Assembly: GCF_900091415.1 (NCBI RefSeq) | Contig: NZ_FMHU01000002.1 | Coordinates: 620,001-684,000, forward strand | Length of the DNA stretch: 64,000 nt | Source of the DNA: Micromonospora inyonensis | GTDB taxonomy: Bacteria; Actinomycetota; Actinomycetes; Mycobacteriales; Micromonosporaceae | Reading direction: 5' to 3' | Part shown: piece by piece, positions 1 through 64,000 of the stretch | How positions within the stretch are numbered: position 1 is the first letter of the stretch | Layout: each line of letters begins with the position of its first letter | Program-made: the position numbers and the translations under genes | The notes under the pieces: model-generated | What the model was told of the DNA's origin: nothing | Databases searched by the model: none | The model's input: only the letters and a program-made list of their open reading frames with translations

Positions 1-299
1 GGCTGGACGGTTCGCTCCACGGTCGGGTGAGCGGTGGCGCCCAGGATCCGGATGTGTCGGCTGTCGTGCTGACCTTTGTGGATGTCGATCCGATGCTGCG
101 CCGGGTACACGGCAAGCAGGAGCAGGGCATCGGGTTCGGTCCGGCCCGGTCGGGCCACAGGCCACAACCCGCTCCACGCCGAACGAGTACATCCGGAGCA
201 AGCCGATCGCGTGATCGGCGATCCCGTACACCCGCCGAATCCCCCGATACCGAAATGAACAACTGATGTTCGGCGGCAACCGCGTCGGTGGATCGAGGC
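1..299. other. No confident gene; possible degenerate coding remnant at window edge
   Basis: No reading frame here has a convincing start, ribosome site or recognisable family. A 79-codon plus-strand frame (27-266) looks like a shadow. On the minus strand two overlapping frames read protein-like (for example LLRMYSFGVERVV, then ALLLLAVYPAQHRIDI) but would need a frameshift to join. This may be the decayed or partial end of a gene lying mostly outside the window. I cannot name it. Confidence 0.3.
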
Positions 300-1715
300 T
301 CAGTCGGTGATCATTTCGTGCAGCAGTGAACCGTTCTCGTCCAGCGCGCTGAGGTAGGAGCGGGCCCAGGAACGGATGTCGTACCGGTGCAGGTGTTCGC
401 GCATCGCTCGCATCCGGGCAGCCGCGTCCGCCGGGTCGGCCTGCAGGGCCGCGAGCAAGCCCTGCTTGAGTCCCTCCAGGTCGTGCGGGTTGACCAGGTA
501 GGCCTGGGACAGCTCCGCCGCCGCCCCGGCGAACTCGCTGAGCAGGAGGGTCCCGGAGTCGTCCACGCGGGCGGCGACGTACTCCTTGGCCACCAGGTTC
601 ATCCCGTCCCGCAGCGGGGTCACCGCCAGCACGTCGGCCATCCGGTAGAGGGCGGCCAGTTCAGCCCGGTCGAAGGGCTGGGTGAGGTAGTGGATCGCCG
701 GCTCGCCGACCCGGCCGAACTCGCCGTTGATCCGCCCGACCTCGCGTTCGACCCGGTCCCGGAGGATCTGGTACTGCCCGACCCGCTCCCTGCTGGGCAC
801 GGCCACCTGCACCATGACCGTGTCCTGGACTTTGACGTCACCGCTGGCGATCAACTCGCTGTACGCCTTGAGCCGCTGCTCGATGCCCTTGGTGTAGTCC
901 ATCCGGTCGACGCTGAGGATCACGTGTTCCGGGTCGCCGAGGTCGTTGCGGAGCCGGTCGGCACGGGCCACCACGTCCGGCCGGGCGGCCAGCGCCGCCA
1001 TCTCGGCGGTGTCGATGGAGACGGGGAAGGCACCCACCCGCACGGTGCGGCCGTCCACCTCGACCTGCCGGTCGGTGGCGGGCACGCCGATGACCTTGGC
1101 CACCAGTTGCGCGAAGTTGTGCGCGGCATGGGCGCGCTGGAAACCGACCAGGTCCGCGCCGAGGATCCCGCGCAGCAGCTCGGCCCGGCGGGGGAGTTGC
1201 ATGAACAGCTCGGGCGGTGGGAACGGCACGTGCAGGAAGAAGCCGATCCGCAGGTCGGGGCGGAGGTCGCGGAGCAGGGCGGGCACCAGTTGCAGGTGGT
1301 AGTCCTGCACCCAGACCACGCCGCCCGGCTCGGTCACCGCGGCGGCGGCCTCGGCGAACCGCCGGTTGACCCGCTGGTACGCCTCCCACCAGCGCCGGTG
1401 GTGCTCGGGCTGCTCGACCGCGTCGTGGTAGAGCGGCCAGAGGGTGGCGTTCGCGAAGCCCTCGTAGTGGTCCCGGAAGTCCTCCGGGGTGAGGGGGACG
1501 GTGTGCAGCCGGACGCCGTCCACGTCGGGCAGGGCGGGCGCCGGACCGGTGCCGCCGGCCCAGCCGATCCAGGTCGCGGGGGTGTGTTTCAGCAGCGGGT
1601 GCAGGGCGCTCACCAGGCCGCCGGGGCTGCGGCGCCACTCGCACGCACCGTCGGGCGCCACGCTGTCGTCGACGGGCAGGCGGTTGGCCATCACCACGAG
1701 GGAACTCTGTCGCAT
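300..1715 (-). CDS. otsA: Trehalose-6-phosphate synthase (GT20)
   Basis: Transfers glucose from a nucleotide sugar to glucose-6-phosphate, giving trehalose-6-phosphate, the first committed step of the OtsA-OtsB pathway for osmotic and desiccation protection in the cytoplasm. The 471-residue length is normal for OtsA. Family hallmarks are visible: the N-terminal [27 protein letters not shown] near residues 133-150, the [15 protein letters not shown] block, and [16 protein letters not shown] near residues 366-382, which is the acidic nucleotide-sugar region. The ATG at 1715 puts the family N-terminus exactly where expected. No otsB phosphatase is adjacent, so it must lie elsewhere if present. 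The gene is transcribed leftward, toward the unassigned window edge. Confidence 0.95.
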
Positions 1716-1906
1716 CTCGGTCGTTCCGATCTGCCGCGGGGTCGACCGCCCGCGTGGGGAGGAAGCGGGCAGTCAGCGAGGGGACGTGACGCTACAACCG
1801 TATTCCTACTGACCGTAAGTTACACCGCTGTTACTTCCCCTGGCCGGGTGCCGGATGTCCCGCCATGCGGACAGCCGCGGCGGAACCGGGTCAGGGACGG
1901 AACCGA

Positions 1907-2818
1907 TCAGACGACCGCGCCGTCGTCCGGGTCGTGGTCCTCCGCGTCGCCGGGACGCAGTCGCCAGATCAACGTGACGAAGCCGGCGAGGATACCGGTG
2001 AATCCGAGCAGGGTCACCACCGCGCGGTCCACCGGCAGGACCGACGGGAAGAGGAAGAGCACGAAGCCGACCACGACCGCCAGCACACCGGCCACGGCGT
2101 ACTTGGAGACCGGAGGCAGTGGTGGGGGCGGCGGCGGGGTGTAGCCCTCGTCGTCCGGGCCGTCGGGCAGGTCCGCGCCGAAGGTGTCCAGGCCGTCCAG
2201 CAGGGAGGGCTCGTCGGGCCGTCGCCGTCCGACCGAGACACCGGAGATGTCGGTGGCGGACGGGAGCGGCCGGACACCGGTGACGGTCGGGCCGGTGCCC
2301 TCCTCGGTACGACCGAGTGCGCCGCCCGGTCTCTCCGGGGTGTCGTCCAGTTCCTCGGCGGCCGGCCAGGGCGAGGGACCGGGCGACGGGGCGCGGTGGA
2401 AGCCGGCCACGATCCGGGCCCACTCGGCCTCCACGTCGGGCTCGCCGGGGCGGGTCTGCCCGCTGACGCCCTCGTCGCTGAGCTGGGTGAGGTAGTCCCG
2501 GGCGGTGGTCAGGTGGGAGCGGTCGACGTAGAGCCGGTCCACCGGGCGGGCGGGCACGGTGGTCGTCCGGGTCACCGGGTTCAGGTCGGCCGAGGGTTGC
2601 AGGTAGGCGGCGATGCCGCCCGCGGCGAGCACGTCGAGCAGGTGCTCACCGACACGTGGATCCACGTCGCCCGCGACGGCGTACTCGCTCGCGTCGAGCC
2701 CGTTGTCCCGCCGTCCCCGGCGTGCCCCACCCGCTGACACCGGCGTCCTCCTCCTCGCGCCTGACGGCGCAGGTCCTCCGGCGCCCCCGCCCGCACGCCG
2801 TGTCCTGAATCGTGACAC
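1907..2818 (-). CDS. Hypothetical protein with C-terminal membrane hairpin (DUF308-like)
   Basis: A 303-residue protein of unknown function. The first ~40 residues are Arg/Gly-rich and may not be translated: the GTG at 2818 is the longest start, and homology-like sequence begins near DASEYAVAGDVDP. The middle carries a region able to fold (VDRLYVDRSHLTTARDYLTQL) and then a long acidic, Pro-rich linker with a PPPPPPLPP run. Near the C-terminus are two hydrophobic segments (YAVAGVLAVVVGFVLFLFP and VVTLLGFTGILAGFVTLIW) that should form a membrane hairpin, followed by an acidic tail. It is likely a membrane-anchored cytoplasmic protein. The assignment to a DUF308-type family comes from general resemblance only. 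Confidence 0.7.
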   Translation of the reverse strand: MSRFRTRRAGGGAGGPAPSGARRRTPVSAGGARRGRRDNGLDASEYAVAGDVDPRVGEHLLDVLAAGGIAAYLQPSADLNPVTRTTTVPARPVDRLYVDRSHLTTARDYLTQLSDEGVSGQTRPGEPDVEAEWARIVAGFHRAPSPGPSPWPAAEELDDTPERPGGALGRTEEGTGPTVTGVRPLPSATDISGVSVGRRRPDEPSLLDGLDTFGADLPDGPDDEGYTPPPPPPLPPVSKYAVAGVLAVVVGFVLFLFPSVLPVDRAVVTLLGFTGILAGFVTLIWRLRPGDAEDHDPDDGAVV

Positions 2819-2985
2819 GTCCGCCCCCGGTTCCGGGAGTGCGTTGTGGCGCGTTGCCGAAAGTCAACGACACCGCCGCAGGTCGCGGCCATGGAATTTT
2901 GTCTGTTTGTGCGGGAGGTGCGAGCATGCGGCGGGCCGGGAGACCCGGTGTGACCTACCCGTCCCCGAAGGTTGCGGGGCGCCCG

Positions 2986-3015
2986 TTGTGGGCCCTCGCT
3001 TCCGGTTCGTAGGCT
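2986..3015 (+). promoter_or_regulatory. Probable housekeeping promoter of the acyltransferase gene
   Basis: TTGTGG (2986-2991) and TAGGCT (3010-3015) are separated by 18 bp, a good match to an actinobacterial vegetative promoter. This places transcription start near 3022 and gives an ~85-nt leader before the GTG at 3107. Inferred by eye; the rest of 2819-3106 shows nothing else I can name. Confidence 0.5.
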
Positions 3016-3106
3016 CAGGGACGACAGTCCGTGAGCCCTCGGTCGACCCGGCGTTCGCGCCGGACGCCCGGCGCGCCGCCACGGACCCCTTCGGGAAGGA
3101 CACCCG

Positions 3107-3799
3107 GTGCTGTACTGGCTGATGAAGTACGTCATCCTCGGTCCCTGGCTGAGGCTGATCTTCCGACCTCACGTCGAGGGCTTCGCGCACCTGCCCGCCA
3201 CCGGGCCGGTGATCCTGGCCAGCAACCACCTCTCCTTCTCGGACTCGATCTTCCTGCCGTTGATCGTGCCCCGGAGGGTGACCTTCGTCGCCAAGGCCGA
3301 GTACTTCACCGGCAAGGGGATCAAGGGTTGGCTGACCCGGCTCTTCTTCGTCGGCACCGGCACCCTGCCGATCGACCGCTCCGGCGGCCGGGCCGCGCAG
3401 GCGGCGCTGGACGCGCAGCTCGCGATACTCCGGGCCGGCGGCGTCGCCGGCATCTACCCGGAGGGCACCCGCTCGCCGGACGGCCGTCTCTACCGGGGCA
3501 AGACCGGCGTGGCGCGGCTGGCCCTGGAGAGCGGTGCCCCGGTGGTGCCGGTGGTCATGCTCAACCTGGACGAGATCCAGCCCCCGGGCAAGCTCCTGCC
3601 CAAGGTCGCCCAGGTGAAGATCCGCTTCGGCGCCCCGCTCGACTTCTCCCGGTACGCCGGCATGGCCGGTGGCCGCTTCGTCGAACGCGCGGTCACCGAC
3701 GAGATCATGTACGAGCTGATGGAACTCTCCGGTCGGGAGTACGTCGACATCTACGCCCAGAAGATCAAGAACCAGCAGGCGACCCCCGTCCCCGCCTGA
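3107..3799 (+). CDS. 1-acyl-sn-glycerol-3-phosphate acyltransferase family protein (PlsC-like)
   Basis: A membrane-associated acyltransferase, probably acylating a lysophospholipid such as lysophosphatidic acid. The 230 residues carry the family blocks in order: NHLSFSDS near residue 38 (a variant of the HX4D motif, N-H-L-S-F-S-D), GTGTLPIDRSGGRA, YPEGTRSPDGRLYRGKTG (motif III), and VVPVVMLN (motif IV). The GTG start at 3107 follows a GGAAGGA ribosome site. Its position relative to the exoribonuclease and DAHP synthase genes resembles M. tuberculosis Rv2182c, which supports a conserved backbone. It converges on the cyclase-ATPase gene across a short hairpin. Confidence 0.9.
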   Translation: MLYWLMKYVILGPWLRLIFRPHVEGFAHLPATGPVILASNHLSFSDSIFLPLIVPRRVTFVAKAEYFTGKGIKGWLTRLFFVGTGTLPIDRSGGRAAQAALDAQLAILRAGGVAGIYPEGTRSPDGRLYRGKTGVARLALESGAPVVPVVMLNLDEIQPPGKLLPKVAQVKIRFGAPLDFSRYAGMAGGRFVERAVTDEIMYELMELSGREYVDIYAQKIKNQQATPVPA

Positions 3800-3800
3800 T

Positions 3801-3824
3801 CCGCCCCGTCCCGCAGAGGGGCGG
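3801..3824. terminator. Hairpin between convergent genes
   Basis: CCGCCCC (3801-3807) pairs with GGGGCGG (3818-3824) around a 10-nt loop, immediately after the acyltransferase stop and just before the stop of the convergent cyclase gene. There is no T-run, which is usual in very GC-rich actinomycetes, so its role as a bidirectional terminator is inferred. Confidence 0.5.
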
Positions 3825-3830
3825 GCGGGG

Positions 3831-6800
3831 TCAGCAGGCCAGGGTGGGGGAGGAGTAGGTGGGACGGGCCGGGTCGCCGAGGCGGAGCAGACCGGGGGCG
3901 CGGTTGCGCAGCGCGAACGCGCGCACCTCGCCCAGGACGGTGGCCGCACCCGCCGGGTCGCCCGCCCGTTCCAGCTCCTTCGCGGCGAGGGCGAGTGCCA
4001 GCATCCGGTCGGTCACCGCCGGGATCCGCCCGTACAGCTCGGCGGCGGCACCGTAGAGCTGGCCGGCCCGACCGTGGTCGCCGTCGGTCGCGGCCAGCGC
4101 CGCGGTCACGGTCTGCCGCGCGGCGTCGGTCCACGGCGTCCGGTGCGGAGCCCGGTCCAGCATCCCGCGTACCTGCACCGCCGTGTCCCGTCCGCAGAGC
4201 ACCGCCGCGTACGCCGCCGCCGCGATCCACTCACCGCTGAGCAGCGCCGGCACCGCCGACCACGAGTCGTCCAGCTCCGCCAGCAGCTCCGAGGCCTCGC
4301 CGGTACGGCCCTGCAACGCCCGGCAGAGCGCGCTGATGCCGAGCGTGGTCCAGTGCAACCGCCGGAACCCGCTGCGCCGCGCGGTGTCCAGCGCGTCGCT
4401 GACGTCGTCGGCCGGCCGGGGCGCCTGGGGGTCCACCGCGGTCAGTACCGGTCCCGGCCCGCCCGCCCGGCCGCCCCGCTCGCCCGCCCCGGACCCGCCC
4501 CGTTCGCCGGGCACCGGCTCGTCCCGGAGGATCCGCAGGCAGGCACGCAACCCGCGGACCTGCATGTCCCACCGGCCGGTCGGGGTGTCCACGAAGGCGT
4601 CCGCGGCGGCCAGCAGCGCCTTGAACCCGCCCTCGAAGTACGCCCGCATCGCCTCGCCGGAGTACCCGGTGGTCAGCCCGGGGGAGCCGGACAACTCCGC
4701 CGCCTCGGTGAGCAGCTCGTTGGAGCGGACCCAGTCGCCCTCCTCGCAGACCACGTAGGCGAGGTTCTGCATCGCCCGGGGCAGGGCGAGCAGCCGCTGC
4801 GCCCGCGCGGTCTCGAACGCCGCGTGCAGCTCGTCCACCCCGGTCCGGTCGCCGGCCTGGTAGCGGGCCGTGGCGGCGGTGATCTGCGCGTCCACCCGGG
4901 CCTCCACCAGCCCGAGGCGCTCGGCGATCCCGGCGGCGGTGCTGGCCGCCGCCACCGCCTCCGCGCTCTCGTTGTTGAGCATGTGCAGCCGTCCCAGCTC
5001 GGCGTAGGCGTCCGCCTTCTGCTCGGTGTCGGGCAGCCCCTCGAACAGTTGGACCGCCCGGGCCAGCCGGCCCAGCGCGGTGTCCCGGTCGGCCCGGATC
5101 CACGCCGCGCGACCGAGCAGCGTCCAGGCCCGCGCGGCACAGCCGACATCGCCGTGTGTGAAGAGCCGCTCGGCCAGGTCGGTGAGGGTCTCGGTGCCAC
5201 CGGCGTCGAGGAACGCCGCGCCGTCGCGGAAGAACGAGATCTCCGCGCCGAGCAGCTCCAGCTGGAGCCGGTCCACCGGGTCGGCGCCGTCGGCCAGGCC
5301 GAGCGCCCGGGCCGTGTGGTGCGCCGCCGCGTCCAGGGCGTGCAGGGTGTACGCGCGCCGCGCCGCCCGGTGCAGCGCCTCGCGCGCCGCCGCGGCGTAC
5401 CGGACGGTGTCCAGCCCGAGGGTGCGGGCGATCTCGTGCGCCGCCCAGCGGTGGTTGGCCAGCACCTCGGCCAGGTCGGTGTCCCGCCCCCGGGCCAGCG
5501 CGTCGATCCAGTAGGCGGTCCGCTCGTGCCGGGCGACCCGTTCGGTGCGGGGCAGCCGCTGGTAGCAGACGTCCCGGACCAGGATGTGCCGGAACTGGTA
5601 CTCGGCCTGCCCGGCCATGGTGGACGCGGGCAGTTCGACGACGAAGTCCCGCTGACCCAGCCGGCGCAACGCCCGCTCCACCGCCTCGACCGGCTGCCCG
5701 AGCGCGGCGGCGACCGCACCGGGCCAGAACTGGCTGCCGACCACCGAGGCGGCCAGCAGCACCGCCCGGTCGGCCGGATCGAGCAGGTCGACCCGGTTGG
5801 CGATCACCGCGTGCACGTTGTCCGGGATCGGTAGCCCGTCCTGCTTCTTCAACAGCCAGCCCCGCCCCGACTGGCGCAGGAAGCCCTGCTCGATCAGCAT
5901 CCGCACGTACTCGTGCGCGTAGAGCGGGTTGCCGTCGGCGACCTCGACCAGCGGGTTGATCAGGTCGGGGGAGAAGGCGGACTGGCCGAACAGGTGCGCG
6001 TACAGCGAGGTGATCCCGCTCGGACGCAGCGGCGGCAGGGTGATGGTCAGCGACCCGGCGATGGTGCCCGCCCAGGTCGGGTCCCGGGTGATCAGCTCGG
6101 GCCGGGCGGTGCCGAGCACCAGCAGCGGCACGTCGCGCGCCGAGGCCCCGAGCAGCTCGACCAGGCGCAGCATCTTCTCGTCGGCCCAGTGCAGGTCCTC
6201 GAAGACCAGCACGGTGGGCCGGCGGGCGGCCAGGGCCAGCAGGAACCGTCGCCACGCGGACTGGGTCTCCTCGGCCGGCAGCGTCGGCCCCGGCAGGCCG
6301 ACCAGCGGGCACAACGCGTCCACCAGCCGGTCCGCCTCGCCCGGCCCGACCAGGTCGGCCACCGCGGCCCGCAGGCGGGGCGCGGCGGCCGTGGCCGGAT
6401 CGGTGTCGAGGATGCCGGCCTCGGACTTGACGATGTCCGCCAGCGCGGCGAACGTGACGTTCTCGCCGAACGGCGGGCACCGACCGGTACGCCAGGTCAG
6501 CGACGCGTCCGCGCTGGCCCGGGTGTGCCGGTACAGTTCCCGCACCAGTCGGCTCTTGCCGATCCCGGCCCGGCCGAACACCGTCACCAGCTGCGGCATC
6601 CGCTCCCGGGTCGCCCGGTCCAGCGCGTTGACCAGCAGGCCCAGTTCGTGTTCCCGGTCGATCAGCGGAGTGGCGTCGGGTTCCCGGTCCGGCGCGCGCC
6701 GCTGGGCCGCGCCGAGCGCCAGCCACACCTCGGTCGGCGACGAGCGCCCCTTCAGGGTGACCGCCGGCTGCTGCTCGTAGCGGATCGCGCCCCGGGTGAG

Positions 6801-7574
6801 CCCGTACGTCGTACCGCAGACCAGCACGCCGCCGGGCGGGGCGACCGACTGCATGCGCGAGGCGGTGTTGACCACGTCCCCGGCCACGATGGCCTGACCG
6901 CCGTGGTGTGCGGCGGCCACGTCCACCAGCGCCTCGCCGGTGGCCACTCCGACCCGGAAGCGGAGTCCGTCGGCACCCACCGGAGCGAAGCGGGCCAACA
7001 CGCGTTGCAGCTCCAACCCGGCCCGGACGCAGCGCAGCGCGTCGGTCTCGGTCGCGACCGGCGCACCGAAGAGGGCCATCACCGCATCCCCGATGTACTT
7101 CTCCACCACCCCGCCGTACTGGCCGATCACCCGTCGGGCGGCGGAGAAGAAGCCGGTCTGCAACCCCCGGACCAGTTCCGGATCGGACTGTTCCACGTAC
7201 GGGGTGAAGTCGATCAGATCGACGAAGAGGACGCTGACCCGGCGCCGGTCCTCCTGCCCCGGTGTGGTCGGGGCGGGGCCGCCGACCCGGACCGCCGGGT
7301 GCGCGTCGCGGTTCGACCGGGCCCGGCCGCAGCCGGTGCAGAAGGCCGCGTCCGGGGCGAGCGGCCGGTCGCAGTGCTCGCAGGTGAGGGCCAGTCCCGC
7401 ACCGCAGCCACCGCAGAAGCGGTCATCGGGCGCAGTGCGTCGGCCGCACTGGACACAGTGGGCGGCGATGCCAACCTCCCGGGACGATCCGAGCCGAGTG
7501 AGCCGGCCGGGCGCGTCACGCCGGGGCGGCGGTGACCGAAAGTGGCCGGTCGACGGCCCACCGGGACCGTCCAC
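3831..7574 (-). CDS. Class III nucleotidyl cyclase fused to AAA ATPase and TPR-type regulator
   Basis: A 1247-residue multidomain signalling protein. Two zinc ribbons open it (CVQCGRR...FCGGCG near residues 40-57, then CEHCDRP...FCTGCGRAR near 66-85). A class III adenylate/guanylate cyclase domain follows at about 108-285: VSVLFVDLIDFT with the metal Asp, GDAVMALFG, GVATGEALVD and GDVVNTASRMQ. Next comes an AAA ATPase of the MalT/LuxR-regulator type with Walker A GRAGIGKS near residue 335 and LVFEDLHWADEK as Walker B. The C-terminal half is helical and TPR-like. No C-terminal LuxR HTH is apparent. The GTG at 7574 is the only usable start ahead of the first zinc ribbon. Its substrate and signal are unknown; zinc ribbon-cyclase-ATPase proteins of this size recur in actinobacteria. 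Confidence 0.85.
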   Translation of the reverse strand: MDGPGGPSTGHFRSPPPRRDAPGRLTRLGSSREVGIAAHCVQCGRRTAPDDRFCGGCGAGLALTCEHCDRPLAPDAAFCTGCGRARSNRDAHPAVRVGGPAPTTPGQEDRRRVSVLFVDLIDFTPYVEQSDPELVRGLQTGFFSAARRVIGQYGGVVEKYIGDAVMALFGAPVATETDALRCVRAGLELQRVLARFAPVGADGLRFRVGVATGEALVDVAAAHHGGQAIVAGDVVNTASRMQSVAPPGGVLVCGTTYGLTRGAIRYEQQPAVTLKGRSSPTEVWLALGAAQRRAPDREPDATPLIDREHELGLLVNALDRATRERMPQLVTVFGRAGIGKSRLVRELYRHTRASADASLTWRTGRCPPFGENVTFAALADIVKSEAGILDTDPATAAAPRLRAAVADLVGPGEADRLVDALCPLVGLPGPTLPAEETQSAWRRFLLALAARRPTVLVFEDLHWADEKMLRLVELLGASARDVPLLVLGTARPELITRDPTWAGTIAGSLTITLPPLRPSGITSLYAHLFGQSAFSPDLINPLVEVADGNPLYAHEYVRMLIEQGFLRQSGRGWLLKKQDGLPIPDNVHAVIANRVDLLDPADRAVLLAASVVGSQFWPGAVAAALGQPVEAVERALRRLGQRDFVVELPASTMAGQAEYQFRHILVRDVCYQRLPRTERVARHERTAYWIDALARGRDTDLAEVLANHRWAAHEIARTLGLDTVRYAAAAREALHRAARRAYTLHALDAAAHHTARALGLADGADPVDRLQLELLGAEISFFRDGAAFLDAGGTETLTDLAERLFTHGDVGCAARAWTLLGRAAWIRADRDTALGRLARAVQLFEGLPDTEQKADAYAELGRLHMLNNESAEAVAAASTAAGIAERLGLVEARVDAQITAATARYQAGDRTGVDELHAAFETARAQRLLALPRAMQNLAYVVCEEGDWVRSNELLTEAAELSGSPGLTTGYSGEAMRAYFEGGFKALLAAADAFVDTPTGRWDMQVRGLRACLRILRDEPVPGERGGSGAGERGGRAGGPGPVLTAVDPQAPRPADDVSDALDTARRSGFRRLHWTTLGISALCRALQGRTGEASELLAELDDSWSAVPALLSGEWIAAAAYAAVLCGRDTAVQVRGMLDRAPHRTPWTDAARQTVTAALAATDGDHGRAGQLYGAAAELYGRIPAVTDRMLALALAAKELERAGDPAGAATVLGEVRAFALRNRAPGLLRLGDPARPTYSSPTLAC

Positions 7575-7698
7575 TGCTCAGTATCGCGGTTACGGGCTGC
7601 TGTCGGGTACCCGCCTGTTGGCTTACGGACAGTGTCTTTGTCGCGAGGAACGGCTACATTCAGTCAGCCCAGATTCGAACACACAGGGGGAAAATTCC

Positions 7699-7887
7699 AT
7701 GGTGTACGTCCGGCTGAACACCGAGTGGACCGACGGCGACGGCGTGAACCACGCCGCGGGGGAGACCGTCGACGTGGACGCCGCCACCCTGGCCGAGCTC
7801 CAGGCCGCCGGTGTCGTCACCGAGGTCCCGAAGTCGGGCGGCGACGCGAGCACCGAGTGGGTCGGGCCGACCAGCACGAAGCCCTGA
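7699..7887 (+). CDS. Small conserved-looking acidic protein, 62 residues
   Basis: A 62-residue protein beginning MVYVRLNTEW at an ATG preceded by AGGGGGAAAATTCC, a clear ribosome site. It is acidic and soluble, with no membrane segment or cysteine. The stretch HAAGETVDVDAATLAELQAAGVV resembles the short beta-rich proteins that cap phage heads or bind other proteins, but I cannot assign a family. It stands alone, divergent from the cyclase gene and followed by a strong hairpin, so it is probably a separately transcribed real gene. G/C third-position bias agrees with coding. Confidence 0.7.
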   Translation: MVYVRLNTEWTDGDGVNHAAGETVDVDAATLAELQAAGVVTEVPKSGGDASTEWVGPTSTKP

Positions 7888-7902
7888 CCGACGCACCGCG
7901 TC

Positions 7903-7938
7903 CGGTGTCCCGCGTACCACCCGGTGCGCGGGACACCG
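7903..7938. terminator. Perfect 12-bp hairpin after the 62-residue protein gene
   Basis: CGGTGTCCCGCG (7903-7914) pairs with CGCGGGACACCG (7927-7938) over a 12-nt loop, 15 nt after the stop codon. Likely a terminator shared with the convergent Crp/Fnr gene. The following ~100 nt are repetitive (accgtacgggg-like decamers) and hold no gene. Confidence 0.6.
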
Positions 7939-8043
7939 TCGTATCCGCCCCCGGTAGCCCGGCCGCAACCGCCATCCTGGACCGTACGGGGGCGACCGTC
8001 CCGGGACCGCGCGGGGGCCACGCCCGGGACCGTACGGGGCCGG

Positions 8044-8736
8044 TCAGCGGTCGGCCATGCCCGCCCGGCGGCGGAGCGCCGCCACGTCGGTCACCACGAT
8101 CCGGCGTCCCTCGGTCCGCAGCCAACCCCGGCTGGCGAACGAGCCGATCGCCTGGTTGACGCTCTGCCGGGAGCCGCCGGCCATCTCCGCCAGCTGGGAC
8201 TGGTTCAGCTCGATCGTGATCATCGGAGCCTGGCTCTCCCCCGCCAGCCGGACCAGCGTCTTGGCCACCCGTCCGGGCAGGTCGAGGAAGACGTGATCGG
8301 CGTTCTGCTCGGTCAGCCGGCGGATCAGGGCGCCCAGTGAGCGCATCACCGCGTCCAGGATGCGCGGGTTGGAGTGCACCAGCTCCATGAAGGCCGGTCG
8401 GGACAGCGCCAGGGCGCTGCAGTCCTCGATCGCCTCGGCGGACGCCGAGCGGGTCGAGGCGTCGAGCAGGGAAACCTCGCCGAGCACGTCCGGTGGCCGG
8501 ATCACCGACAGCACGGCCCGCTCCCCGGTCGGGGCGGTTCGGAACACCGCGACCGCGCCCCTGCGGAGCACGATCAAAGACTCGCCGGGGTCGTTCTCCA
8601 CGAAGAGCAACTGCCCCTTGCGGTAGGTGCGCGGTACCGCCGCCGCGATCACCCGCTGACGGACCTCCGGCTCCAGGCCGGCGAACATCTCCACTCCCGT
8701 GAGCGCGTCACCCGGCTCCGGCAGGCGCATTTCCAC
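8044..8736 (-). CDS. Crp/Fnr-family transcriptional regulator
   Basis: A 230-residue cytoplasmic DNA-binding regulator. The N-terminal cyclic-nucleotide-binding fold covers about residues 15-130, with the family turn LLFVENDPGESLIVLRRGAV and a PPDVLGEVSLLD block in place of the canonical cAMP-binding FGE(L/I)ALL-R loop, so cAMP binding is uncertain. The C-terminal winged helix contains LNQSQLAEMAGGSRQSVNQAIGSF, a typical Crp helix-turn-helix. No Fnr-type cysteine cluster is present. It stands as a single gene with a ~290-nt upstream region containing a direct repeat (8779-8815) that could be an operator. Confidence 0.9.
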   Translation of the reverse strand: MEMRLPEPGDALTGVEMFAGLEPEVRQRVIAAAVPRTYRKGQLLFVENDPGESLIVLRRGAVAVFRTAPTGERAVLSVIRPPDVLGEVSLLDASTRSASAEAIEDCSALALSRPAFMELVHSNPRILDAVMRSLGALIRRLTEQNADHVFLDLPGRVAKTLVRLAGESQAPMITIELNQSQLAEMAGGSRQSVNQAIGSFASRGWLRTEGRRIVVTDVAALRRRAGMADR

Positions 8737-8778
8737 GGCCCAACCCCTCCCCGGTCAAGGACCACAACTCGCAGCCGG

Positions 8779-8815
8779 GTGAACCTGACAGCCCCTGGGT
8801 GGAGGTGAACTGACA
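8779..8815. promoter_or_regulatory. Direct repeat upstream of the Crp/Fnr gene
   Basis: GTGAACCTGACA (8779-8790) and GTGAACTGACA (8805-8815) are near-identical and spaced 26 bp apart, 43-79 bp upstream of the Crp/Fnr start. The spacing is close to 2.5 helical turns. This could be an autoregulatory or promoter-associated site, but the classical GTGA-N6-TCAC Crp palindrome is not present. Function is inferred. Confidence 0.3.
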
Positions 8816-9037
8816 CCGGTTCGGCGTCCGGTAGCGGTACACATCAGATCATGACGTCCATGTCGCTTGCTGTACACCCCTGAAATCACTTCCGTGACAA
8901 TCCTGAGCTGCGGCGGATGGCATGGTGAGGGGGTCGGTCCGGCGTCGGGCGGCGACCGCGCGGGGGCGCGGTGGACCGGGGGGTGGACGCCGCCCCCGCC
9001 GGTCGGGCCGCCACCGGGGTACGCGAGGATGACCGGG

Positions 9038-9535
9038 ATGGTCTACCGCTATTTCTACGACTGTGAGTTCATCGAGGACGGCCGCACCATCGACCTCGTG
9101 TCGATCGGCGTCGTCGACGAGTTCGGCCGCGAGTTCTACGCGGTCTCCACCGAGTTCGACGACACCCGCGCGGTGCCCTGGGTGCGTCGCAACGTGCTCG
9201 ACAAGCTGCCCTCGCCCGCCGACAGGGCGTGGCGGTCCCGGGAGCGCATCCGGGCGGACCTGCTCGACTTCCTGGTCGAACCGGTCCGTGGCCGGCCGGA
9301 CGAGCAGATCGAACTCTGGGCGTGGTACGCCGCGTACGACCACGTGGCGCTCGCCCAGCTCTGGGGCTCGATGATCACCCTGCCCCGGGAGATCCCCCGG
9401 TTCACCAAGGAGCTTCGTCAGCTCTGGGACGACCGGGGTCGTCCGTCGTTGCCGGCGGCCGAGGCGGCCCGGCACGACGCGCTGGTCGACGCCCGGCACA
9501 ACCTCGCCCGTTGGCGGGCGATGACCGGCGACTGA
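9038..9535 (+). CDS. Polyadenylate-specific 3'-exoribonuclease AS (Rv2179c family)
   Basis: A 3'-5' exoribonuclease of the DEDD/RNase T-like group, 165 residues, with the start YRYFYDCEFIEDGRTIDLVSIG giving the Exo I Asp/Glu pair (DCEF). WAWYAAYDHVALAQLWG holds the ExoII Asp, and HDALVDARHNLARW the ExoIII His and Asp residues (H-DA-D). The ATG at 9038 matches the compact family N-terminus; an alternative in-frame ATG at 9029 would add three residues, and the reading frame stays open further upstream without a better start. The M. tuberculosis orthologue Rv2179c also sits next to the DAHP synthase gene, although here ~11 kb of other genes lie between them. Confidence 0.85.
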   Translation: MVYRYFYDCEFIEDGRTIDLVSIGVVDEFGREFYAVSTEFDDTRAVPWVRRNVLDKLPSPADRAWRSRERIRADLLDFLVEPVRGRPDEQIELWAWYAAYDHVALAQLWGSMITLPREIPRFTKELRQLWDDRGRPSLPAAEAARHDALVDARHNLARWRAMTGD

Positions 9536-9735
9536 GTCGACCGCACCGGCGACCGGCGCGCCCCGGTGACCGGCGGTGACGTGGTCGCCACGTGTCGGGC
9601 GGAACATCTCCGACCGTCCTGGCGTCGGGTCGGTCGTACCAGGTTTGGGCGGTTCCGTCCCGGGCACCGGTTCGTCGAGCCGGCGCGGGGCGGAGCACCC
9701 CGGTCCGCGCGGAACCGACGCGAGGGAGTGTCGCC

Positions 9736-10239
9736 ATGGGTTCTGAGCCGACGACGGACGCCGAGGCCCGGCAGCGGATCACCGAACTGGTCCGCGCCGC
9801 ACGCGTCTGCATGCTCACCACGATCGCCGTCGACGGCCGGCAGGTCAGTCGTCCGATGGTGCTTCAGGAGACGGAGTTCGACGGTGACCTGTGGTTCCTC
9901 ACCCGGGCGGACTCGGCCAAGGTCCGGCAGATCCGGGTCAATCCGGAGGTCAACGCGGCCTTCGGTGACCAGCGGGGACAGACCTGGCTCTCCGTCTCCG
10001 GCACCGCCCGAGAGGAGAGCGACCGGGCCGACGTCGAGCGGCTCTGGCACCCGGCGCTGCGGGTGTGGTTCCCGGACGGCCCGGGTACGCCCGGACTGAC
10101 GCTGATCAAGGTGCACGCCAGTTCGGCCGAGTACTGGGACTCGCCGAGCAGCACGGTGGTCAACCTGCTCGGTGCCGCCCGGGCGGCGGTGACCGGCCGG
10201 ACGCCCCGGCCCGGCGGCAACCACACAGTCAGTTACTGA
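9736..10239 (+). CDS. Pyridoxamine 5'-phosphate oxidase-fold (general stress protein 26-like) protein
   Basis: A 167-residue split-barrel flavin-binding protein. Family features are VCMLTTIAVDGRQVSRPMVLQE, LWFLTRADSAKVRQIRVNPEVNAAFG, and the C-terminal VWFPDGPGTPGLTLIKV plus AEYWDSP, which are typical of the general-stress-protein FMN-binding clade rather than true PdxH. The ATG at 9736 follows GAGGGAGTGTCGCC. Likely binds FMN or F420 in a redox or stress role; the substrate is unknown. Monocistronic between the exoribonuclease and pfkA. Confidence 0.85.
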   Translation: MGSEPTTDAEARQRITELVRAARVCMLTTIAVDGRQVSRPMVLQETEFDGDLWFLTRADSAKVRQIRVNPEVNAAFGDQRGQTWLSVSGTAREESDRADVERLWHPALRVWFPDGPGTPGLTLIKVHASSAEYWDSPSSTVVNLLGAARAAVTGRTPRPGGNHTVSY

Positions 10240-10422
10240 GCCGTGAACAGCCGGGGGCGGCAGGTGGACACCTTCCGGGGCGCGCTGTCGGCGCAGGACA
10301 GCGGCGGCTACAGTGCGCTCTGACGGCCCGCCCCGGGCCGGCAACGGCGCCGATGGTCGGATCCGACCCATATCCTGGGGCTTTGTTTGGGCTAACCGAG
10401 GCTCCAGGAGGATGAGCAGATC

Positions 10423-11451
10423 ATGCGTATCGGCGTGCTCACCGGCGGTGGCGACTGCCCCGGTCTCAACGCGGTGATCCGGGCGGTGGTCCGCAAGGGC
10501 GTCGCCACGTACGGCCACGAGTTCGTGGGCTTCCAGGACGGCTGGAAGGGCCCGCTGGAGGGCCTGTCCCGCCCGCTGGGCATCGCGGAGGTCCGCGGCA
10601 TCCTGCCCCGGGGCGGCACCATCCTCGGCTCGTCCCGCACCAACCCGTTCAAGATCGAGAACGGCGTCGAGCGGATCAAGGAGAACCTCGCCGCGCAGGG
10701 CGTCGACGCCCTGATCGCGATCGGCGGCGAGGACACCCTCGGCGTCGCCACCAAGCTGCACGAGCTGGACGTCAAGGTCGTCGGCGTGCCGAAGACCATC
10801 GACAACGACCTCGGCGCCACCGACTACACCTTCGGCTTCGACACGGCCGTCAACATCGCCATGGAGGCGATCGACCGGCTGCACACCACCGCCGAGAGCC
10901 ACCACCGGACGCTGGTCGTCGAGGTGATGGGGCGGCACGCCGGCTGGATCGCGCTGCACGCCGGCCTCGCCGGTGGCGCGAACGTGATCCTGCTGCCGGA
11001 GCGGCAGTTCGACGTCGAGCAGGTCGCCGGTTACGTCGAGAAGCGCTTCCAGCACCAGTACGCCCCGATCGTCGTCGTCGCCGAGGGCGCGCAGCCGCTC
11101 GACGGCCAGATGGTCCTGCACAACCAGGAGCTGGACTCCTTCGGGCACGTCCGGCTCGGTGGCATCGGCCAGTGGCTGGCCGAGCAGCTCGAGGCGAAGA
11201 CCGGCAAGGAGGCCCGCACCGTCGTGCTCGGCCACATCCAGCGCGGCGGCACCCCGACCGCCTTCGACCGGGTGCTCGCCACCCGCCTTGGCCTGCAGGC
11301 GATCGACGCCGCGCACGAGGGCGACTGGGGCAAGATGGTCGCCATGCAGAGCACGGACATCGTCCGGGTGCCGCTCGCCGACGCCACCCGCGAGCTGAAG
11401 ACCGTGCCGCTGGAGCGGTACGCCGAGGCCGAGGTCTTCTTCGGCAGCTGA
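10423..11451 (+). CDS. pfkA: 6-phosphofructokinase
   Basis: Phosphorylates fructose-6-phosphate to fructose-1,6-bisphosphate in glycolysis. The 342-residue length and motifs are those of group A PFK: MRIGVLTGGGDCPGLNAVIR at the N-terminus, GGEDTLGVA near residue 105, the catalytic PKTIDNDLGATDYTFGFDTA near residue 126, and HIQRGGTPTAFDR near residue 275. GGED rather than GGDG(S/T) at the nucleotide site is seen in actinobacterial enzymes; in the family, the residues here influence ATP versus pyrophosphate use, so the phosphoryl donor should be treated as uncertain. The ATG has the ribosome site AGGAGG (10406-10411). Confidence 0.95.
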   Translation: MRIGVLTGGGDCPGLNAVIRAVVRKGVATYGHEFVGFQDGWKGPLEGLSRPLGIAEVRGILPRGGTILGSSRTNPFKIENGVERIKENLAAQGVDALIAIGGEDTLGVATKLHELDVKVVGVPKTIDNDLGATDYTFGFDTAVNIAMEAIDRLHTTAESHHRTLVVEVMGRHAGWIALHAGLAGGANVILLPERQFDVEQVAGYVEKRFQHQYAPIVVVAEGAQPLDGQMVLHNQELDSFGHVRLGGIGQWLAEQLEAKTGKEARTVVLGHIQRGGTPTAFDRVLATRLGLQAIDAAHEGDWGKMVAMQSTDIVRVPLADATRELKTVPLERYAEAEVFFGS

Positions 11452-11457
11452 CCGGGT

Positions 11458-11489
11458 GGGGCGGCGGGCGTTCCGGCGTCCGCCGCCCC
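11458..11489 (+). terminator. 13-bp hairpin after pfkA
   Basis: GGGGCGGCGGGCG (11458-11470) pairs with CGTCCGCCGCCCC (11477-11489) with one wobble and a 6-nt loop, 6 nt after the pfkA stop. No T-run. It probably terminates or attenuates read-through into proC. Confidence 0.6.
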
Positions 11490-11556
11490 GCGCGCACCGG
11501 CTCGCCGGGACGGCGGCGCGGGGTCGGCGTAGGCGACACGAAAGGGGTACGGCGGG

Positions 11557-12375
11557 ATGTCGACTGGGGTGCACACGGTCGCGGTGATCGGCGCCGGCAA
11601 GATCGGCGAGCTGATGCTCTCCGGGCTGCTGCGCTCGGGCTGGCCGGCCGACCGGCTGCTGGCCACCACGCGTCGCCCGGAACGCGCCGAGGAGATCGCC
11701 ACCCGGTACGGCGTCCGCGTGGTCGACAACCTGACCGCGGTGCGGGACGCCGAGGTGCTCGCGATCTCGGTCAAGCCGCAGGACGCCGGGGTGCTGCTCG
11801 ACGAGGTCGGCCCCCGGATCCCCGACGGGAAGCTCGTCATCTCGCTCTGCGCCGGCCTGCCCACCGGCTTCTTCAGCCGGCGGTTGCCCGCCGGCACCCC
11901 GGTCGTCCGGGTCATGACGAACACCCCGGCCCTGGTCGACCAGGCGATGACCGCCATCTCGGCCGGCGCGCACGCCACCGGGGAACACCTCGCCCTGGCC
12001 GAGGAGATGTTCAAGCCGCTGGGCGCGACCATCCGGGTGCCCGAGTCGCAGCAGGACGCGGTGACCGCCCTCTCCGGCTCCGGCCCGGCCTACTTCTACC
12101 TGCTGGTCGAGGCGATGGTCGACGCCGGGATCCTGCTCGGCCTGCCCCGCCAGGTGGCCCACGAACTGATCGTGCAGACCGCCATCGGGTCGGCGGTGAT
12201 GCTGCGCGACTCCGGCGAACACCCGGTGAAGCTCCGCGAGGCGGTCACCTCGCCGGCCGGCACCACCATCTCCGCCGTGCGCGAGCTGGAGAAGCACGGC
12301 GTACGCGCGGCGCTGCTCGCCGCACTCGAGGCGGCCCGCGACCGGGCCCGGGAACTGGCCGCGCAGGCCACCTGA
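11557..12375 (+). CDS. proC: Pyrroline-5-carboxylate reductase
   Basis: Last step of proline synthesis: NAD(P)H-dependent reduction of 1-pyrroline-5-carboxylate. 272 residues. The Rossmann glycine motif is VIGAGKIGELM near residue 9, and the C-terminal signature VTALSGSGPAYFYLLVEAMVDAG (residues 169-191) and VTSPAGTTISAV (near 229) are diagnostic of ProC. The ATG at 11557 lies 12 nt after GAAAGGGG. The gene follows pfkA by ~105 nt with a hairpin between, so co-transcription is doubtful. Confidence 0.95.
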   Translation: MSTGVHTVAVIGAGKIGELMLSGLLRSGWPADRLLATTRRPERAEEIATRYGVRVVDNLTAVRDAEVLAISVKPQDAGVLLDEVGPRIPDGKLVISLCAGLPTGFFSRRLPAGTPVVRVMTNTPALVDQAMTAISAGAHATGEHLALAEEMFKPLGATIRVPESQQDAVTALSGSGPAYFYLLVEAMVDAGILLGLPRQVAHELIVQTAIGSAVMLRDSGEHPVKLREAVTSPAGTTISAVRELEKHGVRAALLAALEAARDRARELAAQAT

Positions 12376-12783
12376 CCACCGCTCGACCCAGGAGCCGGCG
12401 GGCGCGGATCCCGCTGGCCCCTGGCCGTCCGGCGTGTCCGTCCGACTGTCCATTGTGTCCGACGCCGGATTGCGCGGTGCCCTCCGGTTTGGTGCTGGCC
12501 CCGGCGCGAATGTCCACTCTCGCCCGTGCCCGCGCGTGGGGTGACAATCCCCCAATCCGACACGTCGGGGCAGCTCAACCCAGATCGGGCAGGTACCCGC
12601 TGCCGGGGGCGGAGAGCCGCGTGGATCGGCTGCTGGCCGGCGGCGAACCTTCTAGTCGTCGGTGCGGCACGTGAACCGAACGCCATCCTCCATCGTAGAC
12701 ATCGGTGCGGGAGGATCCGGTCGGCGGCGGAATGCCGTGCCCCACCTACGGTTCGGGACCTCCCGTCACTGGCCGCGCATCTA
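12376..12783. other. Intergenic stretch without a gene
   Basis: About 400 nt downstream of proC with no supported open reading frame and lower codon bias than its neighbours. I see no tRNA cloverleaf or known riboswitch core. It becomes AT-richer toward 12780, where the DoxX-gene promoter begins. Confidence 0.5.
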
Positions 12784-12812
12784 TTGACTTAACAGCATCA
12801 ATGGCGCATAAA
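12784..12812 (+). promoter_or_regulatory. Strong vegetative-type promoter of the DoxX gene
   Basis: TTGACT (12784-12789) and CATAAA (12807-12812) are separated by exactly 17 bp, an unusually good sigma-70-like promoter for this GC-rich DNA. Transcription would begin near 12819 and give a leader of about 157 nt before the DoxX start. That leader contains GC-rich complementary segments (for example GCCGGG/CCCGAG around 12860-12890), suggesting RNA structure, but I do not recognise it as a known riboswitch. Confidence 0.6.
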
Positions 12813-12976
12813 GGATGTAGCGGATTTTTGCTGAGTCAACATTCGACTCTTTCGACAGTGCCGGGCCGCAGCCGGGTGTCACCCGAGGCGCTGGCGGAGG
12901 AGACGGAAAGGTCCGTAGGTGCCACGAGAGCCGGCACCGGTCAGTGCAACGCCTGTGGGTATGTATCGACGAAGGG

Positions 12977-13420
12977 ATGCTTGTGGCTGCCAACCGTCTC
13001 ACCGAGCCGGTGTACAACCTGTTCCGAATAGTCATCGGACTGCTGTTCACGTCGCACGGGCTGTCTACGGTCTTCGGCATGTTCGAGGGCTTCGCGGGCA
13101 CCGGGGAGGCCATCCCGGTCGGCCTCTGGCCGGACTGGTACGGCTCGCTGATCCAGGTCATCACGGGCCCGCTCGTCCTGATCGGCCTCTTCACCCGACC
13201 GGCCGCCGTGCTCGCCTCCGGATCGATGGCCTATGCCTACTTCATCGTGCACCAGCCGACGGGGCTGCTGCCGATGAACAACCGGGGCGAACCCGCCGTG
13301 CTGTTCTGCTGGGGATTCCTGCTCATCGCGGTCCTCGGCCCGGGCCGCTGGACTCTGGACCACCTGCTGAGCCGGCGCAAGGGCGGGGCGCGCGAGAAGG
13401 AGATGGCCACCTCCGCCTGA
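12977..13420 (+). CDS. DoxX family membrane protein
   Basis: A 147-residue inner-membrane protein with four hydrophobic segments (NLFRIVIGLLFTSHGLSTVF, LIQVITGPLVLIGLFT, AAVLASGSMAYAYFIVH, AVLFCWGFLLIAVLGPG). The arrangement and the short charged C-terminus are typical of the DoxX/DoxD superfamily, whose members are linked to thiol redox and oxidative stress, although the activity of this one cannot be read from sequence. The ATG at 12977 is preceded by GAAGGG and places the first helix correctly; an upstream GTG or ATG would add residues with no family counterpart. Confidence 0.85.
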   Translation: MLVAANRLTEPVYNLFRIVIGLLFTSHGLSTVFGMFEGFAGTGEAIPVGLWPDWYGSLIQVITGPLVLIGLFTRPAAVLASGSMAYAYFIVHQPTGLLPMNNRGEPAVLFCWGFLLIAVLGPGRWTLDHLLSRRKGGAREKEMATSA

Positions 13421-13471
13421 CCACGGAGCCGACCGGGGTGGCCCGCTCTGGCCAGGCCGCTCCGGTCGGCG

Positions 13472-13825
13472 TCAGTCCGCTCGCGAGGGACGTGGGTTGC
13501 GCCGCCGGGACCTCGGCGGACGCTGCGGGTGCCCGTCACCCCGCTGACTGGTCGACGTGGTGCCGGAGTCCGCCGGCGAACGGTGGTTCGGCTTCCGTTC
13601 CACGGCCTTCGCCCCGCAGGCGCTGCAGAACCAGCTGTGTCGCCAGCGGTCCCGGTCCCGCCGGTACCGGGCGGTGCTCTTCTCCAGCCGTTGCCGGTCG
13701 GCCTCCCGTGCGGCCCGGAACCGGAGGTAGCTGCGGACGACCCAGATGGCCAGGCCCACGATCGCCGCGATCGCCACGATGCCGATGACGTCGCCCACCT
13801 GGCCGAGGATGGTCGAGACCAGCAA
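13472..13825 (-). CDS. Membrane protein with zinc-ribbon-like motif, probably 5'-truncated
   Basis: The C-terminal part reads as a normal protein: a hydrophobic pair (GFLLAALLVSTILGQ, VIGIVAIAAIVGLAIWVV), a basic Arg-rich helix, then HSWFCSACGAKAVERK and a basic disordered tail. The frame runs open past 13866 into AT-rich promoter DNA of the hydrolase gene, but no usable start codon lies before the first hydrophobic segment. The TTG at 13825 and the GTG at 13798 are the only internal options, and both cut into that segment. I infer loss of the true 5' end by rearrangement at about 13866. Function unknown; it is convergent with the DoxX gene. Confidence 0.45.
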   Translation of the reverse strand: MLVSTILGQVGDVIGIVAIAAIVGLAIWVVRSYLRFRAAREADRQRLEKSTARYRRDRDRWRHSWFCSACGAKAVERKPNHRSPADSGTTSTSQRGDGHPQRPPRSRRRNPRPSRAD

Positions 13826-14093
13826 CGCCGCCAGCAGGAACCCGAAGCCGCGCAGGTACGAGGCTATTAAGTGATATCTATCTCTTGCTGATCTTTCTCC
13901 TAGCCCCCGGGAGTGTGCGACGTGCGGAAATCCCGCCTGGTAACCCTCGCCCTGAGCCTGACAGCGGCTCTCGGCGCCACCATTGTGACGGCCGTTCCCG
14001 CCCAGGCGGCGGCCACCGACCGCTACGTCGCGCTCGGCGACTCGTACGCCTCCGGCGTCGGTGCCGGCAGCTACCGGAATGCGGGCCAGTGCT

Positions 14094-14109
14094 CCGGCCT
14101 TCAGGCCGG
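14094..14109. repeat. Left-end subterminal hairpin of the IS element
   Basis: CCGGCC (14094-14099) and GGCCGG (14104-14109) flank a TTCA loop, about 20 nt inside the left boundary. It is similar in shape and loop (TTCA versus TTTA) to the right-end hairpin, as expected for the imperfect palindromes bound by the Y1 transposase. Confidence 0.6.
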
Positions 14110-14154
14110 GGTGAAGGCCCGCGCTGGGAGGGCCGCCAAGGCCCGAGCAGTGCC

Positions 14155-14571
14155 CTAACCGGGCTGGTTCTGCTGCTCGATGTACTGCTTCACGACGCTG
14201 GGCGGTGCCCCGCCCACGGAGCCTGCGAAGTACGAGCCCGACCAGAGCTTGTTGGCCCGGTAGTAGTGCCGCGTCAGGTCGGGGAACTCCTGTCGCAAGC
14301 GGCGCGAGGAGACGCCCTTGAGGGAGTTGACCAGCCGGGCCACCGCCACCTTGGGAGGGAAGTTGACCAGCAGGTGGACGTGGTTGTTCTCGCCGTTGAA
14401 CTCCACCAGCTCGGCCTCGAAGTCGGCGCACACGTCCCGCATGATCGCCTCCATGCGGGAGAGGTGCAGGTCGGCGAACACCTTGTGCCGGAACTTCGTC
14501 ACGAAAACCAAGTGGACGTGCATCGCGAAAACACAGTGTCTACCAGTGCGGATGCCTCCAAGATCAGCCAT
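14155..14571 (-). CDS. tnpA: IS200/IS605-family Y1 transposase TnpA
   Basis: A 138-residue HUH single-strand transposase. The metal-binding HUH motif is NNHVHLLVNFPPK, and the catalytic tyrosine lies in SVVKQYIEQQ near the C-terminus; HCVFAMHVHLVFVTKFRH and ANKLWSGSYFAGSVGG are typical of the family. The frame is intact, so the element could in principle still be mobile. The ATG at 14571 (MADLGGIRTG) fits the family length, and a longer frame upstream would overlap the tnpB promoter region. It is divergent from tnpB with only 25 nt between starts. Confidence 0.9.
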   Translation of the reverse strand: MADLGGIRTGRHCVFAMHVHLVFVTKFRHKVFADLHLSRMEAIMRDVCADFEAELVEFNGENNHVHLLVNFPPKVAVARLVNSLKGVSSRRLRQEFPDLTRHYYRANKLWSGSYFAGSVGGAPPSVVKQYIEQQNQPG

Positions 14572-14596
14572 AAACCAACATGATACAGTGTCGTCC

Positions 14597-15842
14597 GTGC
14601 AGCTCCGGTACACCTTCCGCGTCTATCCGACGCCCGGCCAGCAGATCGAGCTGGCGAAGGCGTTCGGGTGCGCGCGGGTGGTGTTCAACGACGGGCTGCG
14701 CGCACGGCAGGAGGCCCGCGAGCAGGGCTTGCCGTACGTCTCGGACGGGGACCTGTCCAAGCAGGTCATCACCCAGGCCAAGCTGACCCCGGAGCGGGAG
14801 TGGCTGGGCGAGGTCTCCGCCGTCGTCCTGCAACAGGCGCTGGCCGATCTGAACGTGGCGTACCGCAACTTCTTCGCCTCGGTCACCGGCAAGCGCAAGG
14901 GACGCCGGGTGGCCCCGCCAAAGTTCCGCTCGCGGAAGGACAACCGGCAGGCGATCCGGTTCACCGCCAACGCCCGCTTCACGGTGCTGGACAACGGCCG
15001 GCTCCGGCTCCCGAAGATCGGCGACCTGGACGTCCGCTGGTCACGGGGCCTGCCGTCCGACCCCAGCTCGGTCACGATCGTCAAGGACGCGGCGGGCCGG
15101 CACTTCGCCTCGTTCGTGGTGACCACGACGGCCGAGGCGCTGCCCGAGCTGGACTCCGAGGTCGGGATCGACCTGGGCCTGACGCACTTCGCAGTGCTCT
15201 CGGACGGCACGAAGGTCGCCGCGGGCGAAGTTCCTGCGCCGCGCGGCGCGCAAGCTCAAGCGGCTGCAACAGGATCTGACCCGCAAGCAGCGGGGCAGCA
15301 ACAACCACAAGAAGGCCGTCGTGAAGGTCGCCCGCGCTCATGCTCGGGTCGCCGACACCCGGCGGGACTGGCAGCACAAGCTCTCGACACGGATCATCCG
15401 CGAAAACCAAGCGGTGTACGTCGAGGACCTGTGCGTCGTCGGTCTCGGCCGGACCCGGCTGGCGAAGTCCGTCCACGACGCCGGATGGTCGTCGTTCGTC
15501 GGCATGTTGGAGTACAAGGCCGCCCGCTGGGGGCGAACCTTCGGGAAGATCGACCGGTTCGCACCGACGTCACAGACGTGCTCGGTATGCGGCCGGATCG
15601 ACGGACCCAAGCCGCTGTCCGTCCGGTCGTGGGCCTGCCTGTGTGGCGCGGTCCACGACCGGGACGTCAATGCGGCGATCAACGTGTTGGCCCAGGGACG
15701 CTGGGACAACTCAAACGCCTGTGGAACTCGGGTAAGACCGGCACTTGTGCCGGCACCGCGGCCGACCTCGCGTCGAGAAGCAGGAATCCGCCCGGACGCC
15801 GCGTGTTCCACGCGCAGCGTGGAGGGAATCTCCGCCCTTTAG
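14597..15842 (+). pseudogene. tnpB: IS605-type RNA-guided nuclease TnpB, frameshifted
   Basis: The 5' frame starts at GTG 14597 (MQLRYTFRVYPTPGQQ) and contains the N-terminal helix-turn-helix, RKDNRQAIRFT, and the RuvC-I Asp in GIDLGLTHFAVLSDG. Between 15221 and 15227 the coding frame changes by one position. The rest (KFLRRAARKLKRLQQD onward) carries the RuvC-II Glu in YVEDLCVVGL, the zinc finger CSVCGRIDG...ACLCG, and the RuvC-III Asp in HDRDVNAAINVL. The shift separates the catalytic Asp from Glu and Asp, so the nuclease is dead unless recoded. The reconstructed length (~415 residues) is normal. Confidence 0.85.
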
Positions 15843-15849
15843 GACGGAG
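15830..15849 (+). repeat. Right-end hairpin / scaffold end of the predicted guide RNA
   Basis: CTCCG (15830-15834) pairs with CGGAG (15845-15849), and inside it CC pairs with GG around TTTA, with one C-A mismatch. It overlaps the tnpB stop. In this family the transcript across the tnpB 3' end and right end becomes the omega (re)RNA, with its guide read from the flank beginning at about 15863. The RNA itself is inferred. Confidence 0.55.
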
Positions 15850-16528
15850 AGATCGTCAAACGACCGAGAGTGGCAGCTGTAAGCGCAGCAACAACGCCTA
15901 CCCCGCGCTGTACGCCACCAACGTGAAGCCGGCCTCCTACCGCTCGGTCGCCTGCTCGGGTGCCACCACCACGAGCGTCATCAACACCCAGCTCTCGGCA
16001 CTGACCTCGACAACCACCCTGGTCAGCGTCCAGGTCGGCCGGCAACGACGTCGGCTTCGCCAACATCATGACCTCCTGCGTGCTCTACGGCACGACGCAG
16101 TGCGTGGCCGCGGTGGACGCCGCCATGGTCAAGGCGCGCAACGACCTGCCCCGCCTGCTGGACAACGTCTACAACGGCATCACGACGCGGTCCCCCTCGG
16201 CCCGGGTCGTGGTCGTCGGCTACCCGGTCTTCTACCAGCTGAACACCCCGTGCGTCGGGCTCAGCGACACCGCGCGGGCGAAGATCAACGAGGGCATCAA
16301 CCTGGTGGACGACATCATCCGTAGCCGGGCCGGCGCGCACGGCTTCCGCTTTGCCGACGTGCGCAGCGCCTTCGTGGGCCATCAGCTGTGCAGCTACTAC
16401 GAGAAGTGGCTGCACGCGTTGAACATCCTCGACATCGGGGTGTCCTACCACCCGACGGCGGCCGGCCAGTCGGGCGGCAACTACCCGGTCTTCCGCTCCA
16501 TCGCGGGCTGACCGGACCGTGCGCCGCG

Positions 16529-16562
16529 CCGGGCCCGCCGCGTACCGACGCGGCGGGCCCGG
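16529..16562. terminator. Perfect 15-bp hairpin after the hydrolase pseudogene
   Basis: CCGGGCCCGCCGCGT (16529-16543) pairs perfectly with ACGCGGCGGGCCCGG (16548-16562) around ACCG. It lies between convergent genes (hydrolase pseudogene and MarR-like gene) and probably acts for both. No T-run. Confidence 0.7.
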
Positions 16563-16578
16563 TTGCGTGTGGACGCGG

Positions 16579-17013
16579 CTACCGACGTTCCGTGGCGGCC
16601 GTCGACCGGGCCGACTCGAGGTTGCCGGCCATCACCGCGAGCACCCGTACCGTCTCCACGTACTGCTCGGTGGTGAGGCCGCGCATCAGCAGGTCGCGGG
16701 CCGCCTCGACCCGGGCGGCCACCTGCGTGTGGGCGGTCCGGCCCTCCGTGGTCAGGGTGAGCCGGCCATCGTCTCCCCGGGCCACCCAGCCCCGTGCGGT
16801 CAGATCGTCCACGGTGCCGCCACCGTCCGCGCCGAACGGGGCCAGGGCCTCCGCCAACTGGGCGGACGTCCGTGGGGCCTCGTGCAGCAGGTGCAGGGTC
16901 TGCCAGTGCCGCCGGCCGAGCCGCTCCTCGGCGAGCGCGGCCTCGAACTGCGCCTCGATCAGGTTGTGCAGGTGGCGTAGCCAGTAGCCGATGGGCCGGC
17001 TGGTCGGTTTCAT
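16579..17013 (-). CDS. MarR-like winged-helix transcriptional regulator
   Basis: A 144-residue protein with a helical dimerisation N-terminus (GYWLRHLHNLIEAQFEAALAEERL) followed by a winged helix (WQTLHLLHEAPRTSAQLAEAL, then VDDLTARGWVARGDDGRLTLTTEGRTAH) and a C-terminal helix. This layout is that of MarR-type repressors. The effector and targets are unknown. It starts at ATG 17013, ~100 nt upstream (in its direction) of nothing but the convergent terminator, and is ~100 nt downstream of the glutathione peroxidase stop on the same strand, so the two may be co-transcribed. Confidence 0.8.
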   Translation of the reverse strand: MKPTSRPIGYWLRHLHNLIEAQFEAALAEERLGRRHWQTLHLLHEAPRTSAQLAEALAPFGADGGGTVDDLTARGWVARGDDGRLTLTTEGRTAHTQVAARVEAARDLLMRGLTTEQYVETVRVLAVMAGNLESARSTAATERR

Positions 17014-17116
17014 GGCACTCCCGGGTCGTCGATGTGCGGGACGGTGGTCGCCTCCGCAGTGTGGACGGACGTGCCATCGACCCGGTCGAGGCGAGGTGTA
17101 GGGCGGGTGCCCCGGC

Positions 17117-17611
17117 TCAGGTCGTGGCCGGCAGGACCCGCTGGATCGCCGCGTGCAACTTCGGGGCGTCCGGCTCGACCGTGGGCGCGAACCGCGCGGC
17201 CACCGTGCCGTCCGGCGTGACGAGGAACTTCTCGAAGTTCCAGCGGACGTCGCCGGTGTGTCCGTCGGCGTCCGTGGCCTGGGTGAGCAGCGTGTACAGC
17301 GGGTGCCGGTCGGGCCCGTTCACCTCGACCTTCTCGGTCAACGGGAAGCTCACCCCGTAGGAGACCCGGCAGAACTCGCCGATCTCGTCAGCCGTGCCGG
17401 GCTCCTGTCCGGCGAACTGGTTGCACGGCACCCCGAGCACCACCAGCCCGCGCCCGGCGTAGGCGTCGTACAGCTTCTGCAGGCCGGCGTACTGCGGTGT
17501 GAGGCCGCACTGGGAGGCCACGTTCACCACCAGGAGCGCGCGCCCCCGGTGGTCGGAGAGGTTGGCCGGACCGCCGGCGAGGGCGTTGATCCCGATGTCG
17601 AAGACGCTCAT
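17117..17611 (-). CDS. Glutathione peroxidase family protein (Cys type)
   Basis: A 164-residue thiol peroxidase. The peroxidatic cysteine is in NVASQCGLTPQYAGLQKLY near residue 35, followed by VLGVPCNQFAGQEPGTADEI (the conserved Gln and second Cys region) and VRWNFEKFLV (the Trp/Asn block). Actinomycetes lack glutathione, so it likely uses thioredoxin or mycothiol-linked reductants. The ATG at 17611 begins MSVFDIGIN as in homologues; an upstream GTG at 17677 would add 22 residues without family support. Confidence 0.92.
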   Translation of the reverse strand: MSVFDIGINALAGGPANLSDHRGRALLVVNVASQCGLTPQYAGLQKLYDAYAGRGLVVLGVPCNQFAGQEPGTADEIGEFCRVSYGVSFPLTEKVEVNGPDRHPLYTLLTQATDADGHTGDVRWNFEKFLVTPDGTVAARFAPTVEPDAPKLHAAIQRVLPATT

Positions 17612-17822
17612 GCCGGCGAGGCTACCGTCGCGTAGCCGTACGCCGGCAGGCACCGGGCCGACCGGGAGGGTGGACACCGGGTGGCCGCGGCCCGACGCCG
17701 CGTCGATGCCCGGTCACGGACCGGGTTCATCCCGTTGACGGGCGGAGATCCGGTAGGGAAATCCATACACGTACATCTTGACGAACTCATGACAGCGTGA
17801 GTAACGTCTCAATTAACCTTTT

Positions 17823-17833
17823 GGAAAGTTTCC
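17823..17833. promoter_or_regulatory. Palindromic operator-like site upstream of the chitinase gene
   Basis: GGAAAGTTTCC is a perfect odd palindrome, with flanking TT and AA also matching (TTnGGAAAGTTTCCnAA), 22 nt before the chitinase ATG. It lies in an AT-rich stretch that likely contains the promoter. Similar GGAAA-TTTCC palindromes precede chitosanase and other polysaccharide-hydrolase genes in actinomycetes and are bound by ROK-family repressors; that link is from memory and is an inference here. Confidence 0.5.
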
Positions 17834-17855
17834 TAACTGTTCAGGGAGACGCCGC

Positions 17856-19448
<1,593 letters not shown>

Positions 19449-19464
19449 CCCGAGCGCACCACCC

Positions 19465-19505
19465 GTCGGGGGTGGGGAGCGGCCCGTCCGCTCCCCACCC
19501 CCGAC
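19465..19505 (+). terminator. Perfect 18-bp hairpin after the chitinase gene
   Basis: GTCGGGGGTGGGGAGCGG (19465-19482) pairs perfectly with 19488-19505 around a 5-nt loop, 16 nt after the stop codon. A strong intrinsic terminator candidate without a T-run. Confidence 0.75.
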
Positions 19506-19547
19506 GTCGTCCGGTTCACCTGCCGCCACCGCCCGCGTCGGGTGTCT

Positions 19548-19593
19548 GCAGGGGCCCCCTGCTCGACAAAAAGCGGTAACAGGGGACCCCTGC
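19548..19593 (+). repeat. 46-bp double-palindrome intergenic repeat, copy A
   Basis: Two 15-bp palindromes (GCAGGGGCCCCCTGC and ACAGGGGACCCCTGC) flank the spacer TCGACAAAAAGCGGTA. Matching copies lie at 32014-32059, 47631-47676 and 60138-60183. Located between the chitinase terminator and the lipoprotein gene; the rest of 19594-19805 shows no gene. Confidence 0.8.
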
Positions 19594-19805
19594 TTCCACC
19601 CGGAGGGCGGGGCGAACCGTCGACGGGGGGCGGTGGTCGTGGCGGCGACGGTGGGGGCGCTGCGTCGTTGGTCCATCAGACGCTTCCGTCGACGGCGGGC
19701 GGAGGCAGCTGGACGCCTGGGTCGCTGGTGACGTCACCATGCAGAAGGGTCGATGTGACAGACTCGCGGCTCGGTCGGCTCGACGTGACGTGTGAGGGGG
19801 CTCCG

Positions 19806-20318
19806 ATGGCGGTGAGACGGGGGACGGTGTCCCTGGCGGTTGTGCTGGCCGCGCTGACGTTCGCCCTGCCCGGGTGCGGGATCGGGGACGACGAGCCGGC
19901 CGAGGAGCCGGACCGGGCCCCCGCCGAGGAGGCGGCCACCCGGTCCCGGGAGCGGGTGCAGGCGTACCTCGACGCGATGGTCGCCAAGGACGTCGCCGCC
20001 GGGCGCAGCCAGTTCTGCGCCACCGCACACGAGGCCTTCGACGCCGCCGCGACCAGCCCGAACGGTGACTTCGCCGCGCACTTCACCGTCTCGGAGGCGA
20101 CGGTCACCGACGTTCGGCCCGGATCGCGTGGGCAGGAGGTGGGCACCTCCGTGACGGTCTCGGTCGGCGGACGGTCGACCACCCGCGCGCTGCTGTTCAC
20201 GGTGACCCGCAGTGGCGCCGACTGGTGCATCGCCGAGGAGGCCCCGGGCGACCCGTCCGCGCCGGGCGGCCCGTCGGAGGGCGCCTCCCCGGCCCCCACC
20301 CCGACCACGGCGCCCTGA
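19806..20318 (+). CDS. Putative lipoprotein
   Basis: A 170-residue exported protein. The N-terminus is a lipoprotein signal peptide: basic MAVRRGT, hydrophobic VSLAVVLAALTFA, then the lipobox LPGC with the modified Cys at residue 24. The mature part is an alpha/beta domain (RSRERVQAYLDAMVAKD...GRSTTRALLFTVTRSGADWCIAEEA) of the general shape of DUF4878/NTF2-like lipoproteins, followed by a Pro/Ala tail. Predicted to be anchored on the outer face of the membrane. The ATG at 19806 is chosen because it gives the lipobox; the frame is open upstream. Confidence 0.8.
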   Translation: MAVRRGTVSLAVVLAALTFALPGCGIGDDEPAEEPDRAPAEEAATRSRERVQAYLDAMVAKDVAAGRSQFCATAHEAFDAAATSPNGDFAAHFTVSEATVTDVRPGSRGQEVGTSVTVSVGGRSTTRALLFTVTRSGADWCIAEEAPGDPSAPGGPSEGASPAPTPTTAP

Positions 20319-20458
20319 CGCCCGGCGGGGTCCCGCCCGCCGCAGGCCCTGACGCCCGGCGGGATTTCACCCCGGCGACGCCCCGAGAACGCCCCACCTC
20401 CGACCCCGGGCAAGGCCCGGACCCCGAGGGCGGTCCCGCGGGGAAGGTGGTGCCCTGA

Positions 20459-23146
<2,688 letters not shown>

Positions 23147-23244
23147 TCCGGGCGCGCCGCCTGGCCCGGCCTGCCCTGTGCGGGCGGGTGGGGCGTGAAC
23201 TGCCACGCGACGGACGACTCGTGGCCGGCTGCGGTGGACTGGGG

Positions 23245-24111
23245 TCAGGGGCGCAGGCGGCGGAGGGTGGCGATGTCGGCGGCGTGGCCGACGTGCTTCT
23301 CGGTGGGGGTCTCCACGACCACCGGGACGCCGGCAGTGGCCGGATGGGCCATCAGCTCGGCGAACGCCGGCTCGCCGATGGTGCCCTTGCCGATGTTCTC
23401 GTGCCGGTCCCGGGTCGAGCCGCAGAGGTCCTTCGAGTCGTTGGCGTGCACCAACCGCAGCCGGTCCGCCCCGATGGTCGCCACCAGGGTGTCCAGGGTC
23501 GCGCTCATTCCGCCCTCGGCGGCCAGGTCGTGCCCGGCTGCCCAGGCGTGACAGGTGTCGAAGCAGACCCCGAGCCAGGGGTGGCGGTCCACCGCGTCCA
23601 GGTACGGCCCGAGCTGCTCCACCCGCGACGCCAGCGACCGGCCGCCCCCGGCGCTCGGCTCGACCAGCAGCATCGGCCCGCCGGTCGCCGCGGCGGCGTC
23701 CAACAGCGGCAGCAGGGACTCGCGTACCTGCCGCATCGCGGCCGCGTCGTGGGCGGGTTCCACCGAACTGCCGGCGTGGAACACCACCCCCCGCGCGCCG
23801 ATCGCCCCGCCGCGCCGCAGCGCGTGGTCCAGGGTCTCCATCGAACGGGCCACCGTGGCCGGGGTGGGGGAGCCGAGGTTGACCAGCAGCGACGCGTGGA
23901 TGAAGACCGCGATGTCCCGGGCCGCGCAGCCGTCGCGGAAGAGGGCGTCCTGGACCGGGTCACCGGGTGGCAGCGCCCAGCCCCGCGAGTTGGAGACGTA
24001 GACCTGCACCACCTCCGAGCCGGCGGCGTCGGCGTACGGCAGGGCTGCCTTCGCCAGCCCTCCGGAGGTGGGGGTGTGCGAGCCGACGGGCCGGTCGGCG
24101 CAGGAGGCCAT
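23245..24111 (-). CDS. nfo: Deoxyribonuclease IV (endonuclease IV family AP endonuclease)
   Basis: Base-excision repair: cuts 5' to abasic sites. 288 residues forming a TIM barrel with metal ligands in VFHAGS (His), LVEPSAG (Glu), CFDTCHAWAAGHDLA (Asp and His), VHANDSKDLCGS (His and Asp), RHENIGKG (His and Glu-like region) and VVVETPTE (Glu). All expected ligand blocks are present. The ATG at 24111 abuts the TAG of the upstream kinase gene (TAG|ATG), so the two are translationally linked. Confidence 0.92.
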   Translation of the reverse strand: MASCADRPVGSHTPTSGGLAKAALPYADAAGSEVVQVYVSNSRGWALPPGDPVQDALFRDGCAARDIAVFIHASLLVNLGSPTPATVARSMETLDHALRRGGAIGARGVVFHAGSSVEPAHDAAAMRQVRESLLPLLDAAAATGGPMLLVEPSAGGGRSLASRVEQLGPYLDAVDRHPWLGVCFDTCHAWAAGHDLAAEGGMSATLDTLVATIGADRLRLVHANDSKDLCGSTRDRHENIGKGTIGEPAFAELMAHPATAGVPVVVETPTEKHVGHAADIATLRRLRP

Positions 24112-26118
24112 CTAGAAGCACCCGATGGTGACCGGGGTGCCCGGGGCGACCTGGGAGTTCTCGCCCGGGTTCTGGAAGCGGACCACGCCGTTGGGGTTGA
24201 ACTGCACCACCACCGGGAAGCCCTGACTCTCCAGCACCTGCTTGCCCTGCGGGCAGGGCATGTCCACCACCCGGGGTACGACCACCGGGGCCGGCCCCTT
24301 GCTGACCTCCAGCTTGACCTCGGCGCCCTTCTCCACGCTGGAGCCGTCGGCGGGCGACTGCCCGATCACCTCGTCCTTCGGCCGGTCCGAGTCACGGTAG
24401 GTCTCCACCGGCACCAGGCCGAGCTGCTGGAGCGCCCCCCGGGCGTCGGTGACACTCTTGCCGACCAGGTTCGGCACCGTGATCGGGGCGCGTCCCCGGC
24501 TCAGCACCACGGTGACCTTGGTGCCCACGTTCACCTCGGTGCCCGGCTTCGGGTTGGTGTCCAGCACCACCCCGGCCGGCAGGTTGTCGTCGTACTGGGC
24601 CTTGCCCTTGACCACCTCCAGACCCAGGTGGCGAAGGTCCGCCTCGGCGAGTTCGTACTCCTTGCCCACCACGTCCGGCATCGGGAGGCGATCCGGTCCG
24701 AGGGAGAGGGTGAGGGTGATCGTGCCCCCCCGGATGATGCGGTCGGCCGACGCCGGATCCTGCGCCAGGACGCTGTCGCGGGGCACCTTCGCGTCGTACC
24801 TCGGCTTGGCGTAGGTGAGGGACAGCCCGGCGCGGGACGCCTGCGACTCCGCCTGGGCCTTGGTCAGGCTGACCAGCTCGGGAGTGGTCGTGTACCGCCC
24901 GAAGCCGAACCACCAGCCGGCGCCGGTGAGGAGCAGCGCGACTACCACCACGGCGGCGATCAACGGCAGTCGGCCCGGCGGGGCCGCCGCCAGCTGTCGG
25001 CGCAGCCGGGCCCACGGGTTGTCCCCCTGGGGTGCGGCCCGCCGCCGGTGCGGTCGGTCCGGCGCGCCGGTGGTCCGCGACCGGCGGCCGGTCTTCGTCT
25101 CGGGCAGCCGGGCCCAGGCGGGACGCTCGGTGGGGCGGATCGGCGCGACGGCCATGGTGGGCTGGGCGACGGCGGGGACGACGTCGTCGGTGATCCGGCG
25201 CAGCACGGCGGTGTGCGCGTTGCTGCCGAGGTCCTCCCGGGCCATCTGCACCTCGGCCAGGAACGCCCCGGCGTCCGTCGGACGGGCTCCCGGCTCGCGG
25301 CGGGTGGCCCGGGTGACCAGTTCGTCGAGCACCTTCGGCAGCCCCGACACCAGGGTGGACGGGGCCGGTACGTCCCGGTCCACGTGCTGCCAGGCGACGT
25401 CGACCGGGCGGTCACCGTCGTACGGCACCCGACCGGTGAGCATCTCGAACAGCACGACACCCGCCGAGTAGACGTCGGTCCGCGGGTCCGCGTGTCCGTC
25501 GGTGACCAGCTCCGGCGCGACGTACGCGACGGTCGCCATCAGCTGGTTGCCCTGCTCCTCGCTCCCGCTCGCCTCGACCGCGCGGGCCAGGCCGAAGTCG
25601 GCCACCTTCACCACGCTGTCGACCAGGTTCGCCGCGCCGCCGGTGGGAGCCTCGGCGACCAGCACGTTCTCCGGTTTCACGTCCCGGTGCACCAGACCGG
25701 CCCGGTGTGCCGCGCCGATCGCGGCGAGCATCTGCTCGGTGATGGCCAGCGCCTCGTCCGGGTTGAGCCGGCGACGCTCGGCCAGCACGTCCCGCAGGGT
25801 CCGGCCCCGGACGTACTCCATCACCAGGTAGGGCAGGCCCTGGTGGGTGCCCTGGTCGTACACGGCGACCACGTTGGGGTGGGTGAGCCGGGCGATGGTC
25901 TTGGCCTCGTCGGTGAACCGCTCGACGAAGCCCGCCAGGGGGGACCGGGGATCGGGCGCCTGGGTGGGATGAATGATCTTGACAGCGACCGTGCGCTCGA
26001 GACGTTCGTCCGTGGCGGTGTACACGGTCGCCATGCCGCCTCGGGCCACGCGACCGCGAATGCGGTAGCGCCCCTCGATCAGCGAGCCCAGCAACGTGTC
26101 GGCGACCTGTGTGTCCAT
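24112..26118 (-). CDS. pknL: Ser/Thr protein kinase with four PASTA domains (PknL/PknB-like)
   Basis: A 668-residue membrane receptor kinase. The kinase domain (about 15-280) has the glycine loop GRVARGGMATVY, VAVKIIHP with the ATP Lys, HRDVKPENVLV and VADFGLARAVE. A juxtamembrane basic Pro/Arg region follows, then one transmembrane helix (LIAAVVVVALLLTGAGWWFGF near residue 385), then four PASTA repeats outside the cell (each starting V-x-L/V-x-x..., for example MPDVVGKEYELAEADLRHLGL and VPNLVGKSVTDARGALQQLGL). The neighbour across a 130-bp divergent gap is an Rv2175c-like protein, which is a PknL substrate in M. tuberculosis; that supports the pknL assignment although M. tuberculosis PknL itself lacks PASTA repeats. 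The ATG at 26118 (MDTQVADTLLG) fits the family. Confidence 0.88.
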   Translation of the reverse strand: MDTQVADTLLGSLIEGRYRIRGRVARGGMATVYTATDERLERTVAVKIIHPTQAPDPRSPLAGFVERFTDEAKTIARLTHPNVVAVYDQGTHQGLPYLVMEYVRGRTLRDVLAERRRLNPDEALAITEQMLAAIGAAHRAGLVHRDVKPENVLVAEAPTGGAANLVDSVVKVADFGLARAVEASGSEEQGNQLMATVAYVAPELVTDGHADPRTDVYSAGVVLFEMLTGRVPYDGDRPVDVAWQHVDRDVPAPSTLVSGLPKVLDELVTRATRREPGARPTDAGAFLAEVQMAREDLGSNAHTAVLRRITDDVVPAVAQPTMAVAPIRPTERPAWARLPETKTGRRSRTTGAPDRPHRRRAAPQGDNPWARLRRQLAAAPPGRLPLIAAVVVVALLLTGAGWWFGFGRYTTTPELVSLTKAQAESQASRAGLSLTYAKPRYDAKVPRDSVLAQDPASADRIIRGGTITLTLSLGPDRLPMPDVVGKEYELAEADLRHLGLEVVKGKAQYDDNLPAGVVLDTNPKPGTEVNVGTKVTVVLSRGRAPITVPNLVGKSVTDARGALQQLGLVPVETYRDSDRPKDEVIGQSPADGSSVEKGAEVKLEVSKGPAPVVVPRVVDMPCPQGKQVLESQGFPVVVQFNPNGVVRFQNPGENSQVAPGTPVTIGCF

Positions 26119-26248
26119 CGGGGGGCAGTCTATGTCTCCGGGGGGCGGCGGCAGAACAGGATGCCATAGTGCCGCCAGATCGTCACCTCGGTGCACCGTC
26201 GGGCGATCCCGTTCGCCGGTGGACGGCACGACGTGGCAGGGTGATCGG

Positions 26249-26629
26249 GTGAGTGAATCCGTACCCGCCGACCGGGCCGTCCCGGGCCCCGGTCCCGCCG
26301 CCGAGGACGCCTGGCTGACCCTGCCCGACGTCGCCGAACGCCTCGACGTGTCGATCAGCAAGGTCCACCAGATGATCCGCGACCGGGAACTGGTCGCGGT
26401 CCGCCGGGACGGCATCCGGAAGATCCCCGTCGACCTGGTCGCCAACAAGACCGTGCTCAAGCACCTGCCGGGTGTGCTCAACCTGCTCGCCGACGCCGGC
26501 TACGACGACGACGCCGCGCTGCGCTGGTTGTACGAGCCGGACGACACCCTGCCGGGCACCCCCGCCGTGGCCCTCGGCGGTGACCTGGCCCGCGAGGTCA
26601 AACGCCGGGCCCAGGCGCTCGGGTTCTGA
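26249..26629 (+). CDS. Rv2175c-like winged-helix DNA-binding protein
   Basis: A 126-residue protein with an N-terminal Pro/Ala tail and then a MerR-like helix-turn-helix (WLTLPDVAERLDVSISKVHQMIRDRELVAVRRDGIRKIP). The C-terminal part (LNLLADAGYDDDAALRWLYEPDDTLPGTPAVAL) matches the Rv2175c family, DNA-binding proteins controlled by kinase PknL phosphorylation in M. tuberculosis. The N-terminal extension holds a Ser (SES) but no Thr, so whether phosphorylation sites are conserved is unknown. GTG 26249 is chosen for its GATCGG-like spacing and family start. It is divergent from the kinase gene and 2 nt ahead of crtYc. Confidence 0.85.
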   Translation: MSESVPADRAVPGPGPAAEDAWLTLPDVAERLDVSISKVHQMIRDRELVAVRRDGIRKIPVDLVANKTVLKHLPGVLNLLADAGYDDDAALRWLYEPDDTLPGTPAVALGGDLAREVKRRAQALGF

Positions 26630-26631
26630 CC

Positions 26632-27051
26632 GTGCGGCAGTTCGTCTACCTCGGGGTGCTGGTCGGCTGCCTGCTCTGCGCGCTCTGGCTGGAGCCGGTG
26701 TTCCGGGTCAACGTGCTGCGCCGCTGGCGTCGGCTGCTGCTGACCCTGGTGCCGGTGGTGCTGGTCTTCGCGCTCTGGGACCTCGCGGCGATCGCCGCCG
26801 GGCACTGGACCTTCGACCCGGAGCAGACCACCGGAGTGCTCCTCCCCGGCGACCTGCCCCTGGACGAACTGCTCTTCTTCGTCGTCGTACCGGTCTGCAC
26901 GATCCTCGGCTTCGAGGCGGTACGGGCGGTCAACCGTTGGCCGGCGGGGGACGAACCCGCCGGCCCGCCGGTCGGACCGGCCGCGGCGGTGCCGGACGGC
27001 GCGCGGTCGCCGTCCGGCCCGGTGACGCCGGGGACGGGGGACCGGGCATGA
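26632..27051 (+). CDS. crtYc: Lycopene cyclase domain protein, CrtYc-type subunit
   Basis: One half of a heterodimeric actinobacterial lycopene cyclase, a membrane protein that forms cyclic carotenoid ends. 139 residues with three hydrophobic segments (FVYLGVLVGCLLCALWLEPVF, LLLTLVPVVLVFALWDL, ELLFFVVVPVCTILGFEAV), and the family residues WTFDPEQTTGVLLPGDLPLDELLFF. A Pro/Ala/Gly tail follows. GTG start 2 nt after the upstream stop; the stop overlaps the crtYd ATG as ATGA. The two genes are coupled, as usual for this pair. Confidence 0.88.
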   Translation: MRQFVYLGVLVGCLLCALWLEPVFRVNVLRRWRRLLLTLVPVVLVFALWDLAAIAAGHWTFDPEQTTGVLLPGDLPLDELLFFVVVPVCTILGFEAVRAVNRWPAGDEPAGPPVGPAAAVPDGARSPSGPVTPGTGDRA

Positions 27052-27404
27052 CGTACACCGTCGCCGCCCTGCTCGGCGCGGCCGGCGCGGCCGTGATCGA
27101 CCTGTACGTACTGCGGACCCGGCTGCTGCTGCGGCCGGTCTTCTGGGCCACCTACCCGATCATCGTGTTCTTCCAGCTCGTCTCCAACGGCATCCTGACC
27201 GGTCGGAACATCGTCCGGTACGACCCCGGGGCGATCATCGGCGTCCGGCTGGCGTACGCGCCGGTGGAGGACCTGGTCTTCGGCTTCGCGCTGGTGCTGC
27301 TGACCCTGTCGGTGTGGATCTGGCTCGGTCGCCGGGGCGTGCAGCGCACCCCGACCGCCGGCGAGGGCAGCCGCCTGCTCCGCCTCCTGGGTCGCCGCCC
27401 CTGA
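27048..27404 (+). CDS. crtYd: Lycopene cyclase domain protein, CrtYd-type subunit
   Basis: Partner of the preceding protein: 118 residues with hydrophobic segments (TVAALLGAAGAAVIDLYVL, RPVFWATYPIIVFFQLVSNGILT, EDLVFGFALVLLTLSVWIWLG). TGRNIVRYDP and RLAYAPVEDLVFGF are typical of the CrtYd/CarRP C-terminal domain. The ATG at 27048 overlaps the crtYc stop (ATGA). Ends 11 nt before the convergent stop of the prenyl synthase gene. Confidence 0.88.
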   Translation: MTYTVAALLGAAGAAVIDLYVLRTRLLLRPVFWATYPIIVFFQLVSNGILTGRNIVRYDPGAIIGVRLAYAPVEDLVFGFALVLLTLSVWIWLGRRGVQRTPTAGEGSRLLRLLGRRP

Positions 27405-27415
27405 CCGGGGGAGGG

Positions 27416-28498
27416 TCAGTCGGCGCGACAGGTGGCGGCGATGGCGAGGTCGACCAGGGCCTGCCGGGCCTCGGTCTCCAGATCGACGGTGGCGAGCGCG
27501 GCCAGCGCGCTGTCGGTGAGGGCGGCGATCCGCTCCTCGGTGCGCGCCAGTGCCCCGCTGGCGGTGATCACCTCACGGAGCCGCGCCACCCCGGCCCCGT
27601 CCAGTCCGGGATCGCCCAGGTGCCGGTCGATCAGCGCCCGTCCCGCGTCGTCGGTCCCCGTCACGGCCGCCGCCACCAGGTACGTCCGCTTTCCCTCGCG
27701 CAGGTCGTCGCCGGCCGGCTTGCCGGTCTGCGCCGGGTCGCCGAACACCCCGAGCACGTCGTCGCGGAGCTGGAACGCCTCGCCCAGCGGCAGCCCGTAC
27801 GCCGAGTAGGCCGCCTCGACCTCGGCGGTCGCCCCGGCCAGCGCGGCACCGAGCAGCAGCGGCCGTTCGACGGTGTACTTGGCCGACTTGTAGCGGGCCA
27901 CCTTCCCGGCCCGCTCCAGCGAGGTGTCCCCGGTGGCCTGGGTCAGCACGTCCAGGTACTGCCCGACGGTGACCTCGGTGCGCATCTCGTCGAAGACCGG
28001 CCGGGCCCGGGCCAGGGTCCGCGCGTCGAGCCCGGCGCCGTGCAGCATCTCGTCGGACCACACCAGGCAGAGGTCGCCGAGGAGGATCGCGGCGGCGTCG
28101 CCGAAGCCCTCCGCGTCCCCGGTCCACCCGGAGGCGCGGTGCCGGGAGGCGAACCGGCGGTGCACGGCCGGCTCGCCCCGCCGGGTGTCCGACCGGTCCA
28201 TCAGGTCGTCGTGGATCAGGGCACTGGCCTGCACGAACTCCAGCGCGGCGAGGGTGGCGACCACATGGTCGGAATCCACCCCTCCGGCGCCCCGGTAGCC
28301 CCAGTAGCCGAACGCCGGCCGCAGCCGCTTGCCACCCCGCAGCACGAACGCCTCGACCGCCTCGGCGACCGGCACCAGTGCCTCGTCGACCCCGGTCAGC
28401 CAACCCCGCTGGGTGGCCAGGAATCCGGTCAGGGCCTTGTCGACGCGCTGTCGCAGGCAGGCACGGTCGACAGGGGATACGGGAGCTGCGTGGGTCAC
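27416..28498 (-). CDS. idsA: Polyprenyl diphosphate synthase (geranylgeranyl-type)
   Basis: Condenses allylic and homoallylic C5 units to a C20-range diphosphate, here likely geranylgeranyl diphosphate for carotenoids. 360 residues. The first aspartate-rich motif is DDLMDRSDTRRGEPAVHR (near residue 95-110), and the second is LRDDVLGVFGD (near residue 230); FVLRGGKRLRPAFGYWG gives the N-terminal GKR block. Located convergently with the lycopene cyclase pair, as with idsA2 (Rv2173) near Rv2175c in M. tuberculosis. GTG start overlaps the stop of the HTH gene (GTGA), so it is coupled to that gene. Confidence 0.92.
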   Translation of the reverse strand: MTHAAPVSPVDRACLRQRVDKALTGFLATQRGWLTGVDEALVPVAEAVEAFVLRGGKRLRPAFGYWGYRGAGGVDSDHVVATLAALEFVQASALIHDDLMDRSDTRRGEPAVHRRFASRHRASGWTGDAEGFGDAAAILLGDLCLVWSDEMLHGAGLDARTLARARPVFDEMRTEVTVGQYLDVLTQATGDTSLERAGKVARYKSAKYTVERPLLLGAALAGATAEVEAAYSAYGLPLGEAFQLRDDVLGVFGDPAQTGKPAGDDLREGKRTYLVAAAVTGTDDAGRALIDRHLGDPGLDGAGVARLREVITASGALARTEERIAALTDSALAALATVDLETEARQALVDLAIAATCRAD

Positions 28499-29910
28499 GT
28501 CACGACGCTAGCCGGTCGCCGTCGACGACCGCGCACCACCGGGGGTGTGACGCGCCGGGGAAGGTACGGACGGGCGGCCGTGACCAGCGCGGCATGCCGG
28601 CGTACGGCCGGTTCGGCCCGGTACGCGGCGAGCCGGCGCCCCACCTCGGTGAGGTGACCGGCCGCCCGGGCGGATCCGGCCCGGACGGTGGCGAGCAGGG
28701 CCTCTCCGGCCACCGCGCAGGCCTGTTCGACCTCGCCGAGGTCGAGGTAGACGCGGGCCAACCAGCCTCCGTAGATCGCCGTGGCGCGCGGCTGCCCGGG
28801 GCGGCAGCCGGCGCGCAGCAGCGGTTCGGCGCGCAGGGGTCGGCCCAGCACGGCCAGCGTCCGGCCGGTCATCGCGGCCAGTTCCGCCGGGTCGAGCCAG
28901 TAGAGCCAGGGCGGCTCCCGGCGCGGGTCGTGCCGGTCGGCGGCGCGCCGGGCGACGGTGAGCGCCTGTCCGGCCGTGGCGTGCCGGCCGGCGAGCGCGG
29001 CGGCCACCGCCGTCCGGTGCGACAGCACCGCCCGCAGCCCGGCCGGGGCGCCCGGACCGGCCCCGGTGTCCGCGACGCGGGCCAGCAGCAGCGCGCCGGA
29101 CGGGTCACCGATACCGGCGAGCAGGTGGCTCGCCGAGCCGAGCACGTGCCCGGCCAGCGCCCGGTCACCGGCCGCCGCGGCGGCCCGCAACCCCAGCCGG
29201 TACGCGGCCAGCCCACCGGCCGGGTCACCGGCGTCGGCGGCGAGCCACCCGGCGAGCTGCGCCGCCTCGCCCAGCACCGGCAGCAGTCGGCGCCGCCCGG
29301 ACGGGCCGGCCAGCCGGACTGCGCGGGCCACCCGCCGCAACCGGGACGCGCCCAGCCCGGCCAGGTCCGTGCCGCCGGACAGGTCGTCGAGCCGGCGCAG
29401 CCGGTCCAGCCAGCCGGCCGGGTCGTCCCACGACCGGGCGGGCTGGTCCCATGAACCCGTCGGGTCGTCCCACGACCAGGTGGGGTGGCCCCGCGAGCCC
29501 GTCGGGTCGTCCCAGGACCAGGTGGGGTGGCCCCGCGAGCCCGTCGGGCCGGGTGGCGGCAGCGACCCCTCCGGGTCGGCCAGCCACCGCTGGGCCAGGG
29601 CCAGCAGCGCCCGTCGCTCCCGGGACCCGTCGGTCACCGGGTACGCGTCGGTGCGGCGGCTCGCCACTGCGGCCCCGACCAGCCGTACCCGGGGGACCGC
29701 CAGCACGACGGCGAGCCAACCGAGCCAGAACTCCCCGGGCACGCGCACCTGCCGTTCCCAGCGGGAGACCTCGTGCCGGCTGAGCGTGGCTACCCCGGCG
29801 GCGGCGCAGAGCCGGGCGGCGAGCTGGGCCTGGCTCCAGCCCCGGGCCAGCCGGAGCCGGGCGAGCAGGGGCCCGAACAGCTCCGGGCCGGGCGACGGGG
29901 GCGGGATCAT
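28495..29910 (-). CDS. Helix-turn-helix (XRE-type) protein with internal repeats
   Basis: A 471-residue protein. The N-terminal XRE/SinR helix-turn-helix is LFGPLLARLRLARGWSQAQLAARLC...LSRHEVSRWERQVRVP (residues 10-55). A tandem peptide repeat follows (GSRGHPTWSWDDPT units plus degenerate copies), then a long helical region (about 190-450) of the kind seen in actinobacterial regulators with C-terminal TPR-like domains. The 42-bp DNA repeat underlying it lies near 29450-29540. It overlaps the idsA start, so it may regulate or at least be transcribed with carotenoid precursor synthesis. Function is otherwise unknown. Confidence 0.75.
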   Translation of the reverse strand: MIPPPSPGPELFGPLLARLRLARGWSQAQLAARLCAAAGVATLSRHEVSRWERQVRVPGEFWLGWLAVVLAVPRVRLVGAAVASRRTDAYPVTDGSRERRALLALAQRWLADPEGSLPPPGPTGSRGHPTWSWDDPTGSRGHPTWSWDDPTGSWDQPARSWDDPAGWLDRLRRLDDLSGGTDLAGLGASRLRRVARAVRLAGPSGRRRLLPVLGEAAQLAGWLAADAGDPAGGLAAYRLGLRAAAAAGDRALAGHVLGSASHLLAGIGDPSGALLLARVADTGAGPGAPAGLRAVLSHRTAVAAALAGRHATAGQALTVARRAADRHDPRREPPWLYWLDPAELAAMTGRTLAVLGRPLRAEPLLRAGCRPGQPRATAIYGGWLARVYLDLGEVEQACAVAGEALLATVRAGSARAAGHLTEVGRRLAAYRAEPAVRRHAALVTAARPYLPRRVTPPVVRGRRRRPASVVT

Positions 29911-30203
29911 GGGGCCTCCGGGAGGTCGGCGCGGCGGCCCCGGCGGCCGGGTGGCCCGGACCGGTGCGCCGTCGATTCAGACTGCGGACCCCCGCACGGC
30001 TGGCGACCGACCCCCATCGGCTCACCGTGCTGCCCCCCTGCCTACCCGAGGGGTACGACGAATCCGCCGCGGCGGGACCGCCGCCACCCGTCCGCCGTCC
30101 GCCACCCGTCCGCCACCCAGGGGCTGGCGCGCCTCGACCGGGGGTCCGGCGTGCCTCGACCGGACCGCCCGTCGGGGGGCCGCCCGCAGATGCCCCCGCC
30201 CGG

Positions 30204-30209
30204 TAGAGT
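30204..30209 (+). promoter_or_regulatory. -10 element placing metF as leaderless
   Basis: TAGAGT ends 6 nt before the GTG at 30216, so the message probably begins at the start codon; no ribosome site is visible. The ~290 nt between the HTH gene start and this site (29911-30203) hold no supported gene and no recognised riboswitch. Confidence 0.45.
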
Positions 30210-30215
30210 CGTGGA

Positions 30216-31133
30216 GTGGCGCTCGGTCTTCCCTCGGTCCTTCCCAACTCCCAGCCGTCGATCGGGGAGCTGATCCGCGACTGTCAGCCGACCTTCTCGT
30301 TCGAGTTCTTCCCGCCCAAGACCCCGGCCGGCGAGACCCTGCTCTGGCAGGCGATCCGCGAGCTGGAGTCACTGCGTCCCTCGTTCGTCTCGATCACCTA
30401 CGGTGCCGGCGGCTCGACGCGGGACACCACCGTGACGGTCACCGAACGGATCGCCACCGAGACCACCCTGCTGCCGATGGCGCACCTCACCGCCGTCAAC
30501 CACTCCGTCGCCGAACTGCGGCACGTGATCGGGCGACTGGCCGGGGTGGGCGTGCGCAACGTGCTGGCGGTCCGGGGCGACCCGCCCGGAGACCCCACCG
30601 GGGAGTGGGTCCCGCACCCCGAGGGGGTGCACTACGCCGAGGACCTGGTGCGGCTGATCCGTGACTCCGGTGACTTCAGCGTCGGGGTCGCCGCCTTCCC
30701 GTACCGCCACCCCCGCTCGCCGGACATCGCCTCCGACACCGACTACTTCGTCCGCAAGTGCCGGGCGGGAGCCGATTTCGCGATCACCCAGATGTTCTTC
30801 GACGCCGACGACTACCTCCGCCTGCGTGACCGGGTGGCCGCCGCCGGCTGCGACACCCCGATCCTTCCCGGGGTGATGCCGGTGACCCAGCTCGCCACCA
30901 TCGCCCGTTCCGAGCAGCTCTCCGGGGCACCCTTCCCGCCCGCGCTCGCCGAGCGGTTCGCCAAGGTCGGCGACGACCCGGAGGCGGTCCGTCGGCTCGG
31001 CATCGAGCAGGCCAGTGAGATGTGCCGGCGGCTGCTCGACGAGGGCGTGCCGGGCATCCACTTCATCACCCTGAACCGCTCCACCGCCACCCGGGAGGTC
31101 TGGCGGAACATCCAGGTCGGCGCGCGGGTGTGA
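30216..31133 (+). CDS. metF: Methylenetetrahydrofolate reductase
   Basis: Reduces 5,10-methylenetetrahydrofolate to 5-methyl-tetrahydrofolate for methionine synthesis. The 305-residue TIM barrel shows FSFEFFPPKTPAGE with the catalytic Glu, FVSITYGAGGSTRD, HLTAVNHSVAEL, VLAVRGDPPGDPTGEW, and TQMFFDADDYLRLRD. The position two genes from idsA parallels Rv2172c in M. tuberculosis. GTG 30216 (MALGLPSVLP) is chosen because it sits 6 nt after a -10 box; the flavin and substrate residues lie downstream of it in any case. Confidence 0.93.
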   Translation: MALGLPSVLPNSQPSIGELIRDCQPTFSFEFFPPKTPAGETLLWQAIRELESLRPSFVSITYGAGGSTRDTTVTVTERIATETTLLPMAHLTAVNHSVAELRHVIGRLAGVGVRNVLAVRGDPPGDPTGEWVPHPEGVHYAEDLVRLIRDSGDFSVGVAAFPYRHPRSPDIASDTDYFVRKCRAGADFAITQMFFDADDYLRLRDRVAAAGCDTPILPGVMPVTQLATIARSEQLSGAPFPPALAERFAKVGDDPEAVRRLGIEQASEMCRRLLDEGVPGIHFITLNRSTATREVWRNIQVGARV

Positions 31134-31213
31134 GCGGCACCGGGTGTCCCGGCGCGGACCACGACCGGGTACCGCCGACCGCGACACCCGACGAGCCCTC
31201 CTACGGTTGATCC

Positions 31214-31927
31214 GTGGTGGGCACTCCGCTGAGATGGGACGACTACGCGACCGCCTGGGCCCGGTTGCACGGGGGCTTCGATCCCCGGACGGCAGCCCCG
31301 GTGGTCCGCGGCTGGCTGCGTTTCGCGTACCACGTTGGCTATCTGCTGGGCCGGTTGCGGGTCAACCCGACGGCGGTCACCGCCGCCGGGGTGCTGCTCT
31401 GCTTCTGCGTGCCGCTGCTCGCCGTACGCCCCTCCGACGGCCCGTTCCTGGGCGCGCTCTTCGTCCTGCTCGCCGCGGTGGCCGACAGCGTGGACGGCGC
31501 GGTGGCGGTGGTGACCGGTCGTAACACCCGCCTCGGCTACGTCTACGACTCGCTGGCCGACCGGCTCGGTGAGGTCGCCTGGTTGCTGGCGTTCTGGCTG
31601 ATGGGGGCGCCGGGAGCACTGGTGGTGGCCGGAGGCGCGCTCTCCTGGCTGCACGAGTACGTACGCGCCCGCGCCGTCGCCGCCGGCATGCGCGAGATCG
31701 GCGCGGTGACGGTAGGGGAGCGGCCGACCCGGGTCAGTGTCGCGCTGGTCGGGCTGCTGGTGGCCGGGCTGACCGGGCTGGTCCGGCCCGAGTTGGCCGC
31801 CGGCACGATCACCCTGGCGACGGCCGTCTGGGTGCTGCTCGCCGGTTTCGGGCTGGGGCAGCTCCTCTCCGCCGTCCGTCGCGCCCTGCTCGCCGCCGAC
31901 GCCCCCGGTCCGGCCCACGTCCGCTGA
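31214..31927 (+). CDS. CDP-alcohol phosphatidyltransferase family protein
   Basis: An integral membrane enzyme that attaches an alcohol to a CDP-activated lipid or polyol. 237 residues with about six hydrophobic segments and a CDP-alcohol phosphotransferase motif in ADSVDGAVAVVTGRNTRLGYVYDSLADRLGE (metal-binding D-x2-D-G...G-x3-D-x3-D). The motif lacks the usual AR dipeptide (here AV), so the substrate may differ from classical PgsA. GTG 31214 sits 6 nt after TACGGT (31202-31207), another apparently leaderless start. Ends before a copy of the 46-bp repeat. Confidence 0.82.
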   Translation: MVGTPLRWDDYATAWARLHGGFDPRTAAPVVRGWLRFAYHVGYLLGRLRVNPTAVTAAGVLLCFCVPLLAVRPSDGPFLGALFVLLAAVADSVDGAVAVVTGRNTRLGYVYDSLADRLGEVAWLLAFWLMGAPGALVVAGGALSWLHEYVRARAVAAGMREIGAVTVGERPTRVSVALVGLLVAGLTGLVRPELAAGTITLATAVWVLLAGFGLGQLLSAVRRALLAADAPGPAHVR

Positions 31928-32013
31928 CACCGCCCGGTCTGCCACCGGTGCCGGTGCCCGTGCCTGTGCCGAAGGGGTGGTGGTTGGTTGGTGTGGCGTG
32001 GCGTGGCGTGGAT

Positions 32014-32059
32014 GCAGGGGGCCCTTCCTCGACAAAAAGCGGTAGCAGGGGACCCCTGC
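32014..32059 (+). repeat. 46-bp double-palindrome intergenic repeat, copy B
   Basis: Same plan as copy A: GCAGGGGGCCCTTCC, spacer TCGACAAAAAGCGGTA, then GCAGGGGACCCCTGC. Its right side runs into a 25-bp tandem duplication (CTGCAACCACCGGGCAGGGG units at about 32055-32104). Located between the phosphatidyltransferase and the convergent desaturase gene. Confidence 0.8.
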
Positions 32060-32110
32060 AACCACCGGGCAGGGGCGGCCCTGCAACCACCGGGCAGGGG
32101 TGGCCGTGAG

Positions 32111-33610
32111 TCAGGCCGGGCCGATCCGGTCGGCGACGATGCGGGCGGAGAGGGTCACCATGGGCAGGCCGCCGCCCGGGTGGGTGGAGCCGCCGACCAG
32201 GTGCACGCCGTACGCCGGGGCGCGGTTGGCCGGACGCAGCAGCCCGCCGGCCGTGCCGTAGATCGCGCCGCCCGGCGCGCCGGTGGCGCTGCCCAGGTCG
32301 GCCGGGGTACGGATCTCGCGGAACAGCAACCGGTCCCGCACGTCGATGCCCCGCTCGGCGAGCACGTCCAGGATCCGGTCCGCGTACGCCTCGGCAAGCC
32401 CCGGGCGACGCCAGTCGACGGCGGACGCGGCGGTGCCGTGTCGCGCCGCGTTGACCAGCACGAACCATGCCTCGTGGTCGGCCGGGCGGACCACCGCGTC
32501 GTCGGCCACGGTGACGAAGACCGTCGGGTCGACCGCGGGCCGGGCGCGGACACCCCGCCCCGGGTCACCGAAGACCGCGTCGAACTCGGCGTCGTAGTCG
32601 CGGGGGAAGAACACGTTGTGGTGGGCCAGGCCGGTCGGCCCGCGTACCCCGAGCAGCAGCACGAACCCGGCGAGGCTGCGGTCGGCGAGCCCGGCGAGCC
32701 GGCCGGGGCTGGGCAGCAGGTCCCGGTAGACGGTCAGCGCGTCGACGTTGGCCACCACCACGTCGGCGGGGACCGGCGCGGCGATGCCGCGCACGCGTAC
32801 CCCGTGGACCCGCCCGCCGGCCGCGTCGATCTGGGTGACCGCGGTGCCGGTCTGCACGACCACACCGAGGTCCAGGCAGCGCGACAGCAGCGCGTCGGCG
32901 AGCGTGCCCAGCCCGCCGCGCAGGTACCAGCCGCCGAAGGCCAGCTCGGCGTAGGGGACGGCGACCAGCGCGGCCGGGGCGCGACGCGGGTCCGCGCCGG
33001 TGTAGGTGGCGTACCGGTCGAGCAGCATCCGCATCCGGGGGTCGCTCAGGTGGCGGCGGCCCAGCCCGCGCAGGGTCCGGCCGGGTGCGATCGCGGCCAG
33101 GTCGCCGAGCCGCCAGGCCAGCGCGGCCAGGTCCCGGGGGGAGTCGACCGGCCGGCGCAGGATGTGCTGCCAGGACGTCTCCCAGACCCGGCCGGCGCGG
33201 CGCCACAGCCCCCGCCAGTCGGCCGCCGACCGCTCCCCGAACGCCGCGCCGATCCGCTCGGTGAACTCCACCGGGTCGGCGCAGGAGTCCAGGGTCGTGC
33301 CCCCGCCGGGGGCCGTGCCGTCCGGGAAGACGTGTCGCACGATCGGGTCCAACGGGACGAGGTTCAGGTACTCGTCGAGCTTCGCCCCGGTCGCCTCGAA
33401 CAGCTCGGTGAAGACCTCGGGGAGGGTGAGCAGACTCGGGCCGGTGTCGAAGTGGAACGGCCCGGCGGGTGTGTCGCGCGTGTACCGGCCGAGCTTCCCG
33501 CCGACCGTGTCGGCCTGCTCGAAGACGGTCACCTCGTGTCCCGCGGCGGCCAGCCGGGCGGCGGTGGCGAGCCCACCCACCCCGGCACCGACGACCACAA
33601 CCCGAGCCAT
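32111..33610 (-). CDS. Phytoene desaturase-type FAD oxidoreductase (CrtI family)
   Basis: A 499-residue flavoprotein. N-terminal dinucleotide site RVVVVGAGVGGLATAARLAAAGH and VFEQADTVGGKLG, then FHFDTGPSLLTLPEVF, and a C-terminal FAD block (YGTAGGLLRPANRAPAYGVHLVGGSTHPGGGLPMV), all diagnostic of the CrtI/CrtD/CrtO family. Which carotenoid reaction it performs (phytoene desaturation or 3,4-desaturation after hydration) cannot be settled by sequence; the flanking CruF- and CruC-like genes make a late-pathway 3',4'-desaturase or the phytoene desaturase both plausible. It is the last gene of the operon, 13 nt after the glycosyltransferase. Confidence 0.85.
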   Translation of the reverse strand: MARVVVVGAGVGGLATAARLAAAGHEVTVFEQADTVGGKLGRYTRDTPAGPFHFDTGPSLLTLPEVFTELFEATGAKLDEYLNLVPLDPIVRHVFPDGTAPGGGTTLDSCADPVEFTERIGAAFGERSAADWRGLWRRAGRVWETSWQHILRRPVDSPRDLAALAWRLGDLAAIAPGRTLRGLGRRHLSDPRMRMLLDRYATYTGADPRRAPAALVAVPYAELAFGGWYLRGGLGTLADALLSRCLDLGVVVQTGTAVTQIDAAGGRVHGVRVRGIAAPVPADVVVANVDALTVYRDLLPSPGRLAGLADRSLAGFVLLLGVRGPTGLAHHNVFFPRDYDAEFDAVFGDPGRGVRARPAVDPTVFVTVADDAVVRPADHEAWFVLVNAARHGTAASAVDWRRPGLAEAYADRILDVLAERGIDVRDRLLFREIRTPADLGSATGAPGGAIYGTAGGLLRPANRAPAYGVHLVGGSTHPGGGLPMVTLSARIVADRIGPA

Positions 33611-33623
33611 GTGTCGCGCCCTC

Positions 33624-34763
33624 CTAGCCGACCGGGCGACCGCGCCAGGAGAGGCGGCGTCGCTTCCGCAGATGGTACGACCGGATGGTCAGCCAACCGA
33701 GGACCACGACCGATACGGGGTGGGCGAGCGCGTCGGGCCACCACCGGCCCCCGGTCGCGTGGGCGCTGACCACCCGACCCGCGACACCGAGCAGGTAGCC
33801 GGTCCCCGCCAGCGTGGCGACCGTCGGCGCGCCGACCAGCAGCGCGGCCACGACCAGCAGCGGTGGCGCCACGTAGAGCAGGCCGAGCAGGGCCACCACG
33901 GCCGCCGCCGCGCCCGGGTGGCCGAACGAGGCCCAGAGCGACTTGGTGTAGCCGTCGCGCAGCTGCGGCCAGGTGTCGTACATCCGGCAGTCGGCCAGCG
34001 GGGAGCCGTCGGCCAGGGCGATCTGGCCGCCGGCCCGCTTGACCGTGCGGGCCAGCTCGATGTCCTCCAGCACCCGGTCCCGGACGGCCGCGTGCCCGCC
34101 GGCGGCGCGGTAGCCGGCCCGGTCGACCACCAGGAACTGCCCGCCCGCCGCCGCCAGCGAGGGCCGGGCCGAGCGTTCCATCGCGCGTAGCGGCAGGAAG
34201 GTCAGCCACAGCCACTGCAACAGCGGCTGGACCAGCCGGTCGCTCACCGTCGTCACCAGGATCCTCGGGTACGGCGACAGCAGCGTCACCCGCGCGGCGC
34301 GCAGCTCGCCGACGGCCGCCGCCACCGCGTCCGGGGCGAGGACGACGTCGGCGTCGACGAAGACCAGCACGGTGGCCGCCGGGTCGGCCCGCTGCGCGAG
34401 CTGGTGGCAGGCGTGCGGCTTGCCCAGCCAGCCCGGTGGCGGGGTCACCCCGGTCAGCAGGGTGGCCCGGGGGTCGCCGTCGACCACGGCGCGCACCACC
34501 TCGGCGGTGCCGTCGGTCGAGCCGTCGTCGAGCACCACGATCCGCATGTCCGGTACGCCCCGTTGGGCGAGCAGCGCCCGCAGGCACGGGGTGACCCGGG
34601 TGGCCTCGTCGCGCAGCGGCAGCAGCACCGCCACCGGTTCGCCGACCTCGGCGGGCCGGTCGGCCGGTCGGCGCAACCAGCGGGTGGCGTTGAGCAGGGT
34701 GTGTCCGGTCAGCGCGGCGAGCACGGCCAGCGGGACCAGCACGGCGACGACCGGACCGGTCAT
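33624..34763 (-). CDS. cruC: Carotenoid glycosyltransferase, GT2-type (CruC-like)
   Basis: A 379-residue membrane-anchored family 2 glycosyltransferase. An N-terminal helix (VVAVLVPLAVLAALTGHTLL) leads to VAVLLPLRDEATRV, IVVLDDGSTDGT, LVFVDADVVL (DxD region), the acceptor block GGQFLVVDRAGYRAAGGHAAV and VLEDIELARTVKRAGG, and C-terminal helices. Next to a CruF-like hydratase, it likely glycosylates the hydroxyl introduced there. The ATG at 34763 overlaps the cruF stop (ATGA). The cruC symbol rests on this pairing. Confidence 0.8.
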   Translation of the reverse strand: MTGPVVAVLVPLAVLAALTGHTLLNATRWLRRPADRPAEVGEPVAVLLPLRDEATRVTPCLRALLAQRGVPDMRIVVLDDGSTDGTAEVVRAVVDGDPRATLLTGVTPPPGWLGKPHACHQLAQRADPAATVLVFVDADVVLAPDAVAAAVGELRAARVTLLSPYPRILVTTVSDRLVQPLLQWLWLTFLPLRAMERSARPSLAAAGGQFLVVDRAGYRAAGGHAAVRDRVLEDIELARTVKRAGGQIALADGSPLADCRMYDTWPQLRDGYTKSLWASFGHPGAAAAVVALLGLLYVAPPLLVVAALLVGAPTVATLAGTGYLLGVAGRVVSAHATGGRWWPDALAHPVSVVVLGWLTIRSYHLRKRRRLSWRGRPVG

Positions 34764-35665
34764 GCGGTGGCGTCCACCCGCGGCTGGCCGGAGCCGTTCC
34801 CCGTGCCGGCCGGTGGACGTCGTCGGTGGCCCCGGGCGAGCGTCACCGCCAGCGGCACCGCCGCGACCGCCATGCCGGCCGCGCCCCAGAACGCCGACGC
34901 GGGCAGCCCGAGGAAGACCGCGTGGGCCAGCACGCTGGAGAAGTACGTCCACAGGTACAGCGCGTACATCGGGTGGTCCGCCGGGCCGGTCCGGTCGGCC
35001 GACGCTCCGGCCAGCGGGCGCAGCAGCGTCGTCATCAGCACCCCGAACAGCAGCCAGCCGAGGTAGTTGCTGACCGGGACGCCGGGCAGTCCGGGCAGCG
35101 CCGGGGCGGCGTCCCGCCAGCGCCAGTACCCCTCGGCGACCATCTGCGGGTCGAGGAAGAGATCCCAGGTGGCCAGGCCGACGGCGGCCAGCGCGATCCG
35201 CCGTACGCCGGGCCGGACCAGCCGTACCGCGGCGAGCCACGCCGGCCAGGCCATCCAGGTCCAGGCCAGCGGGATGATCAGGGGCACCCCGGCGAGCTTC
35301 GGGCCGAGGTGACCGGAGTAGTCGTAGCTGCCGAACGGGAAACCGGTGGCCACGCCGAGCGCCTCGATGGCGAACCCGCCGCCGGTGGCGACCGCGACCA
35401 GCGCCGCCGCCGTCCGGGGCCCCCGGGTGAGCAGCGCGTGGCCGACCGAGAGGAGGTAGCCGAGCACGACCGTGGCCACGGTCAACGCCGCCCGGGTGCC
35501 CCCGCCGGTCAGCGGGTAGCCGATCTGGGCGAGGACGAGGACGCCGAGCAGCACCCAGCTCAGCCGGGGTGGCCGGGCGTCCCCGTCGACACCCCGTCCG
35601 GGCCGGGGTCCGTCGGTGGACCGGTCGCCGCCGGCTACGGCGGATGCGGCCCGGTCACCGCTCAC
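34760..35665 (-). CDS. cruF: Carotenoid biosynthesis protein, CruF/DUF422-like hydratase
   Basis: A 301-residue integral membrane protein with about seven hydrophobic segments. Family residues include YPLTGGGTRAAL, TGFPFGSYDYSGHLGPKLAGVPLIIPLAW, ATWDLFLDPQMVAEGYWRW and PVSNYLGWLLFG, diagnostic of the bacterial carotenoid 1',2'-hydratase family DUF422/CruF. The start GTG 35665 overlaps the GNAT stop (GTGA). It would hydroxylate the psi end of the carotenoid before glycosylation. Its basic C-terminus includes HRRRPPAGTGNGSGQPR. Confidence 0.86.
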   Translation of the reverse strand: MSGDRAASAVAGGDRSTDGPRPGRGVDGDARPPRLSWVLLGVLVLAQIGYPLTGGGTRAALTVATVVLGYLLSVGHALLTRGPRTAAALVAVATGGGFAIEALGVATGFPFGSYDYSGHLGPKLAGVPLIIPLAWTWMAWPAWLAAVRLVRPGVRRIALAAVGLATWDLFLDPQMVAEGYWRWRDAAPALPGLPGVPVSNYLGWLLFGVLMTTLLRPLAGASADRTGPADHPMYALYLWTYFSSVLAHAVFLGLPASAFWGAAGMAVAAVPLAVTLARGHRRRPPAGTGNGSGQPRVDATA

Positions 35666-36264
35666 GACGGGTACGGGCCGGAGACGGCCGGCCCGGCGGA
35701 CGCCGTGGGGCCGGAGGGCGCCGGTGGCGGCAGCGGAAGGGTCCGACCGAGCACGCCGAACGCGCGTTCGTCGCCGGGGAAGTGGAAGTTCCGCAGGACG
35801 TCGACGAAGCCGAACCGGCGGTAGAGCCGCCAGGCACGGGAGCGTTCCTCGTCGGCCTCCGGGGTGGACAGCAGGGTGGTGCTCCCCTCGGCCATGGTCA
35901 GCAGCACCCGCAGCTGCCCCGCGCCGAGGCCGTGCCCCTGTGCCGAAGGCCGGACGTGCAGCTCGACGACCTCGAAGCAGTGGGTCAGCCAGAGCCCGCG
36001 CCGGGTCGGGTCCAGCGCCCGACTGACCTGGTCGTGCCACCACTGCCCGGGTGTGCCGAGGTAGCCGTACCCGAAGCCGGCCAGGTGGCCCTCGCTGGTG
36101 AGGCTGGCCACCGCGCGGAAGCCCGGCCGGCGGACGTGGGTGGCGATGTAGCCGCGCCGGGACTCCAGCAGGTCCGGCCGGTACCCCATCGCCTCGCCGT
36201 AGACGGCGACCACGTCGTCCAGCCGCCGGACGAGATCGTCCGGGGTCCACCGCACCAACCTCAT
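35662..36264 (-). CDS. GNAT family N-acetyltransferase
   Basis: A 200-residue acyl-CoA-dependent acetyltransferase. The core motif A is CFEVVELHVRPSAQGHGLGAGQLRVLL (R/Q-x-x-G-x-G/A near residue 108), with EADEERSRAWRLYRRFGFVDVLRNF as motif B. It sits inside the carotenoid operon, coupled at both ends (ATGA with crtA-like, GTGA with cruF). It may be recruited to modify the carotenoid glycoside, but the substrate is unknown. Confidence 0.8.
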   Translation of the reverse strand: MRLVRWTPDDLVRRLDDVVAVYGEAMGYRPDLLESRRGYIATHVRRPGFRAVASLTSEGHLAGFGYGYLGTPGQWWHDQVSRALDPTRRGLWLTHCFEVVELHVRPSAQGHGLGAGQLRVLLTMAEGSTTLLSTPEADEERSRAWRLYRRFGFVDVLRNFHFPGDERAFGVLGRTLPLPPPAPSGPTASAGPAVSGPYPS

Positions 36265-37043
36265 GCGCGCCCGCCCTCCACCGTCTCCGTGTCGTCACCG
36301 GTCCAGCCCAGCACCGCCCGGGCCCCGGTCACGGCACGCACCTCGAACCGGGCGAACAGTTCCTCCGCGTACCAGCCCTCGGTGGGGGTGCGGGCGATCG
36401 CGGCCCGGTGCTCCGGGTGACGGTACGCGAACTCGACCAGGCTCGCCGGATCACGCCACAGGCTGACCGTGCCCTGCCAGCCCAGCGGGGCCTCGCCGAC
36501 GCCGAACCGGGCGAGCAGGCCGGGCGCGTGGTGCAGCGCGGCGGCCACCGGGGGGACGGCCCGCCAGAAGGTGAGCGCCCGCCGGGGGCGCAGCCGGGCG
36601 CGGGTCAGCGCCAGCACCGGTCCGGTCACCCGCCCGCCGGCCGGGGCGCCGAACGGCCGTCGGCGGGACCACTCACCCCGGCTGGCCACCGGACGTAGGT
36701 CGAGCCGGACGCTCGCGCGGGCGAGCCGGGCCCAGGAGCGGCCGACCGGGGAGTCGTCGAAGCCGGCCGCCGCCTCGGCCGACGTCCAGACGGTCAGCGC
36801 GGCCCAGCGGGTCGGGTCCACGTCGCCGGGGCCGAACCCGGTGCCCGTTCCGGTGCCGAGCAGCTTGGCGAAGCGCACCCCGTCGGTGGCGCGCAGCCGG
36901 CGCGGACCGAGCGCCATCCGGGGCAGCACCCGGGGCAGGTCGCTCCGACCCACCTGCCAGACGTGCAGGGTGACCAGCCCGCCGACGGGCTCCGGGCCGG
37001 AGGGCGGTCCGGACACGTCATCCCGGCCGGGGCGCTCGTTCAC
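36261..37043 (-). CDS. crtA: Spheroidene monooxygenase-like protein (CrtA family)
   Basis: A 260-residue protein resembling the oxygen-dependent CrtA ketolase of purple bacteria. Similar blocks are LVTLHVWQVGRSDLPRVLPRMALG, FAKLLGTGTGTGFGPGDVDPTRWAALTVW, FDDSPVGRSWARLARASVRLDL, and RPRRALTFWRAVPPVAAALHHAPGLL...RFGVGEAPLGWQGTVSLWRD. The C-terminal GWYAEELFARFEV also fits. It would add an oxo group at C-2 of the carotenoid. GTG 37043 (VNERPGRDDV) is chosen; it overlaps the stop of a small upstream frame (GTGA). First large gene of the carotenoid operon. Confidence 0.75.
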   Translation of the reverse strand: MNERPGRDDVSGPPSGPEPVGGLVTLHVWQVGRSDLPRVLPRMALGPRRLRATDGVRFAKLLGTGTGTGFGPGDVDPTRWAALTVWTSAEAAAGFDDSPVGRSWARLARASVRLDLRPVASRGEWSRRRPFGAPAGGRVTGPVLALTRARLRPRRALTFWRAVPPVAAALHHAPGLLARFGVGEAPLGWQGTVSLWRDPASLVEFAYRHPEHRAAIARTPTEGWYAEELFARFEVRAVTGARAVLGWTGDDTETVEGGRA

Positions 37044-37171
37044 GCCACCCCGGCCGGGATGCCGGCGGTCATCCGCGGCAGGGCGGGATGCCCGAGCGGG
37101 GCGAGCCCGCCGGAACCGTCGCGCGCGTCCTGCACCGCCCGCACGGTGGGGTGTGGCTGCATGCTGGCCAT
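37040..37171 (-). CDS. Small protein (about 43 residues) coupled to the crtA-like gene
   Basis: A short frame starting at ATG 37171 (MASMQPHPTVRAV) with the ribosome site GGGGAGA directly upstream; ATG 37162 is an alternative. Its TGA overlaps the GTG of the crtA-like gene (GTGA), like every other junction in this operon. No homology or domain recognised: Pro/Gly/Ala-rich with no membrane helix. It may be a leader peptide for translational coupling or noise. Low confidence. Confidence 0.35.
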   Translation of the reverse strand: MASMQPHPTVRAVQDARDGSGGLAPLGHPALPRMTAGIPAGVA

Positions 37172-37237
37172 TCTCCCCGGTACGCCGCCGCCCGTCGCGC
37201 CGGCCACGCCAGGCCGGGGTGAGGGTTCGGTCCGCAC

Positions 37238-38248
37238 TCAGGCGCGGCGCCCGGGTTCGGCCGGACCGGCGGTGACCACGGCGACCACGTCCGGCGGGCC
37301 GGGCCGGTCGGTCTCCGACGACAGGGGCGTCCGGCCCGGGGCGACCCGGGCCGTCTCGGCCAGCGCGACCCCGACCAGCACCAGCAGGCCCCCGCCGATC
37401 CGGGCGGCGTTGAGTGCCTCGGTCGCGCCGAGGGTCACCCAGGCGACCGCCGAGGCGATCACCGGCTCGACCATCCCGACGATCCCGACGCTGGTCGCCG
37501 GGAGGTGTCGCATCGCCCCGGCCACCAGCAGGTACGGCACCACCGAGCCGAGCACGACCACGTACCCGAGCAGCAGCACGACCGGCACGCCCCGGCTGGC
37601 GCCGGCCAGCGGGGTCCAGTCGCCGACGCCGGTGACCGCCCGGGTGAGCAGACCGGCCACGGCGGCCGCGCCGAACGCCCAGGTGCAGAGCGAGACCGTG
37701 TCCCGTCCCTCGACCCCCCGCGCACCGAGCACGTAGTAGAAGGCGAGGAAGAACGCGGCTCCGAGACCGGCCAGCACCCCGAGGCCGTCGAGCGTGAACT
37801 CCCCCCAGATCTCCGCTACGCAGGCCAGCCCGACCAGGCTCAGCACCAGACCGGCCCAGAGCCGGGGTCGGACCGGGTGCCGCTGCCCGAACCGGGCCCA
37901 GAGGGCGACCAGCAGCGGGGCGGAGTACTCGAAGAGCAGCCCGATGCCGACCGGCAGTCGGGAGATGGCGACGAAGTAGAGCATCGGCACCAGGAAGAAG
38001 CCGGTCAGTCCGTACCCGACCAGCAGCGGGACCTGCCCGGCGGTGACCCGTAGCCGCCGGATGCCGGGGCGGAGCAGCGCGCTCAGCGCCAGCAGGACGG
38101 TGAACGCGCCGGCCGCGCGGAGCAGGGTGAGCTGCGGTGCGTCGATACCGGTGCGGAGCACCAGCTTGGAGACGGTGCCGTTGACGGCGAAGAGGACGCC
38201 CGAGCAGAGCACCATGACGACGCCGAGGGCGGGACGGGGTGTGCGCAC
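37238..38248 (-). CDS. EamA/DMT-family transporter
   Basis: A 336-residue inner-membrane protein with ten hydrophobic segments in two EamA repeats (ALGVVMVLCSGVLFAVNGTVSKLVL..., and PALPGL-like LGAAFFLAFYYVLGARGVEG... halves). These drug/metabolite transporters export small molecules, amino acids or metabolites; the substrate is unknown. GTG 38248. Upstream of the carotenoid operon on the same strand with a ~195-nt gap, so a shared transcript is possible. Confidence 0.85.
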   Translation of the reverse strand: MRTPRPALGVVMVLCSGVLFAVNGTVSKLVLRTGIDAPQLTLLRAAGAFTVLLALSALLRPGIRRLRVTAGQVPLLVGYGLTGFFLVPMLYFVAISRLPVGIGLLFEYSAPLLVALWARFGQRHPVRPRLWAGLVLSLVGLACVAEIWGEFTLDGLGVLAGLGAAFFLAFYYVLGARGVEGRDTVSLCTWAFGAAAVAGLLTRAVTGVGDWTPLAGASRGVPVVLLLGYVVVLGSVVPYLLVAGAMRHLPATSVGIVGMVEPVIASAVAWVTLGATEALNAARIGGGLLVLVGVALAETARVAPGRTPLSSETDRPGPPDVVAVVTAGPAEPGRRA

Positions 38249-38361
38249 GCTGCGAGGCTACCGAGGTCGGAGGGGGTGCCCGCAGGCGAGATCCGGCGAG
38301 GTCGCGTCGTGTCACACGTTGCGTTTTCCCCGGCGGCAGGGTGTACTGTCAGCAGTGGTTA

Positions 38362-38373
38362 GAACGGGTGTTC
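38362..38373. promoter_or_regulatory. LexA (SOS) box of the mutasome operon
   Basis: GAACGGGTGTTC is a perfect actinobacterial LexA half-site pair (GAAC-N4-GTTC), with TA and GA outside it close to the TCGAAC-N4-GTTCGA consensus. A candidate promoter lies just upstream, TTGCGT (38319-38324) and TGTACT (38342-38347) with 17-bp spacing, so LexA would sit on the transcription start. It is followed by the mutasome operon 330 nt downstream. The best evidence for DNA-damage control in the window. Confidence 0.85.
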
Positions 38374-38500
38374 GATTGAGTCGGGCGCCGGTTCCCACTA
38401 CCCGGGAGGGGTGTTTCGCGGCGCTGCTCCCGGGGCGGTGCGGTGCCGCGGACCGCACCGGGCACCGGGCAGTCGCGAGCCCGGTCCCGTCAGGCAGGAT

Positions 38501-38539
38501 CGTCGCCCGCCGCCCACGACCCCCGGGCGGCGGGCGACG
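38501..38539 (+). repeat. Perfect 15-bp hairpin 1 in the mutasome leader
   Basis: CGTCGCCCGCCGCCC (38501-38515) pairs perfectly with GGGCGGCGGGCGACG (38525-38539) around a 9-nt loop. It falls in the long untranslated leader between the LexA box and the HEPN gene. A transcriptional pause or terminator is possible; no T-run. Confidence 0.6.
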
Positions 38540-38553
38540 AACCCGCCGGTCAA

Positions 38554-38596
38554 GCCGGCCGGGTGTGGTGTGGGGAAGCGTCCACACCCGGCCGGC
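38554..38596 (+). repeat. Perfect 15-bp hairpin 2 in the mutasome leader
   Basis: GCCGGCCGGGTGTGG (38554-38568) pairs perfectly with CCACACCCGGCCGGC (38582-38596) around a 13-nt loop, only 14 nt after hairpin 1. About 110 nt remain to the HEPN start. Two tandem long stems in a leader suggest RNA-level control; nothing else in 38597-38705 is recognised. Confidence 0.6.
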
Positions 38597-38705
38597 CGTA
38601 CCAGGTGCGTCTTCCTCCGCACCCGCCCCAGACCCGGGCCACGCCGCCGGACGGATCCGTCTCCGCCGGTGGCGTGGTCGCCTCGGCGACGCGGAGGAGA
38701 CAGTC

Positions 38706-39155
38706 ATGCCGTCCAACCCGGCTCCGGCACCCACGGTGCCCGCGCACGTGCTGCCGCACCGCACCCCGGCCCAACTTCTCGCCGTGGCCCGTCGCGGGCT
38801 GGTCGAGGCCGCCCAGACCCGCCCCGACGGTCTGCGCTACGCCGCCGCCCATCTGGCGGCGCTGCGTGCGGCGGCGGCCCTGCTGGCCGCCCGCGCCCGT
38901 CCCGCACCCGCCCGGCGCAACCGGATCACCAGTGTCTGGGTCCTGCTCGTCGGGGTCGCCCCCGAGCTGGGCGAGTGGGCCGCCTTCTTCGCCGCCGGTG
39001 CCGGCAAACGGGCCGCCGCCGAGGCCGGCATCCCCCGGGTGGTGACCGCCCGTGAGGCCGACGACCTGCTCCGCGCCGCCGAACAGTTCGTCATGGTGGT
39101 GGAGACGGCGCTCGGTGTGACGCACCAGCCGGCCCTCGACGGGCTCGCCGCCTGA
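38706..39155 (+). CDS. HEPN-domain protein (SAV_6107 family) of the mutasome operon
   Basis: A 149-residue helical protein of the HEPN-like family seen upstream of imuA'-imuB-dnaE2 in actinomycetes. The fold is implied by AQLLAVARRGLVEAAQ...DGLRYAAAHLAALRAAAALLAARARP and AREADDLLRAAEQFVMVVE. It lacks the catalytic RxxxxH of toxin-type HEPN RNases as far as I can see. The ATG at 38706 follows GGAGGA (GACGCGGAGGAGACAGTC). As first gene after the LexA box it is likely SOS-induced with the polymerase genes. Confidence 0.85.
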   Translation: MPSNPAPAPTVPAHVLPHRTPAQLLAVARRGLVEAAQTRPDGLRYAAAHLAALRAAAALLAARARPAPARRNRITSVWVLLVGVAPELGEWAAFFAAGAGKRAAAEAGIPRVVTAREADDLLRAAEQFVMVVETALGVTHQPALDGLAA

Positions 39156-39231
39156 CCCGTGCCGCCCGGTCCGGCCCGGGTGGCCTCGCACAGCACTGAT
39201 CTCCAGCTACGACACGACGGGGGGCTTGTCC

Positions 39232-39972
39232 ATGGCGGGCCGGATGGTGCTCGGTTCCGCCGCGCTGGCCGGTCTGGTCCGTCCGGCGAGCGCGCCCGAC
39301 CCGGCGGACGCCCAGCGGGTGCTGCCGGTCCTGCCCGAACTCACCGGGCTGCTGCCCAACCGGGGCCTGCGTCGGGGGAGCACGGTCTCGGTCGCCACCG
39401 GCCAGCCCCGGCGCAGCGGTGGGACGTCCCTGATGCTGGCGCTGCTCGCCGAGGCGTCCCGGGCCGGCTCCTGGTGCGCTGTGGTCGGGGTGCCGGCCTT
39501 CGGCGCGGTGGCGGCGGCCGAGGCCGGTATCGCCCTGGACCGGCTCGCCCTGGTGCCCCATCCCGGTCCGGAGTGGGCCACCGTCGTCGCCGCCCTGATC
39601 GACGGGGTCGACGTCGTGGTCACCGCGGTCCCCGCCACGGTCTCCGCCTCGGTCGCCGGTCGGCTGGCCGCCCGGGCCCGGCAGCGCGGCAGCGTCCTCG
39701 TCCCGTACGGCCGGTGGACGGGGGCCGACGTCACGTTGCAGGTGGTCCGGGGTGTCTGGGAGGGGATCGGACCGGGGCGGGGTCGGCTCCGCAGGCGGGA
39801 GGTGACCGTCTCCGCGCGGGGCCGGGGCGCGGCGGCCCGACCGAAGGAGATCACCGTCTGGCTTCCCGGCGACGGCCGCACCCGGATCGTTCCCCGGCCC
39901 ACGACCACCCTCCCGGCCGCATCCGCCGTGGTGTCCCGCCGGGGCCCGTTGACCCTGGTCGGGTCGGCGTGA
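39232..39972 (+). CDS. imuA': ImuA' mutasome accessory protein (RecA-like)
   Basis: A 246-residue RecA-fold protein found with ImuB and DnaE2. Walker A and B are degenerate: RRGSTVSVATGQPRRSGGTSLMLALL near residue 45, and DVVVTAVPATVSASVAGRLAA; the P-loop lacks the GKT/S core, typical of ImuA'. It is needed for DnaE2-dependent mutagenesis in mycobacteria. The ATG at 39232 follows GGGGGG; a TTG at 39226 is possible. Its stop overlaps the imuB start (GTGA). Confidence 0.85.
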   Translation: MAGRMVLGSAALAGLVRPASAPDPADAQRVLPVLPELTGLLPNRGLRRGSTVSVATGQPRRSGGTSLMLALLAEASRAGSWCAVVGVPAFGAVAAAEAGIALDRLALVPHPGPEWATVVAALIDGVDVVVTAVPATVSASVAGRLAARARQRGSVLVPYGRWTGADVTLQVVRGVWEGIGPGRGRLRRREVTVSARGRGAAARPKEITVWLPGDGRTRIVPRPTTTLPAASAVVSRRGPLTLVGSA

Positions 39973-41660
39973 CCCGTGCGGTCCGGACCCTGCTGCTCTG
40001 GTGCCCGGACTGGCCGGTGATCGCCGCCGAGATCGTCGAGGGGGTTCCCGCCACCGGTGCGGTCGCCGTCCTGCACGCCAACCGGGTGGTCGCCTGCTCG
40101 GAACGCGCCCGCGCCGACGGGATCCGGCGCGGTCTGCGGAAGCGGGAGGCGCAGGGCCGCTGCCCCGGGCTGACCGTGGTCGAGTACGACCCGTCGCGGG
40201 ACACCCGCGCGTTCGAGCCGGTGGTCGCCGCCGTCGAGGAACTGGTCGCCGGGGTGGAGGTGGTCCGGCCCGGGGCTTGTGCGGTGGCCGTCCGGGGGCC
40301 GGCCCGGTATCTCGGCGGTGAGGAGGTGGCGGCCGAGCGGATCATCGAACACGTCGCCCAGACGTGCGGGGTGGAGAGCCAGGTCGGCATCGCCGACGGG
40401 GTCTTCGCCGCCGGGCTCGCCGCCCGTACCGGGCAGGTCGTGCCACCCGGCGACACACCGGGGTTCCTGGCCGTCCTGCCGGTCGAGGCGCTCGGTCGTC
40501 CGGCCCTGGCCGACCTGCTGCGCCGGCTCGGCATCCGGACGTTGGGTGACTTCGCCGCGCTGCCCGCCGGGGACGTGCTGGCCCGGTTCGGTTTCGACGC
40601 GGCGCTGGCCCACCATCTCGCCGCCGGGCGGGACCACCGTCCGCTCGCCGTCCGGGTGCCCCCGGCCGACCTGACCGTCGGCGCCGACTACGACGAGCCG
40701 CTCGGCCGGGTGGACGCCGCCGCGTTCGCCGCCCGGGCACTGGCCGAGCGGCTGCACGACCGGCTGGCCGCGCACGGCCTGGCCTGCACCCGGCTCGGGG
40801 TCGAGGCGGTCACCGCGCACGGCCAGGAACTGCACCGGGTCTGGCGGCACGACGGCCTGCTCACCGCCGGGGCCATCGCCGACCGGCTCCGCTGGCAACT
40901 CGACGGCTGGCTCTCCGGCGGCGCCGGCCGTCCGGGCCGTCCGACCGCCGGGATCATCCGGCTACGACTCGTTCCGGACGGGGTGCTCGTCCAGGTCGGG
41001 TTGCAGCCTGGCCTGTGGGGTGCCACCGGTGCGGAACGCGAGCGGGCGCACCGCGCGTTGAGCCGGGTGCAGGGCCTGCTCGGCCCGGAGGCGGTGGTGA
41101 CCGCGGTGCTCGGTGGCGGGCGTTCCCCGGCCGACCAGGTCCGACTGGTGCCGTGGGGCGACGAACGCCTTCCCGCGCGCCCCGGCGAACCGGGCTGGCC
41201 CGCCACCGGCCCGACGGGCTCCGACCGGCCGGTGGAGCCCGTCCCGGCGGACCGGACGGCTCCGGTGCGCGGCACCGGCGGCCGGGTGGGGCGGCGGCCG
41301 GGTCCGGGTGGCCGGACGACGCGTCCGGAACTGCCGCCGTGGCCGGGGCGACTGCCGCCCCCCGCACCGGCCGTGGTGCTGCCCGCCCCGCTCGCCGCGA
41401 CCGTGCACGACGCCACCGGCGAGCCGGTCGGGGTCAGCGCCCGGCTCCAGCTCACCGCCGCGCCGGCCCGGGTGGCCGTCGACTCCGCCGCACCGGTGGA
41501 GATCGTCGGCTGGGCCGGGCCGTGGCCGGTCGACGAACGGTGGTGGGCTCCGGCCGAGGCCCGGCGTGCGGCCCGCTTCCAACTCCTCCTCGCCGACGGC
41601 GCCGCCCTCCTGATGGCGGTCGAGGCCGGCCAGTGGCTGGTGGAGGCGATCTATGACTGA
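39969..41660 (+). CDS. imuB: ImuB, Y-family polymerase-like clamp adaptor
   Basis: A 563-residue protein of the Y-family fold that links DnaE2 to the sliding clamp. LLLWCPDWPVIAAEIVEG replaces the usual catalytic DMDAFFA and GACAVAVRGPARYLGGEE replaces the DE carboxylates, so it should lack polymerase activity, as in other ImuB. Palm, finger and little-finger regions follow, then a Pro/Arg-rich tail (VPADRTAPVRGTGGRVG) and a C-terminal domain (LAATVHDATGEPVGVSARLQL). GTG 39969. Coupled to imuA'. Confidence 0.88.
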   Translation: MTRAVRTLLLWCPDWPVIAAEIVEGVPATGAVAVLHANRVVACSERARADGIRRGLRKREAQGRCPGLTVVEYDPSRDTRAFEPVVAAVEELVAGVEVVRPGACAVAVRGPARYLGGEEVAAERIIEHVAQTCGVESQVGIADGVFAAGLAARTGQVVPPGDTPGFLAVLPVEALGRPALADLLRRLGIRTLGDFAALPAGDVLARFGFDAALAHHLAAGRDHRPLAVRVPPADLTVGADYDEPLGRVDAAAFAARALAERLHDRLAAHGLACTRLGVEAVTAHGQELHRVWRHDGLLTAGAIADRLRWQLDGWLSGGAGRPGRPTAGIIRLRLVPDGVLVQVGLQPGLWGATGAERERAHRALSRVQGLLGPEAVVTAVLGGGRSPADQVRLVPWGDERLPARPGEPGWPATGPTGSDRPVEPVPADRTAPVRGTGGRVGRRPGPGGRTTRPELPPWPGRLPPPAPAVVLPAPLAATVHDATGEPVGVSARLQLTAAPARVAVDSAAPVEIVGWAGPWPVDERWWAPAEARRAARFQLLLADGAALLMAVEAGQWLVEAIYD

Positions 41661-41675
41661 GCGCGGGTGGGGCCG

Positions 41676-44600
41676 GTGAGCTTCCACAACCCGAAGCTGC
41701 CCTGGTCGGAGCTGGAACGGGTGCTTTCCGGGCGGTCTGGCGGTGGCGGCCGCCCCGGGGAGCGGCACCTGCACGTGGTGGATCCCCTCGCCGTCGACGG
41801 CGACGGTGGGGACGCCCCCGCCTGGACCCGGAAGCGCCCGCACTACGAGGCGCCCGAGCTGCCCCGCCCCGACGGCGTGGTGCCCTACGCGGAACTGCAC
41901 GCGCACACCAACTTCAGCTTCCTCGACGGGGCCAGCCACCCGGAGGAACTGGCCGAGGAGGCCGCCCGGCTCGGGCTCACCGCGCTCGCCGTCACCGACC
42001 ACGACGGCTTCTACGGGGTGGTCCGCTTCGCCGAGGCGGCCCGCGCCCTGCGACTGCCCACCGTCGTCGGCGCGGAACTCTCCCTCGGCCTGCCCGGCCC
42101 CCAGGGCGGCGAGCCGGATCCGCTCGGCCGGCATCTGCTGCTGCTCGCGCACGGCCCCGAGGGGTACGCCCGGCTCGCCACCACCATCTCCCGGGCCCAG
42201 CTGCGCGGTGGCGAGAAGGGCCGCCCGGACTACGGCGATCTGGAGGAGGTCGCCGCCGAGCTGCGCGACCACGTGCTGGTGCTCACCGGCTGCCGCAAGG
42301 GGCACGTGCCGGCGGCCCTGCTCACCTCCGGCGTCGACGCCGCCGCCCGGGAGCTGGACCGGCTGGCCGCCCTGTTCGGCCCGGAGACGGTCGCGGTGGA
42401 GCTGACCGACCACGGCCACCCGGTCGACGCCGACCGCAACGACGCCCTCGCCGAGCTGGCCGCCGTCGCCGGCCTGCCCACGGTGGCCACCAACAACGTG
42501 CACTACGCGACACCGGGTCGACGGCGGCTGGCCACCGCGCTCGCCGCCGTGCGGGCCCGGCGCAGCCTGGACGAGATCGACGGGTGGCTGCCCGCCGCCG
42601 GCACCGCGCACCTGCGCAGTGGCGCCGAGATGGCCTCCCGGTTCGCCGCCTACCCGGGCGCGGTGGCGCGGGCCGCCGAGTTCGGCCGGGAACTCGCCTT
42701 CGACCTCCAGCTCGTCGCGCCGCAACTGCCGGCGTACCCGGTGCCGACCGGGCACACCGAGATGAGCTGGCTACGCCACCTCACCGAGGAGGGCGCGCGG
42801 GAACGCTACGGTCCGCGCGCGGCGCATCCCGAGGCGTACGCGCAGCTCGACCACGAGCTGGGCATGATCGAGGCACTGGGTTTCCCCGGCTACTTCCTGG
42901 TGGTCTACGACATCGTCGCGTTCTGCCGCGAGCAGGACATCTACTGCCAGGGGCGGGGCTCGGCGGCGAACTCGGCGGTCTGCTACGCGCTGCGGATCAC
43001 CAACGTGGACGCCGTCCGGCACCGGCTGCTCTTCGAGCGTTTCCTCGCCCCCGAGCGCGACGGCCCGCCCGACATCGACGTGGACATCGAGTCCGACCGC
43101 CGGGAGGAGGTCATCCAGCACGTCTACACCCGGTACGGCCGGGAGCACACCGCCCAGGTCGCCAACGTCATCTCGTACCGGCCCCGGTCGGCGGTGCGGG
43201 ACGTGGCGAAGGCGTTCGGTTTCTCCTCCGGCCAGCAGGACGCCTGGAGCAAGCAGATCGACCGTTGGGGCACGGTCGCCTCGGTCGACGTCGAGGGCAT
43301 CCCCGAGCAGGTGGTGGCGTACGCCAACGAACTCCAGACCTTCCCCCGGCACCTCGGCATCCACTCCGGTGGCATGGTGATCTGCGACCGGCCGGTGATC
43401 GAGGTCTGCCCGGTGGAGTGGGGGCGGATGCCCGGCCGCAGCGTCCTCCAGTGGGACAAGGACGACTGCGCCGCCGTCGGCCTGGTCAAGTTCGACCTGC
43501 TCGGCCTCGGCATGCTCTCCGCGCTGCACTACGGGTACGACATGATCGGGATGAGCCTGGACCTGGGCGACATGTCGCTGGACGACCCCGAGGTCTACGA
43601 CATGCTCTGCCGGGCCGACTCGGTCGGGGTGTTCCAGGTGGAGAGCCGCGCCCAGATGGCCACCCTGCCGAGGCTGAAACCCCGCTGCTTCTACGACCTG
43701 GTGGTGGAGGTGGCGCTGATCCGTCCCGGCCCGATCCAGGGCGGCTCGGTGCACCCGTACATCCGGCGCAAGAACGGCGTGGAACCGGTGACCTATCCGC
43801 ACCCGCTGATGCGCAACGCGCTGGAGAAGACCCTCGGCGTGCCGCTGTTCCAGGAGCAGCTGATGCAGCTCGCCATCGACCTGGCCGGCTTCGACGCGGC
43901 CGGGGCCGACCAGCTGCGCCGGGCGATGGGGGCGAAACGCTCGGCGGAGCGGATGGCCCGGATCGCCGAGCGGCTCTACGCCGGCATGGCCGGTCGGGGC
44001 ATCACCGGCGACCTGGCCGACGACGTCTACCGCAAGCTCTCCGCCTTCGCAAGCTACGGCTTCCCGGAGAGCCACGCGATGAGCTTCGCCTACCTGGTGT
44101 ACGCCAGCTCCTGGCTCAAGCGCTACCACCCCGCCCCGTTCCTGGCCGCGCTGCTGAACGCCCAGCCGATGGGCTTCTACTCGCCGCAGACCCTGGTCGA
44201 GGACGCCCGCCGGCACGGCGTCGAGGTACGCCGTCCGGACGTCAACGCCAGCGGCGCGAAGGCGACCCTGGAGTCCGCCCCGGACACCCGGTGGGGGAGT
44301 GGCCCGGGGGAGCCGCCGCACTCCTGGGGACTGGGCGGGCCGGCGGTCCGGCTGGGGCTGTCGAGCGTGCGTACCCTCGGCGACGGGGTGGCCGAGCGGA
44401 TCGAAGCCGAGCGGGCGGCACACGGGCCGTACCGGGACATGCCGGACCTGGCCCGGCGGGTCGGTCTCACCGCCGCGCACCTGGAGGCCCTGGCCACCGC
44501 GGACGCCTTCGCCTGTTTCGGGCTGAGCCGGCGGGAGGCGCTCTGGGCGGCCGGCGCGGCGGCCCAGGAGCGGCCCGACCGGCTGCCCGGCACGGTGACC

Positions 44601-45041
44601 GGCGTGACCGCCCCCACCCTGCCCGGCATGGACGCGGTGGATCGCCTGGTCGCCGACGTGTGGGCGACCGGTCTCTCCCCGGAGAGCCACCCGGCCCGCT
44701 TCCTCCGGGACCGGCTGGACGCGCTCGGCGCGGTGCCGGTCGCCCGGCTCGGTCAGGTCGAACCGGGCCGGCGGATCCGGGTCGGCGGCATCGTCACCCA
44801 CCGGCAGCGCCCCGCCACGGCCGGCGGGGTCACCTTCCTCAACCTGGAGGACGAGACCGGCATGCTCAACGTGAGCTGCTCACCGGGGCTGTGGCAGCGC
44901 TACCGACGGGTGGCGAAGACGAGCAACGCCCTGGTGGTCCGGGGCATCCTGCACCGGCACGAGGGGGTCACCAGCCTCACCGCCGACCGCCTCGACCCGA
45001 TCGACGCCCCGGTCACCCCCACCTCCCGCGACTTCCGGTGA
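41676..45041 (+). CDS. dnaE2: Error-prone DNA polymerase III alpha subunit DnaE2
   Basis: A 1121-residue C-family translesion polymerase. N-terminal PHP domain with ELHAHTNFSFLDGASHPEEL; the catalytic acids lie in PDIDVDIESDRREEVI; PRHLGIHSGGMVI, PVEWGRMPGRSVLQWDKDD and KRSAERMARIAERLYAGM follow. A C-terminal OB-fold region (RRIRVGGIVTHRQRPATAGGVTFLNLEDETGMLN) ends the protein. GTG 41676 (VSFHNPKLPWSEL) gives the usual DnaE2 N-terminus; GTG 41667 would add three residues. Last gene of the SOS mutasome operon, 15 nt after imuB. Confidence 0.93.
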   Translation: MSFHNPKLPWSELERVLSGRSGGGGRPGERHLHVVDPLAVDGDGGDAPAWTRKRPHYEAPELPRPDGVVPYAELHAHTNFSFLDGASHPEELAEEAARLGLTALAVTDHDGFYGVVRFAEAARALRLPTVVGAELSLGLPGPQGGEPDPLGRHLLLLAHGPEGYARLATTISRAQLRGGEKGRPDYGDLEEVAAELRDHVLVLTGCRKGHVPAALLTSGVDAAARELDRLAALFGPETVAVELTDHGHPVDADRNDALAELAAVAGLPTVATNNVHYATPGRRRLATALAAVRARRSLDEIDGWLPAAGTAHLRSGAEMASRFAAYPGAVARAAEFGRELAFDLQLVAPQLPAYPVPTGHTEMSWLRHLTEEGARERYGPRAAHPEAYAQLDHELGMIEALGFPGYFLVVYDIVAFCREQDIYCQGRGSAANSAVCYALRITNVDAVRHRLLFERFLAPERDGPPDIDVDIESDRREEVIQHVYTRYGREHTAQVANVISYRPRSAVRDVAKAFGFSSGQQDAWSKQIDRWGTVASVDVEGIPEQVVAYANELQTFPRHLGIHSGGMVICDRPVIEVCPVEWGRMPGRSVLQWDKDDCAAVGLVKFDLLGLGMLSALHYGYDMIGMSLDLGDMSLDDPEVYDMLCRADSVGVFQVESRAQMATLPRLKPRCFYDLVVEVALIRPGPIQGGSVHPYIRRKNGVEPVTYPHPLMRNALEKTLGVPLFQEQLMQLAIDLAGFDAAGADQLRRAMGAKRSAERMARIAERLYAGMAGRGITGDLADDVYRKLSAFASYGFPESHAMSFAYLVYASSWLKRYHPAPFLAALLNAQPMGFYSPQTLVEDARRHGVEVRRPDVNASGAKATLESAPDTRWGSGPGEPPHSWGLGGPAVRLGLSSVRTLGDGVAERIEAERAAHGPYRDMPDLARRVGLTAAHLEALATADAFACFGLSRREALWAAGAAAQERPDRLPGTVTGVTAPTLPGMDAVDRLVADVWATGLSPESHPARFLRDRLDALGAVPVARLGQVEPGRRIRVGGIVTHRQRPATAGGVTFLNLEDETGMLNVSCSPGLWQRYRRVAKTSNALVVRGILHRHEGVTSLTADRLDPIDAPVTPTSRDFR

Positions 45042-45114
45042 ACCGACGGTCGGCGACCACCGTCGGCGGGTGGACCATCTCGGGTGGAGTCGTCCCAGCT
45101 GGTGGATGTCGTAG

Positions 45115-46500
<1,386 letters not shown>

Positions 46501-46536
46501 ACCCGGCGCGAGCCCGGACCCGGTCCGGTGGCCGGT

Positions 46537-47274
46537 TCAGCCGGCGACGGCGGCGAGGGCCGCGCCCGCGCTGCCCAGCAGCCCGACCAGCACGATCCGG
46601 CGGAACACCAGCGGCGGGATCCGGTCGAACAGCAGGTTTCCCAGCCACCAACCCAGCGGCACGGCGGGTAGGGCCGCCAGGCTCAGCCGGAGTACCTCGG
46701 CGTCGATCCGGCCGGCCAGCGCGAACCCGGCCAGCCCGATCAGCCCCGCCCCGGAGAAGACCGCCGCCAGGGTGGCCCGGAAGGTGCGCGGGTCGTACCC
46801 GAGGGAGTGGAACGCGGCGACAAGCGGTGGCCCGTTCGTGCCGGTGGCGGCGGTGAGCACCCCCACCAGGACACCGACCGCGCCGATGCCGACCGGTCCG
46901 GTGCGGACCCGCGCGCCCGACCAGACCAGCGCGACGCACCCGAGCACGACGACCGCGATCAGCGCGCTGAGCAGTCGTTCCGGGAAGGTCACCAGGACCA
47001 GCAGCCCGATCGGCACACCGAGCAGGGCGGCGGCGGTCAGCGCGCCGGTCACCCGCCAGCGCACGTACCGGCGCTCCCGGACGGCGGCGACCACGGTCAA
47101 CCCGATGTCGGTCAGCGCGGTCACCACCACCGCGGTACGCGGATCGATGACCGTGGCCAGCAGCGGCACGGTCACCAGGGCGAACCCGAAGCCGCTCACC
47201 GACTGGGCGAAGGCACCGAGGAGCACGATGCCGAAGGCGGCGATCGACAGGAGCACCCGCAGAGCGTGACGCAT
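46537..47274 (-). CDS. Sulfite exporter TauE/SafE family protein
   Basis: A 245-residue inner-membrane protein with about eight hydrophobic segments (LSIAAFGIVLLGAFAQSVSG, FALVTVPLLATVID, LTAAALLGVPIGLLVLVTF, LIAVVVLGCVALVWSG). GFGFALVTVPLLA and GTNGPPLVAAFHSLGYDPRTFRATLAAVF are typical of TauE/SafE anion exporters. The substrate is unknown. ATG 47274 (MRHALRVLLS) is preferred over a much longer frame that overlaps the next region. Confidence 0.85.
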   Translation of the reverse strand: MRHALRVLLSIAAFGIVLLGAFAQSVSGFGFALVTVPLLATVIDPRTAVVVTALTDIGLTVVAAVRERRYVRWRVTGALTAAALLGVPIGLLVLVTFPERLLSALIAVVVLGCVALVWSGARVRTGPVGIGAVGVLVGVLTAATGTNGPPLVAAFHSLGYDPRTFRATLAAVFSGAGLIGLAGFALAGRIDAEVLRLSLAALPAVPLGWWLGNLLFDRIPPLVFRRIVLVGLLGSAGAALAAVAG

Positions 47275-47431
47275 CGACGCACGACGAGCAACGGGCGCCA
47301 CTGGAGGACCGGTCCAGCGGGGAAGAACACACCCCGGGGCTGTTTCAGTGCCGACCCGGTGGAGAACTACCCGACTGGTCTTTGTGATCATGCTGAACCA
47401 GCAACCGTTTCGTCTACCACTAGGGGGATCA

Positions 47432-47611
47432 ATGATGATTCGCCAGTCGGCCCAGGCCGTCGCGAACACCCGCCGGACCCGCCTCGGCGCGGGCTGGGTG
47501 CCCAGCCACCACGCCGAACCGCGCGAGTACCCGGTCACCGCCGGCCCGGTCGCCAACGACCGCCGGGCTCAGGTCGTCGAGGACGAGACCGGGGCGACGG
47601 AGTCCTGCTGA
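47432..47611 (+). CDS. Small hypothetical protein, 59 residues, C-terminal Cys
   Basis: Starts MMIRQSAQAV at ATG 47432 after the ribosome site TAGGGGG. It reads NTRRTRLGAGWVPSHHAEP then REYPVTAGPVANDRRAQVV and ends ESC. It is polar, with no membrane segment or known motif, and ends 20 nt before a copy of the 46-bp repeat. GC3 bias and the clear ribosome site argue that it is real; the single terminal cysteine is unusual. A peptide or regulatory role is speculation. Confidence 0.55.
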   Translation: MMIRQSAQAVANTRRTRLGAGWVPSHHAEPREYPVTAGPVANDRRAQVVEDETGATESC

Positions 47612-47630
47612 TCCACCCGCCCGGGTGGTA

Positions 47631-47676
47631 GCAGGGGTCCCCTGCTCACGTTTTCTGTCGAGCAGGGGACCCCTGC
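47631..47676 (-). repeat. 46-bp double-palindrome intergenic repeat, copy C
   Basis: Perfect end palindromes GCAGGGGTCCCCTGC and GCAGGGGACCCCTGC with a diverged 16-bp spacer; the reverse strand reads TCGACAGAAAACGTGA. Followed by a 21-bp tandem repeat (CACCGCAGGGCGGGGGAGCAC). Located between the small protein gene and the methyltransferase gene. Confidence 0.75.
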
Positions 47677-47791
47677 ACACACCGCAGGGCGGGGGAGCAC
47701 CACCGCAGGGCGGGGGAGCACCGCCGCAGGGGTGGGGGTGCACACACCGTGAGGCAGCGGAGGGGGCCCTGCGCACGCCTCACCGCAGCAC

Positions 47792-47797
47792 TAGGCT
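47792..47797 (+). promoter_or_regulatory. -10 element placing the methyltransferase as leaderless
   Basis: TAGGCT ends 7 nt before the GTG at 47805; there is no ribosome site. Confidence 0.4.
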
Positions 47798-47804
47798 CGA
47801 TCGG

Positions 47805-48659
47805 GTGGAGCAGACACGAGGCCGGTTCACCGGGCCGCCGCTGACCCCCCGTACCGCCGTCATCTGGTCGGTGCTCCGGGCCGAGCTGGACCGCCGCGGC
47901 GACGAGGAACTGACCGTGCTCGACGTCGGCGGCGGCACCGGCGGCTTCGCCGTGCCGCTGGCCCACGCCGGGCACCGGGTGACCGTGGTCGACGCCAGCC
48001 CGGACGCGCTCGCCGCGCTGACCCGCCGGGCCGCCGAGGCCGGCGTCGGCGATCGGGTGCGGGCGGTGCAGGGCGACGGGGACGCGCTCGCCGACCTGGT
48101 CGAGCCGGCCAGCGTCGACCTGGTGCTCTGCCACGCCGTACTCGAGGTGGTGGACGACCCGACGCCGGTGGTGACCGCCCTGGCCACCGCGCTGCGTCCC
48201 GGCGGCGCGGCGAGTGTGCTGGTCGCCGGGCGGGCCGCCGCGGTGCTCGGCCGGGCGATGAACGGCCACCTCACCGCCGCGGCGACCCTCGCCGCCGACC
48301 CGTGCGGCAGCGCCGGCCCCCGGGACACCCTGCGCCGACGCTACGATGCCGACTCCGCCGCCGCGCTGCTGCGCGCCGCCGGGCTCACCGTCGAGGAGAT
48401 CCACGGGGTACGCGTCCTGGCCGACCTGCTCCCGGCGGCGGTCGCGGACGGCCAGCCGGCCGCCCTGCTGGAGCTGGAACGGGCTCTGGCGGCGCAGCCG
48501 CCCTACCGTGACCTCGCCGCCCAGTTGCACCTCTTCGCCCGCCGGCCGGTGACCCCGTCCGGCCGGGTGACGCCGTCCGGCCGGGTGACGCCGTCCGGCC
48601 GGGTGACGCCGTCCGACCGGGTGACCCCGTCCGACCGACCCGTCCGGCCCCGGGAATGA
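47805..48659 (+). CDS. Class I SAM-dependent methyltransferase
   Basis: A 284-residue methyltransferase. Motif I is ELTVLDVGGGTGGFAVPLAHAGH, with an Asp at the end of strand 2 (VTVVDASPDALAAL) and VDLVLCHAVLEVVDDP as motif II-III. The C-terminus carries five 6-residue units (PVTPSG, RVTPSG, RVTPSG, RVTPSD, RVTPSD) from an 18-bp tandem DNA repeat. Substrate unknown; it is coupled to the following phosphodiesterase (ATGA) so the pair may share a pathway. GTG 47805 is chosen. Confidence 0.85.
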   Translation: MEQTRGRFTGPPLTPRTAVIWSVLRAELDRRGDEELTVLDVGGGTGGFAVPLAHAGHRVTVVDASPDALAALTRRAAEAGVGDRVRAVQGDGDALADLVEPASVDLVLCHAVLEVVDDPTPVVTALATALRPGGAASVLVAGRAAAVLGRAMNGHLTAAATLAADPCGSAGPRDTLRRRYDADSAAALLRAAGLTVEEIHGVRVLADLLPAAVADGQPAALLELERALAAQPPYRDLAAQLHLFARRPVTPSGRVTPSGRVTPSGRVTPSDRVTPSDRPVRPRE

Positions 48660-49831
48660 CCGCGATGCCGAGTCCGGGCCCGACCGGACCGCTGGACCCG
48701 GTGGCCCCCCGCTACGGTTCCGGCAGCCTCGCCGACGTGCTGCCCAGCGCGTTGGCCGTGCTCGGCGTGCCCGGCAGCCCCGACCCGCTCGGCCTCACCA
48801 CCGACCTCGACGGGATCCGCCGGGTGGCCGTGCTGCTCGTCGACGGCCTCGGCTGGTACCAGATCCCCACCGCGCGTCCGTACGCCCCGACCCTGTTCGG
48901 GTTCTACTCCCTGCTCGGCCGGCGGCTCACCGCCGGTTTCCCGTCGACCACGCCGACCAGCCTGGTGAGCCTGGGCACCGGGGTGGCGCCCGGCGCGCAC
49001 GGGGTGCTCGGCTTCCGGGTCCGGGTGCCGGAGACCGACCGGCTGCTCAGCCACATCGAGTGGGGCCGCGAACCGGAGCCGCGACACTGGCAGCCGGTCC
49101 CCACCCAGCTCGAACGGGCCCGCGCGGCCGGGGTGACGGTGACCGTCGTCAGCCGTCCCGAGTACGACGGCAGCGGCCTGACCGTGGCCGCGAACCGGGG
49201 CGGTGACTACCGGGGTGCGGCCGGCGCGGACGCGCTCGCCACCGAGATGCTGGCCGCGCTCGCCACCGGGGACGGGCCCACCCTGGTCTCCGGTTACCAC
49301 CCCGACCTGGACCGGCAGGGCCACCTGCACGGGGTGGACTCGCCACCCTGGCGGGTCGCCGCCGCCGAGGTCGACCGGCTGCTGGTGCGTCTGGTGGACG
49401 GCCTGCCCGGCGACGCGGCGCTGCTGGTCACCGCCGACCACGGGCAGCTCAACGTTCCCCAGGACCACCGGGTCGACCTGGACGCCGACCCCCGGCTGCG
49501 GGCGGGCGTGCGGGTGGTGGCCGGCGAGTCGAGGGTCCGTTACCTGCACGTCGCACCCGGCGCGGTCGCCGACGTGGTGGACACCTGGTCGGCGGTGCTC
49601 GGCGACGCGGCCCGGGTGCTGACCCGCGACGAGGCGGTGGCGACCGGCTGGTTCGGGCCGGTGCCGGAGTCGCACCTCCAGCGGATCGGCGACGTGGTGG
49701 CGGTCTGCCGGGACACCTGGGCGATCGTGGCGACCCGCTCGGAGCAGCCGATCGAGTCACGGCTGATCGGCTACCACGGCGCGGACACCGCCACCGAGAT
49801 GACCATCCCGTTGCTGGTGGTCCGGGGCTGA
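48656..49831 (+). CDS. Alkaline phosphatase/nucleotide pyrophosphatase family protein
   Basis: A 391-residue phosphodiesterase-type hydrolase. RVAVLLVDGLGWYQI gives the first metal Asp and FPSTTPTSLVSLGTGVAPGAHG the nucleophilic Thr of the nucleotide pyrophosphatase/phosphodiesterase family; LVTADHGQLN gives the later metal-binding Asp and His. The substrate is unknown. Overlaps the methyltransferase stop (ATGA). Confidence 0.82.
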   Translation: MTAMPSPGPTGPLDPVAPRYGSGSLADVLPSALAVLGVPGSPDPLGLTTDLDGIRRVAVLLVDGLGWYQIPTARPYAPTLFGFYSLLGRRLTAGFPSTTPTSLVSLGTGVAPGAHGVLGFRVRVPETDRLLSHIEWGREPEPRHWQPVPTQLERARAAGVTVTVVSRPEYDGSGLTVAANRGGDYRGAAGADALATEMLAALATGDGPTLVSGYHPDLDRQGHLHGVDSPPWRVAAAEVDRLLVRLVDGLPGDAALLVTADHGQLNVPQDHRVDLDADPRLRAGVRVVAGESRVRYLHVAPGAVADVVDTWSAVLGDAARVLTRDEAVATGWFGPVPESHLQRIGDVVAVCRDTWAIVATRSEQPIESRLIGYHGADTATEMTIPLLVVRG

Positions 49832-49849
49832 GGTGTCGTACCCGCCGGT

Positions 49850-49855
49850 TAGCCT
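49850..49855 (+). promoter_or_regulatory. -10 element placing dinB as leaderless
   Basis: TAGCCT ends 6 nt before the dinB ATG (49862). No LexA box is visible here, so dinB is probably not under SOS control, unlike the mutasome operon. Confidence 0.4.
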
Positions 49856-49861
49856 GCGGGG

Positions 49862-51121
49862 ATGGGGCGTAGTCAGTCGTTGCCGCGCGGCGGTGACCCG
49901 CGTTTCGGCCCGGACGCCGACGACACCGACTGCCCGATCCTGCACGTCGACATGGACGCCTTCTTCGCGTCGGTGGAGGTCCGCAGCCGTCCCGAGCTGC
50001 GCGGGCGGCCGGTGGTGGTCGGCGGTGTCGGCCCGCGCGGGGTGGTCAGCTCCGCCAGCTACCCCGCCCGGCGGTACGGCGTCCGCAGCGCGATGCCCAC
50101 CGCGCGGGCCCGGTCCCTCTGCCCGCACGCGGTCTTCCTCCCACCGGACTTCCCGGCCTACTCGGCGGCCTCCCGGGCGGTGATGCGGATCTTCCGGGAC
50201 GTCACCCCGCTGGTCGAGCCGCTCTCCCTGGACGAGGCGTTCCTCGACGTGGCCGGCGCGCGACGCCTCTTCGGTCGTCCCGCCGAGATCGCCCGGCTGA
50301 TCCGCGCCCGGGTCGCCGAGGAGCAGGGGCTGACCTGCTCGGTGGGGGTGGCACCGACGAAGTTCGTGGCCAAGCTGGGCTCCACGCGGGCCAAGCCGGA
50401 CGGGATGCTCGTCGTCCCCACCGCCCGGGTGCTGGAGTTCCTCCACCCGCTGCCGGTGGACGCGCTCTGGGGCGTGGGCGAGCGCTCCGCCGCGACGCTG
50501 CGCCGCCTCGGGCTGGCCACCATCGGCGACCTCGCCGAGGCCCCGGCGGGCATGCTTCGCCGGGCGATGGGGGAGGCCGCCGCGGCGCACCTGCGCGAGC
50601 TGGCGCACGGACGGGACCCCCGCCGGGTCAGCCCCGAGCAGGTGGAGAAGTCGATCGGGGCGGAGGTCACGTTCGACACCGACGTGGGTGATCCCCGGCA
50701 GGTCCGCCGGGCACTGCTCGCCCTCGCCGAGAAGGCGGGTGGCCGGCTGCGCCGGGCCGGCCAGGTGGGGCGGACGGTGGCTCTCAAGGTCCGGCTGGCC
50801 GACTTCACCCTGGTGGGTCGTTCTCGGACCCTGGACGTGCCGACCGACGTCACCCGGGAGATATTCGACACGGTATGGGCGCTGTACACCGCTCTCGACC
50901 CGGGGCAACTCGTCCGGTTGGTGGGCGTACGGGTCGAGGGGCTCAGTGCCGCCGAGGCCACCCCGCGGCAGCTCGCGTTGGGTGCTCCCGAGCACGGGTG
51001 GCGGGAGGCGGAGGCGGCGGCGGACGCCGCGGCTGCCCGTTTCGGGCGGTCCGTCATAGGTCCGGCCAGTCTTCTGGAGGGCCGTGATCGGCGCCAACGG
51101 GAAAAACCATCCCAGCCGTAG
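49862..51121 (+). CDS. dinB: DNA polymerase IV
   Basis: A 419-residue Y-family translesion polymerase. Catalytic carboxylates in ILHVDMDAFFASVEV and SLDEAFLDVAGA; SSASYPARRYGVRSAMP (finger), and VGVAPTKFVAKLGSTRAKPDG, ILEFLHPLPVDALWGVGERSAATLRRLGL follow. The C-terminus (REAEAAADAAAARFG) is basic and disordered and lacks an obvious beta-clamp motif, although GRSVIGPASLL may serve. Start ATG 49862. Confidence 0.93.
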   Translation: MGRSQSLPRGGDPRFGPDADDTDCPILHVDMDAFFASVEVRSRPELRGRPVVVGGVGPRGVVSSASYPARRYGVRSAMPTARARSLCPHAVFLPPDFPAYSAASRAVMRIFRDVTPLVEPLSLDEAFLDVAGARRLFGRPAEIARLIRARVAEEQGLTCSVGVAPTKFVAKLGSTRAKPDGMLVVPTARVLEFLHPLPVDALWGVGERSAATLRRLGLATIGDLAEAPAGMLRRAMGEAAAAHLRELAHGRDPRRVSPEQVEKSIGAEVTFDTDVGDPRQVRRALLALAEKAGGRLRRAGQVGRTVALKVRLADFTLVGRSRTLDVPTDVTREIFDTVWALYTALDPGQLVRLVGVRVEGLSAAEATPRQLALGAPEHGWREAEAAADAAAARFGRSVIGPASLLEGRDRRQREKPSQP

Positions 51122-51236
51122 GTCGTCCCGCTTTCCGACGCGCGAGGGCCCTCGTAGACTTGCGGGTAAGCAGCCGGTCGGCTGCCACGGTCTGTCGGTC
51201 CGAACGGGCCGACCAACGTGACCGGGGAGGAGTGCC

Positions 51237-51635
51237 GTGCCGCTCTCGGAGCACGAGCAGCGGCTGTTCGAGCAGATCGAGCGGTCGCTTGCCGAGGACC
51301 CCAAATTCGCCTCGGCCGTGCGCGCCAGCGACCCGCGTTTCCACACGCGGCGTCGCCTGCTCGTCGCTGCCGGCGTGATCATCATTGGCCTGGCCCTCGT
51401 GGTCTACGGCGCGGTGATCAAGACCCCGCCGCTCGCGGTGGCGGGTTTCGTCGTGATGCTGGCGTCAGCGGCGTTCGCGGTGCAGTCGCACCGCCGGGCG
51501 CAGTCGCCCGACCTGCACGTGGTCGGGGGCACCACCAGTCGGCGGCGTCCCCGGGCGGGGCGTGCCGGTCGCCGGTCGTCGCTCCTGGACCGGCTGGAGG
51601 ACCGATGGCGGCAGCGTCCGGAGGGACACCGCTGA
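51237..51635 (+). CDS. DUF3040 domain-containing membrane protein
   Basis: A 132-residue small membrane protein. The DUF3040 signature PLSEHEQRLFEQIERSLAEDPKFA is at the N-terminus, followed by two hydrophobic segments (LLVAAGVIIIGLALVVYGAV and LAVAGFVVMLASAAFAVQ) and a basic C-terminal tail. Its place near the division cluster corresponds to Rv2169c in M. tuberculosis. The GTG at 51237 follows GGGGAGGAGT. The -10-like TAGACT (51157-51162) leaves ~70 nt of leader. Function unknown. Confidence 0.85.
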   Translation: MPLSEHEQRLFEQIERSLAEDPKFASAVRASDPRFHTRRRLLVAAGVIIIGLALVVYGAVIKTPPLAVAGFVVMLASAAFAVQSHRRAQSPDLHVVGGTTSRRRPRAGRAGRRSSLLDRLEDRWRQRPEGHR

Positions 51636-51861
51636 CCATCGGCTGACGAGGGCGGGGCCGACCGCGCCCCGCTCCCGCGTCGTACCACCGCGCCCAGGGC
51701 CGGCGTCGGCACTGTGCCGGGCCTCTGGGCTCCCCGTCGGTGGCGGACGCGAAATCCGCCACGCCCGGCGCTACCTGCTCCCGTGGCCTGGCCCCTGGCG
51801 GCTCCACCGACCACCGCCTTGTGCACGCGGGGCGGGTCTGACATCCGACACCGTTCTGCGG

Positions 51862-54321
51862 TCAGCGGGCCGCTCGGCCCGCCAGGAGCCGCCGGGGGCT
51901 CCACCGCAGCAGTCGGGTCCGGGCCCGTCCGGTCGCCGTCACCAGCCGGGACGAGGTGTCGGTGACCGCCGTGCGCCAGCGCAGCAGCACCGACGGCGGC
52001 AGGACCGCCGCGACGAGCCGGGTACGCCGGTCCGCCTGGACGCCGAGCGCGTGGCGGACCGTCCCGAGCGCCGGGTGCAGCTCACCGTCCACCAGCGGGT
52101 CGCGAGCGTAGCGCGCCCGCTCCTCGGCCCGGCCGAGAAGGCGGACCGCCGTGGCGGCCGGCTCGTCCTTGGCGAGGGACTCCCGGACCAGCCGGTCGGC
52201 GGTGGCCCGGGGGGTCTCCGTCCGGTCCACCCGGACCCGGTAGTCCACCAGGGTGTCGAGCAGTTCGTCCCAGGCGGCGTGCGCGCGGGCCCGGGCGCTG
52301 TCGGCGTCCGCCTCGACCACCACCAGCGGACCGGCCCCGCTGGCCTCGCCGGCCGCCGTGGCGACCGGCGTGGCGGCCGGCGCGGCTCCGCGTCGGCGGC
52401 GCAGCGTCACCCGGCGCAACGCCGGCACGGCCAGCAGCACCAGAAGCGCCACGGCGGCGGCCACCCACCACGGCCAGATCGGTGCCTGCTCCGTCGAGGC
52501 GCCCGTGGTCGGGACGACCCCCTCGTCGACGTTCCGGTTGGCCTCCTCCGGCCCGGCCGGTCCGGCCGACGGGTCGGTCTCGCCCGGCGCGGCCGTGGCA
52601 CCGGCCGACGGGGTGACCGGGTCGGGCGCGTCGTTGTCCGGCGCCCAGTCCGAGCGGGCGTTGCCGGGCACCCCGTACGCCGGGGTGGCGTCGAACGGCA
52701 CCCAGCCGATGCCCTCGAAGTAGACCTCGGTCCAGGCGTGCAGGTTCCGGTTGGTCAGGACGTAGGTGTCCCCGTCCCGGCTGCTGCCGTTGGTGAAGCC
52801 GAACGCCACCCGGGCCGGGATGCCGGCCGCCCGTACCAGCCAGGCCATCGCAGCGGCGTACTGCTGGCAGAAGCCGGCCTTGTTGGTGAGGAAGTCGACG
52901 ATGTCCCGGCCGCTGGTGCCTCCCTCGGTGCTCAGCGAGTAGCGGAACCCGTTCCGGGCGGAGAAGTGGTCGTAGATGGCCCGGACCCGGTCGTAGTCGG
53001 TCTGGCGTCCCGCGATCAGTTCCGCCACCAGCGCGTCGACCTCGCCGGCCGGCGGCGTGTCGGTGAACCGCTGCACCATCGCGTCCGACGGGGACAGCGA
53101 CGGGGCCCGGCGCAGCAGCTCCGGGGTGTAGCGGGAACGGACGTAGTCGAACTCGTAGCGCTTGCCGCGGGAGTTCTCCTTGTTGGAGAAGACGATCTGG
53201 AGGTTCGGGTCGTACAGCCAGTTGCCGTTCAGCCCGTCGGTGCGGACCGGCGCGGCGTAGACCGGCATCAGCGGCATGTTGAGGTCGCGGGTGGTCTCGA
53301 CGGTGGCCCGGTACCGGTCCTGCTGCACCCCGCTCACCCCGCTGGTGGGGTCGGGCAGGGCACGGGTGACCGCCCGGCCGGACGGGTTACGCACCCGGAA
53401 ACCCTCCGGCCGCAGGTCGTCGGCGACCCCGAAACGCAGGTAGAACGGATTGGGCTCGTTGGTGGTGACCTTGACCAGGTCGGCCACCTCGGACTGGTTG
53501 AGCTCGCCGCTGAGCGCGGCGAACAGGTCCACCCGGCCGGGGCTGCCGCCGACCCCGGTCCGCCCGTCGCCGTCGCCCGTGCCGGACTGGAGCCGGTCCA
53601 GCAGTCCGCCGGTCATCCCGGGCACCGCCAGCGGCGCGAGGACGGCCAGCACCACCCCCACCACGGCCAGCCGACGACCGGCACTGGCCAGCGGGGAGGC
53701 CTCCCAGACGTCGACGTCCCGGCCGTCACCGGTGAACCGGCGGCCGAACCGGCGGACCCGGTCGATGTTGTCGCTGACCAGCAGCCAGAGGTAGCCGGCC
53801 GCGCCGATCACGAAGGGCACCGGCGGGACGCTCTCGACGTAGACCGCGACCGGTACCGAGTAGATGGCGAGCATCGGCAGACCGGCCAGGGCGGGCCGGC
53901 GCAGCCCCACCGCGAGCAGGTCGACCACCACGGCCACCCCGCCCACCCCGAGCACGGTGATGAAGAGCAGCGGGTCGGTGTCGGGGACCTTCACCCCGTA
54001 CGAGCGCATGTCCTGCACCGAGCCGCCGACCAGCTCACCGAAGTGGGCGAAGGTGCCCGGCGTGGGCAGCACGGCGGCGAGTTCGCTGCCGCTGGGGAAC
54101 ATCCAGGTCAGTGCGATCAGCAGCCCGGCCGCCATGCCGAGCGCCTGCCCCCACAGCGGTGCCCGGACCAGCCGCAGCAGCGCGGCGACCCCGGCGACCA
54201 CCGCCACCGCGATGGCCGACTGCACCAGCCACGTCCAGCGTTGGAAGATCGCCGACAACGGCGCGGCGGCGAGCAGCGTCGCGGCCGCCGCCACCAGGCC
54301 GAGCCCACGGTTCGCGATCAC
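51862..54321 (-). CDS. Transglutaminase-like (TgpA family) membrane protein
   Basis: An 819-residue protein with N-terminal hydrophobic helices (LGLVAAAATLLAAAP, LVQSAIAVAVVAGVAALLRL, ALGMAAGLLIALTWMFP and more), an extracytoplasmic transglutaminase-like domain with catalytic Cys, His and Asp in GFCQQYAAAMAWLVRAAGIPARVAFGF, LHAWTEVYFEGIGWVPFDATPA, and a C-terminal helix (WWVAAAVALLVLLAVPALR) before a cytoplasmic tail. It is the typical third gene of a MoxR-DUF58-TgpA operon. GTG 54321, 10 nt after the DUF58 stop. The function of such operons is not settled. Confidence 0.85.
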   Translation of the reverse strand: MIANRGLGLVAAAATLLAAAPLSAIFQRWTWLVQSAIAVAVVAGVAALLRLVRAPLWGQALGMAAGLLIALTWMFPSGSELAAVLPTPGTFAHFGELVGGSVQDMRSYGVKVPDTDPLLFITVLGVGGVAVVVDLLAVGLRRPALAGLPMLAIYSVPVAVYVESVPPVPFVIGAAGYLWLLVSDNIDRVRRFGRRFTGDGRDVDVWEASPLASAGRRLAVVGVVLAVLAPLAVPGMTGGLLDRLQSGTGDGDGRTGVGGSPGRVDLFAALSGELNQSEVADLVKVTTNEPNPFYLRFGVADDLRPEGFRVRNPSGRAVTRALPDPTSGVSGVQQDRYRATVETTRDLNMPLMPVYAAPVRTDGLNGNWLYDPNLQIVFSNKENSRGKRYEFDYVRSRYTPELLRRAPSLSPSDAMVQRFTDTPPAGEVDALVAELIAGRQTDYDRVRAIYDHFSARNGFRYSLSTEGGTSGRDIVDFLTNKAGFCQQYAAAMAWLVRAAGIPARVAFGFTNGSSRDGDTYVLTNRNLHAWTEVYFEGIGWVPFDATPAYGVPGNARSDWAPDNDAPDPVTPSAGATAAPGETDPSAGPAGPEEANRNVDEGVVPTTGASTEQAPIWPWWVAAAVALLVLLAVPALRRVTLRRRRGAAPAATPVATAAGEASGAGPLVVVEADADSARARAHAAWDELLDTLVDYRVRVDRTETPRATADRLVRESLAKDEPAATAVRLLGRAEERARYARDPLVDGELHPALGTVRHALGVQADRRTRLVAAVLPPSVLLRWRTAVTDTSSRLVTATGRARTRLLRWSPRRLLAGRAAR

Positions 54322-54331
54322 TCGTCCCCCC

Positions 54332-55636
54332 TCACTTCACGCCACCGGCCACCGTCTCGGCCAGCGCGGCGCGCATCGCGAACCCCTGCGAGCCGCGGGC
54401 CGCCTGCGGCCAGAGCACCGGAAGCTGGCTGCCGTGTTCCACCCCGATCACCCGCCACCCGCTCTGCAACAGGGCGAGCGCGGCGGCACCGTGGGCCTGC
54501 TGGGCCTCGGCGCGGGCCCGCTCGGGCAGGTTGAGCCAACCGGCGCTGTCCAGCAGGAAGGCCACACAGGTGGCGCCGTTGCCCCGCAACGCGGCCAGCA
54601 GGTGGGCCTCGGCGGTGCTGAGCGAGCCGAGCAGGGCGATGATCAGCCCGCCGTCGGCGCGTTGCCGTACCCGCTCGACCAGCGTGGTCAGCTCGCCCCG
54701 CTGCTCCAGCCGGACCTCGGCGAGGTGGTCGAGGAGCACCCCGTCACCGGCGGCCTCCGTCGCGTCCACGTCCGCTCCGGAGCCGGTCACCAGGCGCAGC
54801 TTGTAGCCGGCCTGGCGCAGGTGCACGGCGATGCTCGCGGCGGCCGAGACGGCCCACTCGAAGCTCGCCGTCGGCCCGTCGCCGCGATGCCCGTACGCGC
54901 GGGTGTCCAGCACCACCGTCGCCCGGCTCTCCCACGGCTGTTCCTCCCGGCGCACCATCAGCTCCCCGGTGCGGGCGGTCGACTTCCAGTGCACCCGGCG
55001 CAGGTCGTCGCCCATCCGGTACTCGCGGGTCGCCGCGTCGTCCTCGCCGTGCACCGCCACCGAGCGGGCCCGGCTGTCGCCGCTGCCGGCGTACTCGCCG
55101 GGGAGCCGGATCGGCGGCAGCGGCGTGACCTGCGGGATCACCGTGAGCCGGTCGGTGCTCGGGAAGGCCCGGCTCAGCTCGCAGAGGCCGAACGGGTCGG
55201 TCATCCGCACGCCGAGCGGGCCCACCTCGTACCGGCCGCGCACGTCGGCGCGGACGGTGTACGCCACCGAGCTGGCCTGGAACGCGCCGAGCCGTTCCAG
55301 CACCACCCGGGGACGGCTGCCCAGCGCGTACGGCAGCCGGTCCTCGAGCAGCAGCGTCCCGGTGGGCAGGCGGGACATGTTCTGCAACCGCAGCACCACC
55401 CGGGAACTGGCCCCGACCGGCGCCCGGTGCGGGTCCATCGACCGGACGCAGGCGAGCTTGTAGCGGCTGCGCCCGACGTACGCGGCGGCGAGCAGCGGCA
55501 GCACGGCCAGCAGCACCGCGACCCGGAGCAGGTCCCGCTCCCCGAGCAGCAGTGCCGAGATCGCGGCGGCCACGGCGGCGGCCAGGAAGGACCGGCCGCG
55601 GGTGGTGAGCCCGCGCAGCCCGTCGCGCACGGTCAC
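54332..55636 (-). CDS. DUF58 domain-containing protein
   Basis: A 434-residue protein with two N-terminal hydrophobic segments (FLAAAVAAAISALLLG, RVAVLLAVLPLLAAAYV), then the DUF58 domain (YRMGDDLRRVHWKSTARTGELMVRREEQPWESRATVVLD with the family's DD-RR-W-T-A-R core). A von Willebrand-like fold is implied. GTG 55636 overlaps the MoxR stop (GTGA); it lies ahead of the TgpA gene. Confidence 0.85.
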   Translation of the reverse strand: MTVRDGLRGLTTRGRSFLAAAVAAAISALLLGERDLLRVAVLLAVLPLLAAAYVGRSRYKLACVRSMDPHRAPVGASSRVVLRLQNMSRLPTGTLLLEDRLPYALGSRPRVVLERLGAFQASSVAYTVRADVRGRYEVGPLGVRMTDPFGLCELSRAFPSTDRLTVIPQVTPLPPIRLPGEYAGSGDSRARSVAVHGEDDAATREYRMGDDLRRVHWKSTARTGELMVRREEQPWESRATVVLDTRAYGHRGDGPTASFEWAVSAAASIAVHLRQAGYKLRLVTGSGADVDATEAAGDGVLLDHLAEVRLEQRGELTTLVERVRQRADGGLIIALLGSLSTAEAHLLAALRGNGATCVAFLLDSAGWLNLPERARAEAQQAHGAAALALLQSGWRVIGVEHGSQLPVLWPQAARGSQGFAMRAALAETVAGGVK

Positions 55637-56685
55637 CGCCTCCGCGGCTCGTACGCCGAGCGACCGTTCCCGCTGGTCGGCCGGGTGTCGTACGGGGAGC
55701 GCCTGCGGTCCTGCGGAACGGTGAGCCGGTGCACCAGGTCGGAGACGATCGCGTCGGTGGTGCGCCGGGCGAGCTGCGCGTCGGCGGTCGGGATGATCCG
55801 GTGCGCCAGCACCGGGACCGCCAACGCCTGGAGGTCGTCGGGGAGGACGTAGTCGCGCCCCTCCAGCGCGGCGACCGCGCGGGCGGTGCGCAGCAGTTGC
55901 AGGGTGGCCCGGGGGGACGCGCCCAGCCGCAGCTCGGGGGCCTCGCGGGTGGCGGTGACCAGGTCGATGGCGTACTGCTTCACCGCGTCGGCGACGTGCA
56001 CCTCGCGGACCGTGGCGATGAGCTGCCGGACGATCGCCGCGTCGGAGACCGGCCGCAGGTCGTCCAGCGGGTCGACCGCGCCGTGCCCGTCGAGCATGGC
56101 CAGCTCCGCCTCGGGGCCGGGGTAGCCCATGGCGATCCGCGCGGTGAACCGGTCGCGCTGCGCCTCGGGGAGCGGGTACGTCCCCTCCATCTCGATCGGG
56201 TTCTGCGTCGCGATCACCATGAACGGGGTCTGGAGCTGGTAGGTGACGCCGTCGACGGTGACCTGCCGCTCCTCCATGCACTCCAGCAGCGCCGACTGGG
56301 TCTTCGGCGAGGCCCGGTTGATCTCGTCGCCGACGACCAGGTTGGCGAAGACGGCACCGGGGCGGAACTCGAAGTCGTGGGTCTCCTGGTTGTAGACGCT
56401 GACCCCGGTGACGTCGCTGGGGAGCAGGTCGGGGGTGAACTGGATACGGCGTACCGTGCAGTCGATGGACCGGGCCATCGCCTTGGCGAGCTTGGTCTTG
56501 CCGACCCCGGGAACGTCCTCGATGAGCAGGTGACCCTCGGCGAGCAGCACCGCCAGCGCGAGCCGCACGGTGGCTGTCTTACCCTCGATGACCTGCTCGA
56601 TATTGGCGACGATGGCTTCACTGGCGGCGCGGAACTCGTCGTGCGGCAGGACGCCGCCCACCTCGTCCCAGGTCTGTTGTGTCAA
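55633..56685 (-). CDS. MoxR-family AAA ATPase
   Basis: A 350-residue AAA+ ATPase, a chaperone-like partner of DUF58 proteins. Walker A LIEDVPGVGKTKLAKAMA, Walker B LVVGDEINRASPKTQSALLECMEE, sensor ATQNPIEMEGTYPLPEAQRDRF, and the C-terminal SGARATLQLLRTARAVAALEGRDYVLPDD region are present. TTG 56685 (LTQQTWDEVGG) is chosen since GGGAGG lies at the right distance; ATG 56730 is an alternative. Divergent from the leuS leader. Confidence 0.88.
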   Translation of the reverse strand: MTQQTWDEVGGVLPHDEFRAASEAIVANIEQVIEGKTATVRLALAVLLAEGHLLIEDVPGVGKTKLAKAMARSIDCTVRRIQFTPDLLPSDVTGVSVYNQETHDFEFRPGAVFANLVVGDEINRASPKTQSALLECMEERQVTVDGVTYQLQTPFMVIATQNPIEMEGTYPLPEAQRDRFTARIAMGYPGPEAELAMLDGHGAVDPLDDLRPVSDAAIVRQLIATVREVHVADAVKQYAIDLVTATREAPELRLGASPRATLQLLRTARAVAALEGRDYVLPDDLQALAVPVLAHRIIPTADAQLARRTTDAIVSDLVHRLTVPQDRRRSPYDTRPTSGNGRSAYEPRRR

Positions 56686-57016
56686 CGGGCCTCCCTCTCG
56701 TCGCCTGGACGGCAGCTCTGTATAGAGCACCTGGACCCGCCGTGGGGTTCGCGCGTCGAGCCTCTATTGCCGCAGGAATCACTGACAACTCAGGCTAACC
56801 ATGTTTCCCGCCCGCGCCGAACGCCGCAGGTAGACGGTCGGGTTACCCACCGAATAACCGTCTGGCGGGGGAATTGCGCCGCCGGTCGCGGCGGTGGCGT
56901 GGCGGATTCTGCCGGTGGCCCGTCCGCGGGCGGACCGCCACCGTCGTCGCCGGTGGCGGTCCCGTCGGGTGGAAGCCTGCGGCACGCTCCGGGCGGCGGC
57001 GGGTACACTGCCGTTC

Positions 57017-57055
57017 ATGGCCGGTTTCCAGCTGCTCCTTACCGGGCCGTGCTGA
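57017..57055 (+). CDS. Leucine attenuator leader peptide of leuS
   Basis: A 12-residue frame, ATG 57017 to TGA 57055, encoding MAGFQLLLTGPC with three consecutive leucine codons CTG-CTC-CTT; CTT is rare in this genome. It precedes a base-paired segment (57047-57079) and a terminator (57083-57107), then the leuS gene. A paused ribosome at the Leu codons would cover 57047-57054 and block that stem. The design is that of ribosome-mediated attenuation. No upstream ribosome site is clear; transcription may begin close to the ATG. Confidence 0.7.
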   Translation: MAGFQLLLTGPC

Positions 57056-57107
57056 TGCGCTGAACGCGCGACAGCACGGCGACCCCTCCTGCGCGAGGGG
57101 CTTTTTT
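57047..57107 (+). terminator. Attenuator structures and intrinsic terminator upstream of leuS
   Basis: First stem: CCGTGCTG (57047-57054) with CAGCACGG (57072-57079). Terminator: CCCCTC (57083-57088) with GAGGGG (57095-57100), followed by CTTTTTT (57101-57107), the only clear T-run terminator in the window. An alternative pairing, CGCGCG (57065-57070) with TGCGCG (57090-57095), would compete with the terminator and could be the antiterminator. The rest of the leader (57108-57279) has three further short hairpins. Confidence 0.75.
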
Positions 57108-57279
57108 GTGCCCCGAGCAGACCACGGCGAACCGAGACCTGACCTCCGTCCCGCGACGGAGCGTCACCAGCATGACGCCCCCGTCACGGGGCACGACAGA
57201 CACCGACGCCCCGCGACGGGGCGTCACCAGCACGGCCGAGGCTCGGCCCCGGCGGCCACGAGCGAAGCGAGGACACGCG

Positions 57280-60114
57280 ATGACTGAGGCAGCCGCGAGC
57301 GACATCCCCCCGTTCCGGTACACCGCGGCCCTGGCCGACGAGATCGAGCAGCGCTGGCAGGACACCTGGGAGCGGGAGGGGACGTTCCGCGCCCCGAACC
57401 CGAGCGGCCCACTGGCCGACCCCGGACACCCCCGGGCCGGTGCGGAGAAGCTCTACGTGCTGGACATGTTCCCCTACCCGTCCGGCGCGGGCCTGCACGT
57501 CGGACACCCGCTGGGCTACATCGGCACCGACTGCTACGCCCGCTACCAGCGGATGGCCGGACGCAACGTGCTGCACGCGATGGGCTTCGACGCGTTCGGC
57601 CTGCCCGCCGAGCAGTACGCCGTGCAGACCGGCACCCACCCGCGCACCACCACCGAGGCGAACATCGAGCGGTACCGGGCGCAGCTGCGCCGGCTGGGCC
57701 TGGCCCACGACGACCGGCGCTCGGTGGCCACCATCGACACCGGGTTCTACCGCTGGACCCAGTGGATCTTCCTGCAGGTCTTCAACTCCTGGTACGACCC
57801 CGAGGCACGCAAGGCCCGTCCGGTCGACGACCTGGTCGCCGAGTTCGCCGCCGGCACCCGGCCCACCCCGGACGGCCGCCCCTGGGCCGAGCTGACCGCC
57901 GCCGAGCAGCGGAAGGTCGTCGACGACCACCGGCTGGCGTACGTCTCGGAGGCGCCGGTCAACTGGTGCCCGGGGCTGGGCACCGTACTGGCCAACGAGG
58001 AGGTCACCGCGGACGGCCGCTCGGAGCGGGGCAACTTCCCGGTCTTCAAGCGCAACCTGAAGCAGTGGATGATGCGGATCACCGCGTACGCCGACCGGCT
58101 GGTCGACGATCTGGAGACGCTGGACTGGCCGGAGCCGATCAAGCTGATGCAGCGCAACTGGATCGGCCGCTCCACCGGCGCGCACATCGACTTCCCGACC
58201 CCGGCGGCCCCGATCCGGGTCTTCACCACCCGGCCGGACACCGTCTTCGGGGCGACGTACATGGTGCTGGCTCCCGAGCACGAGCTGGTCGACGCGCTGG
58301 TGCCGGCTGCCTGGCCGGCGGGGACGAAGGACGCCTGGACCGGTGGACACGCCAGCCCGCGCGCGGCGGTCGAGGCGTACCGGAAGGCGGCGGCGGCCCG
58401 CACCGAGACCGAGCGGCAGGCCGAGACGAAGGAGAAGACCGGCGTCTTCGTCGGCGCGTACGCCACCAACCCGGTCACCGGCGGGCAGATCCCGATCTTC
58501 ATCGCCGACTACGTGCTGGCCGGCTACGGCACCGGCGCGATCATGGCGGTGCCGGCGCAGGACGAGCGGGACTGGGACTTCGCCGAGGCGTTCGACCTGC
58601 CGATCGTCCGGACCGTTCAGCCGCCGGAGGGCTTCGACGGCAAGGCGTACACCGGGGACGGGCCGGCGGTCAACAGCGCCGCGCCCGACCGCGGCCTGGA
58701 CCTGAACGGTCTGGGGGTCGCCGACGCCAAGGCCCGGATCATCGAGTGGCTGGAGGCGAACGGGCACGGCACCGGCGCGGTCACCTACCGGCTGCGCGAC
58801 TGGCTGTTCAGTCGGCAGCGGTACTGGGGCGAGCCCTTCCCGATCGTCTACGACGCCACCGGTGCCGCCGTCGCGCTGCCCGAGTCGATGCTGCCGGTCG
58901 AGCTGCCCGAGGTCGACGACTTCGCGCCGAAGACGTTCGCACCGGACGACGCCACCTCGAACCCGGAGACCCCGCTGTCGCGCCGCCGCGACTGGGTCGA
59001 GGTGGAGCTGGACCTGGGGGACGGCCCGCAGCGGTACACCCGGGAGACCAACGTGATGCCGCAGTGGGCCGGCTCCTGCTGGTACGAGCTGCGCTACCTG
59101 GACCCGACCAACACCGAGCGGTTCGTCGACGCCGAGAACGAGCGGTACTGGATGGGACCGCGCGGCGAGGGCGACTGCGGGGGTACCGACCTGTACGTGG
59201 GCGGCCAGGAGCACGCCGTACTGCACCTGCTGTACGCCCGGTTCTGGCACAAGGTGCTGTACGACCTGGGCCACGTGTCGTCGTTCGAGCCGTTCCGCAG
59301 GCTGTTCAACCAGGGCATGATCCAGGCGTACGCCTACACCGACGCCCGGGGCGTGTACGTGCCCGCCGAGGAGGTCGTCGAGGTCGACGGCCGGTACGTC
59401 CACGGCGAGGAGAAGGTGCGCCGGGAGTACGGCAAGATGGGCAAGTCGCTGAAGAACGTGGTCACCCCGGACGAGATGTGCGCGGCGTACGGCGCGGACA
59501 CGTTCCGGGTGTACGAGATGTCGATGGGCCCGCTGGAGGTCTCCCGCCCCTGGGAGACCCGGGCGGTGGTCGGCTCGTACCGCTTCCTGCAACGGGTCTG
59601 GCGGACGGTGGTCGACGAGTCCACCGGCGCCCTGCGGATCACCGACGACCCGGCCGACGAGGCCACCCGCCGGCTGCTGCACAAGGTGATCGACGGGGTC
59701 CGCGCCGACATGGAGGGGATCCGGTTCAACACCGCGATCGCCAAGCTGATCGAGCTGACCAACGGGCTGACCCGGCTGACCGCCACCCCGCGTGAGGTGG
59801 CCGAGCCGCTGGTGCTGATGCTGGCCCCGTTCGCCCCGCACATCGCCGAGGAGCTGTGGCAGCGGCTGGGCCACACCGGCTCGCTGGCGTACGCCGACTT
59901 CCCGACCGCCGACCCGGGCCTGCTGGTCTCCGAGACGGTCACCTACCCGGTGCAGGTCAACGGCAAGGTCCGGGGCCGGGTCGAGGTGCCCGCCGACGCG
60001 TCCGAGGACGCGGTGCGGGCGGCGGCTCTGGAGGTGGTCGCCGCCTCGCTGGCCGGCAAGGAGCCCCGCAAGGTCATCGTCGTCAAGGGCCGGATGGTGT
60101 CGGTGGTCGCCTGA
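57280..60114 (+). CDS. leuS: Leucyl-tRNA synthetase
   Basis: Charges tRNA-Leu. 944 residues, class I synthetase. HIGH region [18 protein letters not shown] (with the HVGH form), KMSKS region [12 protein letters not shown], editing domain [38 protein letters not shown], and a C-terminal anticodon-binding domain with [14 protein letters not shown] are present. ATG 57280 (MTEAAASD) follows GAGGACACGCG; the frame is open upstream, through repeated hairpin DNA, but translation there is unlikely. Controlled by a leucine attenuator. Confidence 0.95.
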
Positions 60115-60137
60115 CCCGGCGACGGGGTTTGTTGGTT

Positions 60138-60183
60138 GCAGGGGACCCTTGTTACCGCTTTTTGGCGAGCAGGGGGCCCCTGC
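60138..60183 (-). repeat. 46-bp double-palindrome intergenic repeat, copy D
   Basis: Inverted relative to copy A. The reverse strand reads GCAGGGGCCCCCTGC, spacer TCGCCAAAAAGCGGTA, ACAAGGGTCCCCTGC, differing from copy A at only three or so bases. Located 23 nt after the leuS stop. Confidence 0.8.
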
Positions 60184-60189
60184 AACCAC

Positions 60190-60744
60190 CCGACCCGCCC
60201 GGCGTGGCCGGCGTAGGCGGCCCACGCGCCGCCGACCGTGGCCCGCTGCGCGACGTCCGCCCAGGGCGGCGGGTCGCGCCGTTCGAGCAGGCGCTGCCAC
60301 GCGGGCACCGGCATCGCGTGCCGGAACAGGTTTGGAGCTGCGGCCGATGGTGGCCAGCAGCAGGGCGGTCACCGTCTGTTGTCGTCGATCGCGGTCGGCA
60401 GCAGGAGCAGGACCGTCGCGGCGGTGACGATCGCGGGCGCGGTGTGACGGACCAGCGCGCCGAGCCCGGTGTCGACGAGGGTGCAGAGTGGGACCAGCAG
60501 CGCGGACGCGCCGATCGCCCGCAGTGCGCCCGGCTCACCGACCGAGATGCCACCCCGGCCGGACAGGACCGCCCGGGGCGATCGCGAAGGCGATCGCCGA
60601 GCCGAGGGTCACCAGAACCGTGGTGGCGGCGGTCAGCACGACGAGCTTCGCGGCGGCCACGGATCCCCGGGCGGGCACCGCCGTGAAGGTCGTCCGGAAC
60701 AGCCCGGAGGCGTACTCGCCGCCCACCGCGACCGCGCCGGACTG
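60190..60744 (-). pseudogene. Relic of an ABC-2-type permease
   Basis: On the minus strand, AVGGEYASGLFRTTFTAVPARGSVAAAKLVVLTAATT (60600-60740 region) is typical of ABC-2 permeases, followed in another frame by LVPLCTLVDTGLGALVRHTAPAIVTAATVLLLLPTAID (near 60370-60500), then in a third frame by PPPWADVAQRATVGGAWAAYAGHAGR (near 60190-60270). At least two frameshifts separate these parts and the N-terminal half is missing, so it is a remnant. It ends at a copy of the 46-bp repeat, and its 5' edge abuts the stop of the TVP38 gene. Confidence 0.55.
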
Positions 60745-60745
60745 G

Positions 60746-61444
60746 TCACGCCGGCGGGCTGACCTGCCCGCCGGTGCGGCGGCGACGTTCCGCCCGCCAC
60801 CAGGTGTGGCCGAGCACGACGGTGGCGACCAGGCCGAGCCCGGCGGGGGCGACGGTCAGCCAGTTCACCTCGTCGGGGGTGCTGACCGCCGCGCCGAGCG
60901 CCGCGTAGCCGAAGGCGGTGGGTGCCGAGGCGAGCACGCTGCCGACCAGGAACGGCAGCAGCCGCGCGCCGGTGGTGCCGTAGCCGTAGCTGACCAGTCC
61001 GAAGCCGGAGATGGGCAGCAGCCGTACGGTCATCACGCCGAACACGCTCTGCCGGGCGAACCAGCGGTCCAGCCGGGCGAGCCGTCCCCGGATCCGTTCG
61101 GCGACGAACTCCCGACCGAGGAGCCGGCCGACCGCGAACCCGAGCGCCGCCGCGAGCAGCGCGGCGCCGAGGGCGTACACGGCCCCTTCGAGCGCGCCGA
61201 AGAGCACCCCCGAGGCGAGCGTGACGAAGGTGCGGGGCACCAGGGCGACCAGCAGCACCGCGCCGCCGACGATGGCGGCCACCGGGGCGGCGGCACCCAG
61301 CCGGTCGGCGTGCGCCGGCAGGTCGGCCAGCTCCGGCCGGGGCACCAGCACCAGCAGCAGCGCGAAGCATCCCAGCAGGAGCAGCAGGGACGCGAACCGG
61401 ACGGCCGACCGCTGCGCGAGCAGCCGCCGGACCGCCGGGATCAC
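60746..61444 (-). CDS. TVP38/TMEM64 family (DedA-like) membrane protein
   Basis: A 232-residue protein with hydrophobic segments (FASLLLLLGCFALLLVLVP, VAAIVGGAVLLVALVP, LFGALEGAVYALGAALLAAALG, LVGSVLASAPTAFGYAALG). The VTT domain signature RTFVTLASGVLFGALEGAVY, GFAVGRLLGREFV and RLLPISGFGLVSYGYGTTG is clear. Such proteins act in membrane phospholipid movement or quality. GTG 61444 overlaps the gatD stop (GTGA). Confidence 0.85.
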   Translation of the reverse strand: MIPAVRRLLAQRSAVRFASLLLLLGCFALLLVLVPRPELADLPAHADRLGAAAPVAAIVGGAVLLVALVPRTFVTLASGVLFGALEGAVYALGAALLAAALGFAVGRLLGREFVAERIRGRLARLDRWFARQSVFGVMTVRLLPISGFGLVSYGYGTTGARLLPFLVGSVLASAPTAFGYAALGAAVSTPDEVNWLTVAPAGLGLVATVVLGHTWWRAERRRRTGGQVSPPA

Positions 61445-62160
61445 GGCCGGGCGGCGGCCACCGCGGCCCGGCGTTCGGCGCGCAGCCGCTCGGGCCAGGT
61501 GTCGTCGAGCGGGGGGAGCTGGTGCGCCCCGGTGGCCCACTTCAGCAGCAGGTCGGCCAGGGCCGGGTTGCGGGCCAGCGCCGGACCGTGGGAGTAGGTG
61601 CCGAGCAGCTTGCCCCGCCAGGCTCCCTCGGACTGGCCGTCGTTGCCCACGCCGGCGGTGACCCGGGCGAGCGGCGCGACCCCCGACCCCAGGTGGGTAC
61701 GTCCGCCGTGGTTCTCGAAGCCGCTCAGCGGGGGCAGGCCCAGCCGGGGGTCGACGTCCCCGGCGAGTTCGCCGACCGCCCGGGACGGACCCCGGTCCGA
61801 CTGGAGGTCGAGCAGGCCCAGCCCCTGGCAGCGGGTGCCCTTGGCGAAGAACGAGGTGCCGAGCAGCTGGTAGCCGGCGCAGACACCGAAGACGACCGAA
61901 CCCTGGGCGACCGCCCGGTGCAGCCCGCCGTCGGCGAGCAGCCGCTGCGCGCCCAGCGCCTGCGGGCCGTCCTCGCCACCCCCGATCAGGTAGATGTCGG
62001 CCGCGGTGGGCAGCCGCTGGTCGGAGCGGACCTCCAGCACCTCGACCGGCATCCCGCGCTGCTGCGCCCGACGGGCCAGGATCAGCACGTTGCCCCGGTC
62101 GCCGTAGGTGGAGAGCAGGTCGGGGTAGATCCAGACGATGCGCAGGCTCTCAGTTGACAC
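61441..62160 (-). CDS. gatD: Lipid II isoglutaminyl synthase, glutaminase subunit GatD
   Basis: Releases ammonia from glutamine for amidating the D-Glu of lipid II. 239 residues, class I glutamine amidotransferase: the catalytic Cys in VVFGVCAGYQLLG near residue 94, and the C-terminal His in LLGTYSHGPALARN. IVWIYPDLLSTYGDRGNVLIL at the N-terminus is specific to the GatD/CobB-type group. GTG 62160 (VSTESLRIVW) is chosen: it overlaps the murT stop by 11 nt. Pairs with MurT. Confidence 0.88.
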   Translation of the reverse strand: MSTESLRIVWIYPDLLSTYGDRGNVLILARRAQQRGMPVEVLEVRSDQRLPTAADIYLIGGGEDGPQALGAQRLLADGGLHRAVAQGSVVFGVCAGYQLLGTSFFAKGTRCQGLGLLDLQSDRGPSRAVGELAGDVDPRLGLPPLSGFENHGGRTHLGSGVAPLARVTAGVGNDGQSEGAWRGKLLGTYSHGPALARNPALADLLLKWATGAHQLPPLDDTWPERLRAERRAAVAAARP

Positions 62161-63412
62161 GGTCCAACTCCGCTCGGATGTCCTGGAACGCGGTGTAATT
62201 GGCGATGACCTCCAGCCGGCCCGCAGGGACGCTGCGGACCGCCTCGTCGAACGAGCGGACGTACTGGAACGGTACGTCGTTGACGTCGAGACGGACGGCC
62301 AGGTCGTAGGCCCGGTCACCGGTGATCAGCACCTGCCGGCCGCGCAGCGGGCCGAAGTCGACGTCGAACAGCCAGGAGGTGTCCAGGCCGTCGGGGTCAC
62401 GGGCGTTGATGGAGAGCAGTGTCGGGGCGTGGTCGGCCATGTCGAAGGCCTCCAGCCAGCTCGCCGGGTTCTTCGCCAGCAGCAGCCGGATGTTGCGACC
62501 GTCCCGGTCGACCTGCGCGTACCGGCCGGCGACCGAGGTGACCCCGGAGAGCCGGGAGACCGCGTCGACCGGGCGGACGCCGAACTCGGCGGCGACGGCG
62601 AGCGCGGTGGCCGCGTTGCCGAGGTTGACCCGTCCGGGCAGCTGGAGGACGACCTTATGCCACGCGCCGGTCGGGTCGACGACGCCGTCGTCCTCGACGA
62701 CCCAGTGCGGCTGGGGACGGCGCAGCGGGCAGCCGGAGCACCACCACTGCTCGCCGGAGCGCTGGATGGACGAACCGCACTCGGGGCAGACCCAGGAGTC
62801 GTCGTGCCACCGCTGGCCGGCGCTGAACCAGACCACCGCGGGTGGGGTGATCCGGTGGTCGTGGCTGGCCGGTGGGGTGGCCGCCCAGACCACCATCGGG
62901 TCGTCGGCGTTGGCCACCACGTGCAGCTCCGGGTGGCGGACCAGCGCGGCCCGCCAGAGCTGCGCCATCATGGCGACCTCCTTGGCCCGGTCGAGCTGGT
63001 CGCGGGAGAGGTTGAGCAGGGCCACCACGTGCGGCTCGGTGGCCTCGATGACCTGGGCCAGGTAGTGCTCGTCGACCTCGAGCACCGCGTACGGGGTGCT
63101 GCCGGCCTTGGCCAGGGCGGAGGTGTGCCCGGTGGGCATGTTCGCCCCGAACGAGTTGGTGGCGACGGTGCCGAGCACACCGACCGCGGCGGCGGTGAGC
63201 CGTGTGGTGGTGGTCTTGCCGTTGGTGCCGGAGACCAGGGCGATGGCCCGCCCCGCCGAGAGGTGGGCCAGCAGGTCCGGGTCGATCTTGAGGCCGATCC
63301 AGCCACCGATCACCGAGCCGTCCCCGCGGCCCGCGGCCCGCGACAGTGCCGCGGCAGTGCGCGACACGGAGCTGGCCACCTTTGCCCGCAGGGGCATCTT
63401 CGCGTCCGTCAC
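62150..63412 (-). CDS. murT: Lipid II isoglutaminyl synthase, ligase subunit MurT
   Basis: A Mur-ligase-like ATP enzyme that, with GatD, amidates the peptidoglycan stem. 420 residues. Mur ligase P-loop SGTNGKTTTTRLTAAAVG near residue 60, LEVDEHYLAQVIEATEPHVVALLNLSRDQLDR, a zinc ribbon CPECGSSIQRSGEQWWCSGC typical of MurT, PGRVNLGNAATALAVA, and a C-terminal domain. Divergent from mraZ; the division cluster begins 405 nt away. Confidence 0.9.
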   Translation of the reverse strand: MTDAKMPLRAKVASSVSRTAAALSRAAGRGDGSVIGGWIGLKIDPDLLAHLSAGRAIALVSGTNGKTTTTRLTAAAVGVLGTVATNSFGANMPTGHTSALAKAGSTPYAVLEVDEHYLAQVIEATEPHVVALLNLSRDQLDRAKEVAMMAQLWRAALVRHPELHVVANADDPMVVWAATPPASHDHRITPPAVVWFSAGQRWHDDSWVCPECGSSIQRSGEQWWCSGCPLRRPQPHWVVEDDGVVDPTGAWHKVVLQLPGRVNLGNAATALAVAAEFGVRPVDAVSRLSGVTSVAGRYAQVDRDGRNIRLLLAKNPASWLEAFDMADHAPTLLSINARDPDGLDTSWLFDVDFGPLRGRQVLITGDRAYDLAVRLDVNDVPFQYVRSFDEAVRSVPAGRLEVIANYTAFQDIRAELDRVN

Positions 63413-63707
63413 CCGAGCGAGGTTACCGGACCGGTCACTCCGTCAGATCGCCGCCGACGGCGAACCGTTCGGGCGGGTGTCCCCACCCGCCGGGGCGGCC
63501 GGGTGGCCGGGCGGACGCGCGGGGCCCGCCGGCCGGAGGCGGCCCGCGCGCCGGCCGGGTGGATCTTGATCCACCGGATGGAGTCGATCAATGTCGGAAA
63601 ACGGACGCCGGTGGCGGGGCGTTTCCGGCCCCCACGTCGATCCACCCCATCTGACGTGCAGTTTTGTCTTCCGGCGCGACGCGCCGAAGGGTCGTTTCCG
63701 GTTGCAG

Positions 63708-63747
63708 GTGGAGGGAAGTGGAGTAGAGTGGAGCCCAATGGTGAGGC
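63708..63747 (+). promoter_or_regulatory. MraZ-type operator: four direct repeats with 10-bp period
   Basis: GTGGAGGGAA, GTGGAGTAGA, GTGGAGCCCA and ATGGTGAGGC follow one another head to tail (63708-63747), so the GTGGAG core recurs every 10 bp on one helix face. MraZ proteins autoregulate by binding short tandem G-rich repeats with a 10-bp period upstream of mraZ. The site is ~70 nt before the mraZ start. A separate inverted repeat GGTGGATC-TT-GATCCACC lies at 63558-63575. Confidence 0.7.
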
Positions 63748-63816
63748 CGGGAGGGCCCACCGGCCCGGGGGGTCAGCGGCGCCGCGAACGCCGTCGAAGG
63801 GCGAGGGGGTAGGGCC

Positions 63817-64000
63817 GTGTTTCTCGGCACCCACACTCCGCGCCTGGACGACAAAGGCCGGTTGATCCTTCCGGCGAGGTTCCGGGACGGACTGGCGGGG
63901 GGTGTCGTGATCACCAAGGGGCGAGAACGTTACCTCTGTGTCTTCCCGACGCCGGAGTTCCAGCGCATCGCCGACCAGTTGCGTCAGCAACCGATGACGA
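63817..64000 (+). CDS. mraZ: Transcriptional regulator MraZ, partial
   Basis: First gene of the division and cell-wall cluster. The visible 61 residues start [24 protein letters not shown], with the SpoVT/AbrB-like MraZ fold and family sequence [27 protein letters not shown] 63817 follows GGGGTAGGGCC. The gene runs off the right window edge; the full length is about 140 residues. Upstream repeats suggest autoregulation. Confidence 0.92.

Follow-up and report, generated by a model that had tools for sequence, protein, structure and literature searches.

In the window, i.e. the whole 64,000-nucleotide stretch of Micromonospora inyonensis DNA that we analysed, the leucyl-tRNA synthetase gene leuS is preceded on the same strand by a short leader ORF with a run of leucine codons and by two hairpins. 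The leuS product was identified by its TIGR00396 match (889 bits, cut-off 548), and the ATG at 57280 lies 172 nt past the T run of the second hairpin and 239 nt past the last leucine codon. The features of the region are:

57004-57009, + strand: TACACT, predicted -10 box, 7 nt 5' of the leader ATG
57017-57055, + strand: leader ORF MAGFQLLLTGPC with stop TGA; position, Leu codons and stop are conserved
57032-57040, + strand: Leu codons CTG-CTC-CTT
57038-57040, + strand: CTT, likely sensor codon, conserved in relatives
57046-57080, + strand: hairpin 1, GCCGTGCTG ... CAGCACGGC, with nine conserved and five apical pairs
57083-57107, + strand: predicted intrinsic terminator, CCCCTC-CTGCGC-GAGGGG followed by C and six T (6-pair hairpin, U tract)
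57280-60114, + strand: leuS, leucine--tRNA ligase (ORF, TIGR00396)

The gene upstream of the leader is divergent, and the predicted terminator therefore serves no same-strand gene upstream.

Three of the 12 codons of MAGFQLLLTGPC encode leucine. The initial annotation had pointed out this frame with its CTG-CTC-CTT run and had called CTT rare, which is borne out by 24 CTT among 1509 Leu codons (1.6%) in a rough set of 37 high-GC3 ORFs picked by script within the window. The transcript is likely leaderless, with its start at or near the leader ATG, as the 7-nt spacing between TACACT and ATG fits the distance from TAnnnT to the start in S. lividans transcripts, given as 6.3 nt on average in PMC8079986. 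A scan of the leader region for a sigma-70 -35/-10 consensus pair found none.

The 5' strand of hairpin 1 overlaps the final leader codons and the stop. Its folding energy of -25.4 kcal/mol (z -6.96) was reached by none of 200 shuffled sequences. Over both helices, 96.7% of the alignment cells are paired, compared with 39-49% for slid versions of the hairpin, and the leaders' own arms pair better than swapped arms (0 of 2000 permutations matched), a test that is also favoured by the kinship of the sequences. Two-sided changes were counted in 33 cells versus 10.9 in shuffles. Since 23 of these 33 cells stem from a single pair that differs between clades (U-A in 49 sequences, C-G in 23), they represent few independent covariation events. 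Taken as a whole, the sequence comparison supports hairpin 1. Although unpaired, the base directly 5' of it (57045) is a purine in almost every representative listed.

The second hairpin, taken alone, is weak (-10.5 kcal/mol, z just -1.61). Its pairs are nearly invariant among the leaders, and the site (57083-57100 plus CTTTTTT) is the sole terminator-like one in 56700-57400, where 0.3 would be expected. The order given by the initial annotation, a stem followed by a T-run terminator in front of leuS, thus holds for the two hairpins and the gene start listed above. In several relatives (e.g. L055, L060) no more than about 60 nt separate the terminator from leuS. Some further peculiarities of this region may be recorded. 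A 31-nt direct repeat of 87% identity (57142-57172 and 57202-57232) lies between terminator and leuS, and its 21-nt core occurs at these two sites alone in the genome (<=2 mismatches). The 3' arm of the terminator, GAGGGG, resembles a ribosome-binding site (57095-57109), as it does at this place in relatives. Directly past the U tract, 50 of 71 representatives have an ATG or GTG, which is absent in the Streptomyces ones inspected.

For a comparison across genomes we compiled 246 leuS upstream regions, made up of 86 search loci, 80 coordinate-placed loci and 80 named loci; members of the set are related, and some contigs are apparently present twice (L008/L172, L098/L173). Among the 118 class genomes, 67 had no leuS match at E 1e-25 and were left out there. 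Judged by leuS, the nearest named relatives belong to Micromonospora. A pattern describing hairpin 1 and the terminator but ignoring Leu and start codons, composed after inspection of the alignment, matches 182 of the 246 regions. The recurrence in relatives that the initial annotation had named as a check, Leu codons together with both stems, was found in the genus (61/61) as in the rest of the family (54/56), and the pattern also matches 20 of 49 other class loci and 47 of the 80 named loci. In all 182 matching regions the codon 8 nt 5' of hairpin 1 encodes Leu (CTT 179, CTC 2, TTA 1). The preceding codon is Leu in 180 and the one further 5' in 155 of them, and in 181 a TAnnnT box lies 4-9 nt ahead of an in-frame start. 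Among 74 representatives, CTT occupies the sensor position in 71.

A second, Leu-conditioned pattern matches 187 of the 246 regions, 176 of them with a terminator; the terminator pattern is unmet in the other 11 (L072, L075, L078, L082, L153, L167, L180, L184, L186, L189, L210). CTT makes up 182 of these 187, a figure from a pattern that itself required CTT or CTC. The distance from this codon to hairpin 1 is 8 nt in 185 of the 187 leaders, and hairpin 1 is separated from the terminator CCC by 1-3 nt in 180, whereas the loop of hairpin 1 varies between 13 and 79 nt. Hence the sequence drifts in the hairpin loop and ahead of the Leu codons, while two distances are kept fixed.

A covariance model (R1) was built from 74 leaders, including that of the window and 13 Streptomyces-type rows. 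It finds one match in the M. inyonensis genome (E 4.6e-18); the next one (E 1.12) was inspected as a sequence only and treated as noise. At E <= 0.01, R1 matches 54 of the 80 named leuS loci, some of which are in the training set. Grouped by the titles of the sequence records, these matches comprise 30/30 Streptomyces, 8/8 Micromonosporaceae, 8/9 Pseudonocardiaceae, 4/4 Geodermatophilaceae and 4/15 other loci. None of the 14 leuS loci from Mycobacterium, Mycolicibacter, Mycolicibacterium, Nocardia, Rhodococcus, Prescottella, Gordonia, Williamsia and Corynebacterium was matched. In the family's other genera, 54 of 56 loci gave a match. The exceptions are L046, which has kept a similar terminator but lacks the leader, and L133, which has neither and carries a TACAAT box shortly 5' of an ATG near the leuS start. 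From these two loci and the 14 Mycobacterium/Nocardia-type loci without the element it follows that leuS does not depend on the leader everywhere. Six Pseudonocardiaceae leaders (L180, L184, L186, L187, L189, L200) have retained Leu codons and hairpin, with a longer second hairpin (CCCCTCATGCC... type) and a short or missing U tract; termination may work differently in these leaders. Judged from these sequences, the leuS leader is a real, conserved element of a known kind.

Class-wide, R1 matches occur in 69 of 148 genomes, some not before leuS. When the first matches of 32 genomes were fetched, leuS was located downstream of 26 by tblastn. Of the other six, L313 precedes a gene for citramalate synthase, and L306 and L315 precede genes for acetolactate synthase; L299 resembles L287, L300 has no clear gene assignment, and L310 is cut by a contig end. 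Of eight second matches, L285 and L290 are without gene assignment. By NCBIfam names, the genes behind R1 matches other than the leuS ones encode citramalate synthase (L283, L284, L287, L289, L313), 2-isopropylmalate synthase (L286) and acetolactate synthase (L288, L306, L315). The citramalate synthase leaders carry Ile codons (e.g. MTHWMIII, MFYGLLIIGRRAG), a GC-rich hairpin and a terminator. M. inyonensis itself has a cimA leader VTRTALIIGT with ATT-ATT (L323, G000:C1, before 3190190) and an ilvB leader MPSFRFPRVLT ending in GTA-CTT (L327, G000:C1, before 3176772), the latter with hairpin and terminator laid out as in leuS; both start codons were called by eye and lack the script's TAnnnT box. 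A leuA-like gene of the same genome has the leader VFAFGLLLLRCHGGA with four Leu codons (L324, G000:C1, before 826005), behind which the script found no T run, as in known leuA leaders. In 13 non-leuS leaders the sensor-to-hairpin distance is 6-11 nt (a fourteenth yielded no terminator), so that the 8-nt rule appears to be looser there.

We propose that the 12-codon leader and the two hairpins behind it probably form a transcription attenuator of leuS, in which a stall at CTT would lead to read-through. Transcription would begin at the leader ATG or close to it. With ample Leu-tRNA, the ribosome would reach the TGA and depart, hairpin 1 would form, and transcription would stop in the U tract. 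With scarce Leu-tRNA, the ribosome would stall with the last Leu codon, CTT, in the A site. According to toeprint geometry, the leading edge of a ribosome lies 12-13 nt ahead. With CTT in its A site, a ribosome would thus mask the first five bases of hairpin 1 (GCCGT, the lower part of the 5' strand); stalled at the second Leu codon it would cover 2-3 of these bases, and at the first none. The smaller reach of the earlier codons may be the reason why the rare CTT is fixed in the last position. The initial annotation had assumed that a ribosome stalled at the Leu codons covers the first strand of the stem, which, given the near-invariant 8-nt spacing, is retained for CTT but not for the other two codons. 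With hairpin 1 blocked, termination would fail and RNA polymerase would continue into leuS. From the gene and its codons we infer more leuS read-through when Leu-tRNA is short, and likewise that the leader would respond to leucine.

How the loss of hairpin 1 would disarm the terminator is the weakest step of this scheme. With a stalled ribosome, the median predicted folding energy of the pre-terminator RNA is -14.1 instead of -32.7 kcal/mol, partly because the RNA is then shorter. As in trp-type attenuation, the leader has codons for the regulated amino acid and a predicted intrinsic terminator before the gene. A classical arrangement, in which GCRCGG on the 3' side of hairpin 1 becomes free, binds CUGNGY in the terminator loop and thereby excludes the terminator, is possible, yet we hold it tentatively at most. 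Seliverstov et al. state antiterminators for the Streptomyces leuS leaders (PMC1262725). The six-pair helix between GCGCGG and CUGUGC is intact in 49 of 53 Streptomyces-type (GCGCGG) leaders, and the mean duplex energy of region 2 against terminator arm plus loop is -8.25 kcal/mol over 71 leaders. However, only 12 of the 109 GCACGG-type leaders, among them that of the window by type, retain this helix, swapped partners pair equally well (-8.25 versus -8.25 kcal/mol, p 0.52), and permuted terminator loops perform the same (mean rank 0.49, n=57). We also calculated sequestration, i.e. the hold on the terminator 5' arm and loop by the RNA preceding the terminator 3' arm. In 183 leuS leaders the median hold during a stall is -1.5 kcal/mol at +12 and -3.5 kcal/mol at +15, compared with -1.0 kcal/mol without a ribosome and -3.3 kcal/mol with a ribosome at the stop. 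In view of this last value, stalling makes no clear difference to sequestration of the terminator arm. A hold of -5 kcal/mol is reached by 2% of these leaders at +12 and by 26% at +15, and the window leader has -1.4 and -2.6 kcal/mol, respectively. Non-leuS leaders range from 0.0 to -3.8 kcal/mol at +12 and down to -7.7 kcal/mol at +15 (13 leaders). The E. coli controls, in contrast, reach -13.7 (thrL), -9.3 (trpL), -8.4 (leuL) and -6.0 kcal/mol (hisL) at their best stall positions; the hold is weaker at some stall codons (e.g. 0.0 at the last Leu of leuL), and the values lie between 0 and -2.4 kcal/mol without a ribosome and between 0 and -3.7 kcal/mol with one at the stop. Alignment search, partner swaps, loop permutations and stalled-state energies thus lend no support to a conserved alternative helix as antiterminator, though folding predictions may miss a transient one. 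In these models, a classical, mutually exclusive antiterminator freed by stalling was not found. Two other pairings were considered and rejected. One, between the 5' arm of hairpin 1 and the terminator loop, was listed for 70% of 71 leaders and is no better for own than for swapped partners (p 0.99). The other, between the Leu codons and the 3' arm of the terminator (CUCCUU/GAGGGG), is visible by eye for CTC-CTT and broken by the Streptomyces CTG-CTT. Since a strong antiterminator was not found, one of two things would have to disarm the terminator: a transient, weak pairing between its loop and the freed 3' strand, or the absence of its partner, hairpin 1. Hairpin 1 beside the terminator may itself be the ribosome-controlled element. 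It is conceivable, if doubtful, that there is no antiterminator at all, that termination requires hairpin 1 at a distance of 1-3 nt from the weak 6-pair terminator, and that CTT acts as a position sensor. A ribosome at CTT would then wedge the base of hairpin 1 open and directly switch the terminator off. In the S10 operon, a hairpin upstream of the terminator is reportedly required for L4-mediated control, a precedent for a hairpin that helps termination.

That the leader senses ribosome slowing of any cause, e.g. by translation-inhibiting antibiotics, instead of leucine supply appears improbable to us. In the proposed model a stall at CTT would act alike whatever its cause, and antibiotic-responsive actinobacterial uORFs are described, e.g. 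for whiB7 (PMC13236596); on the other hand, all 182 leaders have Leu at the sensor position, the gene behind them encodes the Leu synthetase, and leaders of the same build before citramalate synthase-named genes have Ile codons. Hardly credible is a chance constellation of an ordinary terminator and a meaningless short ORF. Short ORFs with Leu runs do arise by chance, and our scan gave unrelated ones farther upstream, yet different families share the codon, its spacing and both stems, and the upstream gene is divergent; the result of the Leu-free pattern excludes this explanation for practical purposes. No T-box was detected in 55000-59000 at E <= 1, and the two matches listed for other Rfam families are both far below the gathering scores. 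The sequence evidence supports leucine-codon attenuation of leuS, which the initial annotation had put forward and which is still the best reading; it was right in outline, whereas the usual antiterminator was not found.

Data from Streptomyces weaken this attenuation reading. In S. coelicolor, substitutions of ilvB leader codons were reportedly without effect, and the effects of leuA leader mutations are at odds with classical attenuation (both as cited in PMC1262725), and ilvB leaders share the build of the leuS leader. If one position alone counts, our results may be relevant to this reported lack of effect in the S. coelicolor ilvB leader.

Among known systems, E. coli leuL likewise has consecutive Leu codons in the leader and a terminator before the structural gene. 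It controls biosynthesis, whereas the window leader precedes a synthetase gene, and in the same calculation its antiterminator pairing is worth -8.4 kcal/mol at best versus -1.4 kcal/mol in the window. Further cases may be listed in what is said to be a 2010 attenuator survey by Lopatovskaya and co-workers. Our searches of open-access papers yielded no report of a Micromonospora leuS leader or of a cimA leader. The ilvB leaders of Corynebacterium and Mycobacterium also have branched-chain codons, and attenuation has been proposed or supported for them (PMC10272879, PMC13236596), but they precede a different gene, and for ilvB1 a mutually exclusive terminator and antiterminator are described (PMC13236596). 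The LEU element of leuA, from the same bacteria, resembles the window element in having a leader ORF with a run of Leu codons; there, the run is proposed to pair with the Shine-Dalgarno box of the gene, without a terminator (PMC1262725). The window leader differs by its terminator and by the 239 nt between the last Leu codon and leuS.

The closest counterpart is leuL2-leuS of Streptomyces. Attenuators of leuS with antiterminators have been predicted for S. coelicolor and S. avermitilis (Seliverstov et al., 2005; PMC1262725), and according to S. lividans RNA-seq the leuL2-leuS leader (MRAVRLLLSEPR) is leaderless and followed by a terminator (PMC8079986). With these Streptomyces cases on record, the statement of the initial annotation that such an arrangement is rarely documented goes too far. 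What is new here is the spread over several families, the fixed distance from CTT to the hairpin and the lack of a detectable classical antiterminator. The analysis thereby extends a prediction from two Streptomyces genomes to several actinomycete families, in which the element is widely conserved ahead of an essential gene, and it pinpoints which codon counts and at what distance from the hairpin. If an antiterminator is truly absent, such leaders would be a simple system for studying how a stalled ribosome can defeat a terminator without a competing hairpin, and with the ilvB and cimA leaders of similar build they would then represent a modular design used by actinomycetes for branched-chain amino acid genes. 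Located upstream of leuS, with a Leu run ending in CTT and a homologous hairpin and terminator, the window element can, by its sequence, be assigned to the leuL2-leuS type. Both have 12 codons with three Leu codons, the last being CTT, a -10 box 6-7 nt 5' of the start, a hairpin over the stop codon, a CCCCTCCTG-type terminator and leuS downstream, and both are captured by one covariance model. They differ in the end of the leader peptide (GPC in the window, EPR/GPR in Streptomyces) and in the hairpin, which has U-A instead of C-G and a shorter loop in the window, and the six-pair candidate antiterminator of the Streptomyces type contains an A-C mismatch in the window.
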